From: Bacteroidota bacterium
GTDB lineage: Bacteria; Bacteroidota; Ignavibacteria; Ignavibacteriales; Melioribacteraceae
Reading direction: 5' to 3'
Length of the DNA stretch: 64,000 nt
Assembly: GCA_021824635.1 (NCBI GenBank)
Contig: JAKAKD010000103.1
Location: 1-64,000 of the forward strand
Shown here: piece by piece, positions 1 to 64,000 of the stretch
Position numbering within the stretch: the first letter of the stretch is position 1
How the letters are laid out: each line of letters begins with the position of its first letter
Notes under the pieces: model-generated
Database searches by the model: none
Told to the model about the DNA's origin: nothing
What the model saw: only the letters and a program-made list of their open reading frames with translations
Program-made: the position numbers and the translations under genes

Positions 1-1094
1 CTTTTGTTGGTAATTTTACGCCAGTTGATATAGACGTTGTAGTCCAAGACAATAATGGAAAACTACTTAATCAAAAATCATTCAGCTTTCCATCCGGCAT
101 TAATGGCAACATACAATTAAAAAATGAGTTTGAATTATTATCAAAACAAACCGGAGCCCAATCGGATTTTCATTTTAGTAATCCAATCGTAAAACTATTC
201 TTTGGTGAGTTTGGCGTTGTTACTATGACGGTTACTTATTTGCTGTTCTTACTTCTCCCGCTCGTAATTGGATTTTATTTTGTTATGGCAATGCTGGAAG
301 ACAGCGGTTACCTGCCGCGGCTTGCAACAATGTTGGACCGTTCATTTAATAAAATCGGTTTAAATGGGCGCGCAGTTATTCCTATTATGCTCGGATTTGG
401 CTGCATAACCATGGCAAACATTACAACACGTCTGCTCGGCTCAGAAAGAGAGAAATCAATTGTAACAGCAATTCTTCAATTTGTAATTCCATGTTCTGCA
501 CAGCTTGCGGTTATAGCCGCTTTGCTAAGCGGTGCGGGCTTTGGACCGATGATACTCTATGTTTCCGTGATCTTCACTGTCCTTATTACTCTTTCAACAA
601 TTTTGAATAAAATGCTGCCTGGTGAAAGCTCTCCCCTCCTAATTGATCTTCCTATGATTGGCTTTCCAAGAATGGGTAACGTTTTGAAAAAAACTTTTTT
701 TAGAAGTTTCGGATTTATGAAAGAAGCGAGTTTCTGGTTTTTCATCGGGGCTCTTGCAGTTGGTCTGATGGATATTTCTGGAATACTTCAAGTCTGGCAA
801 AATCTATTGGCTCCTTTCACAACAACCTGGTTAAAACTTCCTAAAGAAGCGGCTAATGCTTTTGTGATGGGAATGGTAAGAAGAGATTTTGGTGCGGCAG
901 GACTTTTTCATATGAGTTTAACGGTAATGCAAAAAACCGTAGCAATAATAACTATTACTCTTTTTGTGCCGTGTATTGCAGCGTTTGTTGTTATGCTTAA
1001 AGAACGCGGCTGGAAAGAAGGAATGATAATTTGGTTTGGAACCTGGATTACTGCTTTTCTCATTGGCGGAATTGTTGCTCAATTTGTGATCTAA
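1..1094 (+). CDS. feoB: FeoB-type ferrous iron transporter, C-terminal part (5' end outside window)
   Basis: The frame is open from the window edge, so the N-terminal GTPase domain lies upstream and only the membrane part is present. FeoB moves Fe2+ across the inner membrane. Visible are several hydrophobic segments and the gate-type motif GFGCITMANITTRLLGSERE, later IPCSAQLAV and a second gate region ending near MVRRDFGAAGLF. The residues after GFGC differ from the classical GCNVPA form. They look like the second FeoB type that I recall from anaerobes. The first ATG-like start at 225 is internal and not a gene start. A metallo-hydrolase gene starts 1 base after the stop. Confidence 0.9.
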   Translation, partial: FVGNFTPVDIDVVVQDNNGKLLNQKSFSFPSGINGNIQLKNEFELLSKQTGAQSDFHFSNPIVKLFFGEFGVVTMTVTYLLFLLLPLVIGFYFVMAMLEDSGYLPRLATMLDRSFNKIGLNGRAVIPIMLGFGCITMANITTRLLGSEREKSIVTAILQFVIPCSAQLAVIAALLSGAGFGPMILYVSVIFTVLITLSTILNKMLPGESSPLLIDLPMIGFPRMGNVLKKTFFRSFGFMKEASFWFFIGALAVGLMDISGILQVWQNLLAPFTTTWLKLPKEAANAFVMGMVRRDFGAAGLFHMSLTVMQKTVAIITITLFVPCIAAFVVMLKERGWKEGMIIWFGTWITAFLIGGIVAQFVI

Positions 1095-1095
1095 G

Positions 1096-1818
1096 ATGGA
1101 AAAAAATGATTACTTAAAATATCCGCTCATCTGGCGCAAAGATGATTTCTTTATAAAGATCTACGCATCCATTCCGAACATTGCAACCGGAATTCTTATC
1201 ACTACAGACAAAGCAACATTTATTGTTGATCCCGGCGATGGAATTTTACGCGACCTAAATAAAGATGTAGGTGCTGTTACAATATTAAAAGTATCGGATA
1301 TTTTTATCAGTCACGGTCATCACGATCATGTCGGCGGTGTGTGGTCTTTGCTTACATATCTTTCCGTTATGAGAAAGAAGAGCGCTCTAAACATTTTTTA
1401 TCCGAAAGGATGTAAAGAGATTGAAAGCATTTATCGCGCATTCATAAAAGTTTACGGCAAAGAACTATCCTACCAAATAAATCTCAAGCCGATTGAAAAT
1501 TCAAAAAGTTTTAACCGCAATTCTGTATCCGTCAAACCGTTCAAGGTAAATCACCGTGAACTTTCTGATGATGGAAAAAATTCTTCACTTGTACCCTCTC
1601 TTGGTTTTAAATTTATTTATGATAGTAAATCTATCTGCTACGGCGGCGATACAGCATATTGTGAATCGTTGGTCAAGTACGCAAAGAATTCCGATTTAGC
1701 TATTATAGAAGCCGGCGCTGAGGACGAAAACACAACCGACCTGCATATGACAATCCTTCAAGCAACAGAGATTGGTAAAACTGCCAGAGATTATTTCTTG
1801 GTTCACGTTCCCGGGTAA
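1096..1818 (+). CDS. Metallo-beta-lactamase-fold hydrolase (RNase Z-like)
   Basis: A 240-residue protein with the zinc-binding HxHxDH motif as HGHHDHVGG (His73, His75, Asp77, His78). An Asp ligand candidate lies in YGGDTAY and a possible last His in FLVHVPG at the extreme C-terminus. The hydrophobic IVDPGDG strand before the motif fits the fold. The substrate cannot be told from sequence; RNase Z-like and general MBL hydrolases share this layout. The ATG follows the feoB stop by one base, so the two are almost certainly co-transcribed. The protein ends directly after the last His, shorter than many relatives, so the C-terminus may be trimmed. Confidence 0.8.
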   Translation: MEKNDYLKYPLIWRKDDFFIKIYASIPNIATGILITTDKATFIVDPGDGILRDLNKDVGAVTILKVSDIFISHGHHDHVGGVWSLLTYLSVMRKKSALNIFYPKGCKEIESIYRAFIKVYGKELSYQINLKPIENSKSFNRNSVSVKPFKVNHRELSDDGKNSSLVPSLGFKFIYDSKSICYGGDTAYCESLVKYAKNSDLAIIEAGAEDENTTDLHMTILQATEIGKTARDYFLVHVPG

Positions 1819-1910
1819 TTTAATTTTGTTGCGTTAATTATTCTCATCGTAATTTTTTTATCCGAGCGGCGAAGCGAAAGTTTCGTCTCTTTCATTTGTT
1901 CTTCTCAAAA

Positions 1911-4301
1911 TTACAAAACATTCGATAAAGCAACTCTAACAACAAATTTATCGTTAGCACCGTACGACAAATCAAGCCGAAGAACACCAAGTATTTTACC
2001 AAAGCTTAGATATGCTTCCCAATAAACCGAATTAATATTGTTGTTGCTAAAGTAACTGCTTTTATTCCACATCTTAAGAAGATTAATTCCTGTAATGAGA
2101 TCAATATTAAGGTCGGTAAGAAAATTTAGACCGAGAGCTTGATACGGAACCGACCGCCAGTTGTGTTCTGCATGAACTGCAATCATCTTATCTCCGTTAT
2201 ATTCGTATGGAGACAAACCTTTAAATGATAAGAATGGGGAATAAACATTTAGAGCTGTGTTTGGCGTAAGAATATGCTGCGGTCCGTAATTGCCGAGAAC
2301 AAATCCGCCTTCTATTCCCAACAAAAAATATGGAGAAGAAAACAATTCTCCATAAAGAGTTTTTGTAGTGATTTGCGAAATGAATCTAAGACGCTTGTAA
2401 TTAAAATCGCTTCCCACAAAAGGATTTGATAAATCGAATTGAACTTTCAAACCATCGCTCGCCATTGGCTGATAATCATTCGGACTCTTTCCAATAAGAA
2501 CATTTAATGATATTCTATTATCATTTCCGCCGGTAATGATTGGATTAGATCTTACAATTCTATTTACGTTGAAAATGCTATTGTACTTAAGCTCCGGCAA
2601 AAATTCCTGTTTATCGAAAATGAATTTTACATTCGAGAAAATTTTTGAGCCAAAATATTTTCCAAATCCAACGCTAACACTTTTTGATCTGTAATAATTG
2701 AATTGATCATTAAAACCGAGCAATACATTGGCACCATTAAGCCAATCGGGATAAGGATTGAGCAACTGCCATTGCACAGCTTCATCAAGTAATTCTAATT
2801 CAATATTATCAATAAAAAAATTCTTTGGGCTGTATGAAACATTTGCGTTCCATTCAATATTCTTTCTTCCAAATGCATAACCCAATTTAGCTTTATATCT
2901 AATTGAGCTATCTAACAAATTATCGCTGTGATGAACGCCTAACAGTATTCCATCTACTCTGTTGTCTCTGAAGTTGATAACAGAAAATATCTTTCCCACA
3001 TACTTCATAAAATCACTCTGTGAACTATTGCTCTGATCCTTATTAACGGCGTCGCGCGCAAGTCCGCCGAAAACACCGGTAAATTTAATTTGAGTAACAA
3101 CTTTTTTTGTAATATCCAATTCTTTATACGCTTTCAATTCATCAGTGGTAAGCGGAATAGGGCGGAGAGAATCAATTTGCGTTCTACTTAACAGATTTGC
3201 TTTGACATGTTTTACTTTTTCGTTCTTGCTGGAATCATTTTTTATACTTGAATAAATATTATAAATCGAGTCCGGAATAGCTGGATTGATTTTATAATTT
3301 GTAAACATACTAACCTGGTTCATCGAAATAGCATTTGTTCCAATCAAACCGGCAAAACTTAATTTTAAACCGGATTCAACTTTGAAATATGTTGGAAGCC
3401 AATAATTATTAAAACGGTCTCTGTTCTGAACGAATTCAATTTTCAAATCTTGAACGTAAGGAAATCTTAATCCGTCATTGTTTCTAAGCTCAACACTTTT
3501 TAACGAGTAAGTTGAATCTTCAATTACAATTTTACCTTTTAGAAGAGGTTGAATTTTAGATTTCGGAATGACTTCGATATAACACTCATGAACGGAACCG
3601 GATTGTTTCACCTCTAAAAGTTTGTAATCGTACCAATCAAAAGCATTCCTGGCAAGAGGAAGAAAAACTTTGTTTCCGATGATTGACAATGTATCGTCCG
3701 CAAAATCAACATACATTTTATCAAGAATATTTTGGTCGAAGTTCAGCGCGTTTTTCTTTTCATTTTCCGAAATATAAACCGAATGTGTAATTACTTTCTC
3801 TTTTTTATCCGGTCGAAAGTAACCGGTAGAGAATCTCTCGGAGACCATTGCAACATTTCCAGCGGAAAGAAATATATCTTTCGAAAAGAAATCATACTCG
3901 ATACTATTCAATCCGGCTCTATTCTTATCTTTCCTTTTAATCGCTTCTCTTACAATTCTATATGCCGGATCTTCATCTGTGCCGACCACTATTTCCACAA
4001 ATTGAATCGGTTCCGGCTTCAATGAAACTTTTAGATCTTCGTAATTCGTAGCGTCTACATTCAATTCTTTTTTCTTAAAACCTACAACTGTAAAAATCAG
4101 TTTTGATTTTACCTTCGGAAGATTCAGAAGAAACTTCCCCTCAATGTTTGTAGAAGTGCCTTGAGTTGTTCCTGCTATTCTTATGCTTGTAAATGGAATT
4201 GGTTCGTGAGATTCTTCGTTGAAAACAATTCCAGTTATCTTTAGATTTTGTGAAAAAAGTAAAGAGTTGACTAGCAGAGTTAAAAAAAACATTCGTAACA
4301 T
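1911..4301 (-). CDS. Outer-membrane DUF5686 protein with carboxypeptidase-like regulatory domain
   Basis: A 796-residue protein with a signal peptide (MLRMFFLTLLVNSLLFSQ). It has an N-terminal carboxypeptidase-regulatory-like beta sandwich (about residues 20-105, containing GTTQGTSTNIEGKF) and a long C-terminal region of the DUF5686 type, ending in an aromatic-rich strand (FVVRVALSNVL) typical of outer-membrane barrels. The family is common in Bacteroidota and its role is unknown. Downstream it meets the plus-strand MBL gene convergently. Upstream, a hairpin at 4357-4389 separates it from the TonB-dependent receptor. I infer an outer-membrane location from the signal peptide and barrel-like C-terminus. 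Confidence 0.8.
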   Translation of the reverse strand: MLRMFFLTLLVNSLLFSQNLKITGIVFNEESHEPIPFTSIRIAGTTQGTSTNIEGKFLLNLPKVKSKLIFTVVGFKKKELNVDATNYEDLKVSLKPEPIQFVEIVVGTDEDPAYRIVREAIKRKDKNRAGLNSIEYDFFSKDIFLSAGNVAMVSERFSTGYFRPDKKEKVITHSVYISENEKKNALNFDQNILDKMYVDFADDTLSIIGNKVFLPLARNAFDWYDYKLLEVKQSGSVHECYIEVIPKSKIQPLLKGKIVIEDSTYSLKSVELRNNDGLRFPYVQDLKIEFVQNRDRFNNYWLPTYFKVESGLKLSFAGLIGTNAISMNQVSMFTNYKINPAIPDSIYNIYSSIKNDSSKNEKVKHVKANLLSRTQIDSLRPIPLTTDELKAYKELDITKKVVTQIKFTGVFGGLARDAVNKDQSNSSQSDFMKYVGKIFSVINFRDNRVDGILLGVHHSDNLLDSSIRYKAKLGYAFGRKNIEWNANVSYSPKNFFIDNIELELLDEAVQWQLLNPYPDWLNGANVLLGFNDQFNYYRSKSVSVGFGKYFGSKIFSNVKFIFDKQEFLPELKYNSIFNVNRIVRSNPIITGGNDNRISLNVLIGKSPNDYQPMASDGLKVQFDLSNPFVGSDFNYKRLRFISQITTKTLYGELFSSPYFLLGIEGGFVLGNYGPQHILTPNTALNVYSPFLSFKGLSPYEYNGDKMIAVHAEHNWRSVPYQALGLNFLTDLNIDLITGINLLKMWNKSSYFSNNNINSVYWEAYLSFGKILGVLRLDLSYGANDKFVVRVALSNVL

Positions 4302-4356
4302 AAATTGCCTTCACCGTTGATATAATAGACGATTATAATGATGATATTGTTACAGC

Positions 4357-4389
4357 TAATAAGGCGAATCAAGATGATCCGCCTTATTA
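4357..4389 (-). terminator. Hairpin after the TonB-dependent receptor gene
   Basis: A perfect 10-bp stem (TAATAAGGCG with CGCCTTATTA) lies directly after the receptor stop codon. No T run follows on the minus strand, so it may be a 3' stabilising structure rather than a full intrinsic terminator. Confidence 0.45.
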
Positions 4390-4392
4390 AAT

Positions 4393-6543
4393 TCAGTTCT
4401 GCTGATAGCTAAATGAAATTGATAATACAAAATTTCTCGGCATTCCGGGTTCAAGAAATACTGCTTCGTTATTTACTATGTCCGGATTTATGAATGCAGA
4501 TGACGCATATTTAAGATCGAAAAGATTGTTTACTGTTAAAAATCCTCTTACGGAAAAACTACCGGCGACTTCTATCGGTTTATTCAAACCAATTGTTGCG
4601 TTTAACACATTTAACGATGGAACCGACAACGTATTAGCATCATCAACATAATATTTCCCAATTCCGTTTAGACCAATTGAAATGAACACGTCGTGCAGTT
4701 CCGATGGCGAATATGTTAAACCGAAGTTGTAAAACAACTCCGGTATTCCGGCTGCTTTATTGCCCGAATAGTCTGCAAATTTTCCGGTTTTATTCAAATC
4801 GTAATGAACAGAATCCACACGATATTCTTGATATTTATTATTGGAAAATGTGAACGCGCCATTGAATGAAAAACCGTTATTGAATTGAATAGAAGTGCCA
4901 AGTTCAATTCCGGTACGTTGGGTTTTCCCGGCGGTAAAATAAAATCTTCCGCCTCGGTATGGAATAATATCATTTTTGACATCAATTAAATAAAGAGCAA
5001 GATCGTAATAAAATGATTTTACAAAATTATTTTTTTCTAATGAGACCAAATGTTTAGTACCAAGTTCATATGTTGTAGAAACAATCGGTTCCAAAAGCGG
5101 ATTTATCAAAAATACTTTATCCTGTCCGTATGTTCCTGCCGGATCGGTTTCATTCCCCGCCGGCACCTCAATACCACCGCCGAGATTTGCATATACACTT
5201 TGAGTTTCTGACAAACTGTAAGTAATGCCGGCTTTAGGAGTAATCTTTTCAAATGTTTTTATCTGCAAACCGTATCCTGCTGTTATAAAACTTTCACTGT
5301 AATATGAAATGTTATCGTAACGTGCGCCGACAATTAGACTAAGTTTTTCGTTGAACACAATTTCATCTTGAACAAAAGCGCCAAATGTATTGGCTCCTTC
5401 CCTCTTGTTATCCTTTAGATCGTTCCCGCGTGAGTTTGTTGATGATAAACTATAAAATAAAATTGCACCGTCTTGATATGCCTCATCTATTCCGACAATG
5501 AACTTATTTTGTATTGATAATGAAAGCGAAGAATGGTTGTTATAAATAAAATTTCCGCCGAGATGATAACGGGTAAAATCACGGAAGGTTCCTCTTTCCG
5601 ACCGTTGTAAATATTTCGGATTCACGAAGATCATTCCTGAAATTCCGTTTGAACTGTCCAATTCATGATCTAATGTTATTCCTACTTTACCAAGACGGTT
5701 GAAGCGTCTTTCATCGCGCTGTTCATAAGTAGAATTCGATTGAGCTGGATCGGCATCAAATTGCTTTTGTGTTAACGGTCCGGGAATATGGAACATGTTG
5801 GATGTTCCGGAGACAAATAAACCGAGTTTTGTCATATCGTCTAAGAAAGAAACAACCCCAAAATTTAAAAGCGTTCTATAACTGCTCGAATGTTTTCTCC
5901 ACCCTTCCAGATTACTGTTAGAAAGCGATGAAAATATTTTTCCATTGCGGAAATTTGTATTACCGCTTAATTGTATTTGATTGAAACCAAAACTTCCGGC
6001 AAGAGCTCGCAGTGATAGTCTGTTCTCGCCTCCAGAAGGGACTGTAGAAAGATTTACAACACCGCCTGCGGCATTACCCCAAATTGCAGAAGCATTAGAA
6101 CGAATAACTTCGATGTTATCAGCAATACTCAAATCAATCTGATCGAAAGAGGTTCTTCCATCCGGTTCAGTTTCGGGTATGCCGTCAATCATTACACGTA
6201 TTCCACGCGATGTTCCGGAGTTCGATCTGTCACCAGCGCCGCGTGCGCCAAACCCTCGGATTACAAGCCTCACATCTTGATTTCCCGAACGAGATTGCGC
6301 CAACACACCAGGTATTGTTGAGAGAGCTTCATCCAAACCATACCCGCGTAAGTTTTTCAACTGCTTTGATTGAAGTATTGTAACTGCGTACGGCAATTCT
6401 AAAATTTGTTCAGCATAACGTGTTGCTGAAACAGAGATCTGTTTCAACTCGTATGTTAAAGTATCTGCTTGAGAGTTCGATTTATTTTGCTGCGCTTGGA
6501 TAAATGAAGCAGCAACAATGAATAACAATAATATTTTTTTCAT
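4393..6543 (-). CDS. TonB-dependent outer-membrane receptor
   Basis: A 716-residue protein with a signal peptide (KKILLLFIVAASFIQAQ) and a plug domain at about residues 35-165. The plug shows ISVSATR, LDEALSTIPGVLAQ, RLVIRGFGARGAGDRS and IEVIRSNASAIWGNAAGGVVNLST. A long beta-barrel follows and ends in FVLSISFSYQQN. Such receptors import siderophores, cobalamin, metals or oligosaccharides using the proton-driven TonB complex. The layout resembles siderophore/metal receptors rather than SusC (no carboxypeptidase-like N-domain and no SusD partner), but the substrate is not decidable. A small membrane-anchored protein is encoded just upstream on the same strand, and feoB lies about 3 kb away, so an iron or other metal substrate is plausible but only inferred. 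Confidence 0.9.
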   Translation of the reverse strand: MKKILLLFIVAASFIQAQQNKSNSQADTLTYELKQISVSATRYAEQILELPYAVTILQSKQLKNLRGYGLDEALSTIPGVLAQSRSGNQDVRLVIRGFGARGAGDRSNSGTSRGIRVMIDGIPETEPDGRTSFDQIDLSIADNIEVIRSNASAIWGNAAGGVVNLSTVPSGGENRLSLRALAGSFGFNQIQLSGNTNFRNGKIFSSLSNSNLEGWRKHSSSYRTLLNFGVVSFLDDMTKLGLFVSGTSNMFHIPGPLTQKQFDADPAQSNSTYEQRDERRFNRLGKVGITLDHELDSSNGISGMIFVNPKYLQRSERGTFRDFTRYHLGGNFIYNNHSSLSLSIQNKFIVGIDEAYQDGAILFYSLSSTNSRGNDLKDNKREGANTFGAFVQDEIVFNEKLSLIVGARYDNISYYSESFITAGYGLQIKTFEKITPKAGITYSLSETQSVYANLGGGIEVPAGNETDPAGTYGQDKVFLINPLLEPIVSTTYELGTKHLVSLEKNNFVKSFYYDLALYLIDVKNDIIPYRGGRFYFTAGKTQRTGIELGTSIQFNNGFSFNGAFTFSNNKYQEYRVDSVHYDLNKTGKFADYSGNKAAGIPELFYNFGLTYSPSELHDVFISIGLNGIGKYYVDDANTLSVPSLNVLNATIGLNKPIEVAGSFSVRGFLTVNNLFDLKYASSAFINPDIVNNEAVFLEPGMPRNFVLSISFSYQQN

Positions 6544-6623
6544 TATCTAATCCTTTTCCAGTTTTGGGGGAATATCATTATCCATTCAAAAAATGAACGG
6601 AATTGCAATTATTAAATCTCAGG

Positions 6624-7166
6624 CTAAGAAAGATTAGACTTTGGAGGCGGTGTTAATATTTTTGTAATATCGAAAAGATAATTGCTTGTGAAAAAGACTG
6701 GATAAGATTTTTTGTGAAATGGCGATATAAATGTAAGCTTTTCCCCTTCGTCAGCAATTTGTATTAGATGATTGAATTGTAATTGAGTATTAGCTACAGA
6801 CTTGTGATTAAAATTCTTTTGAAGATTATTTGAAAAGTCTTTCTCTAGTTCGTCTTCTTTTTCATCATAAATGCAGTAGTAAGTAATCATATCCAGCTGT
6901 CTTTCTTCCTTCACCAGATCATACATCTTTCCGTGGTATCTTATCTCTTTAGCATTGATCCTCTGTATCTCAATTCCATTTTCAAGTTGAGAAACAGGAA
7001 GGGATATAACTTCAATTGTTTTACCGGCTCTTGATTCGGCAATTTTTTCAAATGCTTCTTCTTTAGTGTTTTCTATTTCAATTAAGAAATAGATTATAAA
7101 TCCAAATGAATTGAAGACGAATGCAAGTGCAATTAGTAGCAGAATAATATTTTTTAATCTATTCAT
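6624..7166 (-). CDS. Small membrane-anchored protein next to TonB receptor, unknown function
   Basis: A 180-residue protein with one N-terminal membrane segment (IILLLIALAFVFNSFGFIIYFLI), a mixed soluble domain containing IRYHGKMYDLVKEE, and a proline-rich C-terminus (ILTPPPKSNLS). I do not recognise a named family. The overall plan (N-terminal helix, a HGKMYDLVK-like strand, PPP tail) recalls short proteins that often precede TonB-dependent receptors in Bacteroidota. That is a memory-based resemblance, not a search result. It sits 80 bases upstream of the receptor on the same strand, so the two probably act together in uptake or its regulation. Confidence 0.65.
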   Translation of the reverse strand: MNRLKNIILLLIALAFVFNSFGFIIYFLIEIENTKEEAFEKIAESRAGKTIEVISLPVSQLENGIEIQRINAKEIRYHGKMYDLVKEERQLDMITYYCIYDEKEDELEKDFSNNLQKNFNHKSVANTQLQFNHLIQIADEGEKLTFISPFHKKSYPVFFTSNYLFDITKILTPPPKSNLS

Positions 7167-7201
7167 TTAATCTGGAATATATTTCCTTTTAAAAATACAA
7201 A

Positions 7202-7222
7202 AGGCAAATCAAAGATTCGCCT
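7202..7222 (-). terminator. Intrinsic terminator after the HDOD gene
   Basis: On the minus strand the stem is AGGCGAATC/GATTTGCCT with one mismatch and a 3-base loop. The next bases are TTTTGTATTTTT, as expected for a rho-independent terminator of the upstream receiver-HDOD gene. Confidence 0.65.
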
Positions 7223-7251
7223 CAGATCAAGAATTTCAATTTTAATAATTA

Positions 7252-8436
7252 TTACGGCTCTAAATGAAGTGAACCCCTTTCATCTGTTTTTATAAGCTGG
7301 CTCCATTCATTGAATTTTTCAAGGCCAAAGGAGTTTGATATGTTCAATGACATCTCTTCAAATTTATTACTGAAAGAGTTGGCAATAAAAACAGCTTCTT
7401 TCAAAGAAATAGCACCACTTTTTATGATAGATGAATCGTGGTGTGAGGCAACGGCATTAATAATTTCATCTTGAAAACCCCATAATTTTAATATGTAAAC
7501 ACCGGCATCAACGTGAGAAATACCAAATAAATTCATTTCTATTTCAGGAGAATTAAAATCATGAATACTTCGGAAGTAATTAGCGTTTTTCTGCTTATCA
7601 TTTAATTGCAGTAATATCACCTTGCCTATATCGTGTATAAGCCCCGTTATATAAGCAAGTTCAATCTGTTTTTTAGCACCTGACTCATTTTCCATAATTG
7701 CTTTTGCAAGTTTGGCAACATTAGTGGAATGAGCTTTGATATCTTTAAGCTTCTGTTGAGTTTCTTCCGAAACATTACTCAAAGAAAAAATCTTTACATA
7801 GAGTACAAGAGTTTTAATTATGTTCACGCCTAAGAAATTAATCGCTTGCAGAAGATCGGTCACGCTGGATGGAATATTAAAGAATGATGAATGAGCAATA
7901 TGAAGAACTCTTGCAGCAACTAACGGATCTCTCTGAATTATTTCAGCTACTCTGTTCATGGAAAATGTTGGTCTGCTAATCTCTCTTTCAAGCTTTTGAT
8001 AAATATCGGGCAAAACAGGAATAGCGCCTAATCCGTTAATCTTCGTAACTAATTTAGCATCTAAATTAAAGCTCAAAAGTTTTGCTAAATCGGTAATAGT
8101 TTTTATGAGTTCTTTCTGATCTAATGGTAATTTTATAAATCTATGGATGCTTTTGGTTAAGAGAATTGTTCTCTCTTTCTCTTTTAAGTTTGACAAACAG
8201 ACTCTGAAAATTCTTGGAAAGTTTGTCTGAAGTAAACTTAAGAATTCCGAACTATTTAATTTTGGAGTGCTGAAATCGGTAATAACTATTGCAATATCAT
8301 TTTTTGAAATAAAATTTATAGCTTCTACATTATTCCGTACGAAGAAAAATTCAAATTCTTGATCGGTTAATTCTATTTTTTTTATTTCTTGAATTGTCTC
8401 TTGTGAACTAGTTACGAATAAAACTTTAGCACTCAT
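7252..8436 (-). CDS. Response-regulator receiver / HDOD domain protein
   Basis: The N-terminal ~125 residues form a receiver-like domain beginning at AKVLFVTSS, with the phospho-acceptor candidate in VITDFSTP and the conserved Lys in FIKLPLD. Residues ~130-340 form an HDOD domain (IPVLPDIYQKLEREISRP, LVAARVLHIAHSSFF, LIHDIGKVILLQL). HDOD proteins act in two-component and cyclic-di-GMP signalling without the usual HD-GYP chemistry. The receiver lacks the usual acidic pair after beta-1 (it has TSSQE there), so phosphorylation may be lost. I place the start at the ATG giving MSAKVLF. A TTG 72 bases upstream would add a non-homologous hydrophobic tail. Confidence 0.8.
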   Translation of the reverse strand: MSAKVLFVTSSQETIQEIKKIELTDQEFEFFFVRNNVEAINFISKNDIAIVITDFSTPKLNSSEFLSLLQTNFPRIFRVCLSNLKEKERTILLTKSIHRFIKLPLDQKELIKTITDLAKLLSFNLDAKLVTKINGLGAIPVLPDIYQKLEREISRPTFSMNRVAEIIQRDPLVAARVLHIAHSSFFNIPSSVTDLLQAINFLGVNIIKTLVLYVKIFSLSNVSEETQQKLKDIKAHSTNVAKLAKAIMENESGAKKQIELAYITGLIHDIGKVILLQLNDKQKNANYFRSIHDFNSPEIEMNLFGISHVDAGVYILKLWGFQDEIINAVASHHDSSIIKSGAISLKEAVFIANSFSNKFEEMSLNISNSFGLEKFNEWSQLIKTDERGSLHLEP

Positions 8437-8683
8437 TAATTTTCTCAAAAAAATCTTTTTTAAACTATAATCGGCTAAAAACCAAAAAATTAGACGATTT
8501 ATAAGCAATTATGTTCATATACGTATTATCGAGAAAAACCGCACAAAATTTATAATATAAAAAATATTTTTAAAGCAGATTAACTTTTTTTAACATAATC
8601 ATGCTTTCTGAAGGACTTTGGTTAAGTAAGCTTTTCAGATAAAAAAGTGGCTGGTACTAAATTTATCAAGCTAAATAAAAAGA
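8437..8683. other. AT-rich intergenic region between nuoF and the HDOD gene
   Basis: No gene or clear tRNA was seen. The sequence is very AT-rich and probably holds the promoter of the HDOD gene (TATTATAAATTTTG near 8545), but the match to the pattern seen at other promoters here is incomplete. Confidence 0.4.
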
Positions 8684-10006
8684 CTATTTATGCAAATCCG
8701 CCAACGGTCTGGCCGTTTCTCTCATAGAGTGAACTTTATTTGGCACAGGAATCGAAATATCTTTTTTAACATATTTTTCAAATTCATCTCTGAACCGAGT
8801 AATCATAAATTTAACTGGCCAAGCCGCTGCATCGCCTAATGCACAAATTGTATTTCCTTCAATATTGTTAGCTACTCTTATAAGTAGATCAAGGTCTTCG
8901 GATGTCCCATGTCCTTCGTCAATTCTGTGTAAAATCTTTTCCATCCACCCGGTACCTTCACGGCACGGTGTACATTGCCCGCAGCTTTCGTGATGATAAA
9001 AATGAGAAATACGTAATAATACTTTAAGAAGATTTGTATCTTCATCCATAACCATCACACCGCCGGTACCGATAGCAGAACCGACTTCCTTTAAAGATTC
9101 AGCATCCATTCTAACACCTTCAAGCTGCTCTCCGCGCAACGGAGGCATTGAAGAACCACCCGGAATAACACATTTTATTTTTTTGTTGCCAGGAACACCG
9201 CCTGCAACATTGTAAATCAAATCAGTTAATAGAGTTCCGGATGGAAGTTCATAAACTCCAGGTTTATTAACATGTCCGCTAATTCCAAACAAAATTGTTC
9301 CGGGATGTTTCGGTGCGCCAATTTTAGAAAACCATTCCCAACCGTTTTTAATAATTGCAGGAATGTTTGTAATGGTTTCAACGTTATTAATTGTAGTTGG
9401 GCAGCCCCACAAACCACGCTGTGCCGGAAACGGCGGTTTAACGCGCGGATAACCGCGGAGTCCTTCAATAGAATTCATTAGAGAAGATTCTTCACCGCAA
9501 ATATAGGCGCCTGCACCTTTATGAATGAATAAGTCACAGCTGAAATCAATACCATATGTTTCTTTCATCTTCTCGCCGATAAATCCACGCGCATAAGCTT
9601 CCTCAACCGCTTTCTGCATTAGCTTAACCCATTTATTATATTCGCCGCGTATATAGAGATATGCAACCTTAGCGCCAATGGCATAGCAAGTTATGATTGC
9701 GCCTTCAATTAGCTGGAATGGATTATCTTCAAAAATTTGTCTGTCCTTAAATGAACCGGGTTCGCTTTCATCTCCATTGATACAGAGGTACTTGGGCTTA
9801 TCGGTCGTCTTTGGCATGAAACTCCATTTTAGACCAGCGGAAAATGCGGCGCCGCCTCTTCCGCGCAATCCGGACTTCTTTACTTCGTCAATAATTTCAT
9901 CCGGAGTTTTAGCAAATGCTTTTCTAGCAGATTCAAAACCGCCGTTAGCAAGATAAATTTCGATCTGATTAAAATCCGGTATTCCGGGAAGGACAATTTT
10001 TTCCAT
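8684..10006 (-). CDS. nuoF: NADH-quinone oxidoreductase subunit F
   Basis: A 440-residue NADH- and FMN-binding subunit of complex I, at the tip of the peripheral arm, where NADH is oxidised. Visible are the GLRGRGGAAFSAGLKW nucleotide-binding glycine loop, NGDESEPGSFKDR, GAGAYICGEESSL, and the 4Fe-4S cysteines in ESCGQCTPCREGT with a further Cys in NTICALGDAA. Full length for the family. It is the last gene of a nuoABCDEF run; no nuoG follows, and the next gene is an unrelated HDOD regulator. Confidence 0.97.
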   Translation of the reverse strand: MEKIVLPGIPDFNQIEIYLANGGFESARKAFAKTPDEIIDEVKKSGLRGRGGAAFSAGLKWSFMPKTTDKPKYLCINGDESEPGSFKDRQIFEDNPFQLIEGAIITCYAIGAKVAYLYIRGEYNKWVKLMQKAVEEAYARGFIGEKMKETYGIDFSCDLFIHKGAGAYICGEESSLMNSIEGLRGYPRVKPPFPAQRGLWGCPTTINNVETITNIPAIIKNGWEWFSKIGAPKHPGTILFGISGHVNKPGVYELPSGTLLTDLIYNVAGGVPGNKKIKCVIPGGSSMPPLRGEQLEGVRMDAESLKEVGSAIGTGGVMVMDEDTNLLKVLLRISHFYHHESCGQCTPCREGTGWMEKILHRIDEGHGTSEDLDLLIRVANNIEGNTICALGDAAAWPVKFMITRFRDEFEKYVKKDISIPVPNKVHSMRETARPLADLHK

Positions 10007-10025
10007 TTACTTGTAAGCCCCTGGC

Positions 10026-10499
10026 TTATTTCAGCGAGTCTAAAATTTCAAAAACTTTTTCTTTATTTAGATTTTCGAAGTATTCTTCGTTAACGGCAAT
10101 CATAGGCGCATAACCGCATGCACCCATACATTCAACTTCTTCGAGAGAAAATTTTGAATCGGCGGAAACCTGCATGTGATCAAGACCAAGTTTTTCTTTT
10201 ACACCGTCAAAAATTTCATAAGCACCGCGCAGCATGCAAGAAACATTTGTGCAGACCTGAATGTGGTACTTACCCATCGGCTTTGTGTGATACATTGTGT
10301 AAAATGTTACAACACTAAGTACATTAACTTTGTCTATACTAAGAACGTTTGCAATTTCTTCCATCACTTCGTTACTAATATAACCATTCTGTTCTTGCGC
10401 AATATAAACCGTTTCCATTACAGCAGCTAATGCCGTTGGATATTTCTTGCGTGCATTTTCAATTCTAGTAAGATTCTCTTCTGTAAACTTAAATTCCAT
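10026..10499 (-). CDS. nuoE: NADH-quinone oxidoreductase subunit E
   Basis: A 157-residue thioredoxin-fold subunit carrying the N1a-type [2Fe-2S] cluster. The four cysteines are Cys83 and Cys88 (QVCTNVSC) and Cys124 and Cys128 (VECMGACG). Together with NuoF it forms the NADH dehydrogenase module. It lies 19 bases upstream of nuoF and about 35 bases after nuoD, in one operon. Confidence 0.97.
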   Translation of the reverse strand: MEFKFTEENLTRIENARKKYPTALAAVMETVYIAQEQNGYISNEVMEEIANVLSIDKVNVLSVVTFYTMYHTKPMGKYHIQVCTNVSCMLRGAYEIFDGVKEKLGLDHMQVSADSKFSLEEVECMGACGYAPMIAVNEEYFENLNKEKVFEILDSLK

Positions 10500-10533
10500 T
10501 TTCTCTTCTATTTTTTCTTGCTCTTAATCTTAA

Positions 10534-11784
10534 CTATTTATCAGCTTCACCCATTACAGGATCAAGACTTCCAATAATTGCAATAACATCCGAAACCATA
10601 GCGCCATTGCAAAGCTGAGATATTGCCTGCAAATTGCAGAATGAAGGCGAGTGTATTTTCAATTTCCACGGCTGGCCAGTTCCGTTACTTACAATATAAA
10701 ATCCTAATTCACCTTTAGGATTCTCAACGGAAAAATATGTATCGCCAACAGGAGGATTAATTCCTTGATTAATTAACATAAAATCATGTATAAGTTCTTC
10801 CATCTTGGAATAAATTTCTGTTTTATGAGGAAGAACTTTCTTTGGTTCGTTTGCATTAACTTCGCCTTGAGGAATTTTATCCAAACATTGGAATAAAATT
10901 TTAACGCTCTCGCGAACCTCATCGCCTCTTAAGTAATAACGGGAAAGTGCGTCGCCTTGCTGATAGGTTGGAATTTTGAAATCAATTTCATTGTAGAACA
11001 AATATGGTTTTGCGCGGCGTACATCGTAATCCACGCCGCTAGCACGAAGGTTAGGACCGGTAACACCAAGAGCAATGGCATCTTCTTTCGGCAATATTCC
11101 AATTCCTTCGAGGCGTTCAATAAAGATTCTATTACCGAGAAGAAGTTTATCCATCTCAACAAGAGATGGCTCCAACTCTTCTAAAAATTTCCTAGTCATT
11201 GCGATAGCTTCATCATCCATATCCGATGCAACACCGCCAATACGCGTATAACTTGTTGTGAATCTTGCGCCGGCAAGCCGGTCGAAAATATTTTGCAATT
11301 TTTCACGTTCGCGGAATGTCCACATAACCATTGTAACAGCGCCAACATCCATCGCAAATGTTCCTATTGCAACCATGTGCGCTGCAATTCTGGAAAGTTC
11401 CGCAACAATCATTCGAATATATTGTGCACGTTTCGGCGCTTCAATACCAATAAGTTTTTCAACAGCAAGAACATAAGCAACGTTATTGCACATTGTCCCG
11501 GTGTAATCAAGCCGGTCTGTATGAGGAATATATTCGATATAGCTCATGTTCTCGGCCATCTTTTCATATCCGCGGTGCAGATAACCAAGTTCTGGTACAA
11601 TGCCGGTCACAGTTTCGCCATCAAGCCTTAACACAAGACGCAGAACGCCATGTGTTGCCGGATGCTGAGGACCCATGTTAATCACCATTTCATTTTCGAG
11701 CGCATCATCAATGGTGATGTTCTTATCTTCGAGAAGTTTCTTGTAAATTTTTTCTTCGTTATAAATTTGAGCTATTCTATCCAT
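10534..11784 (-). CDS. nuoD: NADH-quinone oxidoreductase subunit D
   Basis: A 416-residue 49-kDa-type subunit that lines the quinone site together with NuoB. Recognisable parts are MGPQHPATHGVLRLVLRLDGE, GYLHRGYEKMAE, HTDRLDY and the C-terminus (SIIGSLDPVMGEADK in general form, here AIIGSLDPVMGEADK). Length and ends match the family. Its ATG follows the nuoC stop with a single base between, indicating tight co-translation. Confidence 0.97.
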   Translation of the reverse strand: MDRIAQIYNEEKIYKKLLEDKNITIDDALENEMVINMGPQHPATHGVLRLVLRLDGETVTGIVPELGYLHRGYEKMAENMSYIEYIPHTDRLDYTGTMCNNVAYVLAVEKLIGIEAPKRAQYIRMIVAELSRIAAHMVAIGTFAMDVGAVTMVMWTFREREKLQNIFDRLAGARFTTSYTRIGGVASDMDDEAIAMTRKFLEELEPSLVEMDKLLLGNRIFIERLEGIGILPKEDAIALGVTGPNLRASGVDYDVRRAKPYLFYNEIDFKIPTYQQGDALSRYYLRGDEVRESVKILFQCLDKIPQGEVNANEPKKVLPHKTEIYSKMEELIHDFMLINQGINPPVGDTYFSVENPKGELGFYIVSNGTGQPWKLKIHSPSFCNLQAISQLCNGAMVSDVIAIIGSLDPVMGEADK

Positions 11785-11785
11785 T

Positions 11786-12280
11786 CTATTCAGCTTTATA
11801 TGGAAGTGGTAAAGAACCCGGAATGCCGAGCACAGGAAAATCTTTTCTTAATGGATGATGTTCGAATCCTTCCGGCATATACATTCTTCTTAAGTCAGGA
11901 TGATTAATAAATTTAATTCCATACATATCCCAGGTTTCGCGCTCATACCATTCGGCACTGCGCCAAACCGGTGTAACACTTTCTATTGCCGGCGGATCAT
12001 CATCAATATTAGCTTTGATACGAAGCGTATAATTCAATTTGAAAGAGTAAACATGATATACTGCTGTAAATCTTTTTTTGCGTGTCGCCCAATCAATTGC
12101 CGTAACATCTTTCAGCATCACAAATTCAAGTTCAGTGTCTTCTTTCAAAAATTTAGCAAGTTGAACAATCTGATTATTCTTGATAGTGAGGCAGAGGTCG
12201 TCTCTAAAATCAGAAACCTCTTCCAGCGCTGCGCCAAATTTCTCTTTTACTTTATCTGTAATAAGTTCTTTGAGATTCAT
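11786..12280 (-). CDS. nuoC: NADH-quinone oxidoreductase subunit C
   Basis: The 30-kDa-type subunit of the peripheral arm. The signature WYERETWDMYGIKFINHPDLRR, followed by GFEHHPLRKDFP, is clear. I use the ATG at 12280 (MNLKELITDKVKEKFG, 164 residues), 4 bases after the nuoB stop. A longer frame exists upstream but would overlap nuoB by about 68 bases and add an unrelated leader. NuoC and NuoD are separate genes here, not fused as in enterobacteria. Confidence 0.95.
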   Translation of the reverse strand: MNLKELITDKVKEKFGAALEEVSDFRDDLCLTIKNNQIVQLAKFLKEDTELEFVMLKDVTAIDWATRKKRFTAVYHVYSFKLNYTLRIKANIDDDPPAIESVTPVWRSAEWYERETWDMYGIKFINHPDLRRMYMPEGFEHHPLRKDFPVLGIPGSLPLPYKAE

Positions 12281-12284
12281 AGGA

Positions 12285-12803
12285 TTAGATTTGTGAAAGT
12301 TCGAGTTCTTTAAGAGATCTGTTCTGATAATCGCGCGCTTTTGTTTTTCCAATTTTTTCTTGAATAGTCATTAACGCGTTTAATAAATTTTCCGGACGAG
12401 GAGGACAACCGGCGGTGTAAACATCAACCGGAAGAAATTGATCTATGCCTTGAACAACATTATATGAACGATACATTCCGCCTGAGGAAGTACAAGCTCC
12501 CATAGCAATCACCCATTTGGGATCTGGCATCTGATCGTAAATTCTTCTTACTACTTGTGCCATTTTATAAGTAACTGTTCCGGCAACAATCATTAGGTCA
12601 CACTGCCGTGGTGTAAAACGCATAACTTCGGAACCGAAACGTGCTATATCATATTTGGGATCGGCTGCGGCAATCATTTCAATAGCACAGCAGGAAATTC
12701 CCATTGGCATTGGCCAGACAGAACTTTTGCGAGCCCATGCAATAACAGAATCTATTGTTGTAGTAATAAAACCGTCTTGAGTGAGTTTAGCTTCTAATCC
12801 CAC
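12285..12803 (-). CDS. nuoB: NADH-quinone oxidoreductase subunit B
   Basis: A 172-residue PSST-type subunit holding the N2 [4Fe-4S] cluster that passes electrons to quinone. It shows the tandem cysteines in [12 protein letters not shown], a further Cys in [10 protein letters not shown], and the last in [12 protein letters not shown]. It starts at GTG, overlapping the end of nuoA by 10 bases (nuoA stop TAG inside the nuoB start region), so translation is coupled. Confidence 0.97.
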
Positions 12804-13162
12804 TTAAGTCCTCCTTTCATATAGACATATAAAAATCCAAGTTCCAGCACAATCAAAAAGATTAACATTGGTAAAAAGGCAAAAATTCCGTGTTGAGCAA
12901 AGTGAGTCTTGAATTCAACTGCCCATGGATAAACGTAAATGACTTCAATATCAAAAATGATAAAAAGCATTGCGACAAGATAATATTTAATTGAGATTCT
13001 CTCGTGAGTAGTTCCTACCGGGTCTTTGCCGCTTTCGTATGTCATCTGTTTAATTTTATTTGGACGCTGTGGACCAAAAAGTGTGGATGAAAACACTACA
13101 ATTGCACCAAATAGTGCGGCAACAATTATCACAAGAAAGATTGGTATATAATCAATTATCAT
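12794..13162 (-). CDS. nuoA: NADH-quinone oxidoreductase subunit A
   Basis: A 122-residue membrane subunit with three hydrophobic helices and the family signature [40 protein letters not shown]. It is the first gene of the nuo operon. No strong ribosome binding site precedes the ATG. A promoter of the TTG-N20-TAnnTTTn form lies 26-56 bases upstream. Confidence 0.96.
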
Positions 13163-13187
13163 ATTTTATTATAAGATTTTGGCTGGC

Positions 13188-13218
13188 GAAAAATAAATCA
13201 ATTGTGATTAGAAAGCAA
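13188..13218 (-). promoter_or_regulatory. Putative promoter of nuoABCDEF
   Basis: The pattern is TTG, exactly 20 bases, then TATTTTTC. This matches seven of the eight -7 positions as fixed plus free bases of TAnnTTTG and the same spacing found before rpsL, lysW, fumC and the vertex-protein operon. The leader to the nuoA ATG would be about 20 bases. Confidence 0.55.
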
Positions 13219-13236
13219 AGGAGAGATTATAAAATA

Positions 13237-13269
13237 GAGTAGAATTAGGGTTTTAAGCTAATTCTACTC
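13237..13269 (-). terminator. Terminator after lysJ
   Basis: A perfect 12-bp stem (GAGTAGAATTAG with CTAATTCTACTC) has a 9-base loop and is followed on the minus strand by TATTTTATAAT. It separates the lysine cluster from nuoA. Confidence 0.7.
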
Positions 13270-13286
13270 CAAATTTTGTGCAAATA

Positions 13287-14441
13287 TTATTTAAGCACTT
13301 CAGCCAGTTTCTCAACAACAGTATCTAGATCTTCATAACTTATCACCAAAGGCGGAAGCATACGTAAAACAGTCGTTCCAGCGGGCAGTGAAATAATTCC
13401 CTTGCTTAACAATTCAATTATTACCGGTTGAACTTTATCCTTTAACTCAATGCCAATCATTAAGCCAATGATTCTTATTTCACGAATTTTTGAGAGTTGA
13501 AGTTTTTCCAATTTTTCTTTGAAATATTTTCCTTTTGCTTCAGCTTCTTCCCAAAGTTTATTCTCAGTCATAAAACCGATTGAAGCGATTCCGGCTGAAC
13601 AAGCAAGAGGATTCCCGCCGAACGTTGAACCGTGCTTACTTTTTTCGACTTTGATTTTATCCGAGCATAAAAGTGCGCCCATTGGAAAACCGCCGGCAAT
13701 TGATTTAGCAACAGTCATCATATCAACTTCAATTCCAAGATGTTCAATTGCAAACATTTTTCCAGTACGGCAAAATCCACTTTGTATTTCATCAATAATT
13801 AGAAAAATATTTTTCTCGTCACATAACTGTCTAACTTTTTGAAAATATTCTTTATTACCGATATTAATTCCACCCTCGCCTTGAACAGGTTCTAAAATAA
13901 TTGCGGCAGTATCATTATCAACAACTTCAGCAAGCTTCTCAAAATTATTGTATGGCACAAAAGTAAATCCTGGAACTAACGGTTCAAATCCTTCTCTGTA
14001 TTCTTTCTTATAAGTTGCGCTTAACGCGCCCATTGTTCTTCCGTGAAATCCCTTCATTGCGGCAATGAATTTTGTTTTACCGGAGTTCAACCTGGCAAAT
14101 TTGATCGCCGCTTCTACTGCTTCCGTTCCGCTATTTGTAAGAAACGCACGTGTTAAATTTTTAGGCGCAATCTCAAAAAGTTTTTCTAAGAAGAGTGCTT
14201 TTTTATCATTGTAAAAAGTATTTGGACAAGTAATAAGCGTAGCCGCTTGTTCGGAGATTGCTTGAGCGACCTTCTCGTTTCCGTGCCCAATGTTGGCGAC
14301 ACTTATACCTGCCGCCATATCAATATATTCATTGCCTTGATCGTCCCACAGACGAGCACCTTTACCTTTAACCAGAACAACTTCGCGTCTTGGGTAAACG
14401 TCCACTTCATATTTTTGAATTAACTCTTTGTAGTTTGTCAT
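13287..14441 (-). CDS. lysJ: LysW-gamma-L-lysine aminotransferase (LysJ/ArgD family)
   Basis: A 384-residue class III PLP aminotransferase, transferring an amino group from glutamate to the LysW-bound aminoadipate semialdehyde. Visible are LTNSGTEAVEAAIK, KGFHGRTMGALSAT, IILEPVQGEGG, IIDEIQSGFCRTG and the PLP lysine Lys246 in TVAKSIAGGFPMGA. ArgD proteins look alike; the LysW neighbourhood decides the name, and a dual role in arginine synthesis is possible. The ATG overlaps the lysZ stop by 4 bases (ATGA). It is the last gene of the cluster. Confidence 0.9.
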   Translation of the reverse strand: MTNYKELIQKYEVDVYPRREVVLVKGKGARLWDDQGNEYIDMAAGISVANIGHGNEKVAQAISEQAATLITCPNTFYNDKKALFLEKLFEIAPKNLTRAFLTNSGTEAVEAAIKFARLNSGKTKFIAAMKGFHGRTMGALSATYKKEYREGFEPLVPGFTFVPYNNFEKLAEVVDNDTAAIILEPVQGEGGINIGNKEYFQKVRQLCDEKNIFLIIDEIQSGFCRTGKMFAIEHLGIEVDMMTVAKSIAGGFPMGALLCSDKIKVEKSKHGSTFGGNPLACSAGIASIGFMTENKLWEEAEAKGKYFKEKLEKLQLSKIREIRIIGLMIGIELKDKVQPVIIELLSKGIISLPAGTTVLRMLPPLVISYEDLDTVVEKLAEVLK

Positions 14442-15229
14442 TGTATTGTAGTTCCTTTACCATTTAATGCATCTTTAATTGGGTTTTCTGTTCTGCCGTC
14501 CGAAAGAATTACTGTCGTATCTCCGGCGGAAAATAATTTTCTAAGAGCAAGGATTTTTCTTTTCATCCTGCCGTCAACTTTCTCTTCCATTGCTTCAAGT
14601 TCCGCTTTGGACATTTTGGGCAAAAGCGAAGATGAATCGTTTTTATCTAGAAGAAAGCCGGGGGCTTCTATTAGTGAAATAATTTTTTCTGCTTTGAATT
14701 CAGATTGAAGCAACGCGATGATATCATCGTTCTCTGAATTAATTGCGAAATTGTTCTCGTCAATTAACGGCACACTTAAAACCGGTGTGTAGCCGTTATC
14801 CAAAAGCAGATCAAGAAGTTGTTTGTTAATAGCTTTTGGCTTACCCGAAAAATCTCTCAACAAAAGAGTTTTACCACCCTCACGCACTTTTATACCGCTA
14901 TTACGTTTACCTTGAATAACTTTTCCATCAATTCCGGAAAGTCCGACTGCATTTATTCCGTTCTGTTGGCAAAGTTCTACAATGCGCTTATTTTTCAATC
15001 CGGCGTAAGCCATCATAGCTAAGTCAATAGTCTCTTCATTGCTTAGCACAGAATCATAACCTGAAAGCGAAGTAACAACTTTCTTTTGATATCCAAGTTT
15101 ATTTGCAAGATCATCACGCAGAGAATTAGCTCCATGAACGATAATAAATTTTTCTTGAAGAGTAGCGAGATCGGAAATTATTCCGTTAAGATTTATCTCC
15201 TTTCCGCCGCCAATTTTGATTAAAAGCAT
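14438..15229 (-). CDS. lysZ: LysW-aminoadipate kinase (LysZ, ArgB-like)
   Basis: A 263-residue amino-acid kinase fold protein that phosphorylates the side-chain carboxylate of LysW-bound aminoadipate. It shows IGGGKEINLNGI and FIIVHGANSLRDDLA near the N-terminus, TSLSGYDSVLSNEETIDLAMMAYAGLKNK in the acyl-substrate region, and ILSDGRTENPIKDALNGKGTTI at the end. It belongs to the branch acting on LysW substrates rather than acetylglutamate, judged mostly by context. Its ATG lies 10 bases inside the end of the amidotransferase gene, so it is coupled to it. Confidence 0.9.
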   Translation of the reverse strand: MLLIKIGGGKEINLNGIISDLATLQEKFIIVHGANSLRDDLANKLGYQKKVVTSLSGYDSVLSNEETIDLAMMAYAGLKNKRIVELCQQNGINAVGLSGIDGKVIQGKRNSGIKVREGGKTLLLRDFSGKPKAINKQLLDLLLDNGYTPVLSVPLIDENNFAINSENDDIIALLQSEFKAEKIISLIEAPGFLLDKNDSSSLLPKMSKAELEAMEEKVDGRMKRKILALRKLFSAGDTTVILSDGRTENPIKDALNGKGTTIQ

Positions 15230-15864
15230 TTGTACTCCGTTAAAGTATTATTTTGAACCGGCAGCCAATCGTTCTCACCTACAAAAGATTCGGAACAGAC
15301 AACAAAAGAATCTTCCGACAATTTAGAATGCATTGTAAAGTAATCTACAGCATCATTAAAATGAGAATAAACATAAGCTGCTTTTGAATCGGTCATAATT
15401 ATATTCATTGCACGGATGAAGCTTGATTTCTTTTTTATAATCTCAGTTCCTTTTTCCAATGCGTCTTTGATATTTCCTTTATCAAACCGTTTTATATAGT
15501 TAAATATTTTCTCGGCGCCTATTCTTCCTTCTTCTTTTATTTTCACTCCGCTCAACTGTCCGTTAAAAACGAAAATATATTTATCATCATAAAACGGCAT
15601 GTTGTTTTCAACTACAATCCCTTCATCTTTGAATGCGCTTCTTGCGTGAGCGATCAGCCGGGTTGAAGAGCCAAACCGGGAAAGATCATCTTCCCAGATT
15701 GGGTTAACATTTTTGTAGTAGTTCCAAACACCGTTTTGCAGATAAGCGCATCCCCATCCGTGGCCTTGGTATTCTTTACTTTTTTTAGATATTTCAGAAA
15801 ACTTTGATAAGTATTCAGAAACAGAAAATTCTTTTTTCGAGTTAGCGTAAAGTAGTCTGCACAT
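15220..15864 (-). CDS. Class II glutamine amidotransferase-like protein inside the lysine cluster
   Basis: A 214-residue Ntn-type glutaminase domain with the nucleophile Cys2 at the start (MCRLLYANS). It also shows GHGWGCAYLQNGVW, LIAHARSAF and an FNGQLSG loop equivalent to the FxHNG substrate loop. The family (YafJ/EgtC-like) hydrolyses glutamine or gamma-glutamyl bonds. No classical step of LysW-dependent lysine synthesis needs glutamine nitrogen, so its presence between lysY and lysZ, with a 10-base overlap to lysZ, is unexpected. Possible roles are release or editing of gamma-glutamyl-linked intermediates on LysW, or an unrelated passenger. Function is unproven. Confidence 0.8.
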   Translation of the reverse strand: MCRLLYANSKKEFSVSEYLSKFSEISKKSKEYQGHGWGCAYLQNGVWNYYKNVNPIWEDDLSRFGSSTRLIAHARSAFKDEGIVVENNMPFYDDKYIFVFNGQLSGVKIKEEGRIGAEKIFNYIKRFDKGNIKDALEKGTEIIKKKSSFIRAMNIIMTDSKAAYVYSHFNDAVDYFTMHSKLSEDSFVVCSESFVGENDWLPVQNNTLTEYKCF

Positions 15865-15942
15865 ATTTTAATTTTGCTCTTAATCTTGTTAATGCCCGTG
15901 CTCATAAAAATCAAGATTAAGATCATGAGCAAGAGCATGATA
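15865..15942. repeat. Inverted-repeat element between GATase and lysY genes
   Basis: An 11-bp perfect stem (TCTTAATCTTG at 15878-15888, CAAGATTAAGA at 15912-15922) is flanked by GCTC/GAGC words. Related arms occur at 29341-29394, and a half copy (TTGCTCTTAATCTT) lies at 10518-10531 between nuoE and nuoD. Confidence 0.55.
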
Positions 15943-16986
15943 TTATATAGGATGAAGCCCCGGGAAATTCAGCCCTGTGCTTTCATCAAAACCATACATT
16001 ATATTAAACGCCTGCAGAGCTTGACCTGCAGCGCCTTTCATCAAATTGTCAATAGCACTAATAACAACAAGTCTATTAGAGAATTCATCTTTCTTGAATC
16101 CAATATCGCAGAAGTTTGTTCCGCTTAATAATTTCGGTTCGGGAAATCGGTAAATCCCGTCACTCTCTTTTACTATTCTTATGAACGGTTCATTCGCATA
16201 GGCATCGCGGTAAATTTTCCAGATATCCTTTTCTTGTAAATCTTCTTTCAAAAAAACATGACATGTTGCGAGCAAACCGCGGACCATATCAATAGCAGTC
16301 GCAGAGAAATGAATTTGCATCTGTTTGCCAAAAGACATTTCCTGAAGCATCTCTGCAGTGTGTCTATGTTGAGTCGGCTGATATGAACGCACAACTCCGG
16401 CACGTTCGGGATGATGCGAACCTTCATTTACTTTATTTCCGCCTTCACTGGAACCAACTTTAACTTCAATTACGGTTCTATCTAATTCTACCAATCCATT
16501 TTTGTAAAGCGGATATAAACCCAGAATACTCGCGGTAGCGTTACAACCAGCGCTCGAAATGAAATTAGCTTTCTTCATCTCTTCGCGGTGAAGTTCGGGA
16601 ATTCCATAAACAAACTCGTTTAATAATTCCGGGCGGGCATGTTTATGACCATACCATTTTTCATATTCATTCAAATCTTTTAGGCGAAAGTCTGCGCTTA
16701 GATCAATGATCTTTGGCGCTAATTTTTTGTAGTCATCAATTTTATTTTGAGAACTATTGTGAGGAAGACACAAGAATAAAAGATCGCATGTTTCCAGTTC
16801 ACTGGCAGATACAAATTTTAATGTCGTTGATTTACGCAAATTGGGATGAATCTTGTGAACAAATTTTCCCGTGTAACTTTCCGATGTAACTTGTTTCACT
16901 TCTACGTTCGGATGAAATAATAATAGTCGAAGTAATTCTCCTCCAGTGTAACCGGAAGCACCGACAATCGAAACATTTACTTTCAT
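15943..16986 (-). CDS. lysY: LysW-aminoadipate semialdehyde dehydrogenase/reductase (LysY, ArgC-like)
   Basis: A 347-residue NADPH-dependent reductase that converts the LysW-bound acyl phosphate to the semialdehyde. The N-terminal Rossmann motif is VGASGYTGGELLRLLLFHP; the catalytic Cys is in SSAGCNATASILGLYPL; KVGSSEGGNKVNEGSHHPERAG and HRHTAEM are typical of the LysY/ArgC family. Its ATG overlaps the lysX stop by one base (TAATG). A 78-base spacer with an inverted repeat separates it from the amidotransferase gene. Confidence 0.92.
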   Translation of the reverse strand: MKVNVSIVGASGYTGGELLRLLLFHPNVEVKQVTSESYTGKFVHKIHPNLRKSTTLKFVSASELETCDLLFLCLPHNSSQNKIDDYKKLAPKIIDLSADFRLKDLNEYEKWYGHKHARPELLNEFVYGIPELHREEMKKANFISSAGCNATASILGLYPLYKNGLVELDRTVIEVKVGSSEGGNKVNEGSHHPERAGVVRSYQPTQHRHTAEMLQEMSFGKQMQIHFSATAIDMVRGLLATCHVFLKEDLQEKDIWKIYRDAYANEPFIRIVKESDGIYRFPEPKLLSGTNFCDIGFKKDEFSNRLVVISAIDNLMKGAAGQALQAFNIMYGFDESTGLNFPGLHPI

Positions 16987-17834
16987 TATTTTCTTCCTTC
17001 GGCAACTTGTAATACATATTCAACCATTTTCTTGGGAATGTTAACTCCGGTAGTTGTGATACTGTTTTTGTATTCCATCGTATAGTTTACTTCGTTAATC
17101 ATCAAGCCCTGCGCGGACTCAAAAACATCTATTGCAACAATTCCGCCTCCTACTGCTTTTGCGGCACGGACAGAGATATCATTAAGCTCTTCAGTAACTT
17201 CGCATTTTGTAGCCACTCCGCCTCGGGCAGTATTTGTAATCCAATGCGGTGAAGTTCTATAGATAGCAGCAATACACTTATCTCCGATAACAAAACTGCG
17301 AATATCTTTCCCCTTCTTTTCAACATATTTTTGGATGTAGAAGATTGAATGATGATAAGAACCAAGAACAGTTTTATGTTCAAGAATTGCCTCGGCGGCG
17401 TCACGGTCATTTACTTTTGAAAGAAGTCTTCCCCATGAACCGACTGCAGGCTTCAAAACAACAGGGTAACCCATCTCTTCAATAGCTTGGAGTGCAGATT
17501 CTTCGGTGAATGCAACTCTGACTTCCGGCTGCGGAACATTATTTTCTGCAAGTGCGCATGATGTAAGAAGTTTATCACCGCAAATTGTTGCAACATTATA
17601 AGTGTTAACACATTTCACTCCGGCTGATTCGAATAATTTTAATCCGTGAAGAGCACGGGAGTGATTGATGCATCTTTCAACAACAATGTCCAGATCAAAT
17701 TTATCTTTACCAAGATTGAAAGTGATCTCGCGGTCGTCAATCATTTTCAATTCAACACCCTTAATGGCTTTGAATTCATCAATCAAAAATTTTTCATCTT
17801 TTCTAATCAACGAATGAATCAGACCTATTTTCAT
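16986..17834 (-). CDS. lysX: LysW-aminoadipate ligase (LysX, ATP-grasp)
   Basis: A 282-residue ATP-grasp ligase that joins the amino group of alpha-aminoadipate to the C-terminal Glu of LysW. Features include [20 protein letters not shown], the ATP-binding stretch [31 protein letters not shown], and the metal and substrate region [19 protein letters not shown]. This last stretch closely resembles LysX of Thermus as I remember it, rather than the glutamate-using ArgX. A good SD (AGGAGAAG) precedes the ATG. A hairpin in the gap after the homocitrate synthase gene may modulate its expression. Confidence 0.92.
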
Positions 17835-17872
17835 TTTTTCTTCTCCTACCTATAATGAAATTTAAAAAGTAG

Positions 17873-17894
17873 AGCTGAGATCTACATCTCAGCT
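17873..17894 (-). terminator. Intra-operon hairpin between homocitrate synthase and lysX
   Basis: A perfect 9-bp stem (AGCTGAGAT/ATCTCAGCT) with a 4-base loop overlaps the homocitrate synthase stop codon. On the minus strand it is followed by CTACTTTTTAAATTT. It could be a partial terminator that lowers downstream lysXYZJ expression. Confidence 0.5.
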
Positions 17895-19055
17895 ATTATA
17901 AATCTTATGATGTTTTACAGCGTCAACGATATGTTTCAGTTCGGCAAGATCAACAGTGCGACCACGTTGACCGACAGATTTGACTTCCTTGAGAACATCT
18001 ATCTGATGAGCATCGTCTAGCGATTCTTCACCGATTAGTTTTAATGCATAACGAAGCGATGCAATACCAGACATATGATCAAGCGAGAATGTTCTTGTTC
18101 TTCCAAGAATATCCGGGCTCAAGCTTTCATAATGCATAGGGTTGACAGACGCAGCGTGGGTATGAACTCCAGCGCAGTGTGTAAAAGCATTCTTCCCTGT
18201 GATTGGATAATTAGCTGGAATTGGAATTCCGGAATGTTTACTTACCAAATCATAAAGTTCAACAAGTTTTCCAAGATTCCATTTATTCTGATTGTAATCA
18301 ACGGTTAAAACAGTTAGAAGCTGAGCGAGATCTACTATGCCGGCTCTTTCGCCAAGTCCTAATGCAGCAGCATCAATAATATTTGCGCCTGCGCGGTAAG
18401 CATCGAGCGCATTTGCAAGAGCAAGTCCGCGGTCGTTATGACAATGCACAGCTATTTTAGGATGTAAATTTTGCTTGTCTAATTCTTCAATCAAGCGTGA
18501 AATATAGTCGTACATACTTCTTGATGTACCCGGAACCATATATCCGGTTGTATCTGCAACGCTGATAATATCAGCTCCGGCTTCCACTGCGGCAGTTGCA
18601 GCTTTAACAACATTTTCAAATTGCGAGCGGACTGTATCTTCCGGTGTGTAACGTATCAACAAATTAGGATTTTGGTTCTTGGCATATTTTATAACATCGG
18701 TAATTAATTTAATTGCGGAATCAAGATCCTTCTTGAAAACAGTTTCAAGTCTTTCATCCGAAACGCAATAAAATATTCCAAGAAATTTCACACCGCACTC
18801 AAGCGCAAGATCAACATCGCTTTGAAGCGAACGTGAATGTGCGCCTACAATTGATTTTAATCCTTTTTGAGCAATGGCTTTAACAGCAGCATGAATTTCA
18901 GGCGTTACCATCGGATGTCCCGATTCAATAATATCAACGCCTATTTCATCTAACAGACTGGCGATTGCAAGTTTGATATGTTTATCAAAATAAACGCCGG
19001 GTGTTTGTTCGCCTTCGCGAAGTGTAGAGTCTAATACCCAGACCAAATCACTCAC
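17889..19055 (-). CDS. Homocitrate synthase family protein
   Basis: A 388-residue TIM-barrel acyl-CoA condensing enzyme: VLDSTLREGEQTPGVYF at the start, ESGHPMVTPE, AVHCHNDRGLALANALDAYRAGANIIDAAALGLGERAG. It lacks the long C-terminal regulatory domain of 2-isopropylmalate synthase. With lysW and lysX beside it, homocitrate synthase (acetyl-CoA plus 2-oxoglutarate, first step of the aminoadipate route) is the best call. NifV- or citramalate synthase-like activity cannot be excluded by sequence alone. It starts at GTG, overlapping the end of lysW by 8 bases. Confidence 0.88.
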   Translation of the reverse strand: MSDLVWVLDSTLREGEQTPGVYFDKHIKLAIASLLDEIGVDIIESGHPMVTPEIHAAVKAIAQKGLKSIVGAHSRSLQSDVDLALECGVKFLGIFYCVSDERLETVFKKDLDSAIKLITDVIKYAKNQNPNLLIRYTPEDTVRSQFENVVKAATAAVEAGADIISVADTTGYMVPGTSRSMYDYISRLIEELDKQNLHPKIAVHCHNDRGLALANALDAYRAGANIIDAAALGLGERAGIVDLAQLLTVLTVDYNQNKWNLGKLVELYDLVSKHSGIPIPANYPITGKNAFTHCAGVHTHAASVNPMHYESLSPDILGRTRTFSLDHMSGIASLRYALKLIGEESLDDAHQIDVLKEVKSVGQRGRTVDLAELKHIVDAVKHHKIYNS

Positions 19056-19215
19056 CCCAATCTTCTTCTTCTTGAGGAGCTTCTTGAACTTTTGGAGGAT
19101 TTACAGAAACGACTTCCAATTCAGTTCCGCAATCCGCACACTCAATTAATTCTCCTTGGACAGCGTCTTTTGCTAATCCTATCTCTGCACCGCAGACAGG
19201 GCATTCGGTTTTCAT
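19048..19215 (-). CDS. lysW: LysW amino-group carrier protein
   Basis: A 55-residue acidic protein. It has a small zinc ribbon (Cys5, Cys8, Cys26, Cys29, in ECPVCG and ECADCG) and the hallmark C-terminus EDWGE, whose last Glu55 carries the substrate. LysW protects the amino group of aminoadipate and presents the chain to LysX, LysZ, LysY and LysJ. A strong SD (AAGGAAG) precedes the ATG. It is the first gene of the cluster, overlapping the next by 8 bases, and confirms that lysine is made by the carrier-protein aminoadipate route rather than via diaminopimelate. Confidence 0.96.
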   Translation of the reverse strand: MKTECPVCGAEIGLAKDAVQGELIECADCGTELEVVSVNPPKVQEAPQEEEDWGE

Positions 19216-19244
19216 TTTTTTCTTCCTTAATTATAAAAGTGATG

Positions 19245-19275
19245 CAAAAGTAGGAAACAATTTTTTCCAACGCAA
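19245..19275 (-). promoter_or_regulatory. Putative promoter of the lysW operon
   Basis: TTG, exactly 20 bases, then TACTTTTG followed by CATCA. This is a full match to the Bacteroidota -33/-7 promoter pattern TTG...TAnnTTTG. It lies 30-60 bases before the lysW ATG. Confidence 0.7.
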
Positions 19276-19341
19276 TAACTTTAGTGATAGATTAAGAAAA
19301 ATTAATTTTTGCCGAGTAAGTGATTTTTTGCATAAAAATCG

Positions 19342-19361
19342 TTATGAATAATTATTCATAA
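19342..19361. promoter_or_regulatory. ARG-box-like palindrome upstream of lysW
   Basis: A perfect 20-base palindrome, TTATGAATAATTATTCATAA. Its central 18 bases fit the ArgR operator consensus wnTGAATwwwwATTCAnw at every fixed position. It lies 67 bases upstream of the lysW promoter and 26 bases after the stop of the M23 gene. The alternative is a weak terminator for that gene (CGATTTTT follows on the minus strand). Confidence 0.5.
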
Positions 19362-19387
19362 TAATGGATGAAGATGCAGAAGTGCTT

Positions 19388-20662
19388 TTAGTTCTTGGGA
19401 TCTGCATTTTTCGATTCGGCAATCGAAGGCTGATCGTTAACAGATGTTATCTTTTCCAGAAAGCTTTTTTCAACTTCATCAAACTCTTTCTTATTCTTTT
19501 TACTGACCGGTCCGGAAGACTGATTTTTTTCTTTTAATGGATTTACTTGCTTTCCATTTTTCCAAAATCTGAAACAAACATGCGGTCCGGTTGCCAAACC
19601 CGTCATTCCTACATAACCAATAGTCTGTCCTTGGGTCACATGAGCACCGCGCCGAATTCCTTTTGCGAAACGAGACATATGTAAATATTGTGTTGTATAG
19701 GTTCCGTTATGTTGCACTTTAACATAGTTTCCGTTGCCGCTTGTATAACCGGCTTCTATAACTACTCCGGTTGCAACTGTCATTATCGGTGTTCCTGTAG
19801 CGGCGGCGTAATCTGTTCCTAGATGAGCTTTATTCCTATGTAATATTGGGTGATATCTATTAGAAGAATACCGGGAGGTAATTCTGTATCTGAATTTAAT
19901 TGGTGCAGTTAGAAACATTCCTTGCAAGCCATTTCCGTGTTCATCATAATAACTGCCCTCTTTTTCTCTATCGAATCTGAAAGCATAATAATCTTTTTTC
20001 CGGTAATTAAATTTTGCTGCAAGAATTTTTCCAACCTGGACGGGTTCATCATTTACATTTATTTCTTCATAAATAATTGTAAAGGTGTCATTCTCCCGTA
20101 AAGTTCCAAAATCAATCTGGCTTTCATATATATCCGCTACAGTAAATCCAACTTCTTTTTTGACACCTTTATCTAATAGAGATTGAATCAGGTTATCCTT
20201 GATATTACCGCTGACTGTTACTTGTTTTATGGTGAATGGTTTTTGTTTTTTATAAATGTTTATCGCATCACTTAAATCAAAAACAACATAGTTCACCGGG
20301 TCTTTCTTATATACAAGATATTTCACAGTTTCAACGGAATCCCATTTTGCATAAATATACAATTCATCATTCGTTCTAAAACTTCTTAGAGGAAATATGT
20401 TAAGCGCCTTTTTTTCAATCTCATTAATTTTTTGCTGGGACACTCCGTGCGGAATTAATATATCGGAAAGTGTTTGGTTGGATTCAATTGTATCGCGGAC
20501 TTCTATAAGATCGTTAACGGCTAATCCAAATTGATTCGGTTTCGGTTTTTCTTCTTGAACTTTAGTTTGCGTTTTTTCTGTGCAGTTAGTGATTGCGAAG
20601 ATTAAAACTGTTAGACTCATCCCGGTGAGAAAGAGTTTTCTGAGGTATTTATTTAGCGCCAT
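19388..20662 (-). CDS. M23 (LytM-type) peptidase-like lipoprotein
   Basis: A 424-residue protein with a lipobox (LIFAITNC, Cys27), a LysM/G5-like middle region (LSDILIPHGVSQQKINEIEKKALNIF), and a C-terminal M23 domain. His280 and Asp284 (HLGTDYAA) and His361 (GPHVCFRF) are present, but the second His of the usual HxH is Cys363. M23 enzymes cut peptidoglycan cross-bridges; some members without all zinc ligands instead activate amidases. A charged C-terminal tail follows the domain. The gene probably belongs with moxR, 48 bases upstream. Confidence 0.88.
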   Translation of the reverse strand: MALNKYLRKLFLTGMSLTVLIFAITNCTEKTQTKVQEEKPKPNQFGLAVNDLIEVRDTIESNQTLSDILIPHGVSQQKINEIEKKALNIFPLRSFRTNDELYIYAKWDSVETVKYLVYKKDPVNYVVFDLSDAINIYKKQKPFTIKQVTVSGNIKDNLIQSLLDKGVKKEVGFTVADIYESQIDFGTLRENDTFTIIYEEINVNDEPVQVGKILAAKFNYRKKDYYAFRFDREKEGSYYDEHGNGLQGMFLTAPIKFRYRITSRYSSNRYHPILHRNKAHLGTDYAAATGTPIMTVATGVVIEAGYTSGNGNYVKVQHNGTYTTQYLHMSRFAKGIRRGAHVTQGQTIGYVGMTGLATGPHVCFRFWKNGKQVNPLKEKNQSSGPVSKKNKKEFDEVEKSFLEKITSVNDQPSIAESKNADPKN

Positions 20663-20710
20663 TCACACTCACTTAAATTTTTGGTTTTCTTCCGGTTAAA
20701 AAATCTTTGC

Positions 20711-21697
20711 TTACTGCATTAACTTATTAATTATTTCTACAGAATTAATTCCTTCAGCTTCAGCAGAAAAATTTGGAATAATTCTATGACGTAAAACGGG
20801 AATAAGAAATGCTTTCACGTCATCAATAGAAGGAGTAAATCTTCCTTCCATAACAGCTTTTGTTTTTGCGGCAAGAATCAGATATTGAGAAGCACGGGGA
20901 CCAGCGCCCCAAGCTACGCGTTCTTTAATAAATTCATTTGCATTATTAGTCGGGCGGGTTGAATCAACAAACTTAACGGCAAACTCGATAACGTTCTCTG
21001 CAACCGGAACTCTCTTAATTAAATTTTGGAATCCGATCAATTCATCTGCGGCTAATACTTTTTTAAGTTCCGGTTTATAATCACTAGTTGTGGACTTAAT
21101 AATTTCAATTTCTTCTTTTAGATTTGGATATTCGAGCCATAGATTAAACATGAAGCGGTCAAGCTGAGCTTCCGGCAAAGGATATGTTCCTTCCTGTTCA
21201 ATTGGATTTTGTGTCGCGAGCACGAAGAACGGTTCATCAAGTGTGCGTGTAACGCCTGCGGCAGTAACCTTATGTTCCTGCATTGCTTCCAGAAGAGCGC
21301 TTTGGGTCTTTGGCGGTGTTCGGTTAATTTCATCCGCTAAAATTATATTCGCAAATACAGGACCTTGAATAAACCGGAACATTCTTTTCTTTGTAACAGA
21401 ATCTTCATCAATTATCTCGGTACCGGTAATGTCGCTCGGCATCAAATCCGGAGTAAATTGTATCCGGTTGAATTTAAGATCTAGAACTTCTGCAACAGTT
21501 TTAATAAGCAATGTTTTTGCAAGTCCAGGTACGCCAACCAGCAAACAATGTCCTCGTGCAAAAAGACTAACTAAAAGTTGGTTTATAATTTGGTCTTGAC
21601 CAATTATAACTTTCGCAATTTCTTTTTTTATCCGTTTAACCGATTCAGCGAGTTGTTCTACCGCTTGAACATCATTTGTAGGATTTTTTTCAGCCAA
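20711..21697 (-). CDS. MoxR-family AAA ATPase
   Basis: About 328 residues, an AAA+ chaperone-like ATPase. Walker A is GVPGLAKTLL; Walker B and the following signature are ILADEINRTPPKTQSALLEAMQE; sensor region LATQNPIEQEGTYPLPEAQLDRF. MoxR proteins usually help assemble or activate metal- or vWA-containing complexes, but no vWA or DUF58 partner is encoded next to it here. I place the start at the TTG preceded by AAAGGAAAC; a TTG 48 bases upstream lacks an SD and would lie upstream of the inferred transcription start. Confidence 0.88.
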   Translation of the reverse strand: MAEKNPTNDVQAVEQLAESVKRIKKEIAKVIIGQDQIINQLLVSLFARGHCLLVGVPGLAKTLLIKTVAEVLDLKFNRIQFTPDLMPSDITGTEIIDEDSVTKKRMFRFIQGPVFANIILADEINRTPPKTQSALLEAMQEHKVTAAGVTRTLDEPFFVLATQNPIEQEGTYPLPEAQLDRFMFNLWLEYPNLKEEIEIIKSTTSDYKPELKKVLAADELIGFQNLIKRVPVAENVIEFAVKFVDSTRPTNNANEFIKERVAWGAGPRASQYLILAAKTKAVMEGRFTPSIDDVKAFLIPVLRHRIIPNFSAEAEGINSVEIINKLMQ

Positions 21698-21725
21698 AGT
21701 TGTTTCCTTTAATAAAAGAATAGAG

Positions 21726-21756
21726 CAAAAAGCTTGAATGGACAATCACAAATCAA
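21726..21756 (-). promoter_or_regulatory. Possible moxR promoter
   Basis: TTG, exactly 20 bases, then GCTTTTTG. The spacing fits the local promoter pattern, but the TA of the -7 element is replaced. It would give a short leader carrying the SD for the TTG start at 21697. Confidence 0.35.
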
Positions 21757-21804
21757 ATTTGTCCTGATTCATATTATCTTTATTATTCAACTTGCTATAA
21801 GATG

Positions 21805-23073
21805 TTACAACCTAACTTGCCAATAAATTCTACTTTTAATATCATCCATCCATTTCGCAAAGAGTTTCTGCTTTTTGTAATACTCAGTCATTCTCTTAAG
21901 TTCTGCGAAATCAAGATCCATATTAGCTTTGTGCTGAGGAATTCTCTTTTCCAATTTTACAATATGATATCCATAAACATTCTTATCCAAATCAAGACGT
22001 TTTGGAAAACTGATTTCGCCTTCTTTTAATTTATAGATAATATCCAGAAGCTGTTTATCAAGCTGACTGGCTTCAAAAGTTCCAAGAGTTCCTCCGAACT
22101 TTGCAGTTTCCTTATCATCACTATAAAGTTTGGCATAGTATTCAAATGTGTTCTTACCTTTCACAATACTATCGCGAATATCTGTTAAAAATTCGATTGC
22201 TTTTAGATCTGATTCGTCATCACTTTTTACTTTTATAAGTATGTGCCTTGTATGAATTGACTCACCACGTCTTTCCAACAATTGAATTATGTGGAATCCA
22301 ACCGGAGATTCTACGACTCCGGAAATTTGATTTGGAGCCAATGCAAAAGCAGCTGCTTCGAATTCGGGAAAGAAAACACCGCGTTTAACCGAACCAAGAT
22401 CGCCGCCTTGAGCCGCGCTTCCCGGATCATCTGAATATTTTTTCGCCAGTTTAGCAAAGTCTGCGCCGTGCTTCAGTGAATCTAATAACGATTCTGCAAA
22501 TTCTCTCACTTTCTTTTTTACCCTCTCGCCGGTTTTAGGATTCTGAAATATATGAGCAATCGTAAATTTTTCCGCAACAACACCAAGTGAGTCTTTATAC
22601 ATATCGTAGAAATCCTCAATCTCTTTTCTGGAAGCGTCCATCTGTCCAAACTTTTTTTGTTTGAGCATTTCAGCCATCAAATTCTTTTTAGTATCGTCTT
22701 GCAAAGATCTTTTTAATTTTTCAATCGGCATTCCGTAAACCTGCTCTAAACGTTCGCGCGAACCATATTGCTGGATAAAGTAATTGATCTGATATTCGAG
22801 TTGTTGCTTTACCTGCTCGTCAGTTACAGTTATTGAATCAAGTTCTGCCTGTGCATATAATAGTTTTTCTTCAATCATCGCATTGAGAACCTGTCTTCTA
22901 AATGTTGAATCGGCAGGATTAATATTTCTCTGCTGCGCTTCCATGTTTGCTCTAAAATCAAACTCTGACTGAAGAATAATTTCGTTGTCTACAACAGCAA
23001 CAACTTTATCTAATACTTGTTGAGCATTTAACAACCCAGCAAAAACAAATAATACAAACAAAAATTTTTTCAT
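21805..23073 (-). CDS. surA: SurA-like periplasmic peptidyl-prolyl isomerase/chaperone
   Basis: A 422-residue protein with a signal peptide (KKFLFVLFVFAGLLNAQ), a SurA N-terminal helical chaperone domain (VLDKVVAVVDNEIILQSEFDFR) and two parvulin PpiC domains (FTIAHIF...GGDLGSVKRG and THTRHI-like HTRHILIKV...FGGTLGTF). SurA escorts outer-membrane proteins through the periplasm. It is the last of three adjacent foldase genes, its ATG overlapping the stop of the middle gene by 4 bases. Confidence 0.92.
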   Translation of the reverse strand: MKKFLFVLFVFAGLLNAQQVLDKVVAVVDNEIILQSEFDFRANMEAQQRNINPADSTFRRQVLNAMIEEKLLYAQAELDSITVTDEQVKQQLEYQINYFIQQYGSRERLEQVYGMPIEKLKRSLQDDTKKNLMAEMLKQKKFGQMDASRKEIEDFYDMYKDSLGVVAEKFTIAHIFQNPKTGERVKKKVREFAESLLDSLKHGADFAKLAKKYSDDPGSAAQGGDLGSVKRGVFFPEFEAAAFALAPNQISGVVESPVGFHIIQLLERRGESIHTRHILIKVKSDDESDLKAIEFLTDIRDSIVKGKNTFEYYAKLYSDDKETAKFGGTLGTFEASQLDKQLLDIIYKLKEGEISFPKRLDLDKNVYGYHIVKLEKRIPQHKANMDLDFAELKRMTEYYKKQKLFAKWMDDIKSRIYWQVRL

Positions 23074-23915
23074 TCGGAATACCTCTTTATCTCCAAATTG
23101 TGATCTGCAATTAATTTATCTATGTACAATCTTAAAAAATCTTTTCTCTTGATCATCGTTAAGCGATCTTTAACTTCATCTTTAGCATCATCAAAAGAAA
23201 GAATCATATCTTTATTTAGTATTTCAATGAGTTGAACAACAGCAAACTTTGACGGTTCCGTTTCGATCACTAAGCTCACTTCATCTTTTTGAAGACCGTT
23301 CAAACTCCGTAAAAGAGAGAGGGGCTGAAGCTGGTATCTATATAATAATTGCCCCGATTCGTTAGAAAGAATTGACGGCTCGGTTCTGTACTTGTTGAGA
23401 GAACTATTCCAATTTGTTTCCATAACCATATTACGAAACTCTACAGCCTTATTGAAGTCGCTGAAATAAACAATATTCAAACGGAGAAGATCATCGGTCA
23501 ATTTGAATTCTTCTTTATTAGCCTCATAATATTTTCTCATTTCGTCTTCAGTCGGTTCAATTTTATTTTCAGCTAATAACTTATTAATAAAAAAAGCAGC
23601 CGCAATTTCTTTTTTACTTTGCTCAACGATTGAGTTGAATTCCTTTTCATCTAATATTCCATTCTTTGCCGCTTCTTGATAAAGAATTTCATTTTCAATC
23701 CAGTTATGAATGAATTCGGACCTGTACTTGCCTCTATTCCGTTCTTGAGAAAGAGCCGATTTAATTTGCTCTTCCGTAAGAACGGCATCGTTAACTTTGA
23801 CAACATATTTATCGGGCGCTTCTTTCTTTGAGCATCCGGCAAAACTGAAAGTGCCGATACAAATAATAACAGCAAAATTAATTGGGCTGCTTAAACGCTT
23901 GACGCAATTCATCAT
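23070..23915 (-). CDS. SurA-N-like lipoprotein foldase lacking a clear PpiC domain
   Basis: A 281-residue protein with a lipobox (IGTFSFAGCSKK) and a SurA/PrsA-type N-terminal region (YVVKVNDAVLTEEQIKSAL, FIHNWIENEILYQEAAKNGILDEKEF). The middle part, where a parvulin domain would sit, keeps only weak similarity and lacks the GGDLG motif. It probably works as a periplasmic chaperone. It overlaps the upstream gene by 38 bases and the downstream surA by 4, so all three are translated together. The likely partner for outer-membrane protein delivery is SurA. Confidence 0.75.
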   Translation of the reverse strand: MMNCVKRLSSPINFAVIICIGTFSFAGCSKKEAPDKYVVKVNDAVLTEEQIKSALSQERNRGKYRSEFIHNWIENEILYQEAAKNGILDEKEFNSIVEQSKKEIAAAFFINKLLAENKIEPTEDEMRKYYEANKEEFKLTDDLLRLNIVYFSDFNKAVEFRNMVMETNWNSSLNKYRTEPSILSNESGQLLYRYQLQPLSLLRSLNGLQKDEVSLVIETEPSKFAVVQLIEILNKDMILSFDDAKDEVKDRLTMIKRKDFLRLYIDKLIADHNLEIKRYSE

Positions 23916-25866
23916 AGTATATCTTTGGGTGATAAATATTTTTTAATTTATTCATGTATTCATCTTCAAGACGTTTACTTTCTTTTTCTTGCAGAATACT
24001 GGAAGCTTCGGCTCTTGCTTCTTCAAATGTTTTTTCACGAGCCGGTTCACGCTTCACTAATTTTACAATTGACCATCCGTTTTCGAAGGCGAACGGTTTG
24101 GATATATCGCCGATGTTCTTTAGCAAATTTGCTTGCTTTGCCAATTCATTAAAATCAACGGCAGTTAAACCACTATATCCCACTTTATTTTCATATCCGG
24201 TGCGTTGATTAAATTTTGCTACCAAACTGTCAAATGGAGTTCCGGATATTGCTAAAGAATAACAATTGTTCATCAAAGAATCTTTTTGATTGTGTACTTC
24301 TCTGAACTCAACCCGGTCTTTCCATCTGTAATTTTCTTTTGTTCCTTCCCAGAATGAATATGTCTTTGCGCTATCAATTGATATCTTTGACCAGACTTCA
24401 TCTTCCAGAATTTTGAATAGATACATACCGTTTTCATAGTCTTGAAGCAATTTTGCAAATTCCGGATCTTCTTTATCATAGACCAAAGCTTTTTCTCTAA
24501 GCAATACATCTCCCGCATATTGATCTATCGCGTCTTGAAGAATTTTTCCGTTGACGGTCATGTTAAGATATGAACCGGCTTTTATAGTGTGGTTAAAGAG
24601 ACTATCGCACGAATAAGATTTGTTGTTAATTTTAAATATCTCATCATTGCCGGCTTGATTTTTCAAGTTGCTCTTCAAATACATTGGACCGATTTTAAGT
24701 GTATCGCTATTAGCAAGAATTTTTTTATAAGTAGCCGTGTTTTGAACATAGCCAAATTCTGTTTTTAAATTTTGGATCAGTTTATCAAAATCAGATTTAT
24801 ACCTGGTACGGCTGTACATTTCTTTTAAATCGTTCTTCTCTTCTTCGTAGGTTTTAGTCGGAGAAATTGCAGAAACAAGAATTAGATGAAATCCGAATTT
24901 GGTTTTTACTACCGGAGATAGTTCACCGACTTTTAGATTAAATGCTGCTTCATCAAATTCCTTGACCATTTGACCTCTTTGGAAATAACCGAGATCGCCA
25001 TTTCTGACAGCACTGCCTTTGTCTGCCGAGTACAAAGCCGCCATTTTTCCAAAGTCTTTACCTGCTTTAATCTGTTTTTCAATATCAAGTATTTTATTCA
25101 ACGCTTTTGCTGTATCAACAACTCCCGTTGAATCTGCAAAAGGAATTAAAATATGAGCAGCTTCAATTGAAGGTTTGCGCGGTTGTCTGGCTGTAACTTT
25201 GAGAATGTGATAGCCATAGCCGGAAGAAACAAGTTGCGGATAAATATTACCCGGCTCGGTGCTGTAAATTGCATCTTCAATCGCCGGAATATTTATTTGC
25301 CCCGCAGTAACAAAGTAAACATCGCCGCCAAGTTTGCTTGTATAGGGATCGTTTGAATATTGTTTTGCAAGTGCCGCAAAATCTTCGCCGTTCTGGATTC
25401 TTTTAATGAGTTGATTGCCGAGTTCAATAATTTGCTGCTGAGTGTGTGTTGAATCGGGAAGAAGAAAAATGTGGCTGACCCTGTATTCTGTTTTGCGTCT
25501 TTCGTAGAGTTGATGCAAATTCGGTTCATACAATTTATTTTCTAGAAAAAGAGTTTTTCCGATATTGGTTTTATAATCAAGATACTCTTTTTTCATATCT
25601 TCATCAGACTTTAACCCACGAACAGCGGCATCACGTAATTTCATTTTATAGTTAACGTATAGATCAAGAAATTGTTTAAGTGATGAGATAGAATCGTTCT
25701 TCGCTTTCTCAAATCCGCCGGAATTTTTTGCGTATTCTTTTTCGAACTCATCCAGGTAAATCTTATTGTCTCCGAATTCTGCTACAACAATTCTGGAATT
25801 TTGAGATGTACAGGAGATAAGAATAACTAATGGTAAAAGAAGAACCATAAATTTCGCACTGCGCAT
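23878..25866 (-). CDS. Parvulin-type peptidyl-prolyl isomerase lipoprotein (two PpiC domains)
   Basis: A 662-residue protein with a lipobox (VILISCTSQ). It has an N-terminal SurA/PpiD-like helical region (DNKIYLDEFEKEYAKNSGGF) and two PpiC domains (YRVSHIFLLP...LGGDVYFVTAGQI and EAAHILIPF...RNGDLGYFQRGQMV). A C-terminal helical half ends in VKLVKREPAREKTFEEARAEASSILQEKESKRLEDEY. Such proteins fold secreted and outer-membrane proteins. A good SD (GTGGAGGT) precedes the ATG, and it is the first gene of the three-foldase run. Confidence 0.88.
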   Translation of the reverse strand: MRSAKFMVLLLPLVILISCTSQNSRIVVAEFGDNKIYLDEFEKEYAKNSGGFEKAKNDSISSLKQFLDLYVNYKMKLRDAAVRGLKSDEDMKKEYLDYKTNIGKTLFLENKLYEPNLHQLYERRKTEYRVSHIFLLPDSTHTQQQIIELGNQLIKRIQNGEDFAALAKQYSNDPYTSKLGGDVYFVTAGQINIPAIEDAIYSTEPGNIYPQLVSSGYGYHILKVTARQPRKPSIEAAHILIPFADSTGVVDTAKALNKILDIEKQIKAGKDFGKMAALYSADKGSAVRNGDLGYFQRGQMVKEFDEAAFNLKVGELSPVVKTKFGFHLILVSAISPTKTYEEEKNDLKEMYSRTRYKSDFDKLIQNLKTEFGYVQNTATYKKILANSDTLKIGPMYLKSNLKNQAGNDEIFKINNKSYSCDSLFNHTIKAGSYLNMTVNGKILQDAIDQYAGDVLLREKALVYDKEDPEFAKLLQDYENGMYLFKILEDEVWSKISIDSAKTYSFWEGTKENYRWKDRVEFREVHNQKDSLMNNCYSLAISGTPFDSLVAKFNQRTGYENKVGYSGLTAVDFNELAKQANLLKNIGDISKPFAFENGWSIVKLVKREPAREKTFEEARAEASSILQEKESKRLEDEYMNKLKNIYHPKIYYDELRQAFKQPN

Positions 25867-25900
25867 TCGTAAACCTCCACTAGAGTGATTTTTTGGTGTG

Positions 25901-25931
25901 CTATTTTACCCATTGAGGGTCTGAAAATCAA
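25901..25931 (-). promoter_or_regulatory. Weak candidate promoter of the foldase operon
   Basis: TTG, exactly 20 bases, then TAAAATAG. Spacing fits the local pattern but the -7 box matches only partly. It lies 35 bases before the ATG. Confidence 0.35.
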
Positions 25932-25955
25932 GGAATGAAGCGGTTAATAACGTTA

Positions 25956-26948
25956 TTACCGTTTCTTTTTTTCCGGTTTTATACTAACTGGAGCTGTGTT
26001 GCGTTCCCAGAAAACTCCATATTTATAGCCTTGAATTGATTTGATTTTTCCTGCAGATTCAAGGCGCTTTTCCGCTAAACATGCATAATATTTGTCAATT
26101 TCAATTCCCAAATATTTCCTTTCAAGTTTTTTTGCTACCACAGATGAAGTCCCGCTGCCGAGAAATGGATCTAAAACAATATCCCCCTTATTTGAACTAG
26201 CAAGAATAAGTTTGGCAATCAGTTTTTCCGGCTTCTGCGTTGGATGTTCCGTGTTCTCCGGCATAGACCAGAACGGAACCGAAATATCATTCCAAATATT
26301 AGATGGATGAGTCAAACGGTAATCACCATTCATGTTAGAACGCCAATCTTTTGGTTTACCGTCTGAATCTCTGTAAGGCGCTAAAACTTTTCTCTTTAAC
26401 TTAACTTCTTCTGTATTAAACGTAAATTTACCCGAAACCGTGCAGAACCAGATATCCTCTGAACTGTTCTTCCAATTTTTTTTAGCACCGCGCCCTTTTT
26501 CACGTTCCCATGTAATTCTATTTCTTATGATAAAATGCTTTTCAAGAATTAAAGGAATAGAAATTGAGGTATGCCAATCTCCGCAGAAATAAATTGATGC
26601 GTTTGGTTTCAGTGTCCGTTTCAGTTTGATTATAAAACTCTCAATCCACTCGGCATAGTCGTGTATTGATTTTTCTTTAAAGGAAACAGTATTAAATTTT
26701 TTTGAAAGATTATAAGGCGGATCAATAATAAGAAGATCAACAAATTTATCCGGCAGAAACTCAAGCGCAGAAAATAAATCCTGGTTGATTGTTTTATTTA
26801 ATATTTCTTTGCTTGAAATCTTCTTATTGAGTTTAAGAGTCCGCTTGGAATATTCCCCAATTTCTTTTTTAGAAAGTCCGAGTGTTTTATTTCTTGGTGA
26901 TTTTGGTTTATTCAATTTAGATACACTGTTGAATGGAACGCAGATCAT
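25956..26948 (-). CDS. Orphan site-specific DNA methyltransferase (beta-class amino-MTase)
   Basis: A 330-residue N6-adenine or N4-cytosine methyltransferase. The catalytic motif DPPYN (residues 76-80) comes before the AdoMet-binding motif DPFLGSGTS (260-268), which is the beta-class order. Between them, WEREKGRGAKKNWKNSSEDIWFC and TEHPTQKPEKLI are typical of this family. No restriction endonuclease or specificity gene is adjacent, so it is probably a solitary methylase or mobile addition. The lysine-rich N-terminal 50 residues have no clear homology. The recognition site cannot be predicted. Hairpins lie upstream at 26981-27069. Confidence 0.88.
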   Translation of the reverse strand: MICVPFNSVSKLNKPKSPRNKTLGLSKKEIGEYSKRTLKLNKKISSKEILNKTINQDLFSALEFLPDKFVDLLIIDPPYNLSKKFNTVSFKEKSIHDYAEWIESFIIKLKRTLKPNASIYFCGDWHTSISIPLILEKHFIIRNRITWEREKGRGAKKNWKNSSEDIWFCTVSGKFTFNTEEVKLKRKVLAPYRDSDGKPKDWRSNMNGDYRLTHPSNIWNDISVPFWSMPENTEHPTQKPEKLIAKLILASSNKGDIVLDPFLGSGTSSVVAKKLERKYLGIEIDKYYACLAEKRLESAGKIKSIQGYKYGVFWERNTAPVSIKPEKKKR

Positions 26949-26980
26949 TATAATTTAACTCGTAGTGTGAATTAGAATGT

Positions 26981-27022
26981 AAACCGTTCCGCCACAAAAA
27001 CGGCGGACAAGTAAAACGGTTT
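26981..27022. repeat. Nested inverted repeat upstream of the methyltransferase gene
   Basis: Outer arms AAACCGTT (26981-26988) and AACGGTTT (27015-27022) enclose an inner stem CCGCC/GGCGG with loop ACAAAAAC. The CCGTT arm could also pair with AACGG at 26999-27003, giving two exclusive structures. Confidence 0.4.
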
Positions 27023-27043
27023 TATAGTTGCACATGGTTTTTC

Positions 27044-27069
27044 TAACCCCGCGATTAATCGCGGGGTTA
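27044..27069. repeat. Perfect 26-base GC-core palindrome
   Basis: Half-site TAACCCCGCGATT followed by its exact reverse complement. The core CCCCGC-ATTAA-GCGGGG recurs in degenerate form at 56323-56342 after tuf. No T run follows on either strand, so it is more like a dispersed palindromic repeat than a simple terminator. Confidence 0.55.
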
Positions 27070-27092
27070 ATAAAAAAAATACTGATTTTTTC

Positions 27093-27108
27093 AACTGTTT
27101 TAACAGTT
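27093..27108 (-). terminator. Possible terminator after metG
   Basis: Stem AACTGTT/AACAGTT with a 2-base centre about 90 bases past the metG stop, followed on the minus strand by an AT-rich run that includes eight T. Confidence 0.35.
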
Positions 27109-27196
27109 TATCAGAAAACATTTTTTAATCCACACAACAGGTGATTTTATGATCTTAATAATCATCGTAAATATCAGCGTGCTATTCCTAAAAAAA

Positions 27197-29239
27197 TCAT
27201 TTAGCGGTTGTACCGAGATTTATTGATTCGTCAATCTCAATAATCTTTACTTTTCCCTCTTCGGGAGTATCAACAGCCAAGATCATTCCTTGAGATTCAA
27301 CTCCAAAAAGCTTAGCTGCTTTTAAATTGGCAACAATCAAAACTTTTTTCCCGATCAATTCTTCGGGAGAATAACTTTTTGCTATTCCGGCAACAAGCTG
27401 GCGTTTCTCGGTTCCTAAATCAATTTGCAACTTTAAAAGTTTATCGCTTTTCTTAACATTTTCGGCAGCAAGAATTTTTGCAACACGTAATTTAACCCGC
27501 TTGAAATCATCAATTGTAATCTCTTCAATTACTTCTTTTGGAGTTTCATCACTTTGAGGAAGCTTGTTTACTTGTTCTTCTATCATTTTGTCTTCAATCT
27601 TTGTGAAAAGAATTTCCGGTTCGTTAAGTTTGTGCCCTTCCAGCATATTTTGATTACCGCATTTTTCCCATGTAGTAGGTCTTACATTTAACATTTTGAA
27701 AATTTTAACGCTGGAAAATGGGATCACCGGTTCAAATACTTCTGCAAGAGTGTAGATTGTATTCAAGCAGATATTGATTGTGGTTGCGCATTGTTCTTTG
27801 TTCTTTTTTGAACTAATCCACGGTTCGGAATCGTTAAAATATTTATTTCCGGCGCGCGCAAGATTCATCATTTCAAAAACAGCATCTTTAATTTTATACC
27901 GCTCAAGAAGATCAGCAATTTTCATCGGCTGTGCTTTCAAGTATTCGAGCATATCGGAATCAATCTTCTCAAGTTTTCCAAGAGACGGAACTTTGCCTTC
28001 AAAATGTTTATGTGCAAATGTGAGAGTACGGTTTACAAAATTTCCTAAGATGTCTGCAAGCTCGCCGTTAGTACGTCCTTGAAACTCTTTCCAGAAAAAG
28101 TCGGTGTCTTTATTTTCAGGCAGATTTGCCGCAAGAGTATAACGAAGCAGATCGGCAGGAAATAAATTTAGAAATTCATCTACATCTATTCCCCATCCGC
28201 GGGATTTGGAAAATTTCTTCCCTTCAAAATTCAAAAATTCATTTGCTGGTACGTTCTGAGGTAAAACATATTTCTCCGCATTCGCATCGTTCCAGGCCAT
28301 TAGCATAGCCGGAAAAATAATTGTGTGGAATACTACATTGTCCTTTCCAATGAATGCGATGTATTTTGTATCAAGGTCTTGCCAATAAGATTTCCACAAA
28401 TCAGGTTCGTTGCGTTTATGAGAGAGTTCTTTTGCGGCAGATATATACCCGAGAACTGCTTCAAACCAAACATATAAGACTTTATTATTAACACCGTCAA
28501 GAGGAACTTTGACACCCCAATCGAGATCGCGCGTAACTGCACGGTCTTTTAGTCCGTCATTGAACCAGCTTTTACAATATTGAAGAACGTTATCCTTCCA
28601 GCCGAACTTCTCATTCATCTCATCAACATATTTAACTAATCTTTCCTGGTATTTACCCAACGGGAAAAACCAATGGGAAGTTTCTTTTAAAATGGGAGTC
28701 TCTCCGCTAATTTTACTTTTCGGATTTTTCAATTCGGCAGGATCATAAAGAGAACCGCATTTTTCACATTCGTCACTGCGCGCTTCTTCATTTCCGCAAC
28801 GCGGGCATGTACCTTCAACATAACGGTCAGGCAAAAACATGTTTACTTTTTCATCAAAGAACTGCATCGATTTTTTCTCAACTAATATTCCTTGATCATG
28901 AAACGACTTGAAGAATTGCTGTGCAGTTTCGTGGTGAATTGGCAGACTTGTGCGCGAGTAAATATCGAAACTCATTCCAAATTTTTCAAAAGCATTTTTA
29001 TTAGCATTGTGGTAACGGTCAATAATTTCCTTTGGCGTTACTTTCTCTTTGTCGGCAGTGATTGTAATAGGTACACCGTGTTCATCTGAGCCGCAAATAT
29101 AAAGGATGTCATCGCCCTTCAAGCGTTTATATCGAACATAAATATCAGCCGGAAGATACGCGCCGCTTAAATGTCCTAAATGAATATTACCATTCGCATA
29201 AGGTAACGCTGAAGTAACAAGGATTTTCTCGTTAGCCAA
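27197..29239 (-). CDS. metG: Methionyl-tRNA synthetase
   Basis: A 680-residue class I aminoacyl-tRNA synthetase. The HIGH-type motif is YANGNIHLGHLSGAY, the zinc knuckle is CPRCGNEEARSDECEKCG, and the KMSKS loop is KFSKSRGWGIDVDE. A C-terminal EMAP-II/Trbp111-type tRNA-binding domain follows (IDDFKRVKLRVAKILAAENVKKSDKLLKLQIDLGTEKRQLVAGIAKSY). Full length for the long form. A -7 element TATATTTGCA lies 32-39 bases upstream. It is a single gene between the methyltransferase and the acyl-CoA ligase. Confidence 0.97.
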   Translation of the reverse strand: MANEKILVTSALPYANGNIHLGHLSGAYLPADIYVRYKRLKGDDILYICGSDEHGVPITITADKEKVTPKEIIDRYHNANKNAFEKFGMSFDIYSRTSLPIHHETAQQFFKSFHDQGILVEKKSMQFFDEKVNMFLPDRYVEGTCPRCGNEEARSDECEKCGSLYDPAELKNPKSKISGETPILKETSHWFFPLGKYQERLVKYVDEMNEKFGWKDNVLQYCKSWFNDGLKDRAVTRDLDWGVKVPLDGVNNKVLYVWFEAVLGYISAAKELSHKRNEPDLWKSYWQDLDTKYIAFIGKDNVVFHTIIFPAMLMAWNDANAEKYVLPQNVPANEFLNFEGKKFSKSRGWGIDVDEFLNLFPADLLRYTLAANLPENKDTDFFWKEFQGRTNGELADILGNFVNRTLTFAHKHFEGKVPSLGKLEKIDSDMLEYLKAQPMKIADLLERYKIKDAVFEMMNLARAGNKYFNDSEPWISSKKNKEQCATTINICLNTIYTLAEVFEPVIPFSSVKIFKMLNVRPTTWEKCGNQNMLEGHKLNEPEILFTKIEDKMIEEQVNKLPQSDETPKEVIEEITIDDFKRVKLRVAKILAAENVKKSDKLLKLQIDLGTEKRQLVAGIAKSYSPEELIGKKVLIVANLKAAKLFGVESQGMILAVDTPEEGKVKIIEIDESINLGTTAK

Positions 29240-29270
29240 AATAAAACTCGCAATTTGATTTTATTGAGTG

Positions 29271-29301
29271 CAAATATAAGAAAATTCGCAGAAAGGATTA
29301 A
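29271..29301 (-). promoter_or_regulatory. Putative metG promoter
   Basis: TATATTTG matches the TAnnTTTG -7 box exactly. The position 20 bases upstream reads TTA rather than TTG. Confidence 0.45.
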
Positions 29302-29340
29302 GTTATTGATAGTGCCGTTTTAGACCCAAGTCTTGTTCAT

Positions 29341-29394
29341 GCTCATAATCGTAATCTTGATCTCTAAGTAAAAAGCAAGATCACGATCAAGAGC
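29341..29394. repeat. Inverted repeat between fadD-like gene and metG
   Basis: Arms 29341-29359 and 29376-29394 pair at 16 of 19 positions. They are related to the element at 15865-15942: the reverse complement of the left arm matches 15912-15930 at 17 of 19 positions. Confidence 0.55.
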
Positions 29395-29421
29395 AATATG
29401 ACTAAATACATTTGTGAAATA

Positions 29422-31245
29422 TTAGCCTTCGAGACCTTTATACATATCTTCAATCAAATCCTTGTACCGTTCTTCCACAACTTTCCGTTTAATTTTGAGC
29501 GAAGGTGTAAGCTCGCCGGTTTCGATTGTAAATGGTTTATCTAGAATTGCAAACTTGCGTACGCGTTCAAAATTAGAAAGTTTCTTTTGGAACTGATCAA
29601 GTTCTTTATCCAGAAGTTCATATATCTGTTTCATCTCAACAAGTTCATCAATAGATTTGTATTGGATTCTGTTAGCATCTGCATATTCTTTAAGAGCTTC
29701 ATAATCCGGCACAATCAGAGCGCTCACAAACATTCTGCGGTCTCCAATTAGCACAAACTGATCTATATATTTACTTGCAAGAAACATATTTTCAATTGGA
29801 GTAGGAGCTATATATTTCCCGCCCGATGTTTTGAAGAGGTGTTTCTTTCTATCAGTGATAATTAAGAAACCTTCGGCATCAAAAACGCCGATGTCTCCGG
29901 TATAAAGCCAGCCGTCTTTAATTGTTTCTTCGGTTTCTTTTTTATTCTTATAATAACCTTGCATAATGTTAGGACCGTAGGCAAGAATCTCACCGTCCTT
30001 TGCAATTTTGATTTCAACTCCCGGCATTGTTTTACCTACAGTTCCGAATTTGTAGTCGTTCAATCTATTGGCAGCAATTACCGGTGATGATTCCGTTAGA
30101 CCGTATCCCTCAATAATTAATATTCCCGCAGCCTCAAAGAACAATCCTAATTCTCTTGCTAGTGCGGCTCCGCCGGAGATAAAGAATCTTAATTTGCCGC
30201 CGGTTTTCTCTCTCAATTTGTGAAAGACAAGTTTATCTGCGAGTTTATGCTTGAGTGATAAAAAGATAGGGATAGGGTTACCGGATTTTTTAGCGACTTG
30301 AAATTCTTTCCCAATTTCAATTGCCCAATTAAAAATTTTCTGTTTCTTTTCCGGCTGCGATTCAATATTTCGTTTGATCTTGCTGTACATCCGCTCGAAT
30401 AATCGCGGCACTGCAGTTAAAATTGTCGGATGAATCTCTTCCATATTACTTGCAATTTTTTCAATACTTTCGGCATAAGCAATCATACCACCGCAAGAGA
30501 ACGCTGTATAATAGCCTGCCATTCTTTCAAATATATGGCATAACGGAAGAAAAGAAAGAAAGAGATCTGTCTCGCCGATATCAAAAATTTCGTGTGCGGC
30601 TTTAATGTTGGAACAAATATTTTTATGAGTAAGCATTACGCCTTTCGGTTCGCCGGTTGTGCCGGAAGTATAAATGATTGTGCAGAGTTCATTTTCTCCG
30701 GTAAGTTTAGAATTTTCAGAAAAATAACCGGAATGATCTTTTCCGAATTCTAATCCTTTGGATTGAATTTCTGAAAAAGTGAATACATCTCTGTCAGTTC
30801 CCTTTTCCGTTTCATTCATTACGATTATAAATCGGAGGCTCTTACAGCTATTTTTGATCTTCAGAACTTTATTGAGTTGAAACTTATTTGAGACAATGAT
30901 TCCGACAGATTCCGAATTGTTGAGACAAAACTCAATTGTCTCCGAAGTTGAGATCGGATAGAGAGGAACATCCGCTCCGCCCAAACCTAGTATTGCCATA
31001 TCTGAGTAAACCCATTCCGGACGGTTTTCCGCAATGATGGCAACTTTATCGTTTCGTTTAACTCCCATTGCAGCAAGTCCCAACGCAAAGTTTTCCGTGT
31101 TTCTGTAAAGCTCATCGTACTTGATCTCTTTCCATTGATCGCCGGACTTATATTTTAGAACAGCACGGTCTTTTCCCTTAGCAAAATCCTTTGTTATAAT
31201 TTGAAAAAGTTGTGGAATGGTCTTGAAATCTTTATAGATAGCCAT
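29422..31245 (-). CDS. Long-chain acyl-CoA synthetase (AMP-forming)
   Basis: A 607-residue adenylate-forming enzyme that activates fatty acids to acyl-CoA. It shows the P-loop IIYTSGTTGEPKGVMLTH, the FLSFLPLCHIFERMAGYY region, EGYGLTESSPVI, and GWLYTGDIGVFDAEGFLIITDRKKHLFKTSGGKYIAPTPIEN with the hinge and catalytic regions. It resembles the FadD15/long-chain ligase group without N-terminal membrane segments. Upstream are short orphan genes. Function is confident as acyl-CoA ligase; chain-length preference is not readable. Confidence 0.93.
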   Translation of the reverse strand: MAIYKDFKTIPQLFQIITKDFAKGKDRAVLKYKSGDQWKEIKYDELYRNTENFALGLAAMGVKRNDKVAIIAENRPEWVYSDMAILGLGGADVPLYPISTSETIEFCLNNSESVGIIVSNKFQLNKVLKIKNSCKSLRFIIVMNETEKGTDRDVFTFSEIQSKGLEFGKDHSGYFSENSKLTGENELCTIIYTSGTTGEPKGVMLTHKNICSNIKAAHEIFDIGETDLFLSFLPLCHIFERMAGYYTAFSCGGMIAYAESIEKIASNMEEIHPTILTAVPRLFERMYSKIKRNIESQPEKKQKIFNWAIEIGKEFQVAKKSGNPIPIFLSLKHKLADKLVFHKLREKTGGKLRFFISGGAALARELGLFFEAAGILIIEGYGLTESSPVIAANRLNDYKFGTVGKTMPGVEIKIAKDGEILAYGPNIMQGYYKNKKETEETIKDGWLYTGDIGVFDAEGFLIITDRKKHLFKTSGGKYIAPTPIENMFLASKYIDQFVLIGDRRMFVSALIVPDYEALKEYADANRIQYKSIDELVEMKQIYELLDKELDQFQKKLSNFERVRKFAILDKPFTIETGELTPSLKIKRKVVEERYKDLIEDMYKGLEG

Positions 31246-31324
31246 ACAATTTCCCTATAAGTTTTAATTCAAGATAAGGCGGTTGTTTAAAAGATGCAAA
31301 TAGTAGATTGATGGAAAAACTGAT

Positions 31325-31654
31325 TTACTTAGCCCAAATTTCGCCGTCAACAACCGGAGTAACGCAGACCAGCGGTTTTTCGGGGACATTAAATTTTTCG
31401 AATATCTCTTCAAACAATTTATACTGAAGCCCTTGCGATTCAATCTTGGAGAATTTTTTATACGACATAAATTCGCCCCGTTTATTTTGAGGCGCATTAA
31501 AATGATATGAATTAGAAAGATCTTCCTTGGCGTGTTCTTTAAGAAAGTTAATTTTTTCTTCGTCGCTGCCATCATGTTGATACGCTTTGCATTTATAAGC
31601 GGTAACTATATCTTTATCAATTATCAGATATATATTTAAAATTGTCTCTGGCAA
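31325..31654 (-). CDS. Small uncharacterised protein
   Basis: A 109-residue soluble protein that I do not recognise. It contains a charged helical middle (YQHDGSDEEKINFLKEHAKEDLSNSYHF) and ends VVDGEIWAK. It starts at TTG, with the SD GAAAGGAAAT lying within the last codons of the membrane protein gene upstream, only one base after that stop, so the two are translated together. No signal peptide or membrane segment. A second frame within 31264-31575 on the same strand is less likely, having no SD-linked start. Confidence 0.6.
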   Translation of the reverse strand: MPETILNIYLIIDKDIVTAYKCKAYQHDGSDEEKINFLKEHAKEDLSNSYHFNAPQNKRGEFMSYKKFSKIESQGLQYKLFEEIFEKFNVPEKPLVCVTPVVDGEIWAK

Positions 31655-31655
31655 T

Positions 31656-32324
31656 TTATTTCCTTTCTAATTTGTGTTTGTTCTTTATCGCAAAATAAAA
31701 CAGAAATGATGCGAATACGAACGCAAGTTTGCATAACAAGCTTTCGACAGCCGTTAAAAATGTAGGAATAGCTATGGCAAGAATCATTGAGGGAATAAAT
31801 GTGAAAAGAAATCCAAACAGAAATGTTCTTGTAAGAGATTTTTGAAGCGCACCGGTTTCCGCTCCCCATTTTTTATTCAGTATTATAATTGAAAAGATAA
31901 TCGGCAGGTAGTAAAATATTCCATACAACTCGCCGAGAGGATAATGATAAGAAGCATATAAAACCGTACACTTTGTAACCGCAAATTGATCAAGCACAAA
32001 CGGATAATAAACGATGAAAAAAAGAGCCGGAATAAAAACAAGTTTGCCGAACTGCGATTCTCTTGCTGAAAACCTTAGAACAGTGTATAAAGAGAGAGGC
32101 GGTAAAAGAGTTATATCTAGAAATGCGAGATAGATAAAGATTTGTCTTTGTAAACCAACATTGCAAATTAAAAACTCAATAAATTGATAGCCGAACAGAA
32201 GAGTAATTATTCCAATTACGAGTTTATTGACAGAATTCTTTTCAGCAAAGATTAGAAGATTGATAATATAAATAATTTCAATACATGCAATCAGAAGCGA
32301 CACTATTCCATCTAATTTATTCAT
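31656..32324 (-). CDS. Seven-helix membrane protein, unknown function
   Basis: A 222-residue protein with seven predicted hydrophobic segments (starting IVSLLIACIEIIYIINLLIF; the last LLCKLAFVFASFLFYFAI) and short loops, ending KNKHKLERK. The plan is like the 7TM sensory regions fused to some kinases, but no output domain is attached. Coupled to the small soluble protein downstream by a TTG start. Role unknown. Confidence 0.65.
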   Translation of the reverse strand: MNKLDGIVSLLIACIEIIYIINLLIFAEKNSVNKLVIGIITLLFGYQFIEFLICNVGLQRQIFIYLAFLDITLLPPLSLYTVLRFSARESQFGKLVFIPALFFIVYYPFVLDQFAVTKCTVLYASYHYPLGELYGIFYYLPIIFSIIILNKKWGAETGALQKSLTRTFLFGFLFTFIPSMILAIAIPTFLTAVESLLCKLAFVFASFLFYFAIKNKHKLERK

Positions 32325-32353
32325 CTCTTACCAACACAGTTAATGAGAATATT

Positions 32354-33181
32354 TCATTTGTGATGCTTAAACCAATCGGTATAGAGTTCCGGTCTTCTGT
32401 CTCTAAAAAATAATCTCTTTGCGTGAGAGGTTTTACATTTTTCAAGGTCAACATCGCAATACAAGATTTCTTCAGTTCCTAATCCGCTACGAGTAATAAC
32501 TTCGCCTTCAGGATTACAAACAAAAGATTCGCCGGAAAAAGTCAAACATTCCTCTTCACCTACCCGGTTGCATAAAGCAGTAAAATATCCGTTCTGAAAA
32601 GCGGCAACTCTCATTTCGGCTTCATACAATCCTTCCGGCCATTCTCCAACAGCGCCTGCTTGCGGAATAAAAACAATCTCTGCGCCGTTAATCGCTAATG
32701 CTCGCATATATTCGGGATAATGTCTGTCGTAACAGATTGCCACACCAATTTTTCCAAATTTAGTTTCATAAACCGGAGCGCCGTTATTACCGGGAGTGTA
32801 AAAATCTTTTTCGTGAAAGCACGCGTAATCCGTTATGTGAATCATTCTTGTCGTACCAAGAATATTTCCGTCTGCATCAATAACTGGAGATGAATCGTAT
32901 GTACCGTCTTTATCTTTTTCATAAAGATTTAGAATGATGACAACATTTAACTCTTTAGCAAGTTGAGAAAAAATATCTGTCGTTGAACCGGGAATTGATT
33001 CAGCAATTTCTAATGGTTTTGTTGATGACGGTTTCTGTGGGAAGAATGGAATGAACGCCAACTCGGAGAATGAAATTATTTTTGCTCCGGAAGAAGCAGC
33101 TTTTCTAACCACTTCAATACCATTTTGAATATTTTGTTCTTTACTGCTTGACGATTTTTGTTGAACTAATGCTATCTTCAT
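32354..33181 (-). CDS. Carbon-nitrogen hydrolase (nitrilase superfamily) with altered Lys position
   Basis: A 275-residue nitrilase-fold protein, similar in layout to N-carbamoylputrescine amidase and beta-ureidopropionase. Counting from the ATG at 33181, Glu40 (FSELAF) and the nucleophile Cys150 (VAICYDRHYPEYMRALA) are present. The catalytic Lys expected in a GKYRKxHI-type motif is Met113 in GTTRMIHITD. An upstream GTG would add three residues. Substrate unknown; a hydrolysed amide or carbamoyl compound is likely if active. Confidence 0.82.
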   Translation of the reverse strand: MKIALVQQKSSSSKEQNIQNGIEVVRKAASSGAKIISFSELAFIPFFPQKPSSTKPLEIAESIPGSTTDIFSQLAKELNVVIILNLYEKDKDGTYDSSPVIDADGNILGTTRMIHITDYACFHEKDFYTPGNNGAPVYETKFGKIGVAICYDRHYPEYMRALAINGAEIVFIPQAGAVGEWPEGLYEAEMRVAAFQNGYFTALCNRVGEEECLTFSGESFVCNPEGEVITRSGLGTEEILYCDVDLEKCKTSHAKRLFFRDRRPELYTDWFKHHK

Positions 33182-33271
33182 AATTATCACTTTTAAATTT
33201 TATGATTGCCACAGAATTTACAACCGAAAATAATGCGGCTGAAGCCAAAAATGTTTTTTATCTCTTTTCTC

Positions 33272-33286
33272 ACGACTTAAAGTCGT
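33272..33286. repeat. Short palindrome upstream of the nitrilase-family gene
   Basis: Arms ACGACTT and AAGTCGT around one central base, 26 bases after the stop of the lipoprotein gene. It may stabilise that transcript end. Confidence 0.35.
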
Positions 33287-33312
33287 AGCAATAAAGAGTT
33301 CTACGAGTACAG

Positions 33313-33624
33313 CTATTTAAGTTCATGAATTTCAATGATTTCAATTATTGTTCCCCACATATGAATGCTTGCCATATCATTTTTCTCAATATACTTGAAT
33401 TGAATCCTCTTCCCTTCAACTTGAAATTCTTTCGGCAGATTTAGCGGATCTAAGTTTTTGTTGTCGTCAGTGATGATCCCGTAAAACCCGCCTTCAAAGG
33501 AAAGGTACTTTACGCTTCCGGTTGCATATCTTATTTCCGAATATTCGGATTCAACTGATGAACAGGAAATTATCACTGCTGTAAGAAATAGAAATACAAT
33601 AAGATTTTTAATTATGTTTTTCAT
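33313..33624 (-). CDS. Small lipoprotein, unknown function
   Basis: A 103-residue protein with a lipobox (FLTAVIISCSS) and a small beta-rich domain (GSVKYLSFEGGFYGIITDDNKN, VEGKRIQFKYIEKNDMASIHMWGTIIEIIEIHEL). The pattern, a modified beta strand with DNKNLDP and MWGTIIEI, resembles small DUF4377/OB-like extracytoplasmic lipoproteins, but I cannot assign a family. Alone in its own transcription unit, between a palindromic repeat and the nitrilase-family gene. Confidence 0.65.
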   Translation of the reverse strand: MKNIIKNLIVFLFLTAVIISCSSVESEYSEIRYATGSVKYLSFEGGFYGIITDDNKNLDPLNLPKEFQVEGKRIQFKYIEKNDMASIHMWGTIIEIIEIHELK

Positions 33625-33678
33625 CTATCCGGGCTAAATCTTTCATTAAAAAATCTTTAATAGATTTCGTATCTCACT

Positions 33679-33710
33679 CCGATAAACCTGCCTGCCGACA
33701 GGCAGATCGG
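33679..33710. repeat. Dispersed-type palindromic element with CTGCCTG arms
   Basis: Inner stem CTGCCTG/CAGGCAG (33688-33705) and outer arms CCGAT/ATCGG (33679-33683, 33706-33710), between fumC and the lipoprotein gene. I recall near-identical CTGCCTGCC..GGCAGGCAG palindromes as frequent intergenic repeats in environmental bacterial genomes; that is memory, not a search. Confidence 0.5.
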
Positions 33711-33736
33711 GGTGGTAAGGAATGACAACGAGAAAA

Positions 33737-35128
33737 TTACTTTCTTAGACCAATCATTTTTTCGGGACGAACGACTTCATCAAATTTTTCCGATGTAAGA
33801 AGTCCAAGTTCCATTGCGGCTTCTTTAAGAGTTTTATTCTCTTTGTGTGCTTTCTTAGCAACCTTTGCGGCATTATCATATCCAATAACAGGATTAAGAG
33901 AAGTAACAAGCATCAAAGAATTTTCAAGATGTTTTTTGATGTTCGCTCCGTTAGCAGTAATTCCCTCAACACAATGTTCGCTGAAACTTTCGCAAGCATC
34001 TGCCAACAATTTTATTGATTGAAGAATATTGAAAGCTATAACAGGCATAAAAACATTTAATTCAAAATTTCCGCTGGAGCCTGCAATATTAATTGTAACA
34101 TCGTTCCCAAAAACTTGAGCACATACCATTGTCATTGCCTCAGATTGCGTTGGATTAACTTTACCCGGCATTATAGAACTTCCAGGTTCATTCTCTGGCA
34201 AAGAGATTTCACCAATTCCGCAACGTGGACCTGAACCAAGCCAGCGTATATCATTCGATATTTTTAACAACGAGGTGCCAAGAGTTTTTAGAACTCCGCT
34301 CATTTCTACCAAAGCATCTTTTGCTGCCATTGCTTCATATTTATTTGGAGCGGTTTTAAATGGTTTCCCGGTCAATTTTGAAATTGTATCGGCTACTTTT
34401 ACTGCATATTCCGGATGAGCGTTTAGACCTGTTCCAACTGCAGTTCCGCCAAGAGGAATTTCATACAACCGTTTCAATGCATCGCTAATACGTGCTAAAC
34501 CGTTTGTCAGCTGCATTGCATATCCGCTGAATTCATCACCAAGAGTAAGAGGAGTTGCATCCATCAAATGTGTACGACCGATTTTTATAATGTCTTTGAA
34601 CTCTGTTGCTTTTGCATCTAATGAATTTCTTAATTTAGTAACCATCGGGATTAAACGGCGGTGAATTTCTTCCACAGCAGCAACATGAATTGAGGTTGGG
34701 AAAGCGTCGTTTGTAGATTGAGCTTTATTAACGTCGTCGTTTGGATGGATCGGTTTTTTGCTTCCCATAACACCGCCGGCCATTTCAATGGCGCGGTTAG
34801 AAATAACTTCATTTGTATTCATGTTAGTTTGGGTTCCACTTCCAGTCTGCCAAACCACAAGCGGAAAATGATCATTTAATTTCCCTTCAATTACTTCATC
34901 GGCAGCTCTAATAATCAAATCCAATTTCTCTTTTGGTAAACTTCCTAATTCATGGTTTGTTAAAGCTGCTGCTTTTTTTACAATTCCAAGTGCACGTATC
35001 AACTCGGCTGGAAATCTTTCTCCGCCAATCTTAAAATTCATTAATGATCTTGCTGTTTGTGCACCATAATACTTATCTACCGGCACTTTCATTTCACCCA
35101 TTGTGTCAGTTTCAATTCTAAATTCCAT
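33737..35128 (-). CDS. fumC: Class II fumarate hydratase
   Basis: A 463-residue iron-independent fumarase of the citric acid cycle, interconverting fumarate and malate. The family signature [17 protein letters not shown] is intact, together with [36 protein letters not shown] and [10 protein letters not shown]. Length and both ends match FumC. A promoter of the TTG-N20-TAnnTTTn type lies at 35160-35190. Confidence 0.97.
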
Positions 35129-35159
35129 AATTCACTCCGAAATGTTTTTTGTTGTTGAT

Positions 35160-35190
35160 TAAAATTAAGGCAAACTGATCTTAATTTCAA
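35160..35190 (-). promoter_or_regulatory. Putative fumC promoter
   Basis: TTG, exactly 20 bases, then TAATTTTA, one base off TAnnTTTG. The leader to the ATG would be about 25 bases and carries CGGAG. Confidence 0.55.
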
Positions 35191-35234
35191 TTTGGATTAG
35201 AAAGGATATTGATTTGTAAGCGAGACAAATTAGA

Positions 35235-35939
35235 TTATTGTTCGATTGGTTCTACTCTTCTTGCGCCGACATAACGTTTTTTATAATAAGCCGCATCAAG
35301 AGATGAGACTGTAACGCCCAGAGAGCGGCTTGCATGAACAAATTGATTCTCACCGAGATAAATCCCAACATGCCCCGGATTAGATGCCCGGCGAGTATTA
35401 AAAAATACAAGATCGCCGAATTGCAGATCATCTTTTGAAATTTTTTCTCCGACAGCATATTGTTCTCTGGCAGAGCGTGGAAGATCAATTGAAAGCGAGT
35501 TTTGAAATACTTGTAATGTAAATGCGGAACAGTCAATTCCCTTTTGTGTACTTCCGCCATATTTGTAAGGAGTATCTAAAAATTTTATCACTTCTAATAA
35601 AATTTTTTCGCGGGTAGTAAGAGCAACGTTAAATTCTTTCAGCTTTTCAACATTCAGAGCAAATTTTGATTTATCAACCGGAGCTTCTGCAGGCGGCTGT
35701 TCATCAAACTCATCATCAGCTGATGATGAATCTGCCGGATCGTTAAATATTATTCTTTCATTTTTTGCGTTAGATTTTTTTACGCTGTCTTTAGAAAAAA
35801 TTTTGACTGCTGCCGGTTTTTCTTTTTTACTGTTATTTTTTTTATAACGCTGAGCGTTGGACGATGCGGAACAACTTACAAAAATTGCAAGAACAAGAAG
35901 TCCCAGAAGAAAAGTTCTAGTCAAATATATTAGCCTCAT
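35235..35939 (-). CDS. NlpC/P60 peptidoglycan hydrolase lipoprotein
   Basis: A 234-residue protein with a lipobox (LAIFVSCSAS, Cys23), a low-complexity linker (residues ~25-95, Lys/Ser/Asp rich) and a C-terminal NlpC/P60 domain. The catalytic Cys137 (GIDCSAF), His190 (NPGHVGIYLG) and a third polar residue His202 (FVHASRS) are present. Such enzymes cut the peptide stems of peptidoglycan. Its ATG is 11 bases after the sigA stop, so it is the last gene of the vertex-protein/sigA operon. Confidence 0.92.
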   Translation of the reverse strand: MRLIYLTRTFLLGLLVLAIFVSCSASSNAQRYKKNNSKKEKPAAVKIFSKDSVKKSNAKNERIIFNDPADSSSADDEFDEQPPAEAPVDKSKFALNVEKLKEFNVALTTREKILLEVIKFLDTPYKYGGSTQKGIDCSAFTLQVFQNSLSIDLPRSAREQYAVGEKISKDDLQFGDLVFFNTRRASNPGHVGIYLGENQFVHASRSLGVTVSSLDAAYYKKRYVGARRVEPIEQ

Positions 35940-35950
35940 TTGTATGGCGG

Positions 35951-36805
35951 TCAGCCTAAGTATGATCTTAAATTTTTACTACGGGAAGCGTGGCGTAATC
36001 TTTTTATAGCTTTCTCTTTTATTTGACGTACGCGTTCACGTGTAAGATTAAATCTCTCTCCAATCTCTTCGAGTGTGAGTGAATGTTCTTTATTCAATCC
36101 GAAATAGAGTTTAATAACTTCTCCTTCTCTCTCGGATAAAGTTGATAATGCCCTTTCAATTTCTCTTCTGAGCGATTCAGACATAAGAGTATGATCGGGT
36201 GAAGGTTGTTCATCATTTTCAAGAATATCAAGCAGGCGGTTTTCTTCACCTTGCGCAAATGGTGCATCCATAGAAACAGCGCGACCGGAAATTTTAAGAG
36301 TATCCGAAACTTCGCTAATATCCATATCAAGTTCTTGGGCAAGTTCATGAGCATTTGGTTCACGTTCATATTCCTGCTCAAGATTACTGTATGCTTTACC
36401 TATTTTATTTAGAGCGCCAACTCTATTCAAAGGAAGACGTACAATTCTTGATTGTTCTGCTAGAGCTTGAAGAATTGACTGACGAATCCACCATACTGCA
36501 TAAGAAATAAATTTAAAACCGCGTGTTTCGTCAAATCTTCTTGCGGCTTTAATCAATCCAAGGTTTCCTTCATTAATTAGATCACCAAGAGTCAATCCTT
36601 GATTCTGATACTGTTTAGCTACGGAGACAACAAACCGTAAATTTGCTTTAACCAATTTTTCCAATGCAAGCTGATCATTTTTTCTGATTCTAATAGCAAG
36701 TTCAATTTCTTCATCGGGTGTAAGAAGATCAACTTTTCCGATCTCTTGAAGGTATTTATCTAAAGATTGACTTTCCCGGTTGGTAAACTGCTTTGTGATC
36801 TTCAA
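35951..36805 (-). CDS. sigA: Primary RNA polymerase sigma factor (RpoD/SigA family)
   Basis: A 284-residue sigma-70 protein. Region 1.2 is [27 protein letters not shown]; region 2 carries [56 protein letters not shown]; region 4 is [29 protein letters not shown]. The start [12 protein letters not shown] fits the Bacteroidota-type primary factor (MRQLKITK..NRE) minus three residues. It starts at TTG; the SD AGGAG overlaps the TAG stop of the vertex gene 11 bases upstream, which implies coupled translation. No long region 1.1 is present, as in other short Bacteroidota primary factors. Confidence 0.93.
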
Positions 36806-36816
36806 AACTACTTCTC

Positions 36817-37089
36817 CTACATGGATTGAACATTAATAGAATCAACAATCCCAACAATTGAAGCGTCAGTAGGTGCCATATCAACATCAAGCGGAATTAC
36901 AGCTTCGCTTGCTGTAACATAAAAAACAATTTCTCCCGGTCCGGCGCCTACGGTATCAAGTGCTACAATCGGTCCGCCGAGATTTTTGTACTCAGCATTA
37001 ATCGGCTGTACAAAAAGCATTTTGTAGCCGGCGAGCGTCTCATATTTTCTTGTCGCCCATATTGTCCCTATAACTCTTCCTAAGTACAT
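36817..37089 (-). CDS. EutN/CcmL-type microcompartment vertex protein (BMC-P), second copy
   Basis: A 90-residue single-domain pentamer protein that would cap the vertices of a bacterial microcompartment shell. Compared with its neighbour it keeps [44 protein letters not shown] and [13 protein letters not shown]. Its ATG overlaps the stop of the first copy by one base (TAATG) and its own stop lies inside the SD of sigA. No BMC-H or BMC-T shell gene and no encapsulated enzyme is visible in the window. Confidence 0.9.
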
Positions 37090-37388
37090 TATACTTCAAC
37101 CGCTTCTTTATTTTTTTCTTTCACGGAGATATCGAGTTTATCAACAATAGCCATAATAACTGCGTCAACCGGTTTATTTTTTGTAAACGTAGTTTGGCGC
37201 GCCGAGCTTCCCTGTGCAACCAGAACAACTTCACCAACACCGGCTCCAACAGAATCAACAGCTATAACCGTTGCTTCTTTAGGTTTGTATTCTAGATCCA
37301 GCTGACGAACAATTAAAAATTTTGCGCCTACAAGGTTTTCGTCTTTTCTTGTTGACCAAACTGTACCGATAACTTTTCCTAGTACCAA
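37089..37388 (-). CDS. EutN/CcmL-type microcompartment vertex protein (BMC-P), first copy
   Basis: A 99-residue vertex protein: LGKVIGTVWSTRKDENLVGAKFLIVRQ, VIAVDSVGAGVGEVVLVAQGSSARQT, PVDAVIMAIVDKLDI, with a charged tail. It is distinct from the second copy by many substitutions, so the pair is old rather than a fresh duplication. It starts at TTG after GAGGATGAA. A promoter lies upstream at 37508-37538. The upstream gene encodes phosphopentomutase. Confidence 0.9.
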   Translation of the reverse strand: MVLGKVIGTVWSTRKDENLVGAKFLIVRQLDLEYKPKEATVIAVDSVGAGVGEVVLVAQGSSARQTTFTKNKPVDAVIMAIVDKLDISVKEKNKEAVEV

Positions 37389-37507
37389 TTCATCCTCGCC
37401 GTTCTTTATATGAAATATTTTTTTGCTTCGATCTTTCTCTTCAGTTAAGTAACTGTATTCTATATACTAATACTATTCAAAAGACCATTTTGCCACATAC
37501 GCGGTCG

Positions 37508-37538
37508 CAACTTTATTAAAAAAATCTGTAATGGTCAA
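37508..37538 (-). promoter_or_regulatory. Putative promoter of the vertex-protein/sigA operon
   Basis: TTG, exactly 20 bases, then TAAAGTTG, one base off TAnnTTTG. It lies between phosphopentomutase and the first vertex gene, about 120 bases before the latter. Confidence 0.55.
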
Positions 37539-37564
37539 ACTGAAGCGCATCTCTATCATTTTCT

Positions 37565-38728
37565 TCATTCATTTAAAAAACTTGTTCCATGCAAATCATT
37601 ATTGATTTTGAAGAAATGTGCGGCAGTTTGAGCTACATCGGCAAAAGTTTTACGGATTCCAAGATCTTTACCCGGGACATTTTTTTTGTAAAATAAAAGC
37701 GGGACATATTCTCTTGTATGATCTGTACTGATATCTGTAGCATCATTACCATGATCTGCTGTCAGAATCAGCCGGTCAGTTTCATCCAATGAATTCATTA
37801 TCTCGGGCAGTTTTTCATCAAATTCTTGAAGTGCTTTATGTAATCCTTCCGGATCATTTCTATGCCCGAAATAAACATCAAAATCAACCAGATTAGTAAA
37901 GATCAATGAACCCTTAACACTTTTTGCGACTTCGATAATTTTGTTAATACCTTCTTGATTGGATTTTGTTTTTAGCTGATGTTTAATGCCTTTGTAATTG
38001 AAGAGATCGTTCACTTTTCCAATTGCATATGTTTCAATTCCGTTGTTCAAACAGTAATCAAGAATTGTAGGCTCCGGAGGATCTAAAGAATAATCCTTTC
38101 TATTTGTCGTACGTTTGAAATTTCCTTCTGAGCCTATGAACGGACGCGCAATAACTCTTCCGCAAGAATCTTTACCAACTAAAACTTTTTCGCGCGTAAT
38201 TGAACATATCTCGTATAAACGTTCTAAAGGAATAACACCTTCATGCGCTGCAATTTGGAATACAGAATCTGCTGAAGTATAAATAATTGGAAATCCGGTT
38301 CTTACGTGTTCGGCACCAAGGTCTTTAATAATTTCGGTTCCGGATGCGGCATAATTCCCAAGAATTCCTTTGACTCCGGTTTCTTTCATGAATTTTTCCA
38401 CCAGTTCTTTGGGAAATCCATCCGGATAAAAAGGAAATTCAATTTCAACTTTTAATCCGCCAAGTTCCCAGTGACCGGTTGTAGAATCTTTACCGGAAGA
38501 TATCTCTGCAAGTTTACCAAAAGAAGCAAGCGGTGAAGTTTGCGGTGCAATTCCTTTAATCGGTTTGATATTACCAAGTCCAAATTTTTCTAAGTTCGGC
38601 AAATTTAATCCGCCTAAACGTTCTGCCATATTTCCAAGAGTGTCGCTTCCCTCATCGGAATAATTTTTTGCATCGGGCAGTTCACCAATCCCGACACCAT
38701 CGAGTACTACTATATGAAAATTGTTCAA
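37565..38728 (-). CDS. deoB: Phosphopentomutase
   Basis: A 387-residue alkaline-phosphatase-superfamily mutase that interconverts (deoxy)ribose-1-phosphate and -5-phosphate in nucleoside breakdown. Metal and active-site motifs are LDGVGIGELPDA, GKDSTTGHWELGG, ADSVFQIAAHEG, DHGNDATDISTDHTREYVPLLFY. It follows the GAF/GGDEF-like gene with a 15-base gap and lies upstream of the vertex proteins. DeoC aldolase, which would turn the product into acetaldehyde, is not in the window. The neighbourhood suggests a link to sugar-phosphate microcompartments, but this is inference. Confidence 0.95.
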   Translation of the reverse strand: MNNFHIVVLDGVGIGELPDAKNYSDEGSDTLGNMAERLGGLNLPNLEKFGLGNIKPIKGIAPQTSPLASFGKLAEISSGKDSTTGHWELGGLKVEIEFPFYPDGFPKELVEKFMKETGVKGILGNYAASGTEIIKDLGAEHVRTGFPIIYTSADSVFQIAAHEGVIPLERLYEICSITREKVLVGKDSCGRVIARPFIGSEGNFKRTTNRKDYSLDPPEPTILDYCLNNGIETYAIGKVNDLFNYKGIKHQLKTKSNQEGINKIIEVAKSVKGSLIFTNLVDFDVYFGHRNDPEGLHKALQEFDEKLPEIMNSLDETDRLILTADHGNDATDISTDHTREYVPLLFYKKNVPGKDLGIRKTFADVAQTAAHFFKINNDLHGTSFLNE

Positions 38729-38743
38729 AGGTTTATCCGTTTG

Positions 38744-40615
38744 TTAACTGATACTTTTAACAGAGTTACCGCCCTTCTCAATTGCTTTTTTTAGTGCGAG
38801 CTCTGCATTAGTTAAGATTTCCTGAACATCGGTTTTATTTGTGGTTGTAGCTACACCTATTGAAACAGTAAAAGTCGTCTGTTTAGATGCAACTGCAATT
38901 GCTTTGCGTGCAATTTTAATTCTTAATTTTTCCGCCCATAGAAAAACATCTTTTGGAGACATGTTGAAAAAATAAACCGCAAAAACTTTTTCACTTATTC
39001 GTCCAAGTAAATTCAGCGGAGTCATTTCATCTTTTATCATTTGCCCCACTGTCCGCAAAACTTTTGGAAACGGGTCTCCTTCGAAAAGAGATTCTTGTTC
39101 CAGGAATTCATCAATTTGAATTACTGCTATTGCACCTTGAATTCCTATCTCTTTACTTCGTACAAGGTCAATTGTAAAACGCTCGATAAATGAATCATAG
39201 TTTAGCGTTTTTGTCTCGATATCAACAGAGAGCAATCCTTTTAGAATATTTATTGTTGAGTAGGAATGAAGAATGAAAGCAAATATTTTGGTAGCGTTTT
39301 TAATGTATGAAACTTCGTTGTTTGAATAAACATTTTTCTTTAGACTTTCAAAGCAAAGAACACCGTAATTATGCTCATCATATACAAGAGGAATTGCAAG
39401 GAAAGAACCGTCGAAACTAACATCTTCAGTTTTGGCAAAACGGGGTATATCCGATGTTGATGTATCGTCAATCTTTACCGGAGTTGCGCTCAATATAGCT
39501 CTTCCAACTAATGTTCCGTTTAAGTCTATCTCCAAATTTTCACCTACATACTTTAGAGAAGTCTTGTTTATGATCTTCGTAGTTTTAAATTTTTGTTCCG
39601 CAGGTGAATATGAAACCAACGTAAAAGAATCCCAATCAAGCAAACCTTGCATTGATGATTCGATGATCTGATGTACGTCTGCTTCCGATTCAAATTTCTT
39701 ATCCGCACCTAAAATATTTAGAAGCGTTTTTAAACGCTGATCCGCTTGCGACTCGGCAAATTTTTCTTCGAACAATGAAATGATAATGGAGATAACACGG
39801 ACAATCCTTCCGAGAGAATAAACTTGTTCAATACCAAAAGCATCGTTCACTTTTGAATCTAAAGCAAGAATTCCGGTCAAATGTTTTCCATAAAACAAAG
39901 GAACGCCGATAAAACTTTTGATTCCTTGAGCGGCACCATAATAGCGGATTACATCTATCTCCGCGTTTGAAGAGATATCGGTCAGAAGTTCCGGTTCTTC
40001 TTTTTGAACAATCTTGCCAAGAATGTCATCTTCAAGATCGAACTTGTGTTGTTTGATTTGCGCTGAACTTGTTACATAGCGTTCAAGCGTTAAACGTTTT
40101 CTGTTCTTATTATACCAGAAGAAAGCCGCAGTATGCGCCATATATGAATCTTTAACAACACTTAGAATTTTTTCAAGGACAAAGCCAAATTGTTCATCGT
40201 GATTCACATCTTCCGGTAATTCTTCAAGAACAATTTTTTCATAATTTGTTTTAAAATCCGGCGGCTTGAAAAAATCTTGCTTACCGCGGCTGATTGTGCT
40301 TCCAAAATTTTCCGCAGTAATTATTTCGATATTTTTTGTCGGTGAAATTATTTTAAAATCTTCACCGGCATCTGTTTCGTAAGAGTCTTTCTCAATTTTA
40401 CCGTCATCCTCAAAAAGATCCGGCTCGTAAGTTTGATCTACAATTTCACCCCGCATTGAATCACGCAGAAAAATTATAAATCCGGCGTATATTAAAAGCA
40501 CTATGCCGGAAATAATCCGCACGTAAGGATCTTCTGTAAAAAATGGAATGGCAATAAGTATGGGAATAAATAAGAAAATAAAGATTCTTTTTTTAATTTT
40601 TTCTTTGATTCCCAT
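38744..40615 (-). CDS. Membrane GAF-domain protein with degenerate GGDEF domain
   Basis: A 623-residue protein with two N-terminal membrane segments (IFIFLFIPILIAIPFF, ISGIVLLIYAGFIIFL). Two GAF-like domains follow (LPEDVNHDEQFGFVLEKILSVV...FIGVPLFYGKHLTGILALDSK and LIPL-like FLAIPLVYDEHNYGVLCFES). The C-terminal GGDEF-type fold (residues ~460-623) has SIGVATT intact but RISEK (539-543) where GGDEF should be. Cyclic-di-GMP synthesis is therefore unlikely; a ligand-sensing or structural role is more plausible. It is co-directional with deoB, 15 bases apart. Confidence 0.85.
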   Translation of the reverse strand: MGIKEKIKKRIFIFLFIPILIAIPFFTEDPYVRIISGIVLLIYAGFIIFLRDSMRGEIVDQTYEPDLFEDDGKIEKDSYETDAGEDFKIISPTKNIEIITAENFGSTISRGKQDFFKPPDFKTNYEKIVLEELPEDVNHDEQFGFVLEKILSVVKDSYMAHTAAFFWYNKNRKRLTLERYVTSSAQIKQHKFDLEDDILGKIVQKEEPELLTDISSNAEIDVIRYYGAAQGIKSFIGVPLFYGKHLTGILALDSKVNDAFGIEQVYSLGRIVRVISIIISLFEEKFAESQADQRLKTLLNILGADKKFESEADVHQIIESSMQGLLDWDSFTLVSYSPAEQKFKTTKIINKTSLKYVGENLEIDLNGTLVGRAILSATPVKIDDTSTSDIPRFAKTEDVSFDGSFLAIPLVYDEHNYGVLCFESLKKNVYSNNEVSYIKNATKIFAFILHSYSTINILKGLLSVDIETKTLNYDSFIERFTIDLVRSKEIGIQGAIAVIQIDEFLEQESLFEGDPFPKVLRTVGQMIKDEMTPLNLLGRISEKVFAVYFFNMSPKDVFLWAEKLRIKIARKAIAVASKQTTFTVSIGVATTTNKTDVQEILTNAELALKKAIEKGGNSVKSIS

Positions 40616-40706
40616 CGCTCATCTTAGAAATTATGTAGAAATATTTGGTTAGAAGCTGTAAAAGTATCAACTCCCAATTCAATAATAAGAAAGATTTAAG
40701 ATATTT

Positions 40707-41288
40707 TCACATAAGGAAGAGTGCGGAGAGGTGTTTTACGATCTCTTTTTTACCGGTTCCTTTTATAGCAGAGTAGAAAAGCATGTTCTCGCCCGGTATA
40801 ATCTCGGGGAAAAATTGAACTACGCGTTTTTTGGCAGAAGCCAACTCTGCTTGTTTCAACTTATCGGATTTGTTCATCAGCAAGAAATAAGGAATCTCTT
40901 TTGTTCTAAGAAAGTTATTAAGTTCAATATCAAGCTGCATAGGATCGTGTCGGCTGTCGATAATATGAATCGCGAGTTTAATATTGTCGTTCATCGAAAA
41001 ATATTTTTCCAGAAGAAGTTGCCATGCATCGCGCTCGCTCTTCGATACTTTTGCGTAACCGAAACCGGGAAGATCAACAAGAAAGAATTTTTTTTCGACG
41101 AGATAATAATTAATTGAACGGGTTTTACCGGGCAAAGACGATGTCTTTGCCATCTTAGTATTGAATACAGAATTGATGAATGATGACTTGCCTACATTTG
41201 AACGACCGCATAGAACAACAGTAGGTAGATTTTCCTTCGGTAATTCGTTGAGATTATAAACGGCTTTGATGAATTCAATTTTTTTCAT
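40707..41288 (-). CDS. engB: Ribosome-biogenesis GTPase EngB/YsxC
   Basis: A 193-residue small GTPase required for 50S assembly. G1 is GRSNVGKSSFINS, G2/G3 include SSLPGKTRSINYYLVEKKFFLVDLPGFGYAKVSKSE, and G4 is LLMNKSDKLKQ. Full length. It is transcribed just after the ribosomal operon terminator at 41291-41324 and shares its start region with that terminator's T run. Confidence 0.95.
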   Translation of the reverse strand: MKKIEFIKAVYNLNELPKENLPTVVLCGRSNVGKSSFINSVFNTKMAKTSSLPGKTRSINYYLVEKKFFLVDLPGFGYAKVSKSERDAWQLLLEKYFSMNDNIKLAIHIIDSRHDPMQLDIELNNFLRTKEIPYFLLMNKSDKLKQAELASAKKRVVQFFPEIIPGENMLFYSAIKGTGKKEIVKHLSALFLM

Positions 41289-41290
41289 AA

Positions 41291-41324
41291 AAATAAAAAA
41301 GAGTAACCGAAACCGATTACTCTT
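41291..41324 (-). terminator. Intrinsic terminator at the end of the ribosomal super-operon
   Basis: On the minus strand AAGAGTAA and TTACTCTT (41299-41324) pair around CCGAAACCGA-type loop bases and are followed by TTTTTATTT. It lies just after rplQ and only a few bases before the engB start codon. Confidence 0.8.
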
Positions 41325-41349
41325 CTTAAATTAATCTATAATACTAAAA

Positions 41350-41925
41350 TTAGCTGCCTTTTTTCTGCGGAGTCTTTGTAGTCTTTGTGATCTTTTCTTT
41401 TTTGATTTTTTCTTTTGGAGATTTTTCTTTTTTAGTTTTTGGAACAGCCGCTTTTTTAGCCGCCTTTTCCTTTTTCTCTTTTTTCTCTTCTGCTTTAACT
41501 TCTTCAGCGGTTTCAGTTGGTTTTTCTTCGCCCTTTGTTTTCTTAGGAGCTTTAGGTTTAATTACACCGCTGTAATCAACCAATTCAATTATCGCCATAT
41601 GAGCGCCATCGCCTTTTCTCTGTCCTAATTGAACAACGCGTGTATAACCGCCTGGTCTATTGCCAACTTTTGTTACAATATCACCAAACAGTTCAGAAAG
41701 AACCGCTCTATCATTAATTTTTTCTGCAACTACTCTTCTGGCATGAACAGAATCTGTTTTTGCTCTTGTAATGATAGGTTCAACAAACGTACGCAATTCT
41801 TTGGCTTTTGCTGCGGTTGTTTTAATTTTTTTATGCTGAAGTAAAGATGTTGCCAACACTTTTAATGTAGCTAATCTGTGACTTGCAGTTCTACCTAATT
41901 TTCTTCCTTTTACGCCATGTCTCAT
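41350..41925 (-). CDS. rplQ: 50S ribosomal protein L17 with long lysine-rich tail
   Basis: The first ~115 residues are a normal L17 (RHGVKGRKLGRTASHRLATLKVLATSLLQHKKI, NRPGGYTRVVQLGQRKGDGAHMAIIELVD). Residues ~120-191 are a low-complexity Lys/Glu/Ala extension (KKTKGEEKPTETAEEVKAEEKKEKK and similar). Standard L17 is about 120 residues, so the tail is an addition. Last gene of the operon. Confidence 0.95.
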   Translation of the reverse strand: MRHGVKGRKLGRTASHRLATLKVLATSLLQHKKIKTTAAKAKELRTFVEPIITRAKTDSVHARRVVAEKINDRAVLSELFGDIVTKVGNRPGGYTRVVQLGQRKGDGAHMAIIELVDYSGVIKPKAPKKTKGEEKPTETAEEVKAEEKKEKKEKAAKKAAVPKTKKEKSPKEKIKKEKITKTTKTPQKKGS

Positions 41926-41944
41926 TCTTCAACCTTATGGAATA

Positions 41945-42940
41945 CTAATTGTTTTCTGGTTTATCTTTTATGTATTTATCAACGTCCATACCGAACTCGA
42001 GTCCGTGATTGTCAACGATCTCAATTAATTCGGCTAAAGATTTTCTTCCGAAGTTTCTGAACTTCAGCATTTCGCTTTCATCTTTTCTAACAAGATCGGA
42101 TAAATTTTTGATGTTAGCGGCTTTCAAACAGTTATGAGAACGTACGCTCAATTCGAGATCGTCAACACTTGTCAATAATATCTTTTTGATTCTCTCTGCT
42201 TCGGCATCTTTTTCATTTTCAACTTTTTCTTCTTCCGGTTCAGCATCAAAGTTGATGAACATCTGAATGTGATCTTTCAAAATTTTTGCGGAACTTGAAA
42301 GAGCTTCTTCGGGTGTAATAGAACCATCAGTTTGAATTTCGAGCGAAAGTTTTTCAAAGTCGTTCTTTTCACCTATACGAACATTTTCTACATCGTAGCG
42401 GCAATTAACAATCGGTGTGTAGATAGAATCAATCGGAATGGTTCCAATTGTCATTTCAAGAATTTTTTGTTCTAATGAAGGAACATATCCTTTGCCAATT
42501 CCAAAACGTAATTCCATATTTAGCTTTGCATCGGAATTCAATCTTGCAATGTGAAGATCAGGATTTAAGATTTCTATATCTGGGCAATATTTTTGGATAT
42601 CGCCGGCTTTAAATTCTTTTGAACCGCTGAGAGAAATTTCGCATCCGGTAGTTTTCTTGTTCGCAATTCTCATTCTAACTTGTTTCAAGTTAAGAATAAG
42701 TTCTGTAACGTCTTCAACAACGCCTGGAATAGTAGAAAATTCGTGAAGGACGCCTTCAATTTTAACAGCATTAATTGCAGCACCGGTTAAGGATGACAAT
42801 AATACTCTTCTAAGGGCATTGCCCAGTGTAACACCAAAACCTCTTTCGAGAGGTTGAACTATAAATCTTCCAAAATTCTCTTTGGATGAAGCTTCATCGA
42901 GAACAACGCCATCTGGCATCTTTATAAATGGATAGCTCAT
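41945..42940 (-). CDS. rpoA: RNA polymerase alpha subunit
   Basis: A 331-residue alpha subunit. The N-terminal assembly domain has FGRFIVQPLERGFGVTLGNALRRVLLSSL; the C-terminal domain is LELSVRSHNCLKAANIKNLSDLVRKDESEMLKFRNFGRKSLAELIEIVD. It sits between rpsD and rplQ as in the alpha operon. Confidence 0.98.
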   Translation of the reverse strand: MSYPFIKMPDGVVLDEASSKENFGRFIVQPLERGFGVTLGNALRRVLLSSLTGAAINAVKIEGVLHEFSTIPGVVEDVTELILNLKQVRMRIANKKTTGCEISLSGSKEFKAGDIQKYCPDIEILNPDLHIARLNSDAKLNMELRFGIGKGYVPSLEQKILEMTIGTIPIDSIYTPIVNCRYDVENVRIGEKNDFEKLSLEIQTDGSITPEEALSSSAKILKDHIQMFINFDAEPEEEKVENEKDAEAERIKKILLTSVDDLELSVRSHNCLKAANIKNLSDLVRKDESEMLKFRNFGRKSLAELIEIVDNHGLEFGMDVDKYIKDKPENN

Positions 42941-42966
42941 TTAGTATCCTCTTTAATTTTTATTAA

Positions 42967-43593
42967 TTACTTAGAATACAACTCAACAATTAATTGTTCG
43001 TTAGCATTCAATGGAATGTCTTCTCTTTCCGGAACATTTAAGAAAGTGCCGGATAAAGTTGCTTTATCTACAGACAACCAATTGTAAACGTTGTCTTTTG
43101 TTCTTCTTAAGGAATTATGAATCGCATCCAGCTTTTTACTCTTATCGCGCACAGAAATTACATCTCCCGGTGCGAGTGTATAAGATGGAATGTCAACAGT
43201 CTTTCCGTTTACCCAGAAATGTCCATGAAGAACTAATTGACGAGCTGATTTTCTAGAGGGCGCAAATCCAAGACGAAATACAACATTGTCCAATCTTCTT
43301 TCAAGTAGCTTAATCAAGTTACCGCCTGTAATACCTTTTTGGCGGTTAGCTGTTTCAAAAATATTATGGAATTGAGTTTCCATTAATCCGTAGATTCTCT
43401 TAACTTTTTGTTTTTCTCTAAGCTGTACGCCGTACTCAGAAAATTTAGCTCTGCGGGTTAAACCATGTTGACCCGGAGCGTAATTTTTTTGTTCAAGCGG
43501 ACATTTTTCCGATAAACACTTAGTTCCTTTTAAAAATAACTTTTGTTTTTCCCTTCTGCATAATTTGCAGCTGGGACCGGTGTATCTTGCCAT
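42967..43593 (-). CDS. rpsD: 30S ribosomal protein S4, zinc-binding form
   Basis: A 208-residue S4 ([16 protein letters not shown]...[23 protein letters not shown]). Cys9, Cys12, Cys26 and Cys31 form the zinc-binding type N-terminus. The S4 RNA-binding domain follows ([32 protein letters not shown]). Primary rRNA binder of the 30S body. Confidence 0.97.
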
Positions 43594-43608
43594 CTAAAGT
43601 TTCTCCTA

Positions 43609-43995
43609 TTAAACTCTTCTTCGTTTTGGTGGTCGGCATCCGTTATGCGGTATTGGAGTTTGATCTTTGATTGAAAGAATATCCAATCCTGCAGTACTTA
43701 ATGCTCTAATTGCTGCTTCTCGTCCGGAGCCGGGTCCTTTTACGAACACATCAACTTTTCTCAATCCTAAATCGTGCGCTTCTTTAGCAGCAGCTTCTGC
43801 TGTAACCTGAGCAGCAAACGGAGTATTTTTTCTTGAACCTTTGAAACCGTTTTTTCCGGCAGAGGACCAAGAAATTGTATTTCCGTAAATATCAGTTAGC
43901 GTAACCAACACGTTATTGAATGAGGCTTTAATATGAGCCACGCCAACAGCATCAACGTGAACTTTCTTTTTAGTCTTTTTTACAACCTTTGCCAA
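43609..43995 (-). CDS. rpsK: 30S ribosomal protein S11
   Basis: A 128-residue S11 with [36 protein letters not shown] and the C-terminal [16 protein letters not shown]. Part of the 30S platform; alpha operon position. Confidence 0.98.
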
Positions 43996-44021
43996 TTTTA
44001 CTCCTCAAAAAAAATTATTAA

Positions 44022-44405
44022 TTACTTCTTAGCCGGAGTTTTTTTCTTGCCGGCAACAGTTCTACGTTTACCTTTACGAGTTCTAGAATTTGTTCTAGTA
44101 CGCTGACCCCGAACAGGCAAACCTCTTCTGTGACGAATACCGCGATACGAACCAATATCCATTAATCTCTTAATGTTTTGTTGGACTTCGCTTCTAAGCG
44201 CCCCTTCAACCCTATACTCAGAAGTCATTACAGAACGAATCTTTGCAATTTCTTCTTCGGTCAGATCAGAAACTTTTTTATCGGGATTTACACCGGCTTT
44301 GGTAAGAATCTCCATAGAAGATCTATCACCTATGCCAAAAATGTAGGTCAACCCGATGTAAGCTTTTTTATTTTTTGGTAAATCAACACCAGCTAAACGA
44401 GCCAA
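44022..44405 (-). CDS. rpsM: 30S ribosomal protein S13
   Basis: A 127-residue S13 with [51 protein letters not shown] and a short basic tail. Contacts the P-site tRNA and the subunit bridge. Confidence 0.98.
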
Positions 44406-44423
44406 ATCTATAACCTCCTAAGT

Positions 44424-44537
44424 TTAACCTTGTCTTTGTTTGTGTTTAGGGTTTTTGCAGATCACTCTTACAACCCCTTTTCTTTTAATGATCTTACAGT
44501 TCTCACAAATCTTGCGAACAGATGAGCGGACCTTCAT
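44424..44537 (-). CDS. rpmJ: 50S ribosomal protein L36
   Basis: A 37-residue L36 ([17 protein letters not shown]...[11 protein letters not shown]) with the zinc ligands Cys11, Cys14, Cys27 and His32. Between infA and rpsM, the usual place. Confidence 0.95.
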
Positions 44538-44552
44538 TTTATTTCTTCTCCG

Positions 44553-44771
44553 TTATTTATATCTGTATGTAATTCTACCTTTATTCAAATCGTACGGCGA
44601 AAGTTCTATTGCCACTTTATCGCCAACCAAAATTTTTATGAAGTGCATTCTCATTTTACCGGAAATATGAGCAAGGATTTCATGACCGTTATCAAGACGG
44701 ACTTTAAAATGTGCATTCGGCAATGTGTCTGTTACAACTCCGTCAACTTTTATCGGTCCCTGTTTTGCCAT
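44553..44771 (-). CDS. infA: Translation initiation factor IF-1
   Basis: A 72-residue OB-fold protein ([52 protein letters not shown]). Binds the A site of the 30S subunit during initiation. Confidence 0.97.
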
Positions 44772-44777
44772 CTATCT

Positions 44778-45542
44778 CTATTCACACTTCGTTAAAATTT
44801 CTGGTTTACCATCAATAATTGCAATTGTATGTTCAAAATGTGCCGAAGGTTTTCCGTCTTCGGTCAATACTGTCCATCCATCTTCAGCAACTACAACTTT
44901 ATACGAACCCATGTTAACCATCGGCTCTAAAGCTAACGTCATTCCGTTTTTAAGAACAGCCCCGCTTCCTTTTTTTCCGTAATTAGGAATTTGCGGATCT
45001 TCATGAAGACGTTTTCCAACACCGTGTCCGCATAAATCGCGCACAATCGAAAATCCGTTTTCCTCAACATAGGTTTGAATGGTATTTGAAATATCTCCAA
45101 GACGGTTCTTTTCGATTGCCTGACTGATACCGAGATATAATGATTTTTCTGTTACATCCATTAGTCTCTGTTTCTCGTCGGAAATTTTTCCAACTGCTAC
45201 CGAAAGAGCCGCATCTCCATAGTATCCATTTTTTTCAGCACCAACATCAATGGATATAATTTCACCCTCTTTCAAAACTCTGTTGCCGGGAATCCCGTGA
45301 ACAACCTCATCATCAATTGAAGAACAAATTGAGCCTGGAAAATCGAACGACCCCGCTTGCGAATAACCTTTAAATGCGGGACGAGCGTTATTGCTTAAAA
45401 TATAATCTTCGGCAATTTTATCCAGCTCTTGCGTCGTTACGCCAATTCTGACGTTACGCTTCACTAATTGTAATGTCTCTGCTACTATTTTGCAGCTTTC
45501 ACGAATGTAATCTATTTCGCGTTTGCTTTTTATTAATATCAC
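44778..45542 (-). CDS. map: Methionine aminopeptidase, type I
   Basis: A 254-residue metallo-aminopeptidase that removes the initiator methionine. Metal ligands sit in ISIDVGAEKNGYYGDAA, GHGVGKRLHEDPQIPN, ALEPMVN and AHFEHTIAI. Directly downstream of secY; adk, often found between these two genes, is absent here. Confidence 0.97.
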   Translation of the reverse strand: MILIKSKREIDYIRESCKIVAETLQLVKRNVRIGVTTQELDKIAEDYILSNNARPAFKGYSQAGSFDFPGSICSSIDDEVVHGIPGNRVLKEGEIISIDVGAEKNGYYGDAALSVAVGKISDEKQRLMDVTEKSLYLGISQAIEKNRLGDISNTIQTYVEENGFSIVRDLCGHGVGKRLHEDPQIPNYGKKGSGAVLKNGMTLALEPMVNMGSYKVVVAEDGWTVLTEDGKPSAHFEHTIAIIDGKPEILTKCE

Positions 45543-45550
45543 TATCTAAT

Positions 45551-46888
45551 CTAGAATCTTCTGCCTTTAAGTTTGCCGGATTTCATGAATCCGTCGTAAT
45601 GTCTCATCAATAGATGAGATTCAATTTGCTGTAAAGTATCTAAGGCAACGCCAACGATAATCAACAGACTTGTACCGCCAAAGAAAGAACCAAAGCTTTG
45701 TGAAACTCCGAACTTCATAATAAATGTCGGCAGTATTGCAATGATGGCTAAAAAAACTGAGCCTGGTAATGTAATCTTAGTTAAAATATTATCAACAAAA
45801 TCTGCGGTTTGTTTTCCGGGACGAATACCTGGAATAAAGCCGCCTTGTTTCTTCATATTTTCTGCAACATCTTGCGGATTGAATGCAATTGCTGTGTAGA
45901 AATATGTAAAGAAGATAATCATCAAAGCATAGAAAAACGAATACGTTAAACTTCTTGGTGTAAAATATTGAGCAACAGATGCAATGAATTCATTATTAGG
46001 AAAAAATGAAAACAATGTTGCCGGTATAAACATAATTGATTGTGCAAAGATAATAGGCATAACGCCGGCAGTATTAACTTTTAAAGGAATGTATTGAGTA
46101 ACTCCGCCGTAAACTTTTCTGCCTACAACTCTTTTAGCATATTGAACCGGAATTCTCCTGGTTCCTTGCGTAACAAGAACAACTCCCGCAATAATTAAAA
46201 CCATGAAAGCAAGAATAACAACTTCAATAACAATATTACGCTGACCGCTTGCAATTAATCTGTATTCATCAAGTAATGCAAAGGGAAAACGATTAATGAT
46301 TCCGATAAAAATTATAAGTGAAATACCGTTTCCAATTCCCTTTTCTGTAATCTGCTCGCCCATCCACATAATAAACATAGTTCCGGCAACTAGAATTACA
46401 ATCGCTGATAAAGTCCAGAGAACACCGCGTACAGCTTCTGGAACTATTGGCGCGTTATTAGAATGAATACTTAGAAGATGAATTGTAACACCCCACGCTT
46501 GAAAAGCAGAAATTATAACAGTTCCATAGCGTGTGAGCTGCGTTAATTTTTTTCTACCTTCTTCACCTTCCCGCTGAAGTTTTTGAAAATATGGAATTAC
46601 CGCACCGGCAATCTGCAAAATAATAGATGCCGAAATGTAAGGCATAATTCCAAGAGCGAGAATTGCCGCATTAGAAAATGCACCGCCGACAAATAAATCA
46701 TACAGACCGAATAAATTATCGGTAGATTGATTTTTAGTTGCCTCATGAAGTAGTGACGTATCAATACCCGGCAAGGTGATGTGAGTTCCAATTCTAACAA
46801 TTACTAACAGAGCAAGAGTGTAAAGTATTCTCTGACGTAATTCATGAATCTTGAAAATATTCCGGAATGTTTCTTGAAATTTAGCCAT
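45551..46888 (-). CDS. secY: Preprotein translocase subunit SecY
   Basis: A 445-residue ten-helix channel protein (LPGIDTSLL, GIMPYISASIILQ, GIGNGISLIIFIGI, RRIPVQYAKRVVGRKVYGG, FIPGIRPGKQTADFVDNILT). It forms the protein-conducting pore with SecE and SecG. Its ATG abuts the rplO stop with a shared base, in the spc operon. Confidence 0.98.
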   Translation of the reverse strand: MAKFQETFRNIFKIHELRQRILYTLALLVIVRIGTHITLPGIDTSLLHEATKNQSTDNLFGLYDLFVGGAFSNAAILALGIMPYISASIILQIAGAVIPYFQKLQREGEEGRKKLTQLTRYGTVIISAFQAWGVTIHLLSIHSNNAPIVPEAVRGVLWTLSAIVILVAGTMFIMWMGEQITEKGIGNGISLIIFIGIINRFPFALLDEYRLIASGQRNIVIEVVILAFMVLIIAGVVLVTQGTRRIPVQYAKRVVGRKVYGGVTQYIPLKVNTAGVMPIIFAQSIMFIPATLFSFFPNNEFIASVAQYFTPRSLTYSFFYALMIIFFTYFYTAIAFNPQDVAENMKKQGGFIPGIRPGKQTADFVDNILTKITLPGSVFLAIIAILPTFIMKFGVSQSFGSFFGGTSLLIIVGVALDTLQQIESHLLMRHYDGFMKSGKLKGRRF

Positions 46889-47352
46889 TAGAATTTAATC
46901 TCTTTGATGGTTCCACCGACTGATTCAATTTTTTCTTTAGCGGTTGCGCTAAAATAATTTGCTTCAACATTTAATTTTGCTTTTAATTCACCTTGAGCAA
47001 GAATTTTAACCGGAGCCGCAGCTTTAGAAATTGCACCGCTCTTGTATAAAGAAACAGCGTTTACTTCTCCATCCTGAATTTTCTTCTCATCAACTAATCT
47101 TTGCAGAGTTGTAAGATTGATTACTTGATTAACAATTTTAAATGGGCTGTGAAAACCTCTTTTAGGAATTCTTCTTTGAAGAGGCATTTGACCGCCTTCA
47201 AACCATGTAGGAAATTTTGCACCGGCGCGAGAACGTTGACCGTTTTCACCGCGTGTTGCTGTTCCACCATGACCGGAACCTTCGCCACGACCAATTCTTT
47301 TTACTTTTTTGTTCGAACCTTTTGCAGGTTTCAGATTACTTAGAATATTCAT
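46888..47352 (-). CDS. rplO: 50S ribosomal protein L15
   Basis: A 154-residue L15 (NLKPAKGSNKKVKRIGRGEGSGHGGTATRG, PLQRRIPKRGF, PVKILAQGELKAKLNVEANYFSATAKEKIESVGG). Late assembly protein, spc operon order. Confidence 0.97.
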   Translation of the reverse strand: MNILSNLKPAKGSNKKVKRIGRGEGSGHGGTATRGENGQRSRAGAKFPTWFEGGQMPLQRRIPKRGFHSPFKIVNQVINLTTLQRLVDEKKIQDGEVNAVSLYKSGAISKAAAPVKILAQGELKAKLNVEANYFSATAKEKIESVGGTIKEIKF

Positions 47353-47360
47353 TTATCACC

Positions 47361-47552
47361 TTACGCTTCAATTTCTTCGACTTTTACAAGATGGTGTACT
47401 TTTTTAATCATTCCTCTAATTTGAGGCGTATCATTTTTAATTACAAAATGATTTGGTCTGGCAAGACCTAACGCTTCAATGGTTCTTTTTTGTGGAACCG
47501 GGCGATCTATAACACTTCCTGTTTGAATAATTTTTATTTTCTTTGCCATCAT
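47361..47552 (-). CDS. rpmD: 50S ribosomal protein L30
   Basis: A 63-residue L30 (AKKIKIIQTGSVIDRPVPQKRTIEALGL, TPQIRGMIKKVHHLVKVEEI); the second Met may be the true start. Presence in the spc operon is normal for this group. Confidence 0.96.
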   Translation of the reverse strand: MMAKKIKIIQTGSVIDRPVPQKRTIEALGLARPNHFVIKNDTPQIRGMIKKVHHLVKVEEIEA

Positions 47553-47562
47553 AACCTCAAAA

Positions 47563-48075
47563 TTACAGATTGAATAACTCAGTTACTTTTAATCCGCGTT
47601 TACGCGCCATAGTTCTTGCATCAACAAGATTTAACAACGCATCTAAAGTTGCTTTAACTTGATTATGCGGATTGCTTGAACCGAGTGATTTGGTCAGAAT
47701 ATCTTGAACTCCTGCAGCTTCAAGGACAGCGCGAACTCCGCCGCCAGCAATCAAACCGGTACCAGGTGTTGCCGGTTTTAATAAAACCGATCCGGCGCCA
47801 AATTTTCCTGTGATTGCGTGAGGAATAGTTCCTTTGATGATTGAAACTCTATAAACGTTTTTCTTAGCGTCGTCTATGCCTTTCGAAATTGCATCGGTAA
47901 CTTCGTTTGCTTTACCAAGACCAACACCAACGTGACCATTTGAATCTCCCACAACAACAATTGCGTTAAAGCTGAATCTTCTACCGCCTTTAACAACTTT
48001 AGCAACTCTGTTGATGTGAACAATCTTTTCTTTAAGATTCTCAAGACCCGATACTTTTTTGTACTTGAAATTCAA
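47563..48075 (-). CDS. rpsE: 30S ribosomal protein S5
   Basis: A 170-residue S5 ([63 protein letters not shown]-like [16 protein letters not shown]). Upstream, a tRNA gene fills the gap to rplR. Confidence 0.98.
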
Positions 48076-48132
48076 TTTTAACTCCCTTGTTAACTAACTT
48101 ATTTAATCTTTTTTATTGATCATCTAATTTTC

Positions 48133-48206
48133 TGGCTGCCGGGAGAGGAGTCGAACCTCTACAGACGCCTCCAAAGGGCGTTGTCCTGCCATTAGACGAC
48201 CCGGCA
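48133..48206 (-). tRNA. tRNA-Gln (anticodon UUG), CCA encoded
   Basis: A 71-base body plus CCA. The acceptor stem TGCCGGG pairs with CCCGGCA; the anticodon stem ACGCC/GGCGT encloses loop CTTTGGA with anticodon TTG; the T arm is AGAGGTTCGACTCCTCT. It lies in the 135-base gap between rpsE and rplR on the same strand as the operon, so it is presumably excised from the ribosomal-protein mRNA. Confidence 0.95.
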
Positions 48207-48210
48207 ATCC

Positions 48211-48576
48211 TTACAACTTCATGCCGCCTTCGCGGGCACCTTCTGCAACAGCTTGAACTCTTCCATGATAGCGGTAACCGCTTCTATCAAAGACAGCTGT
48301 TGTAATTCCCTTATCAATAGCTTTCTTAGCAAGCAATTTGCCAACTGCTTTGCTTTTAGAAATTTTCCCTTTAGAGTCTTTCAATTCTGCAACAAGTTCC
48401 TTTGCCAATGAAGAAGCTTCAAGCAAAGTAGTTCCTTTCACATCATCAATTAACTGAGCATACATATTGTCGTTGCTTCTAAAAATTGATAGACGCGGAC
48501 GTTCAGCAGTGCCGGAAATCTTTCTACGAATTCTTGCTTTTTTTGTAGCTCTATGTGTAGTGTCTTTCAAAAACAT
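48211..48576 (-). CDS. rplR: 50S ribosomal protein L18
   Basis: A 121-residue L18 ([73 protein letters not shown]). Binds 5S rRNA. Its stop is 4 bases before the 5' end of the tRNA-Gln gene. Confidence 0.98.
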
Positions 48577-48592
48577 TTTTCAATTTCTCCTA

Positions 48593-49129
48593 TTACTTAC
48601 CGGCTGTCTTGCCTGCTTTACGAACAATAACTTCATTAGAGTATTTAATACCCTTGCCTTTATAAGGTTCTGGTTTTCTGAATGATCTGATCTTTGCTGC
48701 AATTAAGCCAACCAGTTCTTTATCAAATCCCGAAATTTTTACTTGTGTTGGAGCCGGAACATCTATTTTTATTCCTACCGGAGGCATAAATAAAATTGGG
48801 TGAGAATAACCGATAGTAAATAAAACAGCTTCGCCCTTAGATTCGGCTTTGTAACCAACGCCAACGATATCAAGAGATTTTGTATAACCCTCTGTAACAC
48901 CTTTGACCATATTATTAATCAAAGCGCGGGTTAATCCATGAAGCGCTCTGTTCTCTTTGAGGTCGTTTGGTCTTGTAACAACAATTTCTTCTTTAGTAAC
49001 ATCAACTTTGATGTTTGGATGTATCTTCATTTCCAGTTCGCCGAGTTTGCCTTTAACTTTAATAGCATCACCGGTTTTGGTTATAGTTACATCTTTAATG
49101 GGAATTGGTTTTTTACCTATACGTGACAA
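48593..49129 (-). CDS. rplF: 50S ribosomal protein L6
   Basis: A 178-residue L6 (SRIGKKPIPIKDVTI, ALHGLTRALINNMVKGVTEGY, SFRKPEPYKGKGIKYSNEVIVRKAGKTAGK). Spc operon order between rpsH and rplR. Confidence 0.98.
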   Translation of the reverse strand: MSRIGKKPIPIKDVTITKTGDAIKVKGKLGELEMKIHPNIKVDVTKEEIVVTRPNDLKENRALHGLTRALINNMVKGVTEGYTKSLDIVGVGYKAESKGEAVLFTIGYSHPILFMPPVGIKIDVPAPTQVKISGFDKELVGLIAAKIRSFRKPEPYKGKGIKYSNEVIVRKAGKTAGK

Positions 49130-49152
49130 TTTCTTTTCCTCTTAAAATTTTT

Positions 49153-49548
49153 TTACCAAACGTGGCAGATAACTTCACCGCCGACTGCCTCTCGTTTTGC
49201 TTGTTTATCAGATAACAAACCTTTCGGTGTAGAGAGAACTGCAATTCCAAGTCCGTTCAACACGCGCGGAAGTTTTTCTTTGCTTACATATCTTTTCAAA
49301 CCCGGTGTAGAAATTCTTCTGATACCGGTAATTGAAGGAGCTCCATTAACGTATTGAAGATGAACTCTAAGAACATTTTGTTTATCGTCTTCAACAACAT
49401 TATAGTCTTTAATGAAATTATTATTCTTTAAAATTTCTGCTAAGCTGATCTTCATTTTTGAAGAAGGGATATCAACAAATTTCTTTTTTGCTTTAACAGC
49501 ATTTCTAATTCGCGTTAAAAAATCCGCAATCGGATCGGTAGTATGCAT
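49153..49548 (-). CDS. rpsH: 30S ribosomal protein S8
   Basis: A 131-residue S8 (TTDPIADFLTRIRNAVKAKKKFVDIPSSKMK, STPKGLLSDKQAKREAVGGEVICHVW). Central-domain rRNA binder and, in many bacteria, translational repressor of the spc operon. Confidence 0.98.
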   Translation of the reverse strand: MHTTDPIADFLTRIRNAVKAKKKFVDIPSSKMKISLAEILKNNNFIKDYNVVEDDKQNVLRVHLQYVNGAPSITGIRRISTPGLKRYVSKEKLPRVLNGLGIAVLSTPKGLLSDKQAKREAVGGEVICHVW

Positions 49549-49565
49549 TTACATTTCTCCTTCGG

Positions 49566-49835
49566 TTACCAACTTGCTTTTTTAAGACCAGGAATTAAAC
49601 CGCGTAAAGCCATTTCGCGTAGAACTAAACGAGAGACACCAAATTTTCTGTAATAAGCTCTCGGTCTTCCGGTCATTTTACATCTGTTATGTAAACGGGT
49701 GGGGGCAGAATTTCTTGGAAGAAGTTGTAAACCCTCATAATCACCCTTCTCTTTCATTTCTTTTCTACGCGCCGCAAATTTATCTACAAGGGCTTTTCTT
49801 TTATCTTCGCGTGCGAGCAAACTTTTTCTTGCCAT
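49566..49835 (-). CDS. rpsN: 30S ribosomal protein S14, zinc-free long form
   Basis: An 89-residue S14 ([51 protein letters not shown]...[34 protein letters not shown]). It lacks the CxxC...CxxC ligands of the short zinc form. Confidence 0.97.
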
Positions 49836-49844
49836 GACTTCCCT

Positions 49845-50513
49845 TTAATTAATTTCTTTTTTTCTAAACGGCATACCGAAAGCTGTTAATAATTCAAAAG
49901 CTTCTTTATCTGTCTTTGCCGTTGTAACAAATGTTATATCCATTCCTAAAATCTTTGTTACTTTATCAACATTGATTTCCGGAAAGATAATCTGTTCTTT
50001 AAGACCCATAGTATAATTTCCGCGTCCGTCAAAAGATTTGTCGGGAATGCCGCGGAAATCTCTCATACGAGGCAAAGCAAGAGAAATAAACCGGTCTAAA
50101 AATTCATACATCATTTCTTTTCTTAAAGTAACCTTAGCGCCAATCTTCATACCTTCGCGAAGCTTGAAATTAGAAATAGCTTTTTTAGCAATTCTAACAG
50201 AAGGTTTTTGCCCGGAAATAGTTTCCAGATCGCGAATGGCTTCATCTAAAATTTTTGCATCGGAAGCAGCTTGACCAACACCCATGTTAATAACAATTTT
50301 TTCGAGTTTTGGAACTTCCATAATGCTCTTATAGGCAAATTGTTCGCGTAACTTTGGAACAATCTCGTTCAAATATTTTTCTTTTAAGCGAGCCGGAATT
50401 TTAGGCTGAGCTACTTTGGCTGCCGGTGCTTTTTCTTCAGCAACCTTAACCTTTTTCTCTTTAGCTTCTTTCTGCTCTTTCTTTTCTTTTGGTTCTTTTT
50501 GTTCTTTTGCCAT
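49845..50513 (-). CDS. rplE: 50S ribosomal protein L5 with charged N-terminal extension
   Basis: Residues ~45-222 are a standard L5 ([47 protein letters not shown]-type [31 protein letters not shown]). The first ~42 residues are a Lys/Glu/Ala low-complexity extension not found in usual 180-residue L5. It may contact rRNA or be an adaptive tail like that of L17. Confidence 0.95.
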
Positions 50514-50555
50514 CGTAATTACTTATCCTTAAAATTTATTCGCCACGCGAATTTG

Positions 50556-50882
50556 TTAAGCAATCATTTCGCCGCTAGCTCTGCTAATTCTAGCGCTTCT
50601 CTTCTTGCCTGTTTTTTCATCTATAATAAGTTTTGCGCCAATTCTTGTTTTTTCATTTGTCTTAGGATCCAAAATCATAACATTGGAAACATTTATTGGA
50701 GCTTCTTTTTCAGTAATTCCACCTTGAGGTGATTTCTGACTCGGTTTAGTGTGTCTTTTACGAAGGTTAATACCTTCAACAATAACACGATTCTTTACTG
50801 GAAAAACTTTTAATACTTTACCAGTTTTGCCTTTACTATTTCCGGCTATAACTACTACTGAATCATTTTTTCTGATCTTCAT
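50556..50882 (-). CDS. rplX: 50S ribosomal protein L24
   Basis: A 108-residue L24 with the KOW motif ([54 protein letters not shown]). Early assembly initiator of the 50S subunit. Confidence 0.98.
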
Positions 50883-50892
50883 TTTCCTATCC

Positions 50893-51261
50893 TTATAATA
50901 CTTCTGGAGCTAGCGAGATAATTTTCATGAACTTCTTATCTCTGAGTTCTCTTGCAACGGGACCGAAAATACGGGTACCTTTAGGTTCGCCTTGGGCATT
51001 TAAAAGAACCGCAGCGTTTTCGTCGAAGCGAATGTAAGAGCCGTCGTTTCTTCTAACTTCTTTTTTTGTTCTAACAACTACTGCACGGCTAACTTCGCCC
51101 TTCTTAACACCGCCGCCAGGAATTGCAGATTTTACAGCGACAACAATAACATCGCCAACACTTGCATAACGGCGGTCGCTGCCTCCAAGTACGCGAATGC
51201 ACTGTACTTTTTTAGCGCCGGAATTATCCGCTACAATTAAATTAGTTTCTTCTTGTACCAT
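50893..51261 (-). CDS. rplN: 50S ribosomal protein L14
   Basis: A 122-residue L14 ([75 protein letters not shown]). Full length, S10/spc junction. Confidence 0.98.
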
Positions 51262-51283
51262 TTATCTGCTCCTCAAACTTTTA

Positions 51284-51541
51284 TTACTTGGCTTTTTCAA
51301 CAACTTGAACCAAGCGCCAATTTTTTCTTTTACTCAAAGGACGTGTTTCCATAATCTTTACGACATCACCAATCTTACATTCCTGTTTTTCGTCGTGAGC
51401 CATTAGTTTAGTGGTTTTCTTAAAATATTTTTTATAAATCGGATGCGCAACCTGTCTCTCAATCGCAACGACTATACTTTTCTGCATTTTGTTACTTACA
51501 ACAGTACCGATCCTGGTTTTTCTTAAACTTCTCTTCTCCAT
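51284..51541 (-). CDS. rpsQ: 30S ribosomal protein S17
   Basis: An 85-residue S17 ([74 protein letters not shown]). OB-fold rRNA binder. Confidence 0.98.
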
Positions 51542-51558
51542 AGGAACTCGAATACTCC

Positions 51559-51777
51559 TTATTTTTTTGCCTTTGAGTTTTTAGCTTCCTGCATCTCTCG
51601 CTCTTTCAGAATTGTTTTCATTTTGGCGATATCTTTTTTAACTGAATGCAGTTTAGCAGTGTTTGTTAAGTTTTTTAATTCCTGCTGAAAATTTAAATCC
51701 ACAAGACTTTTTTGATCTTCAAGAATTCTTTTCTTGATCTCTTCTGTGGCCATTTCTCTAATTTCAAAAATCTTCAT
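51559..51777 (-). CDS. rpmC: 50S ribosomal protein L29
   Basis: A 72-residue L29 ([57 protein letters not shown]). Near the exit tunnel. Confidence 0.96.
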
Positions 51778-51792
51778 TTTCTATAAATCCTT

Positions 51793-52212
51793 TTATGCTT
51801 CTAAGTCCGGACGTTGACAAATTTTAGTTTTAATTGGCAGTTTGTGAGAAGCAATAGCCATTGCCTCGTGAGCAGTTTTCTTATCAATACCGCCAATCTC
51901 GAACATGATTCTACCAGGTTTAACAACGGCAACCCAAAATTCTGGAGCGCCTTTACCTTTACCCATTCTTGTTTCAAGAGGTTTTTTAGTAACCGGTTTA
52001 TCTGGAAAAATTCTAATCCACATTTTTCCGTCTCTTTTCATATGGCGTGAAAGTGCAACACGGCAAGCTTCAATTTGTCTGCTTGTTATCCAAGCTGGTT
52101 CCAACGCTTTTAAACCGTAATCACCAAAGTTAACAAGATGACCGCGTGTAGCTTTACCGGCTCTTCTACCTCTATGTGCTTTACGAAACTTTACTCTTTT
52201 GGGCATTAACAT
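51793..52212 (-). CDS. rplP: 50S ribosomal protein L16
   Basis: A 139-residue L16 ([71 protein letters not shown]). Intact. Confidence 0.98.
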
Positions 52213-52233
52213 GAAAAAAATTCCTCAAACTTA

Positions 52234-52875
52234 TTATTCGGTTGAACGTTTACCTAAAATTTCTCCGCGGCAGATCCAAACTTTTACTCCAAGTGAACCG
52301 TAAATTGTCTGTGCGGTTGCAGTACCGTAATCTATATCGGCACGTATTGTATGCAAGGGAATTCTGCCTTCTTTGTATTGTTCAGTTCGAGCCATTTCAG
52401 CGCCGCCTAATCTGCCGGCACACATAATTCTAATTCCTTCAGCACCCATTCTCATTGCTGTAGTAATTGATTGTTTCATAGCTCTTCTAAAAGATACTCT
52501 TCCTTCAAGCTGCCTTGCAATATTTTCTGCTACTAAATTTGCGTCAAGTTCAGGTCTCTTAATTTCCGTAATCTGAATCTTAACTTCTTTATCGGTCAAT
52601 TTTTTTAATTCTTCTTCAAGCTGAGCAATCTCTTTTCCGCTTTTACCAATAACAACGCCGGGTCTGGATGTATGAATTGTTAGAACAATATTTTTAGAAG
52701 TTCTATCAATAACGATGGAAGAGATTCCAGCATTTTGTAATCTTTTTCTTACATAGGTTCTAAGTTTCTTATCTTCAACAAGCTTTACAGAATAACTTTT
52801 GTTTTCGTACCAGTTCGATTCCCAGCCTTTGATGACGCCAACTCTAAAACCGATTGGATTAACCTTCTGACCCAA
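52234..52875 (-). CDS. rpsC: 30S ribosomal protein S3
   Basis: A 213-residue S3 with the KH domain ([24 protein letters not shown]) and [52 protein letters not shown]. Lines the mRNA entry. Confidence 0.98.
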
Positions 52876-52890
52876 AACTTCCTCCTGAGA

Positions 52891-53238
52891 TTACTTTTTT
52901 GTAGCTACAACAATAGTTACGTGATTAGATCTTTTTCTTATTTTGTACGCACGGCCCATTGGTGCAGCCGAAATTCTTTTCAAGGTTGGACCCTGATTCA
53001 CAAAAGCTTCTTTTACAAAGAAGTCAGAGACTTCGTGCTTTGTGTTTTCGTCCTTGTTCATTAAATTCGATACAGCGGAACGTAAAACTTTAACGGCATC
53101 TTTAGAAGAATGCTTTGGCGAAAAGTGAAGTATCTCGATAGCTTGTTCTACCGATTTACCTCTGATAAGATCAATAACTAATCTCATCTTTCGCGGTGAT
53201 GTTCCAATGTATTTGTGAGTTGATTTAGCTTCCATCAT
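52891..53238 (-). CDS. rplV: 50S ribosomal protein L22
   Basis: A 115-residue L22 (IGTSPRKMRLVIDLIRGKSVEQAIEIL, KEAFVNQGPTLKRISAAPMGRAYKIRKRSNHVTIVV). Intact tunnel-lining protein. Confidence 0.98.
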   Translation of the reverse strand: MMEAKSTHKYIGTSPRKMRLVIDLIRGKSVEQAIEILHFSPKHSSKDAVKVLRSAVSNLMNKDENTKHEVSDFFVKEAFVNQGPTLKRISAAPMGRAYKIRKRSNHVTIVVATKK

Positions 53239-53251
53239 TATTTCCCTAGAA

Positions 53252-53539
53252 TCACTTTACTTTAGATGCTTTTTCAGCTTTAGTTCCCGGATGACCTCTA
53301 AAAATTCTTGTTGGTGCAAACTCGCCGAGTTTATGACCAACCATATTTTCAGAAACATAAACGGGTATCATTTTGTTGCCGTTATGAACAGCAATTGTGT
53401 GTCCGACAAAATCCGGAGTAATTGTACTTGTACGTGACCAAGTCTTAATTATTTTCTTCTGATTAGTGTCGTTCAACTTTTGAACTTTCTGCATTAATTT
53501 TAGGTCTATGAATGGACCTTTTTTGACTGATCTTGGCAT
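53252..53539 (-). CDS. rpsS: 30S ribosomal protein S19
   Basis: A 95-residue S19 ([66 protein letters not shown]). Confidence 0.98.
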
Positions 53540-53551
53540 ATTTGCTCTGTC

Positions 53552-54376
53552 TTATTTTCTACGCTTTACAATGTATTTATTAGAAAGATTTTTTCTCTTT
53601 CTTGTTTTTAATCCTTTTGCTTTCTGACCCCAAGGTGAAACCGGATGACCGCCGCCAGATGTTTTACCTTCACCACCGCCCATCGGGTGATCAACTGGAT
53701 TTTTTGCAACACCACGACTTGCAGGACGAATGCCTAACCATCTGCTTCTGCCTGCTTTACCAAGACTAATATTTTCATGATCAATATTTCCAACAACACC
53801 ATAGGTAGCCATACAATCAACAGAAACCATTCTAACTTCACCGGAAGGCATTTTAAGTTGAGCCATTTTACCTTCGCGCGCCATCAACTGAAGTGATGAA
53901 CCAGCGGATCTTCCAAGCTGACCGCCTTTACCAGGTCTTAATTCAACGTTGTGCACAAAACTTCCGGGTGGAATTTCTCTTAATGGTAATGCATTACCAA
54001 CTTTAATTTCAGAACCAGCACCCGATACAACCGAAGCACCTACTTTCAAACCATCCGGTGCAATGATGTATCTCTTTTCTCCATCTGCATAATTAAGTAG
54101 AGCAATTCTGGAAGTTCTATTCGGATCGTATTCAATCGAAAATACTTTTGCCGGAATTCCGTTTTTATCGCGTTTGAAATCTACAATTCTATAACGTCTT
54201 TTATGTCCGCCGCCGCGATGACGCGATGTAATTCTACCTTGATTATTTCTACCACCGGATTTTTTAATTACAGCAGTCAACGCTTTTTCGGGCGCAGTTT
54301 TAGTTATCTCATCGAAAGACGAGATACTCATAAATCTCGTTCCGGGTGTATTTGGTTTTAATTTTCTAATTGCCAT
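53552..54376 (-). CDS. rplB: 50S ribosomal protein L2
   Basis: A 274-residue L2 ([78 protein letters not shown]) with the peptidyl-transfer-centre region intact. Confidence 0.98.
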
Positions 54377-54403
54377 TTAATTCAGCTCCGAGTTTCGGTA
54401 ATA

Positions 54404-54700
54404 CTATGCTTGACCAAAAATATCTAATGTTTGACCTTCTTTTAAGGTAACTATTGCTTTTTTAAACTTTGGTGTTCTTCCTGTAAATCTTCCCTTCTTT
54501 GTAAGTTGAGTTTTTGCTTTTCCTTTGTATCTAATCGTATTCACGGAAGTTACATCTACATTAAATTTTGCTTTAAGAGCTTTAGCTATTTCGATTTTGT
54601 TTGCATCAACTGCAACCATAAAACCGTACTTGCCAGCATGTTTTTCGCTAATACCGCTCATTTTTTCTGTTATTAAAGGTCGTACTAGAACACTTTTCAT
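54404..54700 (-). CDS. rplW: 50S ribosomal protein L23
   Basis: A 98-residue L23 (LVRPLITEKMSGISEKHAGKYGFMVAVDANKIEIAKALKAKFNVDVTSVNT). Exit-tunnel docking site for trigger factor and SRP. Confidence 0.97.
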   Translation of the reverse strand: MKSVLVRPLITEKMSGISEKHAGKYGFMVAVDANKIEIAKALKAKFNVDVTSVNTIRYKGKAKTQLTKKGRFTGRTPKFKKAIVTLKEGQTLDIFGQA

Positions 54701-54712
54701 TTTTAAACCGAT

Positions 54713-55339
54713 TTAATTTATTGTGTTTTCTAAAAGATTAACTGCGCTTTTCTGTACTAATAAAACTTGATTGTTCAACAAATCGTACGCAGATGCTTTG
54801 TTGGCTTCTAATACATTTACTTTGGTAATATTTCGTCCGGATTTGTAAACGTTTTCTTGTGTACCATTTGTCAGAAGCAATGTTCTCTTGCCTTTTACTT
54901 TCAACGCATTCAACAAAGAAGCAAAATCTTTAGTCTTTGGTCCATCGAAGTTAAAATCTTCAACAACCATAATTTGATTTGCTTTTGCTTTGTAAGAAAG
55001 AGCAGATTTTCTTGCAAGACTCAAAACTTTCTTGTTCAATTTTTGTTTGTACGTATGCGGTTTAGGTCCGAATATTCTTCCGCCGCCAACCCATATTGGA
55101 GAACGAGAGGTACCGGCACGGGCTCCGCCACGACCTTTCTGCTTCCAGGGTTTTTTACCGCCGCCACTAACTTCACTTCTTTCTTTTGATTTGTGAGTTC
55201 CCTGGCGTTGATTAGCCAAGAAAGCTTTTACAGCCAAATAAAGAACGTGATCATTCGGTTCGATTTCAAAAATTTCTTTTGAGAGTTCTACTGTCTCGCC
55301 AGATTTTGTGCCGTCTTGTTTATAAACTTCTAATTTCAT
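54713..55339 (-). CDS. rplD: 50S ribosomal protein L4
   Basis: A 208-residue L4 (KLEVYKQDGTKSGETVELSKEIF, RQGTHKSKERSEVSGGGKKPWKQKGRGGARAGTSRSPIWVGGGRIFGPKP). I use the ATG at 55339; a TTG three codons upstream is an unlikely alternative. Confidence 0.96.
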   Translation of the reverse strand: MKLEVYKQDGTKSGETVELSKEIFEIEPNDHVLYLAVKAFLANQRQGTHKSKERSEVSGGGKKPWKQKGRGGARAGTSRSPIWVGGGRIFGPKPHTYKQKLNKKVLSLARKSALSYKAKANQIMVVEDFNFDGPKTKDFASLLNALKVKGKRTLLLTNGTQENVYKSGRNITKVNVLEANKASAYDLLNNQVLLVQKSAVNLLENTIN

Positions 55340-55350
55340 TTTTATCAAAC

Positions 55351-55974
55351 TTATTTTTTGTTGATAGCAACAATTGAATTAATAGAGCCTGGAACAGCTC
55401 CTTTAACCATAATAATATTTTTTTCCGCAATAATTTTTACAACTTTCAAATTTGGAGCTGTAACGTTGTCAAAGCCCATTCTTCCGGCCATACGCTGACC
55501 TTTGAATACTCTTGACGGATAAGAACTTGAACCGATTGAACCGGGAGCTCTTAATCTATCGCTTTGACCGTGTGTTGTTCCGCCGACACCACCAAAATTG
55601 TGTCTTCTCATAACACCCTGAAAACCTTTTCCTTTACTCTTTCCGGAAACTTTCACCTTATCACCGACAGCGAAAAGATCAGTGTTCAATTCATCACCAA
55701 TTTTATATTGTGATGCATCAAAATTTCTGAATTCTTTAACGGTGTGAGGAATTTTCAATCCGTGTTTTTTGTAATAATCGAGTTGAGGTTTGCTTGTTCT
55801 CTTCTCTTTCTTTTCGCCAAATCCAAGCTGAACAGCTCCGTAGCCATCTCTTTCTTTCGATTTGATTGCGTATACATTACACGGACCAACTTCTAAAACT
55901 GTAACTGGTACAATTTTACCGTCTTCCGAAAATATATTTGTCATTCCTAATTTTTTTGCTAACAAGCCAGGCAT
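55351..55974 (-). CDS. rplC: 50S ribosomal protein L3
   Basis: A 207-residue L3 (GLLAKKLGMTNIFSEDGKIVPVTVLEVGPC, GKGFQGVMRRHNFGGVGGTTHGQSDRLRAPGSIGSSSYPSRVFKGQRMAGRMG). Confidence 0.98.
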   Translation of the reverse strand: MPGLLAKKLGMTNIFSEDGKIVPVTVLEVGPCNVYAIKSKERDGYGAVQLGFGEKKEKRTSKPQLDYYKKHGLKIPHTVKEFRNFDASQYKIGDELNTDLFAVGDKVKVSGKSKGKGFQGVMRRHNFGGVGGTTHGQSDRLRAPGSIGSSSYPSRVFKGQRMAGRMGFDNVTAPNLKVVKIIAEKNIIMVKGAVPGSINSIVAINKK

Positions 55975-55985
55975 TTCAATGATTC

Positions 55986-56294
55986 CTATAACTTAATCTC
56001 AATGTCAACGCCAGCGGGAATATCTAATTTGCTGAGTGCGTCAACTGTTTTATTATTTGAATTATGTATATCTATAATTCTTTTATGTGCCCTAATTTCA
56101 AATTGTTCTCTTGATTTTTTATCAACGTGAGGCGATCTTAAAACTGTGAAAACTGTTCTGCGTGTTGGTAACGGAATTGGTCCGGATACAACAGCACCAG
56201 TGCTCTTAACCGTTTTAATAATCTTTTCGGTTGATTTGTCAATCAATATATGATCGTATGACTTAAGCTTGATTCTAATTTTCTGACCGGGCAC
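55986..56294 (-). CDS. rpsJ: 30S ribosomal protein S10
   Basis: A 102-residue S10 ([57 protein letters not shown]). First gene of the S10 segment, here continuous with tuf upstream. Confidence 0.98.
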
Positions 56295-56322
56295 TTTTTA
56301 TAATCTCCTTGTTCAACATAGT

Positions 56323-56342
56323 GCCCCGCAATTAAGCGGGGC
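56323..56342 (-). terminator. Hairpin between tuf and rpsJ
   Basis: Stem GCCCCGC/GCGGGGC (7 bp) with loop AATTAA, 14 bases after the tuf stop. No T run follows, so it may be an attenuator or processing/stability element in the run-on operon. Its core resembles the palindrome at 27044-27069. Confidence 0.5.
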
Positions 56343-56356
56343 TCAAATAATTTATT

Positions 56357-57562
56357 TTACTCGATAATCTTTGTTACGAAACCAGCACCAACTGTTCTAC
56401 CGCCTTCACGAATAGCGAACTTCAAACCTTCTTCCATTGCGATCTCTGAGATCAAATCAATTTTAAGAGTAACGCTATCGCCAGGCATAACCATTTCGGT
56501 TCCTTCCGGTAAAGTAGCAATACCGGTTACGTCTGTTGTTCTGAAATAGAACTGCGGTCTGTAACCATTGAAAAATGGTGTATGACGTCCACCTTCATCT
56601 TTTGAAAGAATGTAAACTTTACCTTCATATTTCTTGTGAGGAGTAATTGAACCTGTTTTTGCAAGAACCATTCCTCTTTCGATTTCTGTTTTATCAACGC
56701 CTCTTAATAAGATACCGGCATTATCACCAGCCATTGCTGAATCAAGTTCTTTACGGAACATTTCAATTCCGGTAACAACTGTTTTCTTATGAGCACCTAA
56801 ACCAATTAATTCAACTTCTTCTTGAATCTTAACTTGACCTCTTTCAACTCTACCGGTAGCAACTGTACCACGACCGGTAATAGAGAAAACGTCTTCCACA
56901 GGCATCAAGAATGGTTTGTCAACACTTCGTTCAGGAACAGGGATATAGCTATCAACTGCATCCATAAGCTCCCAAATGCAAGTATATCTTGGATCGGATG
57001 GATCTGCACCTGAAGCACCTGCTTCTAATGCATGCAAAGCTGATCCTTTAATAATCGGTATTTCATCGCCTGGAAATTCATATTTTGTTAAAAGCTCTCT
57101 TAATTCCATTTCAACCAAGTCAATTAGCTCTTGATCATCAACAGCATCAACTTTGTTCATGAAAACAACAATTTTTGGAACACCTACCTGACGAGCGAGC
57201 AGAATGTGTTCGCGTGTCTGAGGCATAGGACCATCGGTTGCAGCAACTACTAATATTGCACCATCCATTTGAGCAGCACCAGTGATCATGTTCTTAACAT
57301 AATCTGCGTGACCAGGACAATCAACGTGAGCATAGTGTCTGTTTGCAGTTGAATATTCTACGTGAGCAGTTGCGATTGTAATACCTCTTTCTCTTTCTTC
57401 AGGGGCATTATCAATACTGTCGAATGTTCTAACTTGCGATAATCCTTTCTTAGCAAGGGCCATGGTGATGGCAGCAGTAAGAGTAGTTTTACCATGGTCT
57501 ACGTGTCCGATAGTACCTATATTAACGTGAGGTTTACTACGGTCAAATTTTTCTTTTGCCAT
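56357..57562 (-). CDS. tuf: Translation elongation factor Tu
   Basis: A 401-residue EF-Tu. G1 is [11 protein letters not shown]3 is [23 protein letters not shown] and G4 is NKVD; domains 2 and 3 ([26 protein letters not shown]) are intact. Delivers aminoacyl-tRNA to the ribosome. Only one copy is visible in the window. Confidence 0.98.
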
Positions 57563-57619
57563 CTTAAATACTCTCCTTAATGATTTTTTATTTCTTTAAT
57601 TATTTATTTTAATTATTGT

Positions 57620-59719
57620 CTAATGTGATTCAGCATGTTTCTTTGCCTGAGATTTTTCTTGAATCTCTTCGGCAACAGATTTAGGAACTTCTGAATAATG
57701 CGAAAATTGCATCGAGTAAATCGCACGTCCTTGAGTCATAGATCTCAAGGTTGTTGCATAACCAAACATTTGAGCAAGAGGAACCATTGCCTTAATTACT
57801 TGAGCATCTTTTCTTGATGTAAATCCTTCAATTTTTCCTCTTCTGGAATTAAGGTCGCCCATTACATCGCCAAGATATTCTTCCGGCGAAATAACTTCAA
57901 CGCTCATCATCGGCTCAAGAAGAACCGGACTTGCTTTTAATGCGCCCTGCTTGAACGCCATTGATGCAGCAACCTTAAATGAAATTTCATCAGAATCAAC
58001 ATCATGATACGATCCATCATATAGTTTTGCTTTAATGTCAACAACTGGAAAACCAGCTAACACACCATTTCTTAAAGAATCCTGTAAACCATGCATAACC
58101 GGATTAATATATTCTTTTGGAACTACGCCGCCAACAATTGCATTTTCAAACTCAAATCCTTTTCCAGGTTCGTTTGGTGAAAGTTCAATCCAAACGTGTC
58201 CATATTTACCGCGACCGCCAGATTGTTTAACAAACTTACCTTCGGCCTGTACAGTCTTGGTAATAGTTTCTCTATAAGCTACTTGAGGTTTACCAACATT
58301 AGCTTCAACCTTAAACTCACGTTTCATTCTATCAACAAGAATTTCAAGATGAAGTTCACCCATACCGCTTATAAGTGTTTGGCCTGTTTCGTCATCAACC
58401 TTAACTTTGAATGTCGGATCTTCATCTGATAATTTACCAAGAGCATCTGATAATTTATCCTGATCAGCCTTAGTTTTCGGTTCAATAGCAATTTGAATAA
58501 CCGGCTCTGGAAATACCATCTTTTCAAGAACAATAGCATCTTCTTCAGAACAAAGAGTATCTCCTGTTCTTGTATGTTTTAATCCAACAATCGCGGCAAT
58601 ATCACCGCATCTGATCGATTCCAGATCCTCACGCGTATTTGCATGCATTTGAAGAACTCTTCCAACTCTCTCTTTTTTATCAGAAACTGAATTTAGAATA
58701 TATGATCCAGCTTTTAATGAGCCCGTATACACTCTTATAAAAGTTAATTTTCCAACATAAGGATCTGTCATAATTTTGAAAGCAAGGGCAGCAAATTTTT
58801 CATTCGGATCGATTTTTCTTTCAACCTGATCATTCTTAAAAATATGATGAGCAACCAAACTTCCGGAATCAAGTGGAGACGGTAAAAAATCAACAACTGA
58901 ATCTAGTAATTGTTGGACGCCTTTATTCTTAAATGAAGAACCGCACAGTACCGGAATAATTTTTCCTTGAATAGTGGCTTCTCTTAAGACTTTCTTGATT
59001 TCACTTTCAGTGATTTCTTTTCCTTCAAGATACTTTTCTAATAAAGTATCATCAACATCAGATACCGCTTCGAGCATCCAAGTTCTATATTTTTGAGCCA
59101 AGGGTAGAAGATCAACAGGAATATCCACCTCTTCAAAATCAGCCCCTAATGATTCTTCAATAAACATTATAGCCCGCATGTTCATTAAGTCTATAATTCC
59201 TCTAAATAAATCACCTTCTCCTACAGGAAGATTTATTGGAACAGCCGGGGCACCAAGCTTATCTTTCATCATCTGGACAGCATTATAAAAATCGGCTCCG
59301 ATTCTATCCATTTTATTTACAAATGAAATTCTCGGAACATTATATTTATCAGCTTGTCTCCAGACTGTTTCCGATTGAGGTTCAACACCGCCAACCGCAC
59401 AGAAAAGAGCTATTGCACCATCTAAAACACGTAAAGATCTTTCTACTTCAACAGTGAAATCCACATGGCCAGGAGTATCAATAATATTAATCTGATGCTC
59501 TCTCCAGAAAGTTGTAGTTGCAGCACTTGTAATTGTTATACCGCGTTCTTTTTCCTGTTCCATCCAGTCCATAGTTGCGGCACCATCATGTACTTCGCCC
59601 ATTCTATGAAGTTTTCCAGTATAATATAGAATACGCTCTGTAGTTGTGGTCTTACCCGCATCTATATGAGCCATAATACCAATGTTTCTTACTTTATTTA
59701 TTTCAACACGCTTGGACAT
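57620..59719 (-). CDS. fusA: Translation elongation factor G
   Basis: A 699-residue translocase. G1 is [20 protein letters not shown]2 [16 protein letters not shown]3 [24 protein letters not shown]4 NKMDR; domain IV has [32 protein letters not shown]. Catalyses tRNA-mRNA translocation. Between rpsG and tuf in the str segment. Confidence 0.98.
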
Positions 59720-59743
59720 CTAAATTATAATTCCTTTTCTACC

Positions 59744-60211
59744 TTACCACTTAAAATGAGCAAATGCCTTATTTGCTTCCGCCATACGATGAGTATCATC
59801 TTTTTTCTTAACCGCAGAACCTTCTCCATTAGCCGCAGCCATTAATTCTGCTGCAACTTTAAGAGCCATAGATTTATCTTTTCTATCTCGAGCATAAGTT
59901 TTAATCCATCGAAAAGCTAATGCGGTTCTTCTTTCCGGTCTAACTTCCATAGGTACCTGATAAGTAGCGCCGCCTACTCTTCTGCTTCTAACCTCAACTA
60001 ACGGCTGAACATTTTGAACTGCTTTTTTAAAAACTTCGATAGCAGGTTTTTTGGTTTTTTGTTCAATCAGGTCGAAGCTATCATAAACTATACTTCTTGC
60101 TGTAGATTTTTTGCCAGCCCACATCAAATAGTTAATGAATTTTGAAACGAGAATATCATTAAACTTTGGATCTGGTTTTAAATATCGCTTTTCTGCTTTT
60201 TTCTTTCTCAT
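59744..60211 (-). CDS. rpsG: 30S ribosomal protein S7
   Basis: A 155-residue S7 ([69 protein letters not shown]). Primary binder of the 30S head and often repressor of the str operon. Confidence 0.98.
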
Positions 60212-60217
60212 AGTCGC

Positions 60218-60595
60218 TTATTTTGCTTTTGGTTTTTTAGTGCCGTATTTGGAACGACTTTTCTTTCTATCTTCCACTCCACTTGTATCAAGTGTGCCAC
60301 GAATTATATGATAACGAACGCCAGGTAAATCTTTTACTCTACCGCCTCTAATTAAAACAATAGAGTGCTCTTGCAAATTATGTCCTTCACCAGGAATGTA
60401 AGCCGTAACCTCAATTCCATTTGTTAAACGAACTCTCGCAACCTTTCTTAAAGCTGAATTTGGTTTCTTGGGAGTTGTTGTATATACTCTTGTGCAAACA
60501 CCTCTTTTTTGAGGGCAAGCATCTAACGCCGGAGCTTTATTCTTCGACGAAACAACTACTCTACCTTTTCTAACCAACTGGTTTATCGTTGGCAC
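60218..60595 (-). CDS. rpsL: 30S ribosomal protein S12
   Basis: A 125-residue S12 starting at GTG after a strong SD (GGAGGT). [59 protein letters not shown] has lysines at the positions that streptomycin-resistance mutations change, so it looks wild type there; [31 protein letters not shown] follows. First gene of the joined ribosomal operon. Confidence 0.98.
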
Positions 60596-60639
60596 GCAAA
60601 TACCTCCACAACTAATATTTTATATTAAAATTCAGACTT

Positions 60640-60670
60640 GAAATTTATTATTATTCGTTTCAATTGTCAA
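60640..60670 (-). promoter_or_regulatory. Putative promoter of the str-S10-spc-alpha super-operon
   Basis: TTG, exactly 20 bases, then TAAATTTC. The -33 side extends as TTGACA, so it also looks like a classical -35 box with a 17-base spacer to TAAATT. It lies 45 bases before the rpsL GTG, in the gap after rpoC. Confidence 0.6.
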
Positions 60671-60700
60671 GAAAGTCTGTTCTTATTTTTCAACTTTTTA

Positions 60701-63700
60701 CTAAAGTGATTGTTTTTCTGTTTCTAATACTTCCTCAGGTACAACTCTTTCTACTTCATCGCTGGTTAGTATGATGTTTTTATACTTTTTAAGCCCAGTA
60801 CCAGCCGGAATTAAATGTCCCATAACCACATTTTCTTTAAGACCGATCAAAGTATCAACACGAGCCTCGGTAGCGGCATTAGTTAATACTTTAGTTGTCT
60901 CTTGGAAAGAAGCTGCAGATATAAAACTTTCGGTAGATAAGGCAGCATGAGTAATCCCAAGCAAAATGTTATCGAAAGTAGCAGGCTCGGCATCTCGAAC
61001 TTTCATAGGCTTTTTGCTCTTTCTTGTAAGGTCTGCATTAATTTCTCTATATTTTGCCCTGGGAATTAGTTGACCCATTTTAAATTTCGATTGTCCTGGA
61101 TCTGAGATGAAAACCATTTGTTTGATTTTTTCGTTTTCATCAATAAATTTATTTCTATCAACTAAATCCTCTTCAATAAAAATAGTATCACCGGCAGAGA
61201 TAACCTGAAGTTTTTGCAACATCTGGCGTACTATAACTTCAATATGCTTATCATTAATCTTAACACCTTGTAAACGGTAAACATCCTGAATCTCATTTAC
61301 TAAATATTCTTGAACCGCATTTGTTCCTTTGATTTTTAGAATATCATGCGGGTCAGTTGGACCATCAGTTATTTTTTCACCTGCTGGAATTTCATCGCCT
61401 TCTTGAACGAGAGTATGTTTTCCATAAGCAATATTGTATACTTTTTGAATTGATCCGTCAAGTGATTCGACAATGATTTCGCGCGAACCTTTTTTACGCG
61501 CACCAAATTTAACTTTACCTTCAATCTCCGAAACTACTGCAGGATCATGCGGGCGGCGGGCTTCGAAAAGTTCTGTTACCCTCGGTAAACCGCCGGTAAT
61601 GTCGCGCGACTTAGTTGAAGATTTTGAAATTTTTGCTAGAATAGTTCCGGCTTGAATTTCTTCTCCTTCTTCAACAGATAAATAAGCGCGAGTAGGAATG
61701 TTAAATACTTTTTCGTTTCCTTTATTATCTTTTATCGAAATACTAGGAGTTAAAGTTTTGTCTTTTGATTCTATTACTACTTTTTGAACGTGCCCCGTTT
61801 GCTCGTCCGCAACTTGCTGTATCGTTACGTTGTCAATCAAATCCACAAAAGAAACTTTACCATTTACATCTGCAACAATTACAGAGTTATAAGGATCGTG
61901 ATTATAAAGCGGTTGACCTTTCTTAATTTCTTGACCTTCACTTACCATCAATTCTGCGCCATAAGGGACATCAAATTTCTTTATTTGTCTATTGTCATCA
62001 TCATAAATTCCTATTGAACCTCGGCGACCAATTACAACTTTAACTTTACCAAAGAAATCTGTTTTTTCTACAAATGTTAAACGATCTAATTTAATTGTTC
62101 CGTTGACGTTAGCTTCAACTTGCGATTGACTTGCAATACGCGAAGAAGTACCGCCCAAGTGGAATGTACGCAATGTTAACTGTGTACCAGGTTCACCAAT
62201 AGATTGAGCAGCAATAATTCCAACTGCTTCTCCATTTTCGACTAACTGGCCCGTTGTTAAATTACGTCCATAACATTTTGCACAAACACCGCGTTTAGCT
62301 TCACAAGTTAGAACTGTTCGGATGTAAACTTGATCAATATTGGCTTCGTCAATTTTTTCTGCGATTTCTTCTGTAATAACGTCGCCGGCTTCAATCAACA
62401 AATCGTCTGTGCGAGGATCGTAAACATCTTCTTGTGCAACACGACCGGTGATTCTTTCAGCTAAAGGTTCTCTTTCGAGCTCTACATCTTTCAGAGCAGA
62501 AATGTAAACACCACGAATTGTTCCACAATCAAGTTCAGTTATAATTACGTCCTGAGCAACATCGCATAAACGGCGGGTTAAATAACCGGCATCGGCAGTT
62601 TTCAAAGCTGTATCTGCAAGACCTTTACGAGCACCGTGTGTTGATATGAAATATTCTAATACCGATAATCCTTCTTTGAAATTTGCCACGATTGGGTTTT
62701 CAATAATTTCACCAGATTGACCGGTTAAGCTCTTTTGTGGTTTCATCATCAAGCCACGCATACCGGCAAGCTGGCGAACTTGATCCTGCGAACCTCTTGC
62801 ACCGGAGTCAACCATCATGTGAAGAGAGTTGAATCCACCTTGATCGGTTTTAATTCTATCCATCAATGACTTGGCAACGTTGTTTGTTGTATGAGTCCAG
62901 ACGTCAACAATTTTATTATAACGTTCGGCATCAGTAATCAAACCTTGTTCGTGTTCATTCAGAATTCCCGAAACTTTTTTATTCGAATCATTAATCAATT
63001 TTACTTTTTCATCCGGGACAATCATATCGCTGAAGCTGATCGAAATACCGGCAGCAGTTGCGTATCTATAACCTAATTCTTTTAAATCATCCAGAAAGAT
63101 TGCGGTTTTTTCATTTCCGATCTTAATAAACATTTTGTAAATAAACCCGGAGAAACTTTTCTTAACGAGAAGTTCGTTTATATATCCCATCTCTTTAGGA
63201 ACGATTTCATTGAAAATAACACGGCCTACCGTTGTCTCAATCATCTGAGCATCAATTCTAACTTTAATCTTCGCATGAAGATCTACGGCTTTAGAATTGT
63301 AAGCGATTAAAACTTCAGCGACATTGCTAAATAGCTTTCCTTCACCTTTTGCACCAGGTCTCAATTTTGTAAGATAGTACAGACCAAGAACGATATCCTG
63401 TGACGGAAGAACGATTGGCAAACCATTCTGAGGAGAAAGAATGTTATGGCTGCTTAACATTAATACAGAAGCTTCGAGCTGAGCTTCGTATGATAGCGGA
63501 ACGTGAACTGCCATCTGATCGCCGTCAAAATCCGCATTGAATGCTGTACAAACTAACGGATGTAATTGAATTGCTTTTCCATCAATTAAGATCGGCTGAA
63601 AAGCTTGGATACCAAGACGATGCAATGTTGGCGCACGGTTTAACATAACCGGATGCCCATCAATCAATTTTTCCAGAATATCCCAAATCATCGCATCTTT

Positions 63701-64000
63701 TCTATCAACAGCTTTTCGTGCGCTCTTAACAGTTTTAAAATGTCCCCGTTCAATCAGTTTACGAATGATGAACGGTTTGAATAATTCGACTGCCATATCT
63801 TTCGGCAAGCCACATTGATGTAATTTCAATTCAGGTCCAACAACAATTACCGAGCGGCCGGAATAATCAACACGTTTTCCAAGCAAGTTCTGACGGAAAC
63901 GACCTTGTTTACCTTTTAACATATCGCTGAGAGATTTCAATGGTCTGTTGCCATCACTGCGAACTGCGCTTGCGCGGCGCGAATTATCAAATAAAGCATC
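60701..64000 (-). CDS. rpoC: RNA polymerase beta' subunit, 3' portion (gene runs off the window)
   Basis: The frame is open to the window edge, and about 1,099 codons of the C-terminal part are present; the N-terminal zinc finger lies outside. Visible are [25 protein letters not shown], the catalytic Mg loop [16 protein letters not shown], the trigger-loop region [23 protein letters not shown], the second zinc site [16 protein letters not shown], and [25 protein letters not shown]. The 105-base gap to rpsL carries the operon promoter, so rpoC is probably the end of the rpoBC unit. Confidence 0.97.

Follow-up and report, generated by a model that had tools for sequence, protein, structure and literature searches.

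The window, by which we mean the whole stretch of 64,000 nucleotides that was analysed, belongs to a genome of 3.06 Mb (94% complete); Melioribacter and other Ignavibacteria are the named relatives closest to it. It carries a lysine operon of the order lysW-hcs-lysX-lysY-GATase-lysZ-lysJ, and a gap of 172 bp between the start codon of lysW (ATG at 19215) and the stop codon of an M23 peptidase gene (19388) contains a palindrome, a second and weaker box and the promoter of the operon. The features of this region are listed here in the order of their coordinates.

13287-14441, minus strand: lysJ, transaminase (TIGR00707, 439 bits; cut-off 410)
14438-15229, minus strand: lysZ, [LysW]-aminoadipate kinase (NF010659, 246 bits, over cut-off)
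15220-15864, minus strand: class-II glutamine-amidotransferase-like gene, EgtC-like, with Cys2 (PF13230, 24.9 bits; cut-off 23; a weak EgtC match)
15943-16986, minus strand: lysY, ArgC family (TIGR01850, 414 bits; the arginine operon has an argC of its own)
16986-17834, minus strand: lysX (TIGR02144, 351.7 bits, over cut-off)
17889-19055, minus strand: homocitrate-synthase-like gene, for the step that opens the aminoadipate pathway (TIGR02146, 344 bits, under the cut-off of 413.55)
19048-19215, minus strand: lysW, amino-group carrier protein (TIGR01206, 77.9 bits; cut-off 53.2; PF21344)
19245-19275, minus strand: predicted promoter of the lysW operon, TTG-N20-TACTTTTG, with Bacteroidetes-like -33/-7 elements (probable start site at about 19240)
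19342-19361, no strand assigned: promoter-proximal ARG box within a perfect 20-bp palindrome, an exact match to the consensus
19363-19380, minus strand: promoter-distal degenerate ARG box TCTGCATCTTCATCCATT (14-bp core TGCATCTTCATCCA at 19365-19378, which fits TGNATN4ATNCA)
19388-20662, minus strand: M23 peptidase gene, upstream neighbour, outside the control unit (in several box-bearing relatives it has moved or another gene takes its place)

LysW, LysX, LysZ, LysY and LysJ are encoded together in this operon; LysW, LysX and LysZ score over the cut-offs of their own families, and LysY and LysJ over those of the ArgC and ArgD families. The name of the homocitrate-synthase-like gene rests on its operon context, because the model for 2-isopropylmalate synthase scores equally well. 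LysK, the enzyme for release of lysine from LysW, was sought with TIGR01902, which was never over its cut-off in this genome and 25 relatives. The EgtC-like amidotransferase gene stands between lysY and lysZ in 22/22 relatives with a contig that covers the position (L021-L046). EgtC cleaves a gamma-glutamyl amide bond, and for this reason the EgtC-like protein may replace LysK in freeing lysine from LysW.

The palindrome TTATGAATAATTATTCATAA (19342-19361) is perfect over 20 bp, and its inner 18 bp, TATGAATAATTATTCATA (19343-19360), form exactly the imperfect 18-bp palindrome that the ARG-box consensus WNTGAATWWWWATTCANW describes, with agreement at all fixed positions. An earlier note on this DNA had claimed such a match, and the exact 18-bp box bears it out; the two lengths given there, 172 bases for the gap before lysW and 67 bases from palindrome to promoter, were also found right on re-measurement. 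The exact sequence TGNATAATTATNCA has two sites in the 3.06-Mb genome, one before argC and one before lysW. The strict half-site pattern TGAATN4ATTCA occurs at 17 sites genome-wide, against three for a reversed control pattern; the lysW palindrome is the sole clearly intergenic site among them, nearly all of the other 16 lying within reading frames and one at the extreme end of a frame. Perfect 20-bp palindromes number three in the window, against 0.15 expected per 64 kb in a first-order random model matched in composition. One of the other two, CCCCGCGATTAATCGCGGGG at 27047-27066, has T/A runs on either side, lies between metG and a gene for a DNA methyltransferase and looks like an ordinary two-way terminator; the remaining one, TCATCATCAGCTGATGATGA at 35710-35729, lies within an open reading frame whose sequence suggests an NlpC/P60-like lipoprotein and is probably a coding chance. 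Taken by itself, the lysW palindrome is unusual but not decisive, and the site rises above chance because of a second box, a matching operator at argC and conservation in relatives.

The second box, which is absent from the earlier note, lies 20 bp from the palindrome, centre to centre, and precedes it on the lysW strand. The two boxes stand in tandem with a gap of 2 bp (a 20-bp period), within the 2-3 bp range of ArgR operators, as at argC, where the promoter carries TGCATAATTATGCA and then TGTATAATTATGCC, likewise 20 bp apart; the operator thus recurs in front of this genome's own arginine genes. Scored with a pair matrix trained on argC sites, the lysW box pair of this genome reaches 16.3, whereas the highest background score is 5.2. 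A composite box-pair pattern, itself derived from the argC and lysW sites, has no further match in the genome at one mismatch or fewer, and the operons that carry the full box pair here are two only, argC and lysW. The palindrome is very probably, to judge from these sequence features, the strong half of a two-box candidate ArgR operator.

The absence of an argR homologue had been named in the earlier note as a ground for abandoning its proposal; exactly one full ArgR is encoded in the genome, inside an argC-argJ-argB-argR-argG-argH operon. Its DNA-binding winged helix (PF01316, 69.8 bits) and arginine-binding domain (PF02863, 67.5 bits) both score over cut-off, and TIGR01529 gives 127.4 bits, just below its cut-off of 130.45. 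The best match among solved structures is 1f9n, an AhrC-type arginine repressor/activator that we take to be AhrC of B. subtilis, and the protein retains the stretches TQATLSRDL and GTIGGDDT, which presumably belong to the DNA-binding site and the arginine-binding site of ArgR, respectively. argF is present as a separate gene outside this operon (G000:C57:61483-62454), with no ARG box upstream of it in this genome. It adjoins a carbamate-kinase-like gene (named from sequence; L152), and the missing box together with this neighbour suggests that argF may belong to a unit that is catabolic or under separate control. A wider ArgR regulon drawn from single-box matches was considered and rejected: apart from lysW, the strict sites fall within genes or at gene ends, the one-mismatch sites lie near unrelated genes, and argF is boxless.

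For comparison among genomes, the argC operator was gathered from 16 genomes, in which its tandem design is nearly invariant, and the lysW sites were left out of training. A profile of 15 argC operators, run over the lysW loci, gave 30 hits in 359 kb, 28 of them just upstream of lysW; genome-wide in the present organism, the profile of argC operators placed the lysW site second, behind argC itself, with an E of only 0.08. A symmetric box matrix made from argC sites only was also scored as pairs 20 bp apart, against a background of about 350,000 positions in the same lysW loci whose best score was 5.24. This maximum is exceeded in 16 of 27 lysW regions (that of the present genome and those of 15 of 26 relatives), with pair scores of 7.8 to 32.5 bits. 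Among the seven closest genomes, pairwise identity peaks at 0.85 at the palindrome, is 0.4-0.5 on each side of it and is higher again at the promoter. The earlier note had proposed comparison with relatives, and had counted loss of the palindrome there against its own reading; the pair is kept in 15 of the 26 relatives that share the operon and in 15 of the 17 genomes whose ArgR is of the same lineage as here. That note had also put forward ArgR-type control of the LysW operon, a proposal that gains support from the ArgR protein, the matching argC tandem and this conservation.

The ArgR sequences form two fully supported clades, A and B (G025 was assigned by identity to clade A, at 71%, and G014 to clade B, at 44%). 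The lysW box pair is present in 15 of the 17 genomes with a clade-A ArgR and in none of the nine others, which are eight with a clade-B ArgR and one without ArgR (Fisher p 2e-5, uncorrected for descent). Exceptions occur in both directions: the pair is absent from the clade-A genomes G013 and G017, and G016 has the pair with no clear ArgR in its small 1.9-Mb record. The arginine operons of clade A (argC-J-B-R-G-H) contain no argD, and argD stands directly before argR in six of the eight clade-B genomes. The association of the pair with argD loss (Fisher p 0.003, uncorrected) goes back to just three changes per trait in the tree, too few for a phylogenetic test of joint evolution, and the link with argD absence is inseparable from ArgR lineage.

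Across the argR loci (L053-L076), close relatives carry either of two distantly related arg operons, one being argC-J-B-R-G-H without argD and the other mostly having argD before argR and a separate ArgR clade. Clade-B genomes (L116-L118) carry ARG-box-like sites far upstream of argC (about 200-275 bp), spaced about 30-31 bp from each other, a layout unlike the 20-bp tandem. In L039, L041 and L042, a conserved TGTTACA-N5-TGTAACA palindrome lies about 120 bp upstream of lysW after a single ARG-like box, which suggests a second lys-operon regulator in that group.

The position of the palindrome, 27 bp beyond the M23 stop codon and on the same strand, together with a fold better than that of shuffled sequences (z -3.9), would fit an intrinsic terminator of the M23 gene, a role that the earlier note had wished to see weighed. 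The G+C-rich stem and following T run of such a terminator are, however, lacking at the palindrome, whose stem is nearly all A-U (-4.1 kcal/mol) and was not called in the terminator scan; the site matches the operator learnt at argC, and the boxes persist in L022, L025, L026 and L035, where no M23 gene lies directly upstream. On the weak stem and the retention of the boxes away from M23, the terminator was rejected as very unlikely. A palindrome arisen by accident is scarcely credible: the genome is A/T-rich and has 17 strict half-site palindromes, nearly all in genes, but the lysW palindrome and its partner box are kept in 15 relatives while their flanks diverge, and chance was rejected on this conservation. 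The site might instead be the operator of some other regulator with a similar A/T-rich target, and the TGTTACA-N5-TGTAACA palindrome borne near lysW by relatives with a clade-B ArgR indicates that other regulators may act on the operon; this tandem with its 20-bp spacing nevertheless recurs at the argR-containing arginine operon, the two exact sites of the genome are those at argC and lysW, and we consider this origin very improbable. Weak points of the ArgR-operator reading itself include the degenerate distal box and the location of the lysW boxes off the promoter. With these taken into account, it is highly probable that a tandem ArgR operator, as predicted from sequence, controls the lysW-hcs-lysX-lysY-GATase-lysZ-lysJ operon.

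How a real ArgR operator would act at lysW depends on its geometry. The motif TTG-N20-TAnnTTYG occurs near the start codon in 26 of 27 lysW upstream regions, against 0.29 expected, and in this genome the palindrome is 67 bp upstream of the promoter, which begins at 19275. Every argC operator of the set has TTG-N20-TATAAT within it and its boxes consequently overlap the promoter, the classical repressor layout; overlap of this kind, which is usual but not strictly defining for ArgR operators, is not seen at lysW. At lysW, the proximal box of the box-bearing genomes precedes the -7 element by 57-106 bp, in classes near 105, 95, 75 and 64 bp with outliers at 62 and 57. These spacings are mostly close to whole helical turns and suggest helical phasing of the boxes with the promoter (Rayleigh p about 0.05 on seven length classes), with the reservation that half-sites recur each 10 bp and a shift by one half-site preserves phase by itself. 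AhrC/ArgR activates some catabolic operons, and ArgR bound upstream and in phase with the promoter could likewise activate the lys operon, as the distances near whole turns, set against the overlapping boxes of argC, would allow. Under activation, however, arginine shortage would lower LysJ, an unhelpful response if LysJ stands in for ArgD; the phasing is of marginal significance; and in Thermus thermophilus ArgR is said to control the LysW lysine cluster by repression (work attributed to Fujiwara et al., 2006). Activation is thus a possible but doubtful mode. Modest repression at lysW is somewhat favoured over it in our analysis, the direction being judged from physiology and from the Thermus precedent.

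In E. coli, ArgR occupies a pair of 18-bp boxes separated by 3 bp (PMC6640053). The present system resembles the ArgR/AhrC operators of E. coli and Bacillus in its 18-bp WNTGAATWWWWATTCANW box, in the placement of two boxes on one DNA face and in a single ArgR with both Pfam domains; it differs from E. coli in a gap of 2 bp (20-bp period) rather than 3, and from both in half-sites TGCAT/TGTAT beside TGAAT, in lysW boxes 67 bp upstream of the promoter rather than over it, and in a full pair at only two operons of the genome. The likeness to T. thermophilus, drawn by description and not from site sequences, is that of a LysW-type lysine cluster under ArgR, in a bacterium with the classical arginine pathway as well; the differences are the other phylum and, here, an argD-less arg operon, distal boxes and a Bacteroidetes-like promoter. 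In Sulfolobus and Thermococcus, a bifunctional LysW pathway has enzymes common to lysine and arginine/ornithine synthesis (PMC10433800). Sharing of enzymes between the two syntheses is the common element, but here, unlike in these archaea, ArgC, ArgJ and ArgB are proteins distinct from LysY and LysZ, and only the transaminase LysJ appears to be shared, in which it resembles E. coli ArgD, which serves two pathways. ArgR operators are already known, as reportedly is ArgR on the LysW cluster of Thermus; the present case is marked by an unusual distal layout, a two-operon regulon and a specific shared-enzyme explanation.

The classical arginine route requires ArgD between ArgC and ArgJ. LysJ is the sole ArgD-family protein over cut-off (410) in this genome; the next-best match to the family is an ornithine aminotransferase (370 bits), and further aminotransferases are more distant. 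Because argD is absent from the operon and LysJ is the only member over cut-off, LysJ as ArgD is the simplest reading, and the enzyme probably serves both lysine and arginine synthesis. The earlier note had supposed that LysX, LysZ, LysY and LysJ all serve arginine as well, as in some archaea. That idea stands for LysJ and falls for the other three: the genome has its own argC, argJ, argB, argG, argH and argF, and since argC, argJ, argB and argF are separate genes, a part for LysX, LysY and LysZ in arginine synthesis is unsupported and they probably have none; LysZ, moreover, scores best as [LysW]-aminoadipate kinase.

In the mechanism that we propose, an arginine-loaded ArgR hexamer would bind both boxes, a step strongly inferred from the sequences. 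At argC, where the boxes overlie the promoter, bound ArgR would switch it off; at lysW, with the boxes 67 bp upstream of the promoter, the predicted effect is a modest repression acting at a distance. When arginine is low, ArgR would release and the arg and lys operons would rise together, and LysJ would take over the conversion of N-acetylglutamate semialdehyde to N-acetylornithine, for which ArgD is missing, beside its own step in lysine synthesis. Whether the argD-less operon with its own ArgR lineage relies on LysJ, so that the distal boxes tie LysJ supply to arginine need in what is essentially a two-operon regulon, we regard as an evenly balanced proposition.

No work on ArgR regulation together with a shared enzyme in Melioribacter and its relatives was found in the literature searched, and the analysis predicts both for these organisms. 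That close relatives carry one or other of two exchangeable arg operons, of which one is argD-less, amounts to a natural experiment on a regulator and a shared enzyme moving together, and the proposed dependence on LysJ offers a testable reason for a lysine operon to respond to arginine.
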